This document shows positions 1 through 32,786 of a DNA stretch of 32,786 bases, piece after piece. A model generated the notes under the pieces. The model was not told where the DNA came from, made no database searches, and saw only the letters and a program-made list of their open reading frames with translations. The first letter of the stretch is position 1. Each line of letters starts with the position of its first letter. The stretch is from a virus. The stretch spans positions 1-32,786 of the IMG/VR virus record IMGVR_UViG_3300037488_002545, one strand, 5' to 3'. Position numbers and translations under genes: made by a program.

Positions 1-19
1 TTACTCTGTTTCTTCTGTC

Positions 20-634
20 ATGTTATATAATCAAAATTGTAAACAGTTTTTTAGAGAATACGATTGGGTTAATGATTTTGCGTACGATATGGATCTTGAG
101 GACATTAAACTTTACTACCCATTCAGCGATGAAACAACCATTAATATGTTGTTATGGAAATACAAATTTAAAAAAAGAATTCAAAGATCACAAATGAATA
201 TTGATGACCTAAGCAATGTTAATGAATATTATGAGTCTAATTACGAAAAAGAAAAAGAAATTACGGGGTATGTTAGAGTTCCATCTAAATCAGAACGTAA
301 CAAAATACTTTTTTTTCATGGTGCAAAAGGAGAATTGTCTAACTCAATATTAAAATTACAAAAAAACTTGTTTGATGTCCGTTTAGACACAAAAGATAAT
401 AAATTATTTATTAATCCTAATGTGGACTTTAATCGAGTACTCAAGGTTGAATTTGTAAATTCAGAAAATAGAATTTTTTATACACAGTTTTCAAAATTTA
501 ATTTAGGATTTGAATTTTGGTACTCACCAAATACTAAATTTGAATCGGTGGAGAACTTTCAAGTTTTTATTTATGATGAAGAAAGATTAATTTTTAGAAA
601 AAATATTAATCAAAAGGTATCTTCGGAAAACTAA
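20..634 (+). CDS. Unknown protein, start uncertain at the window edge
   Basis: I do not recognise this protein of at least 204 residues. It is rich in Asn, Lys, Phe and Tyr and has no signal peptide or membrane segment. A basic patch near residues 47-57 (KYKFKKRIQR) stands out, and the C-terminal half alternates hydrophobic and polar residues in a way that suggests beta strands. The frame stays open upstream of the ATG at 20 to the window edge, so the true start may lie outside and the gene may be partial. No Shine-Dalgarno sequence is visible. It is followed by a small membrane peptide gene and a secreted CAP protein on the same strand. Confidence 0.6.
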   Translation: MLYNQNCKQFFREYDWVNDFAYDMDLEDIKLYYPFSDETTINMLLWKYKFKKRIQRSQMNIDDLSNVNEYYESNYEKEKEITGYVRVPSKSERNKILFFHGAKGELSNSILKLQKNLFDVRLDTKDNKLFINPNVDFNRVLKVEFVNSENRIFYTQFSKFNLGFEFWYSPNTKFESVENFQVFIYDEERLIFRKNINQKVSSEN

Positions 635-701
635 TCATTTAGTAATATTCATTTACCACCACAAGTATTCTTTTTTTACGTCTTTATATAAAAAAATCAT
701 T

Positions 702-791
702 ATGAACAATTCAGAAATAATTGCAGTTTCAGTACCAATTTTAGTCATGGTATATGTTTTATTTAGTTGGTTAACACATAAAGGAAAATAG
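702..791 (+). CDS. Small single-pass membrane peptide (29 aa)
   Basis: A short frame encodes 29 residues: a polar N-terminus (MNNSEII), one hydrophobic stretch at about residues 7-24 (AVSVPILVMVYVLFSWL) and a basic tail (THKGK). The layout fits a single transmembrane helix with the positive end in the cytoplasm. Its function is unknown; small phage membrane peptides of this kind can be lysis accessories or superinfection factors, but nothing here decides that. It ends just before the promoter of the CAP-domain gene. Its reality rests only on the clean hydrophobic pattern and its position between two genes on the same strand. Confidence 0.4.
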   Translation: MNNSEIIAVSVPILVMVYVLFSWLTHKGK

Positions 792-793
792 TT

Positions 794-823
794 TTGTGAT
801 ATTAGACTTTTTTGTTATCTTTA
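794..823 (+). promoter_or_regulatory. Bacteroidota-type promoter of the CAP gene
   Basis: TTG at 794-796 and TATCTTTA at 816-823 are separated by 19 bases, matching the Bacteroidota housekeeping promoter form (TTG ... TAnnTTTG) except for the last base of the -7 element. The CAP gene ATG follows 13 bases later. Confidence 0.5.
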
Positions 824-836
824 CAAAAAAACAAAT

Positions 837-1298
837 ATGAAAACATTATTCTTAATTCTATTATCTGTACTATCTTTTACTGTTTTTGGGCAAGTATCCG
901 TCTCAGACCTTGAAAAGTCTGTCTATGAAAAAGTAAAAACTTACAAAAAAAAATTACCGAATTATAAAGAATTATCTTTGGATACTGCAATGTCCAATTC
1001 TTGTAGAAAACACTCAAGGTATATGTTTGATAATGACGATTTAGTTCACATTAAAAACTTTGACGGTGTTAAAGGGAAGTCTGAAATTATCCAATATAAA
1101 GTTTATAATGGATCTGACGTAAATGATTTGGCACAAAAAATCCTAACTAATTTTTTAAATTCACCACCACATAAACAAAACATTCATGACACATCGTCAT
1201 TAATTGGTGTTGGGATTTATATCAAAACAATCAAAACTGAGTTTGAAACAGAGACTTTTGTGTCTCAGGAAATTTGGGTAACAATAAGGTTTTATTAG
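837..1298 (+). CDS. Secreted CAP/SCP-domain protein
   Basis: A 153-residue protein with a clear N-terminal signal peptide (MKTLFLILLSVLSFTVFG, likely cleaved before Gln19). The rest resembles the CAP (SCP/PR-1) fold: a region of 'A...SCRKHSRYM' type, His71 in LVH, Glu83 in SEII, and a SPPHKQNI block (His112) followed by IGVGIY. These correspond to the His and Glu residues that line the CAP cavity. The biochemical role of bacterial CAP proteins is not settled, so only export to the periplasm or outside is predicted. It has its own host-type promoter, which suggests expression separate from the structural genes. It converges on the minus-strand gene next to it with one base between the stops. 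Confidence 0.75.
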   Translation: MKTLFLILLSVLSFTVFGQVSVSDLEKSVYEKVKTYKKKLPNYKELSLDTAMSNSCRKHSRYMFDNDDLVHIKNFDGVKGKSEIIQYKVYNGSDVNDLAQKILTNFLNSPPHKQNIHDTSSLIGVGIYIKTIKTEFETETFVSQEIWVTIRFY

Positions 1299-1299
1299 A

Positions 1300-3111
1300 C
1301 TATACTGAACCGTAATCATTTCCTAAAATTGCACTTGAAGGATCATCACTACACGGATTGAATACTACCATTGTAAATTTAGGACAGGGGGAAGATGTAC
1401 ATTTTTCATTTGCTGGTGGTGTAAACCCACTTAACAATTTTACTCCTGTACCATTTTTGACGGCAAAAATTGGTTGTTCAGCGTGTCTTCCCGGCGCCGA
1501 CTCTTGACCTGATATTTTAACTTCACCCTTTTTACTATTTTTTAAAAATTTTTGTACCGCTTCCGCTGATATAGTAAAGGTGTCTTTTCTTATACCATAA
1601 GGATCACCCCCTTGACCATTTGTGTATTTATTTAATTTAACCCCCTCAGCAGCGTAAGCTAATGTTGGTTTTGACCCAACACCAAGTGTTTTGGTTGAAA
1701 CGTCCGACATACCTATTAATTCATCATTTATGTATAAATTATATTGTCCAGCATCACAGTCGTGAGGCAAATGGGTAACTTCAATTGATAACCCTTTCAT
1801 ACAACTTGCGGATTTAACTTTATCAGGTTCAATTTGTATTGTTAAATCCATATAAACTTGTTGGCCTGGTACGGGGTATTTGGTTTTATCCCTATCGGTA
1901 TCATTTAAATCACCCGTAAAAACGTTAAAATTTGTATATGTAGGTTCAATACTAACATTAATTTTGGGGTTTGTTAATTCAGGATTTTTACTTTGTAAAT
2001 CAGTTTTTAAATCCGATAGTTGAGTTGCAATATTTGGTAATATTTTTTTCATCTCACCAAATAAATTTTTGGCTCTGTTGAGAGCTAAAGTTCTATTTAC
2101 CTCATCATTACCTGTGTACTTTGGATCTTCTGGGTTGGCATTCATCGGATATGAAATTTTCCAGCTTTGACCTTTAAAAAATATGTCTGGAACAACAGGC
2201 CCATTGTTGTAGTTACTTGCTCCACCTCTGATATTAGCCAAAGTAATACCAACATTACCTTTAGTTTTTAATAATACCGGATCCTCAAAAATTTTCTTAG
2301 CAAATTCTTTAATAAATTCTTTTGATAAATTGTTCTTAGTAACATCAACAGGAAAACTACCAAAGGCATACACCTTCCAAAGATTACCTTTTCTTACAAC
2401 CTCCACTATTGGTTTATCAAATGGTGGTTGATTGTCACTTGGGGTTGTTGGTTTAGCGGGAGTTGTTGGTGTTGTTGGTTTAGCAGGTGTGGTGGTTTTA
2501 GGTTGATTGGCCTTTGCTTCAGTTTCCGCAATCGCATCTAATTTTGGTTGTATATTTTCTCCTCTAGAAACCGAATCTATTAATTGACAAATTTGTTTTG
2601 CCATATTTCTTGTTGTAGTGTCAAAACTCTTTTTCAGAGCCTCAAACTTAGAATCATTTTTTTCCCCTGTTGAATTGGCATATACACTTCTTAGGGCGTA
2701 TGGTGAAATATTTGCGAATTCATTTGTTACCATTGCTTGTGCGGTAATTTTGATTTTGTCCTCAGGTTTAGAAAATTTAATTTGAGTGTTACAACCAAAA
2801 TATGCGGTATTAAAAATACCATCCTGACCTGATTGATAAGGGTTTGTAAGTGTTATGCCAACTACCGTCGGAGTTGTTGTGTATTCCTCAATTAAATTAC
2901 CATTTGCATCCGTTTCGTAAAATTTAATTGTATCGCCAAATCCATATTTTTTAAGTGCTGTACCCCAAGTAGTACTTAATTGATTTGCAATTTGGTCATA
3001 ATCTGATTTGGTTTGTTCTGATAAAATATTTTTTTGTTCAGATAAAATCTTACCTCTATCATAGTTTAAGAGGTATTTAATCAAATTTAACTCTTCGTTT
3101 AATTGTGACAT
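1300..3111 (-). CDS. Unknown large protein with Thr-Pro linker and LSE sites
   Basis: A 603-residue protein with no family I can name. The N-terminus is a helix-forming segment, MSQLNEELNLIKYLLNY, followed by two close LSE sites (KILSE, NILSE); L-x-E is the cleavage pattern of T4-type prohead proteases, so a cleaved head-targeting peptide is possible. A Thr/Pro/Lys-rich linker lies near residues 200-225. The second half contains an NRALxxxRA-like stretch (NRTLALNRAKNL) faintly reminiscent of OmpA-like domains, and a Cys-rich C-terminus (CTSSPCP, NPCS). I infer a virion or virion-packaged protein. A TATTTAT box lies 18 bases upstream of the ATG on the coding strand. Confidence 0.65.
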   Translation of the reverse strand: MSQLNEELNLIKYLLNYDRGKILSEQKNILSEQTKSDYDQIANQLSTTWGTALKKYGFGDTIKFYETDANGNLIEEYTTTPTVVGITLTNPYQSGQDGIFNTAYFGCNTQIKFSKPEDKIKITAQAMVTNEFANISPYALRSVYANSTGEKNDSKFEALKKSFDTTTRNMAKQICQLIDSVSRGENIQPKLDAIAETEAKANQPKTTTPAKPTTPTTPAKPTTPSDNQPPFDKPIVEVVRKGNLWKVYAFGSFPVDVTKNNLSKEFIKEFAKKIFEDPVLLKTKGNVGITLANIRGGASNYNNGPVVPDIFFKGQSWKISYPMNANPEDPKYTGNDEVNRTLALNRAKNLFGEMKKILPNIATQLSDLKTDLQSKNPELTNPKINVSIEPTYTNFNVFTGDLNDTDRDKTKYPVPGQQVYMDLTIQIEPDKVKSASCMKGLSIEVTHLPHDCDAGQYNLYINDELIGMSDVSTKTLGVGSKPTLAYAAEGVKLNKYTNGQGGDPYGIRKDTFTISAEAVQKFLKNSKKGEVKISGQESAPGRHAEQPIFAVKNGTGVKLLSGFTPPANEKCTSSPCPKFTMVVFNPCSDDPSSAILGNDYGSV

Positions 3112-3129
3112 ATAGTTTTTCTTTATATT

Positions 3130-3143
3130 ATAAATATATTTAT
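3130..3143. promoter_or_regulatory. Back-to-back TATTTAT boxes (candidate divergent late promoters)
   Basis: The plus strand reads ATAAATA at 3130-3136 directly followed by TATTTAT at 3137-3143. Each box therefore points at the gene on its side: the large minus-strand protein (ATG at 3111) and the holin-like gene (ATG at 3174). The arrangement fits a divergent promoter pair. Confidence 0.5.
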
Positions 3144-3173
3144 CTATAAAATAAATTTTTAAAAACTACTTTA

Positions 3174-3347
3174 ATGAAGTTAACAAAAGAACAAATTTTA
3201 GGTATCTCAAGACATGCACTTACATTTGTAGGTGGTATTTTGATTATGAAAGGTCTTGTAGATGAAGCTACCGTAACTGAGGTAATCGGTGGAGTAATTG
3301 CCTTGGCTGGTACTATTTGGTCAGTAATCGACAAAAATAAAGCCTAA
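3174..3347 (+). CDS. Small holin-like membrane protein (57 aa)
   Basis: The frame encodes 57 residues beginning MKLTKEQILGISRHALTFV. It has two hydrophobic segments, about residues 14-25 (LTFVGGILIMKG) and 38-53 (IGGVIALAGTIWSVID), joined by a short polar loop (LVDEATVTEV) and closed by a charged tail (DKNKA). The pattern 'GG..I..G..D......GG.I...G..WS...K' matches small two-helix phage holins of the Pam3-gp28 type as I remember that family. A holin makes the membrane lesion that lets the endolysin reach the cell wall. It lies in a lysis-type neighbourhood, next to a lysozyme-like gene and upstream of the two-domain endolysin. A TATTTAT box lies 30 bases upstream. Confidence 0.65.
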   Translation: MKLTKEQILGISRHALTFVGGILIMKGLVDEATVTEVIGGVIALAGTIWSVIDKNKA

Positions 3348-3361
3348 AAAAAAACACAAGA

Positions 3362-3400
3362 AATTCCCCCATTTTTATAAGTGGGGGATATTTAATTTTT
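3362..3400 (+). terminator. Hairpin after the holin-like gene
   Basis: TCCCCCA (3365-3371) pairs with TGGGGGA (3382-3388) around a 10-base loop, followed by a T-rich but interrupted tract. It looks like an intrinsic terminator, although the U-run is not continuous. Confidence 0.55.
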
Positions 3401-3408
3401 AGAGACTT

Positions 3409-4065
3409 ATGAAAAAATTAATTACAGAAGAAGAAAAAAAACAAATTAGAAATTTACATTCTTTAAATGAGAATATATTTTCAGATTTATTTGACAAGGT
3501 AAGTCAATCTGATTTTGCCAAAAATCTAAAAAAAATATTTTCACCTGATAGTTCTGAGGACGAATCTTCAGATAAATCTTCAGATAAAAAGTCTTCAGTT
3601 GGTTTAGGTGAATTAAAAGTTTCTGAACCAAATTCTTTTGACAAAAAATTTTATAAAAAAATATTAGATAAAATTGACGCACCTGATTCAGATCAAAACA
3701 TGGCATTCTTTTATGCATGGAGACAAGCAGAAGGGGCGAAAGCAACATATAACCCATTCAATACAACACAATCAAAAGAAAACTCAACTCTTTGGAATTG
3801 TTTAAGAAAAAAAGAAGGTAGATGTGTTGGTGGTGTAAGAAACTATAAATCTGAGGAAGACGGTATTGACGCCACAGTTAAAACTCTAACAAATGGTAGA
3901 TACAAGTGTATTGTTGATGGTTTAAAAAATGATATCGGTGCTAAAAAAATAGCCGAATGTAGTGATCTTAAAACTTGGGGGACTGGTGAAGGTGTAAAAA
4001 GAGTTTTAAAAAGTGGGAATGTAAACCCACCACAAATTTCAAAAACATTAGTAAAACAAGTTTAA
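3409..4065 (+). CDS. Lysozyme-like peptidoglycan-degrading domain protein with N-terminal LxE peptide
   Basis: A 218-residue protein. The N-terminus MKKLITEEEKKQIRNLHSLNE is an amphipathic helix ending in the L-x-E form cut by T4-type prohead proteases, then comes a Ser/Asp/Lys-rich linker (about 45-65). The C-terminal part contains AFFYAWRQAEGAKATYNPFNTTQ-type sequence (residues 99-121, Glu109) and 'GVRNYKSEEDGIDATVKTLTNG' (142-163), a pattern known from phage lysozyme or transglycosylase-like domains, where the Glu in 'AEG' is the probable catalytic acid. I infer a wall hydrolase, possibly packaged in the virion. Four cysteines in the domain may form disulphides. The next gene starts one base after its stop. 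Confidence 0.6.
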   Translation: MKKLITEEEKKQIRNLHSLNENIFSDLFDKVSQSDFAKNLKKIFSPDSSEDESSDKSSDKKSSVGLGELKVSEPNSFDKKFYKKILDKIDAPDSDQNMAFFYAWRQAEGAKATYNPFNTTQSKENSTLWNCLRKKEGRCVGGVRNYKSEEDGIDATVKTLTNGRYKCIVDGLKNDIGAKKIAECSDLKTWGTGEGVKRVLKSGNVNPPQISKTLVKQV

Positions 4066-4066
4066 T

Positions 4067-4678
4067 ATGGAAAATTTATCAATGATTGTTGTTGCATTTA
4101 TTACGGGTGTGTTAGGGCCAATTTCGGTTATGTACATAAAGTATTCATTAGACAAAAGAAAAAAGAAACCCGATATGGTTATGGACACACTAAGAGTTAG
4201 TGAATTAGTTAATATAAGAATAGACCATATAAAGGAGGAATTTAATGCTGATAGAGTTTGGATATCCCAATTTCATAATGGGGGTAATTTTTACCCAACA
4301 GGAAGATCAATCGCAAAGTTTTCAATAATGTATGAAGTAGTTGGGCCAAATGTTGGGTCGGTACAAACCAATTTTAAAAATATTCCAGTTAATTTATTTT
4401 CAAGATCAATTAACCAATTATTGGTAAATGACGTAATTGAAATTTCAGATTTTAAAAATGAAACAATTGCAACTTATGGTTTAAAATACATTGCCGAAGA
4501 ATCGGGATGTAAATCGGCTTACTTATTTGCAATTAAATCTATTGAGGATAAATTCATCGGTGTTCTATCTGTTGAGTACACAAAAAGAAAAAAAGAATTG
4601 GACATGGAATCAATTAACCATCTCCAAGTTCACGCATCTTCAATCGGTGGAGTTCTTATGTCTTACCTACAACAATAA
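4067..4678 (+). CDS. Membrane-anchored GAF-like protein
   Basis: A 203-residue protein with an N-terminal transmembrane helix (about residues 5-27, MIVVAFITGVLGPISVMYIKY), then a basic stretch (DKRKKKP) that would stay in the cytoplasm. The rest resembles a GAF-type fold: 'RVWISQFHNGGNFYPTG', a central helix, 'YLFAIKS', and 'FIGVLSVEY' near the end. GAF domains bind small ligands; no ligand can be predicted. I recall similar membrane-GAF proteins in other phages of Bacteroidota but cannot assign a role. It is tightly coupled to the lysozyme-like gene upstream, so the two are probably co-transcribed. Confidence 0.5.
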   Translation: MENLSMIVVAFITGVLGPISVMYIKYSLDKRKKKPDMVMDTLRVSELVNIRIDHIKEEFNADRVWISQFHNGGNFYPTGRSIAKFSIMYEVVGPNVGSVQTNFKNIPVNLFSRSINQLLVNDVIEISDFKNETIATYGLKYIAEESGCKSAYLFAIKSIEDKFIGVLSVEYTKRKKELDMESINHLQVHASSIGGVLMSYLQQ

Positions 4679-4702
4679 TTTTTTTAAATCAAGTTTATTT
4701 CA

Positions 4703-4710
4703 TATCTTTA
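4703..4710 (+). promoter_or_regulatory. Possible -7 element directly before a start codon
   Basis: TATCTTTA, the same -7 variant as before the CAP gene, ends 4 bases before the ATG at 4715. No good TTG element sits at the right distance, so support is weak. If used, the transcript would be leaderless. Confidence 0.3.
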
Positions 4711-4714
4711 CGGT

Positions 4715-5188
4715 ATGAATATTTTCTTTTTAGATTTTGACACCAACAAATGTGCAGAATATCATTGTGATAAGCACGTAGTAAAAATGATTCTTGAGAC
4801 TGCACAACTTTTATGTGGTGTTCACCACACTACCCCCCAAGTTACCCCCCAAGTTCCCTACAAGTTATCTCACAAAAATCACCCGTGTGCAATATGGACT
4901 CGTGAGAGTTTATCAAACTACCTTTATTTATGTGATCTTGGTTTAGAGTTATGTAAGGAATATACCTATCGTTATGGTAAACGACATAAATCTCAAGATG
5001 TTATTGAGTGGTGTTTAATGAATAAACCACATATTGTTGATAAAGATTTCACCACCCCACCAAAGGCAATGCCTGACGAATATAAAGTGGATGACGTTAT
5101 ACAATCCTACAGAAATTACTATTTGGGGGCAAAAAAAGATTTTGCAAAATGGAAAAATAGAGAAATACCCGAATGGTTTTCAAATTGA
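4715..5188 (+). CDS. Conserved phage protein, possibly pyrimidine-dimer glycosylase-like
   Basis: A 157-residue protein with features of a family common in T4-like phages: MNIFFLDFDTNKCAEYHCDKHVVKMILE at the start, 'HKNHPCAIWTRESLSNYLYL' in the middle, and 'TPPKAMPDEYKVDD..QSYRNYY...K..FAKWKNREIPEW' at the end. Members are often labelled hypothetical or pyrimidine-dimer DNA glycosylase-like; I am not sure of that function. Conserved His, Lys and Asp residues in the first 25 positions could form an active site. There is a small internal duplication (TPQVTPQV, about residues 40-47). It lies alone between the GAF-like gene and the endolysin. Confidence 0.55.
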   Translation: MNIFFLDFDTNKCAEYHCDKHVVKMILETAQLLCGVHHTTPQVTPQVPYKLSHKNHPCAIWTRESLSNYLYLCDLGLELCKEYTYRYGKRHKSQDVIEWCLMNKPHIVDKDFTTPPKAMPDEYKVDDVIQSYRNYYLGAKKDFAKWKNREIPEWFSN

Positions 5189-5192
5189 AGGA

Positions 5193-5199
5193 TATTTAT
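5193..5199 (+). promoter_or_regulatory. TATTTAT box upstream of the endolysin
   Basis: TATTTAT lies 18 bases before the endolysin ATG, at a spacing like the other late-type boxes in the window. Confidence 0.4.
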
Positions 5200-5217
5200 G
5201 AAATATAAAAATTTCAA

Positions 5218-6522
5218 ATGAGCTACCTATATAATCATTCAAAACAAAAACTTCTTTTTGAAGAGGTGTCAGATATTTCATCCTCATCCACCTTCAAGTC
5301 AGGGCCACTTAAAGATGATAAATATTTTATACTTCATCACACAGCAGGAAGAGGAAACGCAATGGATGTTATGAATATTTTGAATAACAGAAAATTAGGC
5401 GTGCAGTGGGTTATTGATCGTGACGGAAAACTTTTTAAAACTTTACCATCAGGACATAGAGGTGCTCATATCAAATCTTTTAGATCTTCAGTACCTAAAG
5501 ACCTTAACAATAGAACTTCACAAGGTGTTGAGATTATTGCTAAGAATGACTCTGATATATCAATTACACAGTGTAGAACCGCATTAAAACTAATTAAAAG
5601 TTTAGGATATCCGATGTCAAACATTTATGGACATGGAGAGGTCTCAACAAATAAATCCCCAGATGAAGGAAAAACATGTAAGGGTTATATAAAAAAATAT
5701 TGGAGCACCCCTGAGTCAAAACTTCCAGGGTCTGACGCCGCAATAGGTAAAATTGAAGATAAGAAAGGGGGGGATAACTCGAAAAAAGACTCCTCAAAAA
5801 ACGAATTTTTAGGGTTTGATTTGGATAAAATAACCGGTGGTTTAAAGGATGCTTTTGCGGGTTTATTTACCGAAGAAGAATTAAAAAATAATAAATCAAA
5901 TAAAAATCACATTGATGTTTTAATTGAGAGAGAAATTAAAAAACTAACCCTTCAAAAATTAAATGAGTCAAATACATACGGATTCGAAATTGGTAAAGTA
6001 GATTCAGGAAAAGTTGTCAAAGGCGGTGAAGATAATGAATGGGGAGGATCAATGGAACGAGCTCTTGAAATTGCAAAAATTGCAAGTGATTGTTTGGGTA
6101 AAAAAAATATCATAACGTCACAAAAAAGATCAAGGGTAAAAACCGCATCTGGTGGTGTTTCTGATCATTACATAGGAAATTTATCGGCATACGCTGTAGA
6201 TATTCGTGCCAAAGGTGAAACAGGTGATGAATTACTTGCATGTATAATGAAAAAATGGAACGGGGGTTCAAATTCTAATTATAAAGGTGGTAAATGGTTA
6301 AACGTAAATGAGGGCGGTTATAGATACCAATTTGGTTGGAGAGTACCTGACCATTACGATCACATACATGTGGGTGTAAGAAAAAAAGGGGGAAAAGTCG
6401 TTGATTCGGATAAATTACAAGATGTAATAGACAAAACAAAAAAAGGAGGAGATTCAAAAGATTCCTCAAGTATTTTCGATCTAATTTCTAAAATCGGAGA
6501 TTCAATCAAAGATTTATTTTAA
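5218..6522 (+). CDS. Two-domain endolysin: amidase plus M15-type peptidase
   Basis: A 434-residue protein with two peptidoglycan hydrolase modules. Residues about 34-165 are an N-acetylmuramoyl-L-alanine amidase (Amidase_2/PGRP) domain: FILHHTAG (His40/41), 'GVQWVIDRDGK', GHGE (His139) and DEGKTC (Asp149 or Cys154), which give the usual zinc ligands. A linker rich in Lys/Ser/Asp follows, with LTLQKLNES at 243-251. Residues about 255-388 look like a D,D/L,D-carboxypeptidase of the M15 type: SDHY (His317), AYAVDI (Asp328) and DHYDHIHVGV (His382/384). The first cuts the glycan-peptide bond and the second would cut the stem peptide. There is no signal peptide, so access would depend on the holin-like protein or on delivery in the virion. 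Confidence 0.8.
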   Translation: MSYLYNHSKQKLLFEEVSDISSSSTFKSGPLKDDKYFILHHTAGRGNAMDVMNILNNRKLGVQWVIDRDGKLFKTLPSGHRGAHIKSFRSSVPKDLNNRTSQGVEIIAKNDSDISITQCRTALKLIKSLGYPMSNIYGHGEVSTNKSPDEGKTCKGYIKKYWSTPESKLPGSDAAIGKIEDKKGGDNSKKDSSKNEFLGFDLDKITGGLKDAFAGLFTEEELKNNKSNKNHIDVLIEREIKKLTLQKLNESNTYGFEIGKVDSGKVVKGGEDNEWGGSMERALEIAKIASDCLGKKNIITSQKRSRVKTASGGVSDHYIGNLSAYAVDIRAKGETGDELLACIMKKWNGGSNSNYKGGKWLNVNEGGYRYQFGWRVPDHYDHIHVGVRKKGGKVVDSDKLQDVIDKTKKGGDSKDSSSIFDLISKIGDSIKDLF

Positions 6523-6603
6523 AAATAAATAATTTCTGTTTGACTATTTAGGAAAAAACACATATCATTTCAATAGTTCTTTGAATTTATAAATTTTTAA
6601 ATG

Positions 6604-6610
6604 TATTTAT
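6604..6610 (+). promoter_or_regulatory. TATTTAT box touching a start codon
   Basis: TATTTAT is one base from the ATG of the 48-residue gene. Transcription from here would begin at or inside the start codon, so either the transcript is leaderless or this copy is not used. Confidence 0.3.
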
Positions 6611-6611
6611 T

Positions 6612-6758
6612 ATGAGTGAAAACGAAATCGTAGAGGAATACGAATTATTTTACTACCTCGACAATAAAGGAAGAAAACTTTTCACACCAAGTGAAATTTA
6701 CGCCTCAATAAGAGCGGATTTTTTTGGTACTAAAAAAGTTTACGTCGAAAAAAATTAA
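6612..6758 (+). CDS. Small acidic/aromatic protein (48 aa)
   Basis: A 48-residue frame, MSENEIVEEYELFYYLDNKG to KKVYVEKN. It is acidic at the start, aromatic in the middle and basic at the end, with no membrane segment. 'YYLDNKGRKLFTPSEIYASIRADFFGTKKVYVE' reads like a compact folded domain with regular hydrophobic spacing, so I believe it is a real gene. I do not recognise a family. It ends about 20 bases before the promoter of the giant RNA, and a TATTTAT box abuts its start. Confidence 0.5.
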   Translation: MSENEIVEEYELFYYLDNKGRKLFTPSEIYASIRADFFGTKKVYVEKN

Positions 6759-6776
6759 AAAAAGTTCACAAAGTAC

Positions 6777-6807
6777 TTGACAGATCAAAATAAATGTCTT
6801 AACTTTG
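6777..6807 (+). promoter_or_regulatory. Bacteroidota-type promoter of the giant RNA
   Basis: TTG (6777-6779), a 20-base spacer and TAACTTTG (6800-6807) match TTG-N20-TAnnTTTG exactly. Transcription should start near 6812, just before the first hairpin of the structured RNA. Confidence 0.7.
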
Positions 6808-6811
6808 TAAA

Positions 6812-7754
6812 ACAAATCAGGAAAAGTCCTGAAACGTTCTTTGAAAAAATAGATTATCCGTTCAGGAAATACAAAAGTGTCGGTGACATTATCCACCGAG
6901 TAAATGGCAGAGAGTCCGCAGCTTAAGTGTAACTGATAAAGATATTGGGCCGTGTATAGTCCATAAAATAAACTACGAAAGTAGGATAAAGTGAGTCGGA
7001 AGTGTAACCGATTTGCGGTTTGGGTAACCGAACTTGAGTACACAAGCGGGATACCGTTTAACCTTTAGTACCGAGGGCAACGCTGTAGGGAAAGTGGTTA
7101 GATGATTAGGCGATGTGGGTCGTTTAGTTGAGGTGGGAACACCAATAGGAATAACCCGTAGGGATATTGCAAAACATGAGATTATCCGATTTCATTATTG
7201 CGTTTCCCAATATGAAAGGATACTTAAAACCGAAAGGTATGTTGATGTACGGGTGGTGCCGTTATTAACCTTGATAAACTCCTACCAAGGGGTTAATCTC
7301 GAAGTAATCTTAAAGTATGGAAATGGGGACATTTCAAGGAGTAGTTGTGTATTTCGCCGTTCAAAAGATGACGAAGCTCGTGACGAACCACTACTTCTAC
7401 AATCCACGACACAAAAACTTATGACTATTGAATTAAGTCTCATTAATTAATAAAGTAAGCAAAAGTGTTCGTCAGGTAACAGTGAAAGGTGACTACATAG
7501 TAATGAGCCGTTCATTGCACGAGAGGATCGCAAATCTTATCGTATTCTTACCAAACACCTCTAATCCCGCAAGGACTAGTTGGGGAGGCATCCTCGAAGA
7601 GAGTCGAGTAGTAAGAGAGTAACTGTTATCTCAAGGAGTGGTAGACCTAAAAGACCGTCACTGAGAAATACTTCTCAAAAGGAAGTGGATAAGAGTAGAA
7701 ACAATAATGACTCTAAAGGTTCTCACACAAACGTGTAATCTCAACGTTTTTTTT
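6812..7754 (+). ncRNA. Giant structured non-coding RNA (about 940 nt), GOLLD/ROOL-style candidate
   Basis: There is no credible coding frame, yet base composition is richer in G and C than the neighbours and the sequence folds densely by eye. AAACGTT (6832-6838) pairs with AACGTTT (7743-7749), joining the two ends just before eight Ts. Local hairpins include 6817-6832 (UCAGGA/UCCUGA), 6880-6899, 6973-6984 (GAAA loop), 6994-7013, 7132-7143 (GGAA loop), 7176-7195, 7264-7297 (10 bp), 7320-7335 (GGGA loop), 7500-7518, 7519-7543, 7593-7608 and 7662-7677. Long helices include 7057-7063/7096-7102, 7114-7120/7154-7160, 7338-7345/7390-7397, 7406-7412/7465-7472, 7475-7483/7622-7630 (9 bp) and 7545-7551/7611-7617. 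Size, phage setting and closeness to a tmRNA recall the GOLLD and ROOL classes; I could not match a consensus, so it may be a new class. Confidence 0.8.
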
Positions 7755-7778
7755 ATATAACCATTGGTAAAAAAATTC

Positions 7779-7801
7779 AGGGACGATTAGTCCCTTTTTT
7801 T
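7779..7801 (+). terminator. Intrinsic terminator downstream of the giant RNA
   Basis: AGGGAC (7779-7784) and GTCCCT (7790-7795) enclose GATTA and are followed by an unbroken T-run to 7801. It would stop plus-strand transcription that passes the first U-tract at 7747-7754. Confidence 0.85.
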
Positions 7802-7852
7802 GTGCTCTAAAATATAATATTCATACAACATTAAAATATAATTCTAATGCAT

Positions 7853-7880
7853 AAAAAAACCCCATCCGAAGATGAGGTTT
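7853..7880 (-). terminator. Intrinsic terminator of the tmRNA
   Basis: Read on the minus strand, AACCTCATC and GATGGGGTT form a 9-bp stem (one G-U pair) capped by a UUCG tetraloop, followed by a T-run. It begins six bases after the encoded CCA of the tmRNA. Confidence 0.9.
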
Positions 7881-7885
7881 ATAAT

Positions 7886-8304
7886 TGGTGGAGGCGGAGG
7901 GACTCGAACCCTCGTCCAGCTTATCCTGTCAGATAAGGACTACATGTTTAGGTTAAGGTTTTTCATACCTTCCAAAATATTTGGTTCCTATTTTGACATT
8001 GTCACCAAAAACTGTGTCGAGTTCACTTTTGTTACGGTAGCACTCTGAACGAGACCGTTGTTTTCTTTTAGAGTAAAAACCAACTCATCTACGACTTCTG
8101 TTGCTAGGTTATCTGTCTGATCGACCCCCCGTTTCCGTATCTAATTAAGCTACAGTAACTTCAGAACCTCTTAGTAAACCAAGAGTTTCCATTTTGTTTA
8201 GCACATTGCCAGTTGTTTTCTTAAGTCAGTTTTTAAAGGGATTAACTTAGTCCCTACATGCCCTTATTCCTCAGCCAATACCTGTCAAATCCAAAAACGC
8301 CCCC
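7886..8304 (-). ncRNA. ssrA: tmRNA (ribosome rescue RNA) with an unusual tag
   Basis: The 5' end GGGGGCG pairs with CGCCUCC before an encoded ACCA, giving a 7-bp acceptor stem with the G3-U70 pair that marks alanine charging. The T-arm is GAGGG-UUCGAGU-CCCUC. Pseudoknot PK1 is visible: stem AGGGA/UCCCU (8237-8241 with 8251-8255) whose loop UAAGU (8245-8249) pairs with ACUUA (8222-8226). Eleven bases on, GGC at 8210-8208 fits as the resume codon; Gly is usual in Bacteroidota. The tag frame then runs 21 codons to TAA at 8147-8145 and ends GLLRGSEVTVA. Most bacterial tags end in LAA (for example ALAA), so this degradation signal differs. tmRNA releases stalled ribosomes and tags the unfinished protein for proteolysis. 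Confidence 0.93.
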
Positions 8305-8326
8305 ATATCTTCAAAGAACTATATGA

Positions 8327-8357
8327 CAAATATAATACAAAGATTTTAATTTGACAA
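8327..8357 (-). promoter_or_regulatory. Bacteroidota-type promoter of the tmRNA
   Basis: On the minus strand TTG (8357-8355), 20 bases, then TATATTTG (8334-8327). It has the same architecture as the giant RNA promoter and leaves about 18 bases of leader before the mature 5' end at 8304. Confidence 0.7.
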
Positions 8358-8359
8358 TA

Positions 8360-8366
8360 TATTTAT
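8360..8366 (+). promoter_or_regulatory. TATTTAT box upstream of the 377-aa gene
   Basis: TATTTAT ends 6 bases before the ATG at 8373 and lies back to back with the tmRNA promoter. A transcript from here would have almost no leader. Confidence 0.4.
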
Positions 8367-8372
8367 AAATAT

Positions 8373-9506
8373 ATGAAAAAAAGACTATTGATAGAAGAAG
8401 ATATTGATGAAATAGAGGATTTTAGAAAAATTCTACTTTTAAATAAAAAAAAGTTAGATTATCGTAATGTTATGTTTCTTGATGAACATAGAAATGACTT
8501 TGATGGGATTATTGAAGTAACCGCACATGGTCTATTGTTTCATTTCGATGATTTAGAACAGTTTTTAAAGTTCTTCTTTCAAGAGACATATAAAGAAGGT
8601 AGTGATAGTGAGTGGGAGGCCGTAAATTATGATAGAATGTATTACGGTCAGTGGGACTTTTATAGTGAGTGTCAAGATAGAGCATATGATGATTGGAGTG
8701 AAGGATATACCTTAGGTTACTTTTGTGATTCTGCAATTTTAAAACTAAAACAACTTGCCGAGTTTTTAGATCCATCTACAAGTAAAGATTTTATACGAAG
8801 AAATAACGGTCGTATGACTTATGATGGTGGAGGTGATCTACCAACGATATTAGATAAATTTTTTCCTGGACTTGGGGATCAGATTGATGAAATCGTTTGT
8901 ATGGGAAAAGATCGTGCGGTTTCTAGTGGGGCTCAAGAATTAATAGAAGAAACTTATTGTAATGGTCTAAAACAATTTGGTATTGAAAATTGGGGTAAGA
9001 GTGTCCTTACAAATTGTTTTAGAACCTACTTTATAAGTTGGGGAAATCTTGTTCAGATGTATATTGACACTAGTGATTTTGAAGAGCCATTATTAGATAC
9101 AATGTTTAGAGTCATAGAAAGAGGTTTTAGTAATCACCCACCTGAGTATTACGAAATTGAGTATAATGTTTGGGATAATGAAATTTTTGAAAGTGAAACT
9201 TGTCAAAAACTTGAAGATCTGATGGATGAGTATATTGAAAAAGCTCATGAAGAAATTAATTCAGATTATATTGAAGTAATGAAAAAAATTGGAAATCTTG
9301 GATTATTTAATTTTACACAATTGCCTGATAAAAAACATTACCTTAAAGTTGAAAAGGTAGATCCTGAAACACTTAAAGTAACATTTAGAGTTGGAACCTC
9401 AAGACAAAATTGGAACTCTAAAATGGGTGTTTCTGATGTTGATAGTGTGATTGCAATGGCAACTCAGCCAGGTTTATTTGACCCGACTGAGTATAGAATT
9501 AGTTAA
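8373..9506 (+). CDS. Unknown acidic protein (377 aa)
   Basis: I do not recognise this protein. It is acidic and aromatic with many Asp, Glu, Tyr and Trp residues (for example 'DSEWEAVNYDRMYYGQWDFY') and has no signal peptide or membrane helix. The N-terminus, MKKRLLIEEDIDEIEDFRKILLL, resembles the helical openings of several other proteins in this window. A Gly-rich turn (TYDGGGDLP) lies near residue 150, and the C-terminal 60 residues look like a small alpha-beta domain. It converges on the minus-strand peptidase gene with two bases between the stops. It stands between tmRNA and the peptidase but is transcribed in the opposite direction, so no shared role can be inferred. Confidence 0.65.
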   Translation: MKKRLLIEEDIDEIEDFRKILLLNKKKLDYRNVMFLDEHRNDFDGIIEVTAHGLLFHFDDLEQFLKFFFQETYKEGSDSEWEAVNYDRMYYGQWDFYSECQDRAYDDWSEGYTLGYFCDSAILKLKQLAEFLDPSTSKDFIRRNNGRMTYDGGGDLPTILDKFFPGLGDQIDEIVCMGKDRAVSSGAQELIEETYCNGLKQFGIENWGKSVLTNCFRTYFISWGNLVQMYIDTSDFEEPLLDTMFRVIERGFSNHPPEYYEIEYNVWDNEIFESETCQKLEDLMDEYIEKAHEEINSDYIEVMKKIGNLGLFNFTQLPDKKHYLKVEKVDPETLKVTFRVGTSRQNWNSKMGVSDVDSVIAMATQPGLFDPTEYRIS

Positions 9507-9508
9507 TG

Positions 9509-10546
9509 TTAGTCCAAAGAATAACGGTTCTTTAAAATCTCGTATAATTTATACCCATCTTCATCGTCAATAAAGAATCTATTTTCGTCGTAGAAGTCAA
9601 GAATTATTATCCCATCCTTATCCTCAATAACATCAATCGATGTTAGTTGGTGAACATCATCGTAAAATGGATTTTCATCCTCATCCTCAATATTAAACAA
9701 CGTTGAGTTATGGTTGTAGGTTATGGGTTCGTATTTGAATTCATATTTTTTTAATCCTAAAGAATTAACCATGTTTAACCCCGCCTGAATAGCCCTCTCA
9801 ACATCACTCACACAAACAAATTCATTCGCGGTATGCATGTTGTAATATCCGCAAGACATGTTAATACAAGAAACATCTGATTTTTTTTTCAGTTGCATTA
9901 CATCCGTATATGGGTGAGATCCTAAAGTCATTTCACAACCAAAGGCGTCTTTAATCGCTCTGTGAGCTAAAGAACCAAATTCACCACCTTTCTCAAATAA
10001 ACGAACACCCGAACATACCTCGGTAATTAAATGGTCACCAGGTGCGTCGTATTGACAAATATAACCGACATCTTTTAAAAACTCTTCGTTGCATTTTGCA
10101 GATCCGTGACATCCAGTTTCTTCAGAAACAAAAAGACCAATTTTAACCTTTTCAAGTTTTTCTAAAAGATTCAAACAAATGAATATCCCACACTTGTCAT
10201 CACCACCAATACCGGTTGGAAACCCGTTATCGTCATAACCTTTGAGGGCATAAACCGATTGATCCCCAAAAGATTTACCAAAGGTATTTGGTCTAACAAC
10301 CTCAACTAATTCTACATTGATTTTTGGTATGATTTCGTGAACTGTGTCTGTGTGTGCCACAAACATCGGGTAGAATTCACCGTCATCTAATATACCCTTT
10401 GTGATATAGATATTTTTGTGTTCATCACAATCTACTTTAATACCGTCCCCATTTAATTCACCTAATAGGTAATTAACCATTAATTCTTCTTTGTAGGTTT
10501 TGGATGGTACAGAAAGAAGTTCTTTAAACTTATCTAAATTTATCAT
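9509..10546 (-). CDS. Zinc metallopeptidase (M20/M28/M42-type aminopeptidase)
   Basis: A 345-residue di-zinc peptidase. The metal and catalytic residues are in family order: AHTDTVHE (His65, Asp67), GIGGDDKCG (Asp116/117), SEETGCHGS (Glu142/143), YDAPGDH (Asp168) and a late HTANE (His238). The spacing best fits tripeptidase or aminopeptidase members, which trim short peptides in the cytoplasm. There is no signal peptide. The C-terminal tail (about 280-345) is very acidic. The gene lies 35 bases downstream of the ClpC-like gene on the same strand, so the pair is probably co-transcribed: the unfoldase would feed a protease and this enzyme would finish the peptides. That coupling is inference. 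Confidence 0.8.
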   Translation of the reverse strand: MINLDKFKELLSVPSKTYKEELMVNYLLGELNGDGIKVDCDEHKNIYITKGILDDGEFYPMFVAHTDTVHEIIPKINVELVEVVRPNTFGKSFGDQSVYALKGYDDNGFPTGIGGDDKCGIFICLNLLEKLEKVKIGLFVSEETGCHGSAKCNEEFLKDVGYICQYDAPGDHLITEVCSGVRLFEKGGEFGSLAHRAIKDAFGCEMTLGSHPYTDVMQLKKKSDVSCINMSCGYYNMHTANEFVCVSDVERAIQAGLNMVNSLGLKKYEFKYEPITYNHNSTLFNIEDEDENPFYDDVHQLTSIDVIEDKDGIIILDFYDENRFFIDDEDGYKLYEILKNRYSLD

Positions 10547-10550
10547 AATA

Positions 10551-10558
10551 CAAAATTA
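10551..10558 (-). promoter_or_regulatory. Possible -7 element before the peptidase gene
   Basis: On the minus strand TAATTTTG fits TAnnTTTG and ends 4 bases before the ATG. No TTG lies at the expected distance, and the site falls in the 35-base gap after the ClpC gene, so it may be chance. Confidence 0.2.
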
Positions 10559-10581
10559 GTTGAAAAAATGTTAATAAAAAA

Positions 10582-12609
10582 TTATTTAATAACTTTTTTT
10601 TCTCTTTTTTTCTTAACTTCAATTTCTACCTTATCGTCCACAACAATTAGATTGTAAGTTTTGTTTTCTTCTACCTCATCCATCAAAATTTTTTCTGAAA
10701 TAAAATCCTCAATATTTTCTTGGATCGCTCTTTTTATTGGTCGTGCACCGTAAGTTTCATCAAAACCAACCTTAGATACAAATTCAATCAGAGAGTCTGA
10801 ATATGTAAAATTGTAATTTTTTTCTTTAACTCTTTTAACCAAAGTATCGAGCTCAAGTTTTGTAATTTTGTTAATATCTTCTTTTTGTAGAGAGTTAAAA
10901 ATAACAACATCATCAATTCTGTTTAGAAATTCAGGTGCGAAAAATTTACTTAATTCTTTTTTCAATACATCTCTTTTTTGTTCTTCTGCAACCGCAGAAC
11001 TTGCGACACTTTTAAACCCAACACCTGTTCCAAAATCTTGTAGTTTTTTTACACCAATATTTGAGGTCATTATGATTAGACAATTTTTGAAATTTATTTT
11101 TCTTCCCAAAGCGTCAGTTAAATGTCCGTCATCTAACATTTGAAGAAGTGTTGAAAATATGTCTTTATGTGCCTTTTCAATTTCATCAAATAAAATTACA
11201 GAGTATGGTTTATTTTTTACTTGTTCAGTCAATTGGCCACCCTCATCATGCCCAACGTATCCTGGAGGTGATCCAATTAATCTTGAAATGGTGTGTTTCT
11301 CTTGATATTCACTCATATCAACCCGAATCAAACTATCCTCACTCCCAAATATTTCTTTAGCCAATTGTTTGGCTAAAAATGTTTTACCAACACCTGTTGA
11401 ACCTAAAAATATGAAAGATCCTATTGGTCTATTTGGGTCTTTAATACCAATTCTATTTCTCCTAATTGCTTTTGATATTTTAACAACCGCATCATTTTGA
11501 CCAATAACTTTAGAATTTAAATTGTCCGATAAATTTATCAATGACGTTTTTTCGTCCACATTTATCTTTGATACAGGAATTTTAGTCATATTTGATACCA
11601 CTTCATAAACAAGATCTTCAGGAATTGGTCTTTTACTACTTGTTAGATATTCCTCAAATTTTTTCTTTTCTTCATCTAACTTACCTAAAACCATTCTTTC
11701 TTTATCACGTAATTCCGCAGCTTGTTCGTAATTTTGTTTTTTAATAACTTCCATCTTTTGTCTTTTAATTTCGGCGGCTTCAGATTTTAAATCCTCAATA
11801 ATTTCAGGAAGTTTGATATCAATTTGCATTCTTGACCCAACCTCATCTAAAATATCAAAGGCTTTATCAGGAAATTCACGATCAGTGACATATCGATCTG
11901 CCAACTCGACAAATAATTTTAAAGTATTATCATCATAAGTTACTTTGTGATGTTCTTCATATTTAGATTTACTTTGTTTTAATATTTCTAATGTTTCTTC
12001 TTTTGAGGATGGGTCAACGATTATTTTTTGAAATCTTCTTTCTAACGCCCCATCCTTCTCAAAACTTTTTCTGTATTCGTCTAATGTTGTTGCACCAATA
12101 CATTGAATTTCCCCTCGTGATAACGCAGGTTTAAAGATATTCGACGCATCCAACGATCCAGAACTGTTTCCGGCGCCAACCATTGTATGAATCTCATCTA
12201 TAAAAATTATGATGTTTGAGTTAGTTTGAAGTTCTTCAATAATAACTTTCATTCTCTCCTCAAATTGACCACGATATTTTGTACCCGCAACAAGAGAGTT
12301 AATGTCTAAACTTAAAATTCTTTTATCCATTAAATTTTTTGGACATTCTCCATCGTGAATTAACATTGCAAGACCCTCAACAATTGCAGTTTTTCCACAA
12401 CCTGGTTCACCAATAATAATTGGATTATTTTTTTTACGTCTAGACAGAATTTGTGCAATTCTGATTATTTCTTTTTTTCTACCAACAACAGGATCAAGTT
12501 TACCTTGTTCTGCAAGTTTATTTAAATCTTTACTAAAATTATCCAAAACCGGTGTTCCCGAATCACTTTTCTTTTTACCCTTATCATTATCATCTACGAA
12601 ATCTAACAT
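10582..12609 (-). CDS. clpC: ClpC-like AAA+ unfoldase without the N-domain
   Basis: A 675-residue double-ATPase of the Clp/Hsp100 class. D1 has Walker A GEPGCGKT (67-74) and Walker B IIIFIDEIH (133-141). A middle region holds a UVR motif (YEQAAELRDKE, about 294-304), which marks ClpC rather than ClpA or ClpB. D2 has GSTGVGKT (403-410), VILFDEIE (471-478) and the sensor region SNIGV. The stretch DFGTGVGF contains the VGF tripeptide ClpC uses to dock on ClpP and is typical of flavobacterial ClpC, suggesting a host origin. Cellular ClpC has about 150 more N-terminal residues that bind adaptors; here the protein opens with a short acidic/basic leader and goes straight to 'LDNFSKDLNKLAEQGKLDPVVGR'. 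No ClpP gene is in the window, so host ClpP is the likely partner. Confidence 0.9.
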   Translation of the reverse strand: MLDFVDDNDKGKKKSDSGTPVLDNFSKDLNKLAEQGKLDPVVGRKKEIIRIAQILSRRKKNNPIIIGEPGCGKTAIVEGLAMLIHDGECPKNLMDKRILSLDINSLVAGTKYRGQFEERMKVIIEELQTNSNIIIFIDEIHTMVGAGNSSGSLDASNIFKPALSRGEIQCIGATTLDEYRKSFEKDGALERRFQKIIVDPSSKEETLEILKQSKSKYEEHHKVTYDDNTLKLFVELADRYVTDREFPDKAFDILDEVGSRMQIDIKLPEIIEDLKSEAAEIKRQKMEVIKKQNYEQAAELRDKERMVLGKLDEEKKKFEEYLTSSKRPIPEDLVYEVVSNMTKIPVSKINVDEKTSLINLSDNLNSKVIGQNDAVVKISKAIRRNRIGIKDPNRPIGSFIFLGSTGVGKTFLAKQLAKEIFGSEDSLIRVDMSEYQEKHTISRLIGSPPGYVGHDEGGQLTEQVKNKPYSVILFDEIEKAHKDIFSTLLQMLDDGHLTDALGRKINFKNCLIIMTSNIGVKKLQDFGTGVGFKSVASSAVAEEQKRDVLKKELSKFFAPEFLNRIDDVVIFNSLQKEDINKITKLELDTLVKRVKEKNYNFTYSDSLIEFVSKVGFDETYGARPIKRAIQENIEDFISEKILMDEVEENKTYNLIVVDDKVEIEVKKKREKKVIK

Positions 12610-12682
12610 ATCCTATATTTTTTTTAAAAACTAACAATAAATTTACCAAAAGTCCATTGTTATGGTTAATTGAAAATCCCTA

Positions 12683-12689
12683 TATTTAT
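12683..12689 (+). promoter_or_regulatory. TATTTAT box 4 bases before an ATG
   Basis: TATTTAT ends 4 bases before the ATG at 12694, the same gap as at 13240-13246. Transcription from a -10 box here would start at or next to the A of the start codon. Confidence 0.4.
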
Positions 12690-12693
12690 AGAT

Positions 12694-13014
12694 ATGAAAA
12701 TTTGGAAAATATTTGTTGACGATTTAAAAATTACCGAAGAGTTAGAACACACCTATTTCAAGATGAGAAAAATATTTCAAAGAGAGGAATGGACTGAGGA
12801 AGATTTGTTAAGTCCAAGATACTTTCCACAAGACCTATTAGCGTTGCATTCCAAATTCCAACCAAAAATGCGTGAGATTTTTCAAACAATAAAAGATTAT
12901 GGTTTTGATGTTGACAGAGATGAAGTCCGTAATTATATTATGTATAAACTTAGTCATATAGATGACATAACCCCATTAAAAGAACCAGATGGCAATAACG
13001 AGCGAAATAATTAA
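12694..13014 (+). CDS. Unknown small helical protein (106 aa)
   Basis: I chose the ATG at 12694 (MKIWKIFVDDLKITEELEH) over an upstream TTG at 12670, because the TATTTAT box sits between them and the longer N-terminus is not convincing. The 106-residue product is rich in charged residues and predicted mostly helical, with 'FKMRKIFQREEWTEEDLLSPRYF' and 'KMREIFQTIKDYGFDVDRDEVRNY' as the main helices. No family is recognised. Its 3' end overlaps the start of the KTSC gene by 26 bases in another frame, so the two are probably translated together. It is divergent from the ClpC gene. Confidence 0.6.
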   Translation: MKIWKIFVDDLKITEELEHTYFKMRKIFQREEWTEEDLLSPRYFPQDLLALHSKFQPKMREIFQTIKDYGFDVDRDEVRNYIMYKLSHIDDITPLKEPDGNNERNN

Positions 13015-13231
13015 CGGTACTAAAATTTTAAATGAGATTGAATCATCAAACATTGTTAGAACAGAATACGACACTCTAACTAAAAAATTAATTGCGGAAT
13101 TTAAAAATGGTATGAGATATGAATATGACGATGTTCCACATCAGTTATATACTTCGTTTAGATCTGCAGAATCTCAAGGAAATTTTTTTAATAAAAGTAT
13201 TGCAAAATCACATAAGTATACTAAACTATAG
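12989..13231 (+). CDS. KTSC-domain protein
   Basis: An 80-residue protein that fits the KTSC domain from end to end: 'SNIVRTEYDTLTKKLIAEFKNGMRYEYDDVPHQLYTSFRSAESQGNFFNKSIAKSHKY' shows the usual order of a beta strand with 'YD...L...F..G..Y.Y..VP' followed by 'Y..F..A.S.G.FFN..I'. KTSC is named after its resemblance to the C-terminal part of some lysyl-tRNA synthetases; small stand-alone copies are common in phages and mobile elements and their function is not established. It starts inside the preceding gene (overlap of 26 bases), indicating coupling, and is followed by a late-type box and the nucleotidyltransferase gene. Confidence 0.75.
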   Translation: MAITSEIINGTKILNEIESSNIVRTEYDTLTKKLIAEFKNGMRYEYDDVPHQLYTSFRSAESQGNFFNKSIAKSHKYTKL

Positions 13232-13239
13232 TTGTTAGG

Positions 13240-13246
13240 TATTTAT
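13240..13246 (+). promoter_or_regulatory. TATTTAT box 4 bases before an ATG
   Basis: TATTTAT ends 4 bases before the ATG at 13251 in an otherwise empty 19-base gap after the KTSC gene. Use as a -10 box would give a leaderless message. Confidence 0.4.
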
Positions 13247-13250
13247 TAGT

Positions 13251-13988
13251 ATGAACAATACCGAAATAATTAAAAGTTTCGAAACCCAAAAAGAACTTAA
13301 TCCTAAAATTTGGGAAAAAGAAGGTGATGAATATGTCATGAATCCTGAAGTTAGAGAAAGACTTTTGGAAATCTCAAATATTTTTTTAGATTTTTTAAGT
13401 GTAGATGTTATTGTTACCGATATTATAATGATAGGTTCTTTAACAAATTATAACTGGTCAAAATATTCTGACATTGACCTTCACATAGTGGTTAACTATT
13501 CACAATTTCCTGAAAACGCCAAAGACTTATATGTAGAATTTTTTGATTTGAAAAAAATAATTTTTAATCAAAGACATAATATTAAAATGTTTGGTTATGA
13601 TGTTGAGTGTTTTGTGCAAAACGAAACTGAGACAACGTTTAGTAGTGGAATTTATTCAATCCTTTATGATATGTGGGTTAACGAACCTAAAAAAGAAAAC
13701 ATGAAAAATGTTGATATTGAGTTATTGAAAGAAAAGTCAAAACAATGGATGAGAATTATTGATGGAGTTATTGACAATATAGAAGATGAAGATCCTGAAA
13801 CAATAAAAGAAATTGTAAAAAAATATAAAGAAAAACTTAAGAATTTTAGAAATTGTGGTTTAGAAGAGGGTGGGGAAATGTCTTTAGAAAATTTAGTATT
13901 TAAACTACTAAGAAGAAATGGTTATATTGAAAAGTTATACGAATTACCAACTGATTTAATTGACAAAAAATTGACCATGAAACAATAA
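13251..13988 (+). CDS. Nucleotidyltransferase (Pol-beta superfamily)
   Basis: A 245-residue protein with the nucleotidyltransferase signature: MIGSLTNYNWSKYSDIDLHIVV gives the GS motif (62-63) and the SDIDLH pair of metal-binding aspartates (Asp74, Asp76); GYDVECFVQ (Asp117/Glu119) supplies the third acidic position. The C-terminal half is helical and highly charged (about 150-245), as in minimal nucleotidyltransferases that have a helical partner domain. Substrate is unknown: such enzymes can modify tRNA, proteins or small molecules, and some belong to toxin-antitoxin pairs, but no HEPN partner lies beside it. Related genes occur in other T4-like phages of Bacteroidota, as far as I recall. 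It lies between the KTSC gene and the repeat-rich protein. Confidence 0.75.
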   Translation: MNNTEIIKSFETQKELNPKIWEKEGDEYVMNPEVRERLLEISNIFLDFLSVDVIVTDIIMIGSLTNYNWSKYSDIDLHIVVNYSQFPENAKDLYVEFFDLKKIIFNQRHNIKMFGYDVECFVQNETETTFSSGIYSILYDMWVNEPKKENMKNVDIELLKEKSKQWMRIIDGVIDNIEDEDPETIKEIVKKYKEKLKNFRNCGLEEGGEMSLENLVFKLLRRNGYIEKLYELPTDLIDKKLTMKQ

Positions 13989-14011
13989 AAACACCATAAA
14001 TGAAATAATTA

Positions 14012-14030
14012 TATTTATCGATATATTTAT
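14012..14030 (+). promoter_or_regulatory. Tandem TATTTAT boxes before the repeat-rich gene
   Basis: TATTTAT occurs at 14012-14018 and 14024-14030 in the 74-base gap before the ATG at 14063. The leader would be about 27 bases, longer than at the neighbouring genes. Confidence 0.5.
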
Positions 14031-14062
14031 TAAGAAAAAATAATTTTAAAAAAATTTATACT

Positions 14063-15649
14063 ATGTCAGGATTGAAACCTATTGGTAGTGAGAAACTTCA
14101 AGGAATGGATAAACTAAGAAGAATCATGGAAATTGCCAGATTCAATGAAAACCTTCCTCAGTCTGTGAATGAAACCGCAAAATCAGAATATAAAATTTCT
14201 TTAGCGGACGGAAACACGTATGAAATAGTTCGTGAAAAACTTGGATACATCATAAAAAGTGCGATTAATGAGTCTGAAAGTGACTATATTGAGCCAATCA
14301 GAGAAAGAAAATATTTTTCATCATATTCTCAAGCACTTAAACGATTAAATTTAATGGCCAAAGAGCTCAACTCTTTACACGAAAACAAAGAAGGTATCTC
14401 ACTAATTGGTGAGCAAAAAAAAAAGTTCATACTAAAAACTAAAAAGAAAAAAACTGCAGAACCTGCAGACGAAACAATACCTCCACCACCAGTTGCAGAA
14501 CCAACACCGGCTCCCGTAACACCACCACCTATTGATGCCGAAATGGCAGCACCATCACCTATTGATGCTGAAATGGGAGGAGGAACACCACCTATTGATG
14601 CTGAAATGGGAGGAGGAACACCACCTATTGATGCTGAAATGGGAGGTATGAGTCCGATTGATGCGGACGCAGGATCAACACCTGAAGATAATATGGGTGG
14701 AATGCCACCTGAAGACGATATGGGTGGAATGCCACCTGAAGATGATATGGGTGGAATGTCTCCTGAAGATGATATGGGTGGAATGTCTCCTGAAGATGAA
14801 ACCGAAGAACCTAAAATGGGTAAAGGAGGTGGTATTTCAGATTTCAAAAGAATTCAAATACTTGTAGGAAAATTAGCACAAAAAATTAGATCTTATGAAG
14901 ATAGTGAAGATTTATCTGCAAAAGATGTAAAATACATCATCAATTCAATTTTATCGGCAATTAATGTTGAAGTTTTAGACGAGGATGATATTGAACAAAT
15001 AATATCAAAATTAGAAGGTACTGAAGATGAAGACGAATTTGGTGGAGACGAATTTGGTGGAGAAAAAGATGGTGGAACTGAAGAAGTAGATACAACACCT
15101 GAAGATATGAAAACACCTGAAGAGGAGATGGGAGAATCTTACGATACATACGGAGAAGCCTTTAATGATTATCTTGGATCCACATATGCAAAATTAATGT
15201 CGGATGATTTATTTGAGGATGATGATTACGGTATAGACGACACTGATAAAATTTTTCAAAAATATAGCCAAGAAAGAGAAAAAACTCCATCGTCATTCAC
15301 ATCTCAAGAGATGAAAAAAGACCCTTACTTTGATAAATCTGAAGATGACATGAATCTTAGAAGAAAATTAAGAGGAAGACCTAGTAATTCTTTTTACCAC
15401 TTAGATCATGGGACATTTAGTGAGTCAAAAATTGACAAATTATTGGCCAAATATCATTCAGTAAACGAAAATGAAATCAAACAAAAATACTCAAGACTTG
15501 TAGAGAATGATTTTCAAATGGAAACTTTAAAGACCTATTTAGTTGAAAACTCAAGGGTCACTTATATGGGAAAAACAACCAAAGGAAATTTAGTTTTTAA
15601 AAATGGTAATAAAGAAATTAAAATAACTAAATCGGGTACGATTATATGA
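14063..15649 (+). CDS. Repeat-rich acidic protein of the head/packaging region
   Basis: A 528-residue protein with three parts. The N-terminal 115 residues are folded-looking and carry several short x-x-E helices (RFNENLPQSVNE, SAINES, SLHENKEGISLIGE). The middle (about 145-255) is low complexity, with repeats of P-I-D-A-E-M-G-G and of E-D-D-M-G-G-M-(P/S)-P. Then come an acidic helical region and a basic C-terminus (MGKTTKGNLVFKNGNKEIKI). I do not recognise a family. Its place at the start of a run of overlapping genes leading into the terminase suggests a structural, core or packaged protein. Its stop overlaps the next start (ATGA at 15646-15649). Confidence 0.65.
   Translation: MSGLKPIGSEKLQGMDKLRRIMEIARFNENLPQSVNETAKSEYKISLADGNTYEIVREKLGYIIKSAINESESDYIEPIRERKYFSSYSQALKRLNLMAKELNSLHENKEGISLIGEQKKKFILKTKKKKTAEPADETIPPPPVAEPTPAPVTPPPIDAEMAAPSPIDAEMGGGTPPIDAEMGGGTPPIDAEMGGMSPIDADAGSTPEDNMGGMPPEDDMGGMPPEDDMGGMSPEDDMGGMSPEDETEEPKMGKGGGISDFKRIQILVGKLAQKIRSYEDSEDLSAKDVKYIINSILSAINVEVLDEDDIEQIISKLEGTEDEDEFGGDEFGGEKDGGTEEVDTTPEDMKTPEEEMGESYDTYGEAFNDYLGSTYAKLMSDDLFEDDDYGIDDTDKIFQKYSQEREKTPSSFTSQEMKKDPYFDKSEDDMNLRRKLRGRPSNSFYHLDHGTFSESKIDKLLAKYHSVNENEIKQKYSRLVENDFQMETLKTYLVENSRVTYMGKTTKGNLVFKNGNKEIKITKSGTII
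14527..14800 (+). repeat. Two tandem repeat blocks inside the acidic protein gene
   Basis: About 14527-14660 holds four PIDAEM repeats plus a variant (PIDADA), with units of 30-33 bases. About 14680-14795 holds four copies of a 27-base unit coding EDDMGGM(P/S)P. Unit lengths are multiples of three, so copy-number change would keep the frame. Confidence 0.85.
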
Positions 15650-16053
15650 ATTATTTAATTTACATAAATGGTATGGGCCCTAACTATAAAGGTGATAACA
15701 TTTATGAATTTATATTTTCAGATACGTTAGAAGTTTTTGGTGAAAATTGGGAGTCAAAACCCGCAAACGGTTACCCTTTACCGCCTGATATGGAGTATGT
15801 TAAAAAAGTTGGGACATTAATAAATGAAGAAGTTGCATTTGATTTGGTACAAAACTCTGATGTTTTTTCAGTCATTGATTCAATGGATGGGGTTTTGGCC
15901 TTAGGATGGGAAAAAGAAAGTGATGAAAAAGATTTTTCACTAATTAAAAGATTGGTATTCCAATTTGGTGAAAGTGAAGAAAACGTAAAAAATAAATTAT
16001 ACGAAAGAGATATCGTATTACAATTTGAAAAAGAGGTAGTGTATGAAAACTAA
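15646..16053 (+). CDS. Conserved phage protein upstream of terminase (135 aa)
   Basis: A 135-residue acidic protein: MNYLIYINGMGPNYKGDNIYEFIFSD, then 'WESKPANGYPLPPDMEYVKKVGTL', then 'SVIDSMDGVLALGWEKE'. I recall homologues beside the terminase gene in other T4-like phages of Bacteroidota, but no function is known to me. The pattern of short strands and a Gly/Pro turn suggests a small compact fold. It overlaps the genes on both sides (4 bases upstream, 11 bases downstream), so translation of the three is coupled. This tight arrangement with the terminase hints at a packaging or core role, which is inference. Confidence 0.6.
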   Translation: MNYLIYINGMGPNYKGDNIYEFIFSDTLEVFGENWESKPANGYPLPPDMEYVKKVGTLINEEVAFDLVQNSDVFSVIDSMDGVLALGWEKESDEKDFSLIKRLVFQFGESEENVKNKLYERDIVLQFEKEVVYEN

Positions 16054-16771
16054 AATTAATTTTTTGTTAGAAAGTGGTCTAAGTAAGTCTACTTTATTGG
16101 GATTAAATGAATCTAAAATTAATCTTCTTTACGAGAAATTCAAAAAAAAGGAGAAAGAAGAAACTAAAGAGGCAATAACTAAAACCGTATTCCAGCCAAC
16201 AAAAAATCCTGCGGATTTAAAGGTAGTCCAAGACGCACTTAAAAAAGTTAACCCAAATGCAACTTTGGAGATCGAAGAGGGTGACACGGAAGCTATGATG
16301 AAATATGATGCTGGTTTAGATCCTGATCAACAAATACCAACTGAAGGTGAGATTAGAGAAAAATTTGAGTCAAAGGCACAACAAGGTTTATTTTGGGCTC
16401 GTTGTGAAAAATGTTCTAATGAAAATTGTAAATGGTGTAAAATGGCGAAAGAATTTTCAGATTCTACATCTAAAAAAGAATACAAAGACATGCCAGAAAA
16501 AAAACACCCTAACAAAACTGTAAAATACAAAAAGAAAAAAACCAACGAAGATTTAAAAAAATATATTGAAAATATAATTGTTGAAGTTTTAGAGAGTAAA
16601 GTAGACGCCAAAATGACAAAAAAAGAATTGGTTAATACAATTAAAAAAACAAAAAAAAATGATGATGAATCTTTTATGCTTCGCAAACCAAAAAAAGTAA
16701 CTATGTTTTCTGACGAATCTCCAATGGAATTACCAATTGGAAGAATGTTCTCAATAGGTAAACAAAAGTAA
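16043..16771 (+). CDS. Basic Cys-cluster protein next to terminase
   Basis: A 242-residue Lys-rich protein. The N-terminus holds helical LxE elements (INFLLESGLSKSTLLGLNES). Near residues 115-132 is a cysteine cluster, CEKCSNENCKWCKMAKEF, which could bind zinc. A basic linker (KKHPNKTVKYKKKK) and an amphipathic helix (LKKYIENIIVEVLESKV) follow. No family is recognised. It sits where T4-like phages carry the small terminase (gp16), 10 bases before the large subunit, but it shows no clear gp16 signature, so that role is only a positional guess; an accessory or packaged DNA-binding protein is equally possible. Confidence 0.6.
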   Translation: MKTKINFLLESGLSKSTLLGLNESKINLLYEKFKKKEKEETKEAITKTVFQPTKNPADLKVVQDALKKVNPNATLEIEEGDTEAMMKYDAGLDPDQQIPTEGEIREKFESKAQQGLFWARCEKCSNENCKWCKMAKEFSDSTSKKEYKDMPEKKHPNKTVKYKKKKTNEDLKKYIENIIVEVLESKVDAKMTKKELVNTIKKTKKNDDESFMLRKPKKVTMFSDESPMELPIGRMFSIGKQK

Positions 16772-16781
16772 TTAAAGATAT

Positions 16782-18554
16782 ATGGCTCTGTCCAAAGAAA
16801 AAGTAATGATCGAGTATTTGAAGTGTTTACAAGACACTCCATATGCCCTTAGAACCTATCTACAAACTTATGATAATACGGTATCAAGATACGTACCATT
16901 AGAATTATTCCCTGATCAAGTTTCCTTGTTAAACGATTATGAAGAATTTGAGGAAAACATTGCATTAAAATATCGTCAGGCTGGTGTATCGACCGTAACC
17001 GCAGCTTGGATCTCAAAAAGATTAGTTTTTGCTAAAAAAACTCAACCAGAAAAGATTCTAATTATTGCCAACAAACTTGATACATCCCAAGAAATGGCAA
17101 ATAAAATTAGAGCTTTTATAGATCAATGGCCGTCTTGGGTTGGTGCGGGATTCGCTCCTGAAAAAAACTCACAAAGACACTATAAGTTAAATAACGGTTC
17201 TGAAGTAAAGGCGGTGGCAACCTCAAAAGATGCCCTTCGTGGATTTACACCAACAATTCTTGTTTTTGATGAGGCGGCGTTTATTGAGGCCGATAATGAT
17301 TTTTGGGCTGCTTGTATGGCGTCACTATCTACAGGTGGTAAAGTTATTGTTATATCAACACCAAATGGATATGACCCAATATATTATGAAATATATGATC
17401 AGGCTTTAAAAGGAATGAACCAATTCAAAATTTCAGAAATGTATTGGTATAGAGATCCGAGGTATGCTAAGGATTTATTTTTGGTACCAACAGATGATTT
17501 AGTTCATTATCTTTTAAATAAAGAAGAATTTGACGAATCAAAAAATATTTCTTGGTCGCATACAGACCCATTCCATAGGGATTATGAGGAACTACAAAAG
17601 TTTTTTAATCAAGGATACAAACCTTGTTCTACATGGTATGAAAAAATGGTTAAAAAACTTAAGTATGACAAAAGAAAAATTAACCAAGAATTAAATTGTG
17701 AGTTTTTAGGTTCGGGTGATAACGTGTTTGATAACAAACAATTAGAAGATATTAAAAATAATTCATTAATGGACGCACCCTCCAAATTAATGGGTAACTC
17801 CCTTTGGATGTGGAAAGAACCTGTACAAGATCACAAGTATATAATGGGAGTCGATGTCTCTCGTGGAGATAGTGAAGACTTTTCGTCAATACAAATTATT
17901 GATTTTGATGACAGAGAACAAGTTTTTGAATACGTTGGTAAAATCCCACCGGATACTTTGGCAGAAATTGCATACAAATGGGGTATGATGTATAATGCGT
18001 TTGTTGTGGTCGATATTACGGGCGGCATGGGAATAACAACAGTTCGTAAAATGCAAGAATTGGGATATAAAAATTTATATATAGACGGAGTCGACACCTC
18101 AAATATTTGGTCATATAACGCTAAAGCCGCAGATAAAATTCCAGGTATAAATTTCAATAATAAGAGAGTACAGATTGTTGCCGCACTAGAAGAGGCTGTT
18201 AGACACAAATTTAAACTTAGAAGTGTTAGATTATACAATGAGATGAACACTTTTGTTTATATCAATGGAAGACCTGACCACCAAAAAGGTCAACATGATG
18301 ACTTAATTATGGGAATATCTATGGCCATATATGTTGGTGAGTCATCTTTTGCGAAATTAGAAAAAGTGACAGAACATACTAAAGTAATGATTGAATCTTG
18401 GTCGGTTGCGTCTAATGAAAATATTGCAAAACAAATGTATTTTGACCCAAGTTTACCTAATGCAAATGTTGTAAATGACAGATTCCAAATGAATTCGGGG
18501 CCAAGTAAAGAAGATTATATTACCTATGGCTGGTTATTTGGGACAAGAAGATAA
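16782..18554 (+). CDS. 17: Terminase large subunit (gp17-like packaging motor)
   Basis: A 590-residue protein close in length to T4 gp17 (610). The ATPase half has a Walker A variant KYRQAGVST (63-71), Walker B ILVFDEA (159-165, Asp163/Glu164) and the coupling motif ISTPNG (191-196). The nuclease half has GVDVSRGDSEDF (Asp358), VVVDITGG (Asp411) and GQHDDL (Asp506/507), matching the three acidic positions of the RNase H-like fold. It drives DNA into the prohead through the portal and cuts the concatemer. An aromatic/acidic insert lies between the two halves (about 236-300). The gene follows the Cys-cluster gene by 10 bases and precedes the Thr-Pro protein by 8, so it is in an operon with both. 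Confidence 0.95.
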   Translation: MALSKEKVMIEYLKCLQDTPYALRTYLQTYDNTVSRYVPLELFPDQVSLLNDYEEFEENIALKYRQAGVSTVTAAWISKRLVFAKKTQPEKILIIANKLDTSQEMANKIRAFIDQWPSWVGAGFAPEKNSQRHYKLNNGSEVKAVATSKDALRGFTPTILVFDEAAFIEADNDFWAACMASLSTGGKVIVISTPNGYDPIYYEIYDQALKGMNQFKISEMYWYRDPRYAKDLFLVPTDDLVHYLLNKEEFDESKNISWSHTDPFHRDYEELQKFFNQGYKPCSTWYEKMVKKLKYDKRKINQELNCEFLGSGDNVFDNKQLEDIKNNSLMDAPSKLMGNSLWMWKEPVQDHKYIMGVDVSRGDSEDFSSIQIIDFDDREQVFEYVGKIPPDTLAEIAYKWGMMYNAFVVVDITGGMGITTVRKMQELGYKNLYIDGVDTSNIWSYNAKAADKIPGINFNNKRVQIVAALEEAVRHKFKLRSVRLYNEMNTFVYINGRPDHQKGQHDDLIMGISMAIYVGESSFAKLEKVTEHTKVMIESWSVASNENIAKQMYFDPSLPNANVVNDRFQMNSGPSKEDYITYGWLFGTRR

Positions 18555-18562
18555 TTATAGTT

Positions 18563-18829
18563 ATGGGATTAAATTTCAGAAAAAGATCGGGAAGGATTGC
18601 AAATGGGTCTACTTTGATTGTGCCTGGCCAACCTTATATTGGAGCTAAAGTTTTTCAGACGACATTTAATCAAAAAAAATCATCAAATGACAAACCACAG
18701 GGGCCTGAGATCCCTTTTGATGAAATTGTAACACCAACACCAACACCAACATCCACAGTTACACCAACACCAACACCAACCAAAATCCCCAATGTAACAC
18801 CAACACCAACCTCAACAAGGTTTACCTAA
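18563..18829 (+). CDS. Thr-Pro repeat protein, possibly frameshifted
   Basis: An 88-residue protein whose first 55 residues are basic and Gly-containing (MGLNFRKRSGRIANGST...) and whose tail is a run of TPTPTPT repeats encoded by (ACACCA)n. The stop follows at 18827-18829. In the +1 frame, the sequence from 18798 on stays open to TGA at 18903-18905 and reads LFNLVLVGNNTYLEVGDSEY, which looks like a real protein end. Such C-terminal modules after TP repeats occur in related phages, as I recall. So the gene may be longer through programmed frameshifting, or be interrupted by a mutation or base-calling error. It lies between terminase and portal genes; the role is unknown, perhaps a virion surface protein. 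Confidence 0.6.
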   Translation: MGLNFRKRSGRIANGSTLIVPGQPYIGAKVFQTTFNQKKSSNDKPQGPEIPFDEIVTPTPTPTSTVTPTPTPTKIPNVTPTPTSTRFT

Positions 18830-18905
18830 ACTTTTTAATCTCGTTTTAGTCGGTAATAACACATACTTAGAGGTAGGAGATTCCGAGTATTTTAAATACA
18901 ATTGA
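18798..18905 (+). other. +1-frame continuation of the Thr-Pro protein
   Basis: This stretch is open in the +1 frame relative to the upstream gene and ends at TGA 18903-18905. It encodes a hydrophobic-polar pattern unlike random intergenic sequence. The switch would have to happen between 18798 and 18829, for instance at ACC-TAA. Confidence 0.45.
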
Positions 18906-18934
18906 TTTATATCATATAATTAAAACTATTGAAA

Positions 18935-18941
18935 TATTTAT
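18935..18941 (+). promoter_or_regulatory. TATTTAT box upstream of the portal gene
   Basis: TATTTAT lies 21 bases before the portal ATG at 18963, outside both the Thr-Pro gene and its +1 continuation. Confidence 0.5.
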
Positions 18942-18962
18942 ATCTATAGTTAAACTTCTAAT

Positions 18963-20777
18963 ATGGAAAATAATAATAAAGATCTAACTGTTTGGCAAAG
19001 GTTGTCGCAGACATTTGGCCCCAATTCATTATTGGGAATGGGTCAACCATCATATAGATTAGATAAACAAGAACTTCTTAAAACCACAAGTAAACAAGAG
19101 TTTGAAAAAGAAAAGTTACAACAACAACAATCTCTTTATTTAAGTAATCAGTGGGGAAAAATTGAAAATAATTTATACACTCAGGCAATTTATTATGAAC
19201 CGACAAGAATTGCAGCATTTTATGACTATGAATCTATGGAATATACTCCCGAGATCTCAACGGCATTAGATATATATTCAGAAGAGTCTACAACCCCAAA
19301 TCAAGACGGATATGTGTTACAAGTTTATTCTGAATCAAAAAGAATTAAATCAATACTTGTAGATTTATTCATAAATAAACTTGATATTAACACAAACTTA
19401 CCAATGTGGATTAGAAACACATGTAAGTATGGTGACAATTTTGTTTATTTAAAATTAGATGAAGATAGAGGTGTTATCGGATGTCTCCAATTACCAAACA
19501 TTGAAATTGAAAGAATTGAAAGGGGTATGGAAACTAGAACTTTTACTTCTACACCAAATATTAAACAAAAATCTTTAAAATTTACTTGGAAAGAAAAAAA
19601 TACAGAATTTAATACTTGGGAGATTGCTCACTTCAGATTATTGGGTGATGATAGAAAACTTCCTTACGGAACATCAATGTTAGAAAAGGCTCGTCGTATT
19701 TGGAAACAGTTAGTTTTGGCGGAAGACGCCATGTTAATTTATAGAACATCAAGAGCACCTGAAAGAAGAATCTTTAAAGTTTACGTTGGTAACATGGATG
19801 ATAAGGATGTTGAAGCTTACGTACAAAGAGTTGCTAATAAATTTAAGAGGGATCAAGTTGTTGATAGAAAAACAGGAAACGTGGATCTTAGATTTAACCA
19901 AATGGCGGTAGATCAAGATTACTTTGTACCTGTTAGGGATCCTGCGGCACCAGACCCAATTACAACCCTTCCTGGTGGAACAAATTTATCTGAGATTGCG
20001 GATATTGAATATATACAAAAGAAACTTGTAACCGCACTTCGTATTCCTAAGGCTTATTTAGGGTTTGAGGAGGTTGTTGGTGATGGGAAAAATCTGTCAT
20101 TATTAGACATTCGATTTGCAAGGACTATTAATAAAATTCAAAAATCAGTAATTGCAGAGTTAAATAAAATTGCGATAATCCATTTATTTTTATTAGGATT
20201 TGAGGACGAATTAGAAAACTTCACATTACAACTTACAAACCCATCTAAACAGGCCGATCTATTAATGATTGACGTTTGGAAAGAAAAAGTTTTATTATAT
20301 AAAGATTTAGTTGCTGAAATCCCTAAATCAATCCAAGCAACATCCGCAACTTGGGCCAAAAAACATATTTTTGGTTTCTCAGATGAAGAAATTAAAGTTG
20401 ACGTACAACAAATTAGAATGGAAAGAGCGGTATCTGCAGAATTGGATAATACGGCAACAATTATAACTCACACAGGATTATTTGATAATGTTGATAAATT
20501 ATACGGTACTATAACTGGTGACACAGAAACACCACCTGCGGGAGGTGAAACAGGAGGAGGTGGTGCTCCACCGTTACCAGGAGGAGGGGGAGGTGCTCCA
20601 CCGCCACCACCGGCAGGAGATGAAGGGGCTGGCCCACCTATTCCTGAAAATAAAGTGGTAAATAAAAATTTGAAGATATTAACTGAGTCTAAAGAAGAAG
20701 AATTTTGGGATTTTGAAAAGGGGTCTCAGTCTTTTGGTGATTTAGATGATCAATTATCTAAACTTCTTGGTGACTAA
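18963..20777 (+). CDS. 20: Portal protein (gp20-like)
   Basis: A 604-residue T4-type portal, slightly longer than T4 gp20. Recognisable blocks are 'YYEPTRIAAFYDYESMEYTPEISTALDIYSEEST' (about 77-110), 'WIRNTCKYGDNFVYLKLD', 'HFRLLGDDRKLPYGTSMLEKARRIWKQLVLAEDAMLIYRTSRAPERRIFKVYVGN', and 'DIEYIQKKLVTALRIPKAYLGFEE'. The protein forms the dodecameric ring at the head vertex through which DNA passes and nucleates prohead assembly. Near the C-terminus (about 520-565) is a Gly/Pro-rich low-complexity segment not found in T4, followed by KILTES, another short L-x-E element. The order portal, core genes, protease, scaffold, capsid protein is that of T4. Confidence 0.93.
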   Translation: MENNNKDLTVWQRLSQTFGPNSLLGMGQPSYRLDKQELLKTTSKQEFEKEKLQQQQSLYLSNQWGKIENNLYTQAIYYEPTRIAAFYDYESMEYTPEISTALDIYSEESTTPNQDGYVLQVYSESKRIKSILVDLFINKLDINTNLPMWIRNTCKYGDNFVYLKLDEDRGVIGCLQLPNIEIERIERGMETRTFTSTPNIKQKSLKFTWKEKNTEFNTWEIAHFRLLGDDRKLPYGTSMLEKARRIWKQLVLAEDAMLIYRTSRAPERRIFKVYVGNMDDKDVEAYVQRVANKFKRDQVVDRKTGNVDLRFNQMAVDQDYFVPVRDPAAPDPITTLPGGTNLSEIADIEYIQKKLVTALRIPKAYLGFEEVVGDGKNLSLLDIRFARTINKIQKSVIAELNKIAIIHLFLLGFEDELENFTLQLTNPSKQADLLMIDVWKEKVLLYKDLVAEIPKSIQATSATWAKKHIFGFSDEEIKVDVQQIRMERAVSAELDNTATIITHTGLFDNVDKLYGTITGDTETPPAGGETGGGGAPPLPGGGGGAPPPPPAGDEGAGPPIPENKVVNKNLKILTESKEEEFWDFEKGSQSFGDLDDQLSKLLGD

Positions 20778-20820
20778 TATTTATTTACCAAAGAAGTAAA
20801 AAAAATAAGTTGATATTTAT
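20778..20820 (+). promoter_or_regulatory. Two TATTTAT boxes between portal and core genes
   Basis: TATTTAT at 20778-20784 (touching the portal stop) and at 20814-20820, the latter 14 bases before the ATG at 20835. Confidence 0.5.
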
Positions 20821-20834
20821 TTAAAAAAAAGAAA

Positions 20835-21551
20835 ATGAAATTTGGTGAATTAAAATCTAAAATCGAAAAATGTTTGACTGAATCATACGCTAAAAATTCA
20901 GTAAAAAAGGACTTGTTTATTTTTAAAGAATTGGTCTTAAAAAATAAAAACGTCTCTAAACTTTTTTATTTATATGATGAACTTTCATCAAAAAAAGGTC
21001 TTTCAGAAGATGTTGCAAGTGAGTACGTAAATCAATCTACGATTTTATTTGAGAACACTGTTAATAAAATTTCATCTAAAGAATTAAGTGAACTTAGAGA
21101 TTGGGTTGGGCATATCAAATCTAAAAATGAATATTCTGATATCGATAATCTGTTTTCAACAGGATTATTAACATTAGAGTCAAAAATTAAAAGTAAAAAA
21201 GTTATTGTAGAAAATTTACAAAAAGAAACTTTATTTGAGAATAAAGAATTTATCAACGTACCTTTAAATGCCATGACTAATGTTGCCAACAAAACAATCA
21301 AGTCATATATTTCAAATTTAAACGAAAACGAACAAAAAGAAGTTTTACAAATTCTTAATACACCAAAAGAAAAACTACAACAAAAATACGAAATAACAAA
21401 AGAGATTGTTTTAGAAAAATTAGAAAGTCAAAAAGAATCAGGAGACTCTGAAACTAAGCAAACAATTGATGAGGTCGTTAAAAAATTAACAACAGAAGAA
21501 TTTAACGAACTGAATTATTTCAAATTGAAAAATCTATCAGAAGGACTTTAA
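20835..21551 (+). CDS. Helical protein, probable prohead core component
   Basis: A 238-residue, Lys/Glu-rich and almost wholly helical protein with no recognised domain. It opens with MKFGELKSKIEKCLTESY, which contains an L-x-E site. The rest has coiled-coil-like spacing (for example 'SELRDWVGHIKSKNEYSDIDNLF', 'EKLQQKYEITKEIVLEKLESQKE'). In T4 the genes between portal and protease (gp67, gp68) encode prohead core proteins that are cut by gp21; position, composition and the cleavage-like site make that the best guess, but sequence similarity to T4 is not visible. Its stop overlaps the 3' end of the antisense bS21 gene by 4 bases. Confidence 0.55.
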   Translation: MKFGELKSKIEKCLTESYAKNSVKKDLFIFKELVLKNKNVSKLFYLYDELSSKKGLSEDVASEYVNQSTILFENTVNKISSKELSELRDWVGHIKSKNEYSDIDNLFSTGLLTLESKIKSKKVIVENLQKETLFENKEFINVPLNAMTNVANKTIKSYISNLNENEQKEVLQILNTPKEKLQQKYEITKEIVLEKLESQKESGDSETKQTIDEVVKKLTTEEFNELNYFKLKNLSEGL

Positions 21552-21736
21552 AGATTGTTCCTATATTTTTGAAGGTATACGGCTTTTTGAATTTCTCGTC
21601 TTCTTTTAACAGACCCCTTTTCAAATTCTTTTCTGTCAAATAAAATTTTGTTTTGCTTTGACTTAATAACCTTACCCTTCAACTCTTTTAGAGCTCTCTC
21701 GATGTTTCCCTTATTATCTACTTTTACTATTAACAT
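21548..21736 (-). CDS. rpsU: Ribosomal protein bS21
   Basis: A 62-residue basic protein that matches bacterial bS21 along its length: MLIVKVDNKGNIERALKELKG, then FDRKEFEKGSVKRRREIQKAVYLQKYRNNL, the same order as cellular bS21 ('NIERALK', 'F.KPS..KR..IQKA.Y'). bS21 is a 30S subunit protein near the 3' end of 16S rRNA; in flavobacterial ribosomes it helps hold the anti-Shine-Dalgarno tail out of reach, and Tyr54, which contacts that tail as I recall, is kept here. Phage-borne bS21 genes are known in environmental phages. A copy on the minus strand inside the head operon suggests insertion as a unit. A TATTTAT box, not a host-type promoter, lies 17 bases upstream, hinting at late expression. Confidence 0.88.
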   Translation of the reverse strand: MLIVKVDNKGNIERALKELKGKVIKSKQNKILFDRKEFEKGSVKRRREIQKAVYLQKYRNNL

Positions 21737-21753
21737 AAACTATCTTGGTTGAT

Positions 21754-21760
21754 ATAAATA
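21754..21760 (-). promoter_or_regulatory. TATTTAT box upstream of bS21
   Basis: On the minus strand TATTTAT lies 17 bases before the bS21 ATG. There is no Shine-Dalgarno sequence between box and ATG. Confidence 0.5.
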
Positions 21761-21813
21761 TAATTATTGTCTAAATTTAATAAAAATAAACTTATTCAGT
21801 ATGAAAAATTTAT

Positions 21814-22281
21814 ATGAAAAAAGGAAAAACTTGCAAAATCAACGGATTTCGCACATTTAAATCCCAATACGGGACTATCGACTCACAAACTCTAAAGTCA
21901 ATTTACCTAAATCTCCAAACATGGGTCGAACCAAAAGATGAAATTGAAAATTGGAACCGAGTTGTTTTAAACATGACAAGAAATGTTAAACACTCAGTCT
22001 ACGAAAACTTAAATAAAGAACTTTTTGATGACAAATTCATTGTTGACTTAGATCTAAGAACAAGTGGAATACAATTAAAAAAGAAATCATTTATGAATTT
22101 AGAAATAAACTTATATCTAAAAGAACATATGGATTTCAAATCCCCAAAACTAAAAAAAGTTGTCAAAAATTTAATTAAAGAAATCTATGGGGACTCTTTT
22201 TCAAAAAACAAATACTTTAAATTTTACCTAACAAAAAATGGAAATGTTAAAACAATAAAAAAACAAACCGAAAGTGTCTAG
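21814..22281 (+). CDS. Unknown basic protein (155 aa)
   Basis: A 155-residue very basic protein (MKKGKTCKINGFRTFKSQYG). The middle contains 'LKSIYLNLQTWVEPKDEIENWNRVVLNMTRNVKHSVYENLN' and 'FIVDLDLRTSGIQLKKKSFMNLEINLYLK', a helix then beta hairpin pattern that looks like a folded nucleic-acid-binding protein, although no family is recognised. Codon use is skewed to A-ending codons. It stands between bS21 (opposite strand) and the protease gene. An ATG at 21801 is in another frame and leads only to a short peptide, so 21814 is preferred. Its stop overlaps the candidate late box of the next gene by position. Confidence 0.6.
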   Translation: MKKGKTCKINGFRTFKSQYGTIDSQTLKSIYLNLQTWVEPKDEIENWNRVVLNMTRNVKHSVYENLNKELFDDKFIVDLDLRTSGIQLKKKSFMNLEINLYLKEHMDFKSPKLKKVVKNLIKEIYGDSFSKNKYFKFYLTKNGNVKTIKKQTESV

Positions 22282-22288
22282 TATTTAT
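22282..22288 (+). promoter_or_regulatory. TATTTAT box upstream of the prohead protease
   Basis: TATTTAT begins right after the preceding TAG stop and ends 14 bases before the ATG at 22303. Confidence 0.5.
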
Positions 22289-22302
22289 TGATAAAAACAT
22301 TT

Positions 22303-23031
22303 ATGAAAGATCTTAAAATATTAGGGCCTAAAGAATCTGGTCGTGGGATATTGGTTGAGTATGACGCAGGTTATATAAATCCTATGGAGAGAAGAAATTT
22401 AGATTTAATTAGAGAAAACAAATCTTTTTTAGACCACTCAAAACCTTTTGAATTCTTCGCGGTTTTACAAAAATATAATACACCTAATAGAAACGGTAGA
22501 ATATATCCTGAAAAAATATTAAAACGAGAGGCCGACAATTATAAAAAAATGATCCAAAAAGGAGTCGCTCTTTCTGAATTAAATCACCCCGAATCTTCGT
22601 TAATCGATTTAGATAGAGTTTCACACGCAATAACAGAAGTATGGTGGGAAGGGCCAGTTTTATTAGGTAAGTTAAAACTTTTAACAAGTCCTGGTTTTCA
22701 TGAAAGAGGTATTGTATCTACAAAAGGTGATTTGGCGGCAAATTATCTACGTCAAGGAGTAACATTAGGTATTTCTTCTCGTGGTGTGGGATCACTTAAA
22801 AAAGTTGGGGATCAAAACGAAGTACAGGATGATTTTGAATTAATCTGTTTTGACCTTGTATCTTCACCATCAACACCAGGTGCTTATTTATACTTGAACG
22901 CTGAGGATAGAGCTGGTTTAGAAGAAAACTTAGATGAGGAAAAACAGGCACAGGTTGAAAGGCATGTTGGTGAAACAGGAAACGCATCTCTTGACTTAAT
23001 GAAAAGATTGACCGATTATTTAGATAAATAA
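22303..23031 (+). CDS. 21: Prohead protease (gp21-like)
   Basis: A 242-residue protein of the T4 gp21 / herpesvirus-assemblin serine protease type. The catalytic His lies in SELNHPESS (His95) and the Ser in LGISSRGVGSL (Ser158 or Ser159); DFELICFDLVSSPS follows and contains Asp184. The opening of the domain, 'FAVLQKYNTPNRNGRIYPEKIL', is also typical. The enzyme matures the prohead by cutting core and shell proteins after L/I-x-E. I chose ATG 22303 rather than the TTG at 22288, which overlaps the TATTTAT box. It is followed after 6 bases by a small protein and then a terminator, so the protease unit ends before the scaffold gene. Confidence 0.9.
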   Translation: MKDLKILGPKESGRGILVEYDAGYINPMERRNLDLIRENKSFLDHSKPFEFFAVLQKYNTPNRNGRIYPEKILKREADNYKKMIQKGVALSELNHPESSLIDLDRVSHAITEVWWEGPVLLGKLKLLTSPGFHERGIVSTKGDLAANYLRQGVTLGISSRGVGSLKKVGDQNEVQDDFELICFDLVSSPSTPGAYLYLNAEDRAGLEENLDEEKQAQVERHVGETGNASLDLMKRLTDYLDK

Positions 23032-23037
23032 TTAAAA

Positions 23038-23247
23038 ATGGACGAAAAATATTTTGTAGCGAAAATCACCACTGATATGGTAGATAGTGAATCAGGAAAG
23101 GTGAAAAAAATGAGAGAAGAAAAATTAGTTAGAGGTTATTCACCAACTGATGTTGAGGCGAAAGTAACTAAGGTTTTTGAAAATTACTCAATGGATTGGA
23201 GAATCACGGCAATTGTTGAATCAAAAATTGATGAGGTAATCGAGTAA
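23038..23247 (+). CDS. Small DUF4494-like protein (69 aa)
   Basis: A 69-residue protein, MDEKYFVAKITTDMVDSESGKVKKMREEKLVRGYSPTDVEAKVTKVF... The pattern 'KYFVAKI...D..GK.KK..EE.LV...S.TDVEAKVTK.F' resembles DUF4494, a small family common in Bacteroidota and their phages whose function is unknown. A strand-turn-strand-helix layout is likely. It lies 6 bases after the protease gene and ends just before a strong terminator, so it is the last gene of that transcript. The family match is from memory of the pattern and is moderately sure. Confidence 0.65.
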   Translation: MDEKYFVAKITTDMVDSESGKVKKMREEKLVRGYSPTDVEAKVTKVFENYSMDWRITAIVESKIDEVIE

Positions 23248-23264
23248 AAATTTATTTGGTTAAT

Positions 23265-23299
23265 AAAAAAGGGGGTATGTTTTTCATATCCCTTTTTTT
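23265..23299 (+). terminator. Intrinsic terminator after the protease unit
   Basis: GGGGTATG (23272-23279) pairs with CATATCCC (23285-23292, one G-U) around five Ts, with A-run before and T-run after. It separates the protease transcript from the scaffold and capsid genes. Confidence 0.9.
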
Positions 23300-23361
23300 A
23301 TGCCTTTTAATTTATTTTTGGATTAAAACCCTAAAATATAAACTTTTTTTAAAATACTGAA

Positions 23362-23368
23362 TATTTAT
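23362..23368 (+). promoter_or_regulatory. TATTTAT box upstream of the scaffold gene
   Basis: TATTTAT lies 23 bases before the ATG at 23392 and downstream of the terminator, so it is well placed to restart transcription for scaffold and capsid genes. Confidence 0.55.
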
Positions 23369-23391
23369 TTGATAAACTACTAAGAAAAAAT

Positions 23392-24921
23392 ATGCAAAAA
23401 AACGCAAATGTTGTAGAAGACGCTCTTTTTCAAATTAAGAATTTAGAAGAAGCTCTTCAAGAGAATGCAAAAGGAATACTTCATTCTACCATGAAAGAAG
23501 AAATCAAACAATTAGTAAAAGAATCTCTGAACGAACAAGAAGATGAAGATGAGATTAAGGATTTACCCGTAGCCGACGATATGGGAGCAGAAGATGATGA
23601 CACAGCTGTGGATGATGATGATGAATACATGATGGACGATAAGTTTATGGTGGACGATGAAGATGATGTCGCAGATGATGAAACAATTGATTTAACTGCT
23701 GCAAGTGATTCAGAAGTTTTGAGAGTTTTCAAAGCAATGGGTGACGAAGACGGAATAATTGTAAAAAAAGAAGATGGTATGATTAATTTAAAAGACGGAG
23801 ACGATGAGTACATGATCCAATTAGGAGAATCTGACGAAAAAATGAAAATGGTTGACGATTCAGACTTTTATGAGTTAGACTTTAAAGATGATTCTGATAT
23901 CGAAGGAGAATTAGACGAATTTGATTTAATGGGAGCTATAAAAGGAGGAATGGGTCTTGATGAAGAATCTGACGAAGAAAATGAAGGTGTTGTTTATGAA
24001 ATTGTTATGGATGACAAATCTGAATTTTCTGAAGAAGAAGATCCATATAAAGATCAAGATCCATATAAAGATCTTGGATTGGAAGAGGATTTATATGAAG
24101 ACGAAGGATTTGAAAACTTAGACATTTTTATGGGATCTGAGGATAGAGAAGGTTACGAAGGTGACGAATTGGATGAAGAAACATTCGATGATATGTTGAA
24201 GGAAGCCATCAAAAAAACAATAAAAGCAAAAGGTGTTGGAATGGGAAGCGGGCCTAAGTTCAAATATGGTAAGACAACTGATTACCCAACAAAGAAACAA
24301 AAATCTGCGTTTGGTAAAGATAGTGTTAAGGCTAAAGGAACAGGAAAAGCACGATTCGAGTACGATGAAGAAGTAAACGACCAAGGATTCAGAGCTGAAA
24401 AAACAGTTAAGAAAATGGAAACTAAAGAGGCGTCAAGAACTTTAGGGGCTGGTAGATATTGGGGTAAACCTGGATTACCAAAACCAAAAGCGGCACCTGC
24501 TAGATTAAGAAAAGAATCTATCGATAATGAAATTGAAGTTTTAAGAGGAAAAAATGATGAGTATAAAAAGGCTCTTGATGTTTTCAGAACAAAATTAAAT
24601 GAAGTTGCGGTATTTAATTCTAACTTGGCTTACGCTACACGTTTATTTACAGAACATTCAACCACTAAACAAGAAAAGATCAATATCTTAAGAAGATTTG
24701 ACTCTGTTGAGAATTTGAAAGAATCTAAAAATTTATATAGATCTATCAAAGAAGAATTAGGGTCACCTTCAAAAGGTAGTGAACAAACAATTACGGAATC
24801 ATTCGAAAGAACTGTATCAAAAAGTCCTTCTACAGGATCTGCAGTTAGTTTGATTGAATCCAAAACTTACGAAAATCCTCAATTTATGAGAATGAAGGAT
24901 TTAATGGCAAAGTTAAAATAA
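23392..24921 (+). CDS. 22: Prohead core/scaffold protein (gp22-like)
   Basis: A 509-residue, very acidic protein with a helical opening (QIKNLEEALQENAKGIL...IKQLVKESLNEQ), a long Asp/Glu-rich region (about 55-265) that includes a small duplication (DPYKDQDPYKD), a basic patch (about 270-370), and a helical C-terminal domain ('NDEYKKALDVFRTKLNEVAVFNSNLAYATRLFTEH'). The end, NPQFMRMKDLMAKLK, resembles the end of T4-like core proteins. Position between protease and major capsid protein is that of T4 gp22, the main scaffold, which the protease degrades during maturation. Several L/I-x-E sites are present. The T4 protein is about half this size, so the acidic region is an expansion or a fused segment. 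Confidence 0.7.
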   Translation: MQKNANVVEDALFQIKNLEEALQENAKGILHSTMKEEIKQLVKESLNEQEDEDEIKDLPVADDMGAEDDDTAVDDDDEYMMDDKFMVDDEDDVADDETIDLTAASDSEVLRVFKAMGDEDGIIVKKEDGMINLKDGDDEYMIQLGESDEKMKMVDDSDFYELDFKDDSDIEGELDEFDLMGAIKGGMGLDEESDEENEGVVYEIVMDDKSEFSEEEDPYKDQDPYKDLGLEEDLYEDEGFENLDIFMGSEDREGYEGDELDEETFDDMLKEAIKKTIKAKGVGMGSGPKFKYGKTTDYPTKKQKSAFGKDSVKAKGTGKARFEYDEEVNDQGFRAEKTVKKMETKEASRTLGAGRYWGKPGLPKPKAAPARLRKESIDNEIEVLRGKNDEYKKALDVFRTKLNEVAVFNSNLAYATRLFTEHSTTKQEKINILRRFDSVENLKESKNLYRSIKEELGSPSKGSEQTITESFERTVSKSPSTGSAVSLIESKTYENPQFMRMKDLMAKLK

Positions 24922-24954
24922 AAATAAACAATAAATAATAAAAACCAAAAAAAA

Positions 24955-26847
24955 ATGGGAGCATTATTAGAATCAGGTCTTGTTGGTAACATCGGTTTAA
25001 AACACCTTAAAGTTATCAAAGAAGACACAATTAACAAATGGGACAGATTAGGCTTTCTTGACGGTCTAAAAGGTCACTTAAAAGAAAACGTTGCACAATT
25101 ATATGAGAACCAAGCATCGCATTTGATTAACGAAGCAACTTCAGACGGATCTTCTAACGGAGCATTCGAAACAGTTGTTTTCCCTATCGTAAGACGTGTA
25201 TTCTCTAAATTGTTGGCTAACGACATCGTATCAGTACAAGCAATGAACTTACCTATTGGTAAATTGTTCTACTTTGTACCTCGTATCCAAGGATATGCTA
25301 ACGACGTAAACGCTGACGGTGGAGCAGTACATTACCCACCAATCGGTTCACCTGAGGCAGTAAACGCAGGTCAAAATAACCCAGGACAAGGTTATCCAGG
25401 TGCTGGTAACGCGTCATCTACACCAGCGAACTACCCTTACGGTAAAAACCTTTATGACTTGTTCTACGAAGGTAATGAGGCGGCATTAGATCCTCCAGGA
25501 TTGTTTGACTACTCAAAAGGTAGATGGACAGCTTGTACTACTAACACTGTAGTTCAAAAATGGTCTAATGGTACTTTAGTAAACGCGTCTAACAACGACC
25601 CTGTTTACGTTGGTAATACTAGAAAAGTTTTAATGAGACTTTGTGGATTTACTTCTACAGGTGCAGGTAAACTTATCGGGCCTGACGGTCAAGAAATGGA
25701 CACTGAGTCTTTCCTTTCTGATTTAACAATCACTAAAGATAGCGGACTTACAATTGGTGCAGAAACTCCATGTCCTGTAGGTGTTGGCCCACTTCTTTTC
25801 AGAGTTGTTACTCAAATCTACGGAAGAGGTATTGTTGATTATGGTAATCAAACACAAACCAACTTCAACAACTTTACTTACCCTGGAACTATCGCAGGAA
25901 AATCAGGAAACGGTGGTAACTATTGGGATATTTGTGACTCTGAAGGTTGTATCTATCTTGAAGTAGACCTTTCTTGTCCAGCATGTGCTGATTGTGGTGA
26001 CACATCATTAGATGGTTACACAGGTACAACAATTACAGGTATCTTATCTGCATCATCTTTCAACGCAACTTGGAGACGTTACGAAGAGTTAGAATTTGAA
26101 GACAAAATTGGTGAAGTTTCTTTTGACCTTGAGTCAGTAACTGTATCTGTTACAGAAAGAAAACTAAGAGCACAATGGTCTCCTGAATTAGCTCAAGACG
26201 TTGCTGCATTCCATAACATCGACGCTGAGGCTGAATTGACAGCATTGTTGTCAGAACAAGTAGCGGCTGAGATCGACCGTGAAATTTTACGTGACTTACG
26301 TAAAGGTGCGGCTTGGAACTTACGTTGGGATTACAATGGATGGAGAAGAATTGGTTCAACCACTTCTTACACTCAAAAAGACTGGAACCAAACTTTGATT
26401 ACAGCTATCAACCAATTGTCAGCACAAATCCACAAATCTACTTTGAGAGGTGGTGCTAACTGGATCGTTGTATCTTCTGAGATTTCAGCTATTTTTGACG
26501 ATTTAGAATACTTCCACGTATCTAACGCGGCTCCTGAGCAAGATCAATACAACATGGGTATCGAAAGAGTAGGAACACTTTCTGGACGTTACCAAGTTTA
26601 TCGTGATCCTTACTTCCCACCAAACCAAGTATTGGTAGGACACAAAGGTACATCATTGTTAGACACTGGTTACATTTACGCTCCGTATGTACCTCTACAA
26701 TTGACACCTACAATGTACAACCCATTCAACTTTACACCTATTAAAGGTATTATGACACGTTACGCTAAGAAAATGGTTAACAACCGTTTCTACGGACGTA
26801 TCACAGTTGATGGAGTTAGAACATTTGACTTGAGAGAATTGAGATAA
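24955..26847 (+). CDS. 23: Major capsid protein (gp23-like)
   Basis: A 630-residue T4-type capsid protein, larger than T4 gp23 (521). The first 60 residues form a removable peptide ending HLINE (Ile58-x-Glu60) before ATSDGSS, the same kind of site that gp21 cuts in T4. Then come 'FETVVFPIVRRVFSKLLANDIVSVQAMNLPIGKLFYFVPRIQG' and, near the end, 'LTPTMYNPFNFTPIKGIMTRYAKKMVNNRFYGRITV'. An insert of about 250 residues with a Cys cluster (CPACADC) sits in the middle. Codon choice differs from neighbours (more AAC, GAC, TAC and CGT), as expected for the most abundant protein. The start has an A-rich upstream region and no Shine-Dalgarno. A strong terminator follows. Confidence 0.95.
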   Translation: MGALLESGLVGNIGLKHLKVIKEDTINKWDRLGFLDGLKGHLKENVAQLYENQASHLINEATSDGSSNGAFETVVFPIVRRVFSKLLANDIVSVQAMNLPIGKLFYFVPRIQGYANDVNADGGAVHYPPIGSPEAVNAGQNNPGQGYPGAGNASSTPANYPYGKNLYDLFYEGNEAALDPPGLFDYSKGRWTACTTNTVVQKWSNGTLVNASNNDPVYVGNTRKVLMRLCGFTSTGAGKLIGPDGQEMDTESFLSDLTITKDSGLTIGAETPCPVGVGPLLFRVVTQIYGRGIVDYGNQTQTNFNNFTYPGTIAGKSGNGGNYWDICDSEGCIYLEVDLSCPACADCGDTSLDGYTGTTITGILSASSFNATWRRYEELEFEDKIGEVSFDLESVTVSVTERKLRAQWSPELAQDVAAFHNIDAEAELTALLSEQVAAEIDREILRDLRKGAAWNLRWDYNGWRRIGSTTSYTQKDWNQTLITAINQLSAQIHKSTLRGGANWIVVSSEISAIFDDLEYFHVSNAAPEQDQYNMGIERVGTLSGRYQVYRDPYFPPNQVLVGHKGTSLLDTGYIYAPYVPLQLTPTMYNPFNFTPIKGIMTRYAKKMVNNRFYGRITVDGVRTFDLRELR

Positions 26848-26867
26848 TCAATTAAATACCGAATAAG

Positions 26868-26897
26868 AAAAAGGTCAGAGAAATCTGACCTTTTTTT
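26868..26897. terminator. Bidirectional terminator after the capsid gene
   Basis: AAGGTCAG (26871-26878) pairs with CTGACCTT (26885-26892) around AGAAAT. A-runs and T-runs on both sides let it serve the capsid gene and the minus-strand gene ending at 26896. Confidence 0.9.
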
Positions 26898-27117
26898 ATT
26901 TATTATCTTTTGATATTGTTCTTATTGATTTGGATATAACTTCGGATTCACCAATTGTATAGACTCCCTTTCTGTAAGCATGTTTAATTGCCTCCACTAA
27001 AAAAAATATTGATTGATCTTTAGTCATTGTAGAAAGAATTAATTCTAAGTGCTCTTCCGAATGAAGATCAATTGTACCAAAAAGATTTCCCCACAATTTA
27101 TCAGTGTTTTCTTCCAT
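26896..27117 (-). CDS. Unknown small helical protein (73 aa)
   Basis: A 73-residue acidic protein, MEENTDKLWGNLFGTIDLHSEEHLELILSTMTKDQSIFFLVEAIKHAYRKGVYTIGESEVISKSIRTI. Regular hydrophobic spacing suggests three or four helices. I do not recognise a family. It lies on the strand opposite the capsid gene and shares the bidirectional terminator with it, and is divergent from the DUF5872 gene. No promoter of either type is clear in the short gap upstream on its strand. Confidence 0.55.
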   Translation of the reverse strand: MEENTDKLWGNLFGTIDLHSEEHLELILSTMTKDQSIFFLVEAIKHAYRKGVYTIGESEVISKSIRTISKDNK

Positions 27118-27134
27118 TTTATTTGTTTTTAAGA

Positions 27135-27141
27135 TATTTAT
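27135..27141 (+). promoter_or_regulatory. TATTTAT box upstream of the DUF5872 fusion gene
   Basis: TATTTAT lies 22 bases before the ATG at 27164. Confidence 0.5.
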
Positions 27142-27163
27142 AATATAAACGATATTTTTTAAT

Positions 27164-28855
27164 ATGGAAAGGAATTCTAAAACAATTAAATCTATTGGTG
27201 AATGGGTCGAGATAAATGAAAATATATCTAACGACCATTATATGAATTGGTTTAAAAAACAAAAAATATCTGAAGCAACGGGAGATAGAGTTGGGGGTGC
27301 CGGAGTTTATGTACCACCGCTACAACCAGGTGAAAGAGAATTTTCTAAATCACAATTAGGCCCATTTAATATACCTGTTTCAGATTATAAAAGTCCTTTA
27401 GTACAATATGACAGTTATGACCATCAATGGGATTTAAAAACAAAACAAATTAAAAAATTAGAAAAAGACGCTAAAAAAGTTACTAATTTTATTAAAAATC
27501 ACCCATACTCAACTTTTTCTGATCAAGATGGTAATGCGATAAATGCAACTCCAAGCGGTAAAACAAAAAAAGATCCTTATAATTTAGAAGTAGTTCCTAT
27601 TGAAAGGGGTAAAAAAAAGATTAATGAAATTACATCTTCTACAACAGCAGGAGAATACAGTGGCCCTCAAGAACTTGGGTTAAGGAAATGGAAACCTTCT
27701 GAATTAGCGGGTTATAGTATTAATGCTTCTCACCCCGCTAACAATATAATGAAAAAAAAGAATATAAAAGATAACGTATTAAAAGTTGTTGGTGGATGGG
27801 AACCTCAAAAAGGAAAATTTGAAGTACCTACTTTTGACGTAAATTCAAAAAAAGAAAAAAGAGTAAAGTCACATGGTGAACTTTTAGATGACCCAATTAA
27901 TTGGTACAAGAAATTTAATGAAAGAAGAACTAAGAGTGAAATGAAACCAAAAAAAATGGTTACTAAAAAAAGTTTAAAAGAAGATTTGGCGGTTTGGTTT
28001 GGTGATAAGAAAAAACCAAAGGGATCTTCACAACCTAAAGGCCCATGGGTCGATATTTGTCGTAAAGTAGACGGAAAACACCCTCCTTGTGGAAGACACG
28101 ACGCCGATACAGGTTCATACCCAAAATGTAGAGCGGCTGGAGTTGCAGGTAAAATGAGTGATTCTGAAAAAAGATCTGCATGTCAACAAAAAAGAAATGC
28201 CGAAAAGAAAGACACTCAAACAGGAAAAGGTCAAAAACCTATAATGACCAGTTATAAGTCAAGAAAAAAAACAAACGAAAATATGAAAAGAATCATCAAC
28301 TTAACCGAAAGTGATTTACAAAGAATTGTGTTAAGAGTTTTAAATGAACAAAAAGAAGAACCAGTAATTAGCCCAAATCAAAAAATATCTTTAACATGTA
28401 AAAATTTTACTTTTTATAATGACAATGGTGTTGAGAAAATTAAACTTTTGTCAAATGAAAATATAGATGGAAGTCTTTTAACCGATTCTCAAGTACTACA
28501 AGGATCATCATTCCAAGATTTTGGACACAAATCAGGTGAACCATATGGAAGCGGATTTCAAGAAACTTATGACGAAGAAAATGTTGGTTTAAAATTCTTT
28601 GTTAAAACCAATCAACCAAGTTTTGAAGTTTTTGAACCTGAGACAACCAAATATGATCATACTTTTGTTTTAAAGCCTGTTAGTGAAGAACTAAAAACTT
28701 TATTAGGAATCCAAGGGCAAGGAAAGAATGTGATATTTAATGTTGAAGGGGGTCAAGAAATTGCATTTTGTAAAATAACTAAAAATGACCCGTCAAGTGA
28801 ATTTCAAACAACATTAGCAACAAATTGGGATCTTAACAATACTCCGTTTGTTTAG
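27164..28855 (+). CDS. DUF5872 protein fused to a second virion-type module
   Basis: A 563-residue protein of three parts. Residues 1-290 are unknown and Lys-rich, beginning with 'IKSIGEWVEINENISNDHY' and ending an early segment in QKISEATGD (I-x-E). Residues about 277-360 match DUF5872: DLAVWFGDKKKPKGSSQPKG, 'GPWVDICRK', 'PPCGRHDADTGSYPKCRAAGVAGKMSDSEK', 'KKDTQTGKGQKP'; the cysteines may bind metal. From residue 374 a new opening appears, MKRIINLTESDLQRIVLRVL followed by NEQ, typical of the start of separate phage proteins, followed by a 165-residue beta-rich domain. The ATG for this point is at 28283 in the same frame, so it could also be made separately. A virion-packaged protein is my inference. 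Confidence 0.7.
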   Translation: MERNSKTIKSIGEWVEINENISNDHYMNWFKKQKISEATGDRVGGAGVYVPPLQPGEREFSKSQLGPFNIPVSDYKSPLVQYDSYDHQWDLKTKQIKKLEKDAKKVTNFIKNHPYSTFSDQDGNAINATPSGKTKKDPYNLEVVPIERGKKKINEITSSTTAGEYSGPQELGLRKWKPSELAGYSINASHPANNIMKKKNIKDNVLKVVGGWEPQKGKFEVPTFDVNSKKEKRVKSHGELLDDPINWYKKFNERRTKSEMKPKKMVTKKSLKEDLAVWFGDKKKPKGSSQPKGPWVDICRKVDGKHPPCGRHDADTGSYPKCRAAGVAGKMSDSEKRSACQQKRNAEKKDTQTGKGQKPIMTSYKSRKKTNENMKRIINLTESDLQRIVLRVLNEQKEEPVISPNQKISLTCKNFTFYNDNGVEKIKLLSNENIDGSLLTDSQVLQGSSFQDFGHKSGEPYGSGFQETYDEENVGLKFFVKTNQPSFEVFEPETTKYDHTFVLKPVSEELKTLLGIQGQGKNVIFNVEGGQEIAFCKITKNDPSSEFQTTLATNWDLNNTPFV

Positions 28856-29106
28856 TTACCAATTAAAGAACTCTCAAAAAATTTTTTGTCTTCTTCACCC
28901 ATCTCAGACCAAGTATTATATAATGCTCGTTCAAAACGACTTAATTTAGAAAGATCAATTGGTTCGTTTTGGGGGTAACTTCTTGTTGAATGTTCATTTT
29001 GAGAATTAATTTGTAAATTACCGTATGCATCACAATCCGCGTTTTTTGTGGTTTTGCAACTTACAATTGATAAACCTAAGATAACTGAGAAAATTAGTTT
29101 TTTCAT
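28852..29106 (-). CDS. Small lipoprotein
   Basis: An 84-residue protein with a lipoprotein signal: MKKLIFSVILGLSIVSC, where IVSC is the lipobox and Cys17 the likely lipid site. The mature part is polar with 'LSKLSRFERALYNTWSEMGEEDKKFFESSL' predicted helical near the end. Phage lipoproteins serve as outer-membrane spanins or in superinfection exclusion; no partner with a matching membrane anchor is obvious next to it. The start overlaps the stop of the upstream gene (ATGA at 29103-29106), so the two are translationally coupled and share the host-type promoter at 29564-29593, which suggests expression before the late genes. Confidence 0.7.
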   Translation of the reverse strand: MKKLIFSVILGLSIVSCKTTKNADCDAYGNLQINSQNEHSTRSYPQNEPIDLSKLSRFERALYNTWSEMGEEDKKFFESSLIGN

Positions 29107-29540
29107 TTTTTATTATTTTTTTCGATTTTTAAAATTATTTCTTCATAAACTTTATCCAAAGTATTTTTAATGTTAGACTTTACCACTCTTTCGGTATTTA
29201 ACCTTCTTTTTTCGACCTCAGTATCATATAAATACATTATTCTTTCATTATCTCTTTTGGAAAGAACTACATCATAATGAAAAACATGATTAGTTATCTC
29301 AATTCTACCAAAATCTAATATTATAAATAAATTTAAACTTTCATTGATAATATATCTCTTATTTGACATTGGTGCAATCATAAAATCAGAATCTTTGTGG
29401 GAAATTAGTTTGACACAGATTTTGAATGCGGTTTTTTCGTGCAATTCTACTTCTTCATAGGACTTTAAAGCCGATGAACGACCAAGTTTACGTAATCGTA
29501 TTTTAAATCGTTTATACAGTCTTAAAATTAATTTTTTCAT
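29103..29540 (-). CDS. Unknown basic protein (145 aa)
   Basis: A 145-residue protein with a strongly basic N-terminus (MKKLILRLYKRFKIRLRKLG) that could lie on a membrane surface as an amphipathic helix. The middle has strands ('AFKICVKLISHKDSDFMIAPM', 'YIINESLNLFIILDFGRIEI', 'FHYDVVLSKRD') and the end is a charged helix. I do not recognise a family. It is the first gene of a two-gene unit with the lipoprotein, transcribed from a host-type promoter. Together they could be an envelope-acting pair, but nothing beyond position supports this. Confidence 0.6.
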   Translation of the reverse strand: MKKLILRLYKRFKIRLRKLGRSSALKSYEEVELHEKTAFKICVKLISHKDSDFMIAPMSNKRYIINESLNLFIILDFGRIEITNHVFHYDVVLSKRDNERIMYLYDTEVEKRRLNTERVVKSNIKNTLDKVYEEIILKIEKNNKK

Positions 29541-29563
29541 AGTTAGTTGTTTGTTTCTAACTA

Positions 29564-29593
29564 CAAATATAGTAAAGTTATTTGATTAAACAA
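29564..29593 (-). promoter_or_regulatory. Bacteroidota-type promoter of the lipoprotein unit
   Basis: On the minus strand TTG (29593-29591), 19 bases, then TATATTTG (29571-29564). It matches the host form exactly and lies about 23 bases before the ATG at 29540. Confidence 0.65.
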
Positions 29594-29609
29594 AAAGAAA
29601 GTAAAAAAT

Positions 29610-30077
29610 TTAACAATATGCTCCTGAACATCTCTTTTTACCATCCAATCCAGGTTGTTTTCCTTTACACACCTGAACCGCATATCCGTTAGCATATGCT
29701 GAAGGGTAAACGTCATACTTAGCTTTAGCTGCCGATTTTCCTCTGGCACAAAGTTTTGTACCTGTTTTTTTTCTACCTTCCATCATGACCATATCTTTAT
29801 CGTCAATATTCATGGACAGTTCCATACCATCTTTTTTAGACTCATTCATTAAAAAATCAAAAACTTGATCCATGTTGTTTTTTGCTTCCGCAATATGATC
29901 TTGTGCCCAATCGTGACCATTATCCAATATCGACTCAACCATTTCTTGGTCTAAATCTAATAGTAAATCACATTGTCTTCTCATTTGTTCTAAATTTGAG
30001 AAAAACATATATCTTTGGGAATGTTCTCCGTGACTTTCTCTTATTACTTTTTTAATTATTCTATCTAATTTGTCCAT
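29610..30077 (-). CDS. Cys-containing phage protein with N-terminal helix
   Basis: A 155-residue protein. It opens with MDKLDRIIKKVIRESHGEHS, the kind of short amphipathic helix seen at the start of several proteins here. The C-terminal 55 residues, GRKKTGTKLCARGKSAAKAK and then YDVYPSAYANGYAVQVCKGK, form a motif I know from many phage and giant-virus proteins; it resembles the DUF5872 region in style, with spaced cysteines and basic residues, and may be a small metal- or nucleic-acid-binding module. The function is unknown. It lies 3 bases after the stop of the upstream gene on the same strand and probably shares its late transcript. Confidence 0.6.
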   Translation of the reverse strand: MDKLDRIIKKVIRESHGEHSQRYMFFSNLEQMRRQCDLLLDLDQEMVESILDNGHDWAQDHIAEAKNNMDQVFDFLMNESKKDGMELSMNIDDKDMVMMEGRKKTGTKLCARGKSAAKAKYDVYPSAYANGYAVQVCKGKQPGLDGKKRCSGAYC

Positions 30078-30080
30078 ATT

Positions 30081-30458
30081 CTAATTGTTTAAACCATTAA
30101 TCCCTCCTAACTCAACCGCATTTAGTTGAACCACTGCTTGTCCATAATTATTTGTCCAAACGGGATGTGGTAGCTCTAAAGATACTGTTGTTCCTGAACA
30201 ATCTGGTAAACATAAAATATATTCAGTATTTGCGGAAAATTGATGTTCCTCAACACAGTCAAAACATTCTTCATATTCTGTTATTGCGGTATAGGAGGCA
30301 ATAGTCACATCAGAATCCTCAATTGAGGTACCACACATAACAACACCATTTTCACCACTAAACGAATATATTTTTGGGATTCTTGGTGATCCATCAATTT
30401 GTGCTGTTATCAAATAACCATCATTTCCACAAAGTTCTAAAACTACAAAATTTGCCAT
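30081..30458 (-). CDS. Cys-rich virion-type protein (125 aa)
   Basis: A 125-residue acidic, beta-rich protein without a signal peptide (MANFVVLELCGNDGYLITAQ). Seven cysteines are spread through it, including ECFDC and 'CLPDCSG'. The end is Asn/Gly/Leu-rich. Small beta-sandwich proteins like this often decorate phage heads or tails, and the neighbours are structural, so I infer a virion protein; no family is recognised. A TATTTAT box lies 13 bases upstream of the ATG on its strand. Confidence 0.55.
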   Translation of the reverse strand: MANFVVLELCGNDGYLITAQIDGSPRIPKIYSFSGENGVVMCGTSIEDSDVTIASYTAITEYEECFDCVEEHQFSANTEYILCLPDCSGTTVSLELPHPVWTNNYGQAVVQLNAVELGGINGLNN

Positions 30459-30471
30459 TTCTTTTTTTATT

Positions 30472-30478
30472 ATAAATA
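30472..30478 (-). promoter_or_regulatory. TATTTAT box upstream of the Cys-rich gene
   Basis: On the minus strand TATTTAT lies 13 bases before the ATG at 30458, in a 23-base gap between genes. Confidence 0.5.
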
Positions 30479-30481
30479 CTT

Positions 30482-31945
30482 TTATTTTTCGTTTACGATT
30501 TGGAACTGAATTTGTTTTTTGTAAGTGTTAATTTGTCCCATCATTTTAACCTGAATATCAATAAAATATTCATTAGGAATTTTGTCTCTCATATCAAAAA
30601 TGAAATAATACTCATTAGGTGTCCTGTTCAAATGAGTCCAATCTTGAACAATAACTTCAGTTTGTCCTTCTCTAACATAGACCCTATATTGAGCGTCCAC
30701 ATTTGGTAACATTTTATTTGTGGTATACGCCTCTTTAATTATTACACCTACTTTTCTAATATCACTTGTAATGATTTTTTCATTTTGTAAAATACCGTAA
30801 TAGTCAAACCCAAATTTAGACGGATCAAAAGTTGAGGTACCAATTTGTATTGATTTTTTAAGCGGATATATTGTAAAATCATTTATTACATTTGGTAAAC
30901 TAAATCCATTTAAAAATATTCCAGACCAAGTATCGTTGAATATACAAGGTGTTTTATAGTTAACAAGTGGCGGTATAACAATTTCATACACACCTTCAGT
31001 TCTTCTACAACTTGGTAAATTTATTAATCCCGGTATTGGTGTACCGCTAGCATCACTAATTGTCACAAAAGGGTTTTGATCCAAGTTCATAAAATTACCA
31101 TCTTCATAAACATACAAATAAAGTTTGTTTACCTTATTTAAGGTAAAATAATTTCTATCATCCTCAATTAAGTCATCATAGGTTGTTAAAAGATATGGTT
31201 CGTAAAATGTCTGAGTATGTCTTGTAAAAAATCCAACTGAATAACTCCCTTCGGTACCCGTTAAATTCTCAACTTGAGGTAAATAAGCAATTCCCCAACC
31301 AGTAGAACCTGTAAAAGTATTGTTTAAAATATTATTGATTTCTGTCGTCATATCAAATTCAATGTTCTCATCACCAAATTCAAAATGTTGTACATCGACA
31401 ATAGTTAATGCTGAAAATGGAACCGGCCCTAAATTCATATTGTCGTAAATACCTGGTTGTTCCCAAGTATCAATAGTTGTGGTTTGGTACCAATTAGATG
31501 GTCTTACAGAATAATTTCTGTCACTTTCTATAGGATCTGTTATGTCGTAAAAATCATACCCAACTCCCTCATCCCAATATTGTGGTTTTGATGGGTCAAA
31601 ATCTTTTGGTGGTATTCTGAATAAAATTAAATCAAAAGAGGTTGCTCTATATCTACCGTCTGGCGTTGTTGTGTTAAGTAGTTCATTATCAAAATAAGAT
31701 GTATTTGTCATTTTAAGGGTATGTCTCATACCTGAAATTGAGCAGTCTAAAGAGATAGTCCCATTTGCAACTTTTTCTCTCAATAGAGTTAAGTCTAAAT
31801 CGAAAATAAACCTTGAATACCCTGTTGGTTCACTTATACCACCATTTCCGTAAAATAGTTCTAACACAGGGTTTCTACCTGTATTCACATAACTATTTGA
31901 AACGATTGTGTTGTTTCTACTGAAATAAGAATTGTTAATTGACAT
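30482..31945 (-). CDS. Large beta-rich virion protein
   Basis: A 487-residue protein rich in Asn, Thr, Tyr, Phe and Pro with regular beta-strand patterns (MSINNSYFSRNNTIVSNSYV..., 'NKLYLYVYEDGNFMNLDQNPF', 'FDYYGILQNEK'). The middle has a long stretch describing domains of mixed loops and strands ('DDRNYFTLNKVNKLYLYVYEDG'). There are no catalytic motifs, signal peptide or membrane helices. I infer a tail, neck or fibre-related structural protein from composition and place. It follows the partial gene on the right after 20 bases and has a TATTTAT box 13 bases upstream. Confidence 0.6.
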   Translation of the reverse strand: MSINNSYFSRNNTIVSNSYVNTGRNPVLELFYGNGGISEPTGYSRFIFDLDLTLLREKVANGTISLDCSISGMRHTLKMTNTSYFDNELLNTTTPDGRYRATSFDLILFRIPPKDFDPSKPQYWDEGVGYDFYDITDPIESDRNYSVRPSNWYQTTTIDTWEQPGIYDNMNLGPVPFSALTIVDVQHFEFGDENIEFDMTTEINNILNNTFTGSTGWGIAYLPQVENLTGTEGSYSVGFFTRHTQTFYEPYLLTTYDDLIEDDRNYFTLNKVNKLYLYVYEDGNFMNLDQNPFVTISDASGTPIPGLINLPSCRRTEGVYEIVIPPLVNYKTPCIFNDTWSGIFLNGFSLPNVINDFTIYPLKKSIQIGTSTFDPSKFGFDYYGILQNEKIITSDIRKVGVIIKEAYTTNKMLPNVDAQYRVYVREGQTEVIVQDWTHLNRTPNEYYFIFDMRDKIPNEYFIDIQVKMMGQINTYKKQIQFQIVNEK

Positions 31946-31958
31946 TTATCTTTTATTA

Positions 31959-31965
31959 ATAAATA
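31959..31965 (-). promoter_or_regulatory. TATTTAT box upstream of the beta-rich virion gene
   Basis: On the minus strand TATTTAT lies 13 bases before the ATG at 31945, the same spacing as at 30472-30478. Confidence 0.5.
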
Positions 31966-32786
31966 TCAATTAATTCTAATTCTTTGGTTTAAAATAGTAG
32001 TATCTGCGTTTTGGATTAATTTATCTATTTCTGACAAGTCAGTACCATCTGTTCCTATTGGAATTGGTGCCTTGTTAGGGTTGTGAACATGAGATGCTAA
32101 AAATTTAAAAATCAATTTAATTAACTTCATTAATTCATCACCCCTAACCATTGGGTCAGTTCGTTCCGCAATTTGATTTACTAATATGTCTTGATCAATA
32201 CCGTATAGACTTGTTTGTAAATTTACTTTTTGACCCTTGGATTTAATTTGTGTTTTATGAGATAGTAGGTATATATTATCACTTCCTAAAACATTGTAGG
32301 ATGTAGGTTTCGGGCTATATGTTTCTCTATTAATTGTGACATCTACTAGTTTATTTTGTATTCCAACAACCCCTTGAGACCAAACTAAAAAGTCTCCGCT
32401 AAAATCATCATAAGGGTTAAGTTTAATTTTACCGTAAAATTTACTCACACTATTATAATCTGTAACTCCTGTTGAATTATACTTATCTAAAGTAGGTTTA
32501 TTAGGTCTAACATAAAACGGGAATTGATTAACAATGTTTGTTCCGGCTTGAGGTGGAAATTGAGAGTACCCGTCTATTTGAATTTTCCCATCATTCAAAT
32601 TATTAATAAATGCGTTAATCAAATTTGTGGCATCTTCAAAGGTTAAACCACTAAAAGAAATTTCATATTCTGTGGGGCCTTTATACTGATCTAATGGTGT
32701 GTTTAGATTTACTTGTGGGGTTGTTGTTTGTTTGTTTGGTATTAAGTTGAAGAGTTGTACATTTCCATAGTAGAATGTATCTCCTG
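31966..32786 (-). CDS. Structural protein, 5' part outside the window
   Basis: The frame runs from the stop at 31966 to the right edge of the window without a stop or a convincing start; the TTG at 32622 is inside the coding sequence, since upstream codons read on sensibly (GDTFYYGNVQLFNLIPNKQ...). At least 273 residues are present. The end, 'LMKLIKLIFKFLASHVHNPNKAPIPIG..DGTDLSEIDKLIQNADTTILNQRIRIN', with a His-x-His and 'LNQ.IRIN', resembles the ends of T4-like baseplate or neck-associated proteins in phages of Bacteroidota, as I recall. The region upstream has short strands and Pro-rich loops. It is probably the first visible member of a minus-strand structural operon. Confidence 0.6.
   Translation of the reverse strand, partial: GDTFYYGNVQLFNLIPNKQTTTPQVNLNTPLDQYKGPTEYEISFSGLTFEDATNLINAFINNLNDGKIQIDGYSQFPPQAGTNIVNQFPFYVRPNKPTLDKYNSTGVTDYNSVSKFYGKIKLNPYDDFSGDFLVWSQGVVGIQNKLVDVTINRETYSPKPTSYNVLGSDNIYLLSHKTQIKSKGQKVNLQTSLYGIDQDILVNQIAERTDPMVRGDELMKLIKLIFKFLASHVHNPNKAPIPIGTDGTDLSEIDKLIQNADTTILNQRIRIN

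What the first reader, a model, noticed from the sequence alone, without database searches (positions are those of the whole stretch)
6812..7754. Giant structured RNA of about 940 nt with its own promoter, no coding content, beside a tmRNA
Seen: an exact TTG-N20-TAnnTTTG promoter, a helix joining the two ends (6832-6838 with 7743-7749) that runs into eight Ts, at least a dozen local hairpins (three capped by GNRA loops) and several long-range helices of 6-9 bp, notably 7475-7483/7622-7630 and 7545-7551/7611-7617. Known: GOLLD and ROOL are giant ornate phage RNAs often near tRNA genes. Inference: this is either a divergent Bacteroidota-phage member or a new class. This is the strongest candidate for an undescribed element in the window.
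Basis: partly seen in the sequence, partly recalled or inferred. Interest (0 to 1): 0.92.

Follow-up and report, generated by a model that had tools for sequence, protein, structure and literature searches.

The report
Phage GOLLD RNA with boxA-like leader
The 940-base stretch is a full-length copy of a known giant phage RNA, GOLLD, whose relatives self-assemble into a hollow RNA cage; the new point is that its transcript, like that of the neighbouring tmRNA, begins with the same boxA-like signal that heads ribosomal RNA transcripts in several Bacteroidota.

Summary
The RNA is real and it is GOLLD, not a new class. Rfam RF02032 matches 7337-7747 end to end (416/416 positions, 323.8 bits; gathering score 150). 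The rest, about 6812-7336, is GOLLD's less conserved 5' domain. GOLLD also occurs in 16 of 50 related virus records at gathering score. An alignment of 87 homologues (mean identity 73%) gives 39 canonical pairs with significant covariation, 16 of them in the 5' domain that Rfam does not model; they include the pair I equate with an intermolecular cage contact (bridge B7). No reading frame is conserved. The tmRNA (7886-8304, minus strand) is genuine and lies convergently downstream of GOLLD in 10 of 11 relatives examined.

Two corrections: the 'closing helix' 6832-6838/7743-7749 is refuted (7744-7749 pairs with 7729-7734 as GOLLD's last hairpin, which doubles as terminator), and ROOL is not supported.

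One addition I have not found described: GTTCTTTGA is in 98 of 99 GOLLD leaders of this group, mostly 26-28 nt after the -7 box, also before the tmRNA and in rRNA leaders of several Bacteroidota. I read it as a boxA antitermination signal; inferred, untested. The Bacteroidota host is also inferred.

The parts
6777..6807 (+). Bacteroidota-type promoter TTG-N20-TAACTTTG of the GOLLD gene
   Evidence: exact match; a TTG-N19-21-TAnnTTTG match upstream in 94 of 99 homologues
6817..6831 (+). small leader hairpin right after the inferred start
   Evidence: predicted in MFE and centroid folds; poorly kept as aligned (57% canonical), so weakly supported
6836..6845 (+). boxA-like element GTTCTTTGAA in the GOLLD leader
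   Evidence: 98 of 99 leaders carry GTTCTTTGA; 26-28 nt after the -7 box in 79 of 99 distinct leaders; same word in Bacteroidota 16S rRNA leaders
6851..7336 (+). GOLLD 5' (cap) domain, not modelled by Rfam
   Evidence: 16 covarying pairs; its profile finds huge phages LR745206 (1.8e-64) and LR756502 (2.9e-53) and, weakly, Acinetobacter phage GOLLDs (2.4e-4, 3.8e-4)
7337..7747 (+). GOLLD conserved 3' domain (RF02032)
   Evidence: 323.8 bits, model 1-416 of 416
7411..7455 (+). variable linker of GOLLD; no tRNA in it here
   Evidence: lower conservation (0.60-0.68); no tRNA found; the homologous linker is disordered inside the env-38 cage (PMC12286853)
7459..7460 (+). one side of the kissing contact equated with bridge B7 (J13/15)
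   Evidence: 7459-7531 G-C in 87/87; 7460-7530 GC55/CG31 of 87
7530..7531 (+). other side of the same contact (loop L20)
   Evidence: PMC12286853 describes B7 as L20 with J13/15
7475..7483 (+). 5' strand of the long-range helix with 7622-7630
   Evidence: 99% canonical, 9 of 9 pairs with double changes
7622..7630 (+). 3' strand of the long-range helix with 7475-7483
7488..7492 (+). 5' strand of a pseudoknot helix with 7658-7662, crossing the long-range helix
   Evidence: canonical in all 86 sequences with letters; 7491-7659 and 7492-7658 significant
7658..7662 (+). 3' strand of the pseudoknot helix
7729..7754 (+). last GOLLD hairpin plus eight Ts: intrinsic terminator
   Evidence: 7732-7746 and 7733-7745 among the strongest covarying pairs
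7886..8304 (-). tmRNA gene, convergent to GOLLD
   Evidence: RF00023 111.9 bits; same place in 10 of 11 relatives
8310..8319 (-). boxA-like GTTCTTTGAA, 5 nt before the tmRNA
   Evidence: leader printed
8327..8357 (-). tmRNA promoter TTG-N20-TATATTTG, same type as GOLLD's

Best explanation
The element is a complete GOLLD RNA of a T4-like phage that probably infects Bacteroidota. Host RNA polymerase starts at about 6812-6815. A boxA-like leader element (6836-6845) is inferred to load the host NusB/S10 antitermination complex, so that a 940-nt untranslated, heavily structured RNA escapes premature (Rho-type) termination, as rRNA does. The transcript folds into a 5' cap domain and a 3' ring domain with a flexible linker and stops at its own last hairpin plus eight Ts. 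By homology, monomers then self-assemble through kissing loops into a hollow RNA cage (14-mer in the env-38 relative), probably late in infection, next to the phage's lysis amidase gene and its own tmRNA. What the cage holds is unknown; capture of ribosomes or tRNAs is the published line of thought. Shown here: family identity, fold by covariation, conservation of cage-contact bases, promoter, terminator, conserved boxA-like word, synteny with tmRNA. Inferred: antitermination, cage assembly in this phage, timing, cargo, host.
For: RF02032 end-to-end match; 16 of 50 related virus records over cut-off and 12 of 12 further loci. 39 canonical covarying pairs among 42 significant ones, in both domains. 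Kissing pair 7460-7530 with GC/CG exchange, L21b GC dinucleotide in 87/87, L21a loop GCAA-type in 70 and UCGA-type in 15, matching contacts described in PMC12286853. 5' domain shared with huge phages and, weakly but above background, with Acinetobacter phage GOLLDs. Terminator hairpin covariation. boxA-like word: 3 in window against 0.21 expected; 98 of 99 leaders; 191 in 2.86 Mb against mean 11.2 (max 83) for 60 permuted words, 173 within 90 nt of TAnnTTTG against mean 0.8 (a set enriched for GOLLD loci); in 16S leaders of Algoriphagus, Litoribacter, Chitinophaga, Runella, Pseudarcicella; 20 of 25 GOLLDs lacking the exact 5' search motif carry it too.
Against: No transcript, assembly or antitermination was measured. 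Of the 42 significant pairs, two (both at 7697) are not canonical and one (7522-7540) falls just under the 0.8 mark. The null is my own simplification of R-scape, so E-values are approximate. The boxA reading rests on sequence alone; most Flavobacteriales rRNA leaders examined show GTTCATTGA or a looser variant. The names L20, J13/15, L21a and L21b were matched by position, not by aligning to the solved structure.
Confidence: 0.9

Rival explanations
1. GTTCTTTGA is not boxA but a phage DNA element (late-promoter part or activator site) or simply part of GOLLD's fold.
For: It sits at a nearly fixed distance from the -7 box (26-28 nt in 79 of 99), as a promoter-linked element could.
Against: The same word heads chromosomal 16S rRNA leaders of several Bacteroidota at varying distance from the promoter, some host tmRNA leaders (L407, L412, L418), and phage tmRNA and tRNA units with other folds.
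Confidence: 0.2
2. The boxA copy acts in trans: abundant GOLLD transcripts titrate NusB/S10 and so lower host rRNA synthesis during infection.
For: The element lies inside the inferred transcript; GOLLD is reported to rise during lysis (PMC12286853).
Against: In the tmRNA unit the element lies upstream of the mature RNA (5 nt before it), which suggests a leader role in cis; the GOLLD leader may also be processed off.
Confidence: 0.1
3. A new class of giant RNA, unrelated to GOLLD.
For: The 5' half (about 6812-7336) has no Rfam match of its own.
Against: The 3' half is RF02032 over its full length; the 5'-domain profile finds the 5' regions of other phage GOLLDs; the two-domain layout equals the published one.
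Confidence: 0.02
4. A protein-coding or decayed coding region.
For: ORFs of 40-112 aa exist mechanically.
Against: Five such frames are open in only 2, 6, 13, 19 and 25 of 87 homologues; helices, not codons, are kept.
Confidence: 0.01

Closest known systems
GOLLD RNA (Rfam RF02032; env-38 GOLLD cryo-EM 14-mer, PMC12286853)
   Same: Full 3' domain, 5' domain, variable linker, length over 800 nt, phage genome near tRNA/tmRNA genes, cage-contact bases (B7, L21a, L21b) kept.
   Different: About 940 nt against 833; no tRNA in the linker; Bacteroidota-type promoter; boxA-like leader; the neighbour is a tmRNA.
GOLLD of Acinetobacter phages (KM672662, PX050566)
   Same: RF02032 at 207-218 bits; core of the 5' domain recognisable.
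   Different: Lies inside long tRNA arrays; no boxA-like word in the fetched 6-kb stretches.
GOLLD of huge uncultured phages LR745206 and LR756502
   Same: Both domains; LR745206 has AGTTCTTTGAAATATTG right before the 5' domain.
   Different: Genomes of 635-642 kb; beside tRNA genes; no GTTCTTTGA in the LR756502 stretch.
ROOL RNA
   Same: Giant phage RNA that forms a cage (PMC12286853).
   Different: No Rfam match even at E<=1.
rRNA boxA / NusB-S10 antitermination (PMC4807359, PMC5725501)
   Same: Short conserved element in the leader of a long untranslated RNA.
   Different: Here in phage RNAs; activity not tested.

Membership tests
GOLLD (RF02032) | Covariance-model score above the gathering threshold over the whole model | tested here: met
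   323.8 bits against 150, positions 1-416 of 416
GOLLD (RF02032) | Less conserved 5' domain before the 3' domain; total length often over 800 nt | tested here: met
   5' domain about 6851-7336 with 16 covarying pairs, homologous to 5' parts of other phage GOLLDs; total about 940 nt
GOLLD (RF02032) | Variable linker | tested here: met
   conservation drops to 0.60-0.68 at 7406-7465
GOLLD (RF02032) | Kissing contact L20 with J13/15 (intermolecular bridge B7) | tested here: met
   7459-7531 and 7460-7530 paired with GC/CG exchange, 86 of 87 at the variable pair; loop names matched by position only
GOLLD (RF02032) | Symmetric kissing loops L21a and L21b | tested here: inconclusive
   L21b GC in 87/87; L21a GCAA-type in 70, UCGA-type in 15, AT in 2: compatible, but self-pairing is not provable from sequence
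GOLLD (RF02032) | Encoded by phages or prophages, often near tRNA genes | tested here: met
   virus record with T4-like portal, terminase and capsid genes; tmRNA adjacent; tRNAs near it in several relatives
GOLLD (RF02032) | Homo-14-mer nanocage; expression rising at lysis | not testable with these tools
   needs cryo-EM or mass photometry, and RNA-seq of infection
ROOL | Match to the Rfam ROOL model | tested here: not met
   no ROOL match at E<=1 in 6500-8400
OLE, HEARO, RNase P RNA | Match to their Rfam models | tested here: not met
   no match at E<=1 in 6500-8400
boxA antitermination element | Sequence match to rRNA-leader boxA of the presumed host group | tested here: met
   GTTCTTTGA in 16S leaders of five Bacteroidota genera; GTTCATTGA or a variant in others
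boxA antitermination element | NusB-S10 binding and read-through of terminators | not testable with these tools
   bench assay needed
tmRNA (RF00023) | Model score, encoded CCA, G3-U70, tag frame | tested here: met
   111.9 bits over 1-374; ends CCGCCUCCACCA and G3 faces U70 by inspection; frame METLGLLRGSEVTVA-stop

The most novel reading that the evidence does not exclude
Phages of this Bacteroidota-type group put the host's rRNA boxA signal at the head of their stable-RNA units (GOLLD, tmRNA, some tRNA units, and an undescribed RNA of about 150-170 nt), so that the giant cage RNA is made by the rRNA-type antitermination machinery; boxA would then be a handle for finding further phage non-coding RNAs.
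Probability: 0.6. Interest if true: 0.55.

Novelty: new member of a known kind. Interest (0 to 1): 0.4.

Why it matters
GOLLD is one of the few natural RNAs known to build a protein-free cage, and its function is open. This phage group supplies dozens of full-length homologues at about 73% identity, good material for covariation of the poorly modelled 5' domain. The boxA-like leader, if functional, explains how a phage completes a long untranslated RNA without early termination and ties GOLLD expression to the rRNA machinery in a directly testable way.

Tried and rejected
End-to-end closing helix: rejected by covariation. Coding content: rejected. ROOL, OLE, HEARO, RNase P: no match. Copies in cellular genomes: the exact 18-base 5' motif is absent from genome contigs, so the host could not be fixed that way. 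A second distant search of phages, with L094:1-1907 (3' domain and flank only), found nothing. Papers holding both GOLLD and boxA: only unrelated plant papers. The first alignment mixed strands and was redone. The leader hairpin 6817-6831 is not kept well as aligned (57%), so I do not rely on it. The fixed-spacing promoter pattern alone is not above chance in the window (3 against 1.45); its weight comes from conservation.

Full report
What was checked. The stretch 6812-7754 was tested as DNA, as RNA and against relatives. Rfam finds exactly two families in the window: GOLLD (RF02032) at 7337-7747, plus strand, 323.8 bits, all 416 model positions; and tmRNA (RF00023) at 7886-8304, minus strand, 111.9 bits. 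ARAGORN alone missed the tmRNA. No ROOL, OLE, HEARO or RNase P match appears in 6500-8400 even at E<=1.

Where it lies. The window is a 32.8-kb virus record. Its proteins include a T4-type portal (Pfam Portal_T4), a T4-type terminase, a major capsid protein, an amidase/endolysin just upstream of GOLLD (5218-6522), a peptidase and a ClpA-like AAA+ protein. Among 50 related virus records found through the terminase, 16 hold GOLLD over the gathering score; many of the others are fragments. In 10 of 11 relatives examined the tmRNA lies convergently downstream of GOLLD; tRNA genes lie near GOLLD in several other relatives.

Structure. An 18-base 5'-domain motif recovers at least 119 stretches of viral contigs. 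From these and earlier loci I aligned 87 homologues (mean pairwise identity 73%). A G-test covariation score with APC correction was compared with 10 alignments simulated on the FastTree tree, a simplified R-scape of my own. 42 pairs pass E<=0.05; 39 are canonical in at least 80% of sequences. Sixteen lie in the 5' domain. A pseudoknot 7488-7492/7658-7662 crosses the first helix. The single-sequence fold is more stable than shuffles (z = -3.06, 20 shuffles). ORFs inside are not conserved.

Cage contacts. Kretsch et al. (PMC12286853) solved env-38 GOLLD as a hollow 14-mer: 5' domain the cap, 3' domain the ring, linker disordered inside, with contacts including L20 with J13/15 (B7) and the symmetric loops L21a and L21b. 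Here 7459-7531 is G-C in 87 of 87 and 7460-7530 is GC or CG in 86 of 87, a pairing not nested with the long-range helix; I equate it with B7 by position. L21b keeps GC in 87/87; L21a is GCAA-type in 70 and UCGA-type in 15. A CUAC-GAAA-GUAG hairpin is kept in the 5' domain and recalls their L11a (GAAA). These facts support, but do not show, cage assembly in this phage.

5' domain. A profile of 6836-7330 finds the GOLLD leaders of huge phages LR745206 (E 1.8e-64) and LR756502 (2.9e-53), and weak hits at the right place in two Acinetobacter phage GOLLDs (2.4e-4, 3.8e-4), against a best negative of 7.1 among 36 bacterial loci. The 5' half is therefore GOLLD's own 5' domain, not a new module.

The boxA-like leader. 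GTTCTTTGAA occurs three times in the window against 0.21 expected: before the 48-aa ORF (6576), in the GOLLD leader (6836) and 5 nt before the tmRNA (8310-8319, minus). Of 99 full-length relatives 98 carry GTTCTTTGA in the leader; in 79 of 99 distinct leaders it lies 26-28 nt after the -7 box. That set was collected with a 5'-domain motif; among loci collected with a 3'-domain pattern and lacking that motif, 20 of 25 carry it and two more have GTTCTTTAA. Over 262 viral loci the 10-mer occurs 191 times against a mean of 11.2 (maximum 83) for 60 permutations, and 173 copies lie within 90 nt downstream of a TAnnTTTG box. This count is inflated by the choice of GOLLD loci: of 147 distinct sites at least 96 are GOLLD and 9 tmRNA, others precede tRNAs or ORFs. 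In Bacteroidota chromosomes GTTCTTTGA lies between promoter and 16S rRNA in Algoriphagus, Litoribacter, Chitinophaga, Runella and Pseudarcicella; Paradesertivirga has GTTCTTTAA; Chryseobacterium, Nonlabens and Tenacibaculum have GTTCATTGA; Parabacteroides and Petrimonas show neither. A few host tmRNA leaders have it too. Since boxA in rRNA leaders loads NusB-S10 and counters Rho (abstracts of PMC4807359 and PMC5725501), the simplest reading is that the phage uses it to complete long untranslated RNAs. I found no paper linking GOLLD and boxA in the library searched.

Host and function. The host is inferred from promoter type and boxA-like word only; no cellular copy was found. The function of GOLLD is open in the literature: expression rises in lysis, ribosomes were reported to bind in pull-downs (PMC12286853), and in one Lactobacillus brevis prophage it was dispensable for phage production (as cited in PMC7567579). 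I therefore commit to 'cage-forming GOLLD, made late through a boxA-type leader', with cargo unknown.

Verdict. A genuine, full-length GOLLD RNA: a new member of a known kind. The added value is covariation support for the 5' domain and cage contacts in one large phage group, the correction of the end helix, and the boxA-like leader, a hypothesis with good sequence support.

Noticed in passing
L160:3235-3400 (also L100, L126, L141, L144, L172, L454-L475): Structured RNA candidate of about 150-170 nt with motif GTCTAGGTCCGTAGGGCT...GAGGAAAGTGACTACGGG in 31 viral contigs, boxA-led in 12 of 22 distinct copies and just upstream of GOLLD in several; 17 predicted pairs show double changes; no Rfam 15 match in L160. 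GAGGAAAGT recalls RNase P CR-I, a lead only. Absent from the window.
   Followed up: partly
7886-8304 (-): Phage tmRNA whose tag appears to end in ...GLLRGSEVTVA rather than the usual ALAA; the frame looks kept in relatives read by eye. The phage also encodes a ClpA-like AAA+ protein (10582-12609, minus), so tag and unfoldase might be matched.
   Followed up: partly
6612-6758 (+): 48-aa ORF with a boxA-like word 26 nt upstream (6576-6585); a similar short ORF stands before GOLLD in some relatives (L084, L089).
   Followed up: no
7780-7802 (+): Second hairpin GGGAC-GATTA-GTCCC followed by seven Ts, a likely back-up terminator downstream of GOLLD; GGGAC recurs at this place in most relatives.
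   Followed up: no
9509-10546 (-): Peptidase of PHROG 4191 with weak similarity to M42 aminopeptidases, below Pfam's cut-off.
   Followed up: no
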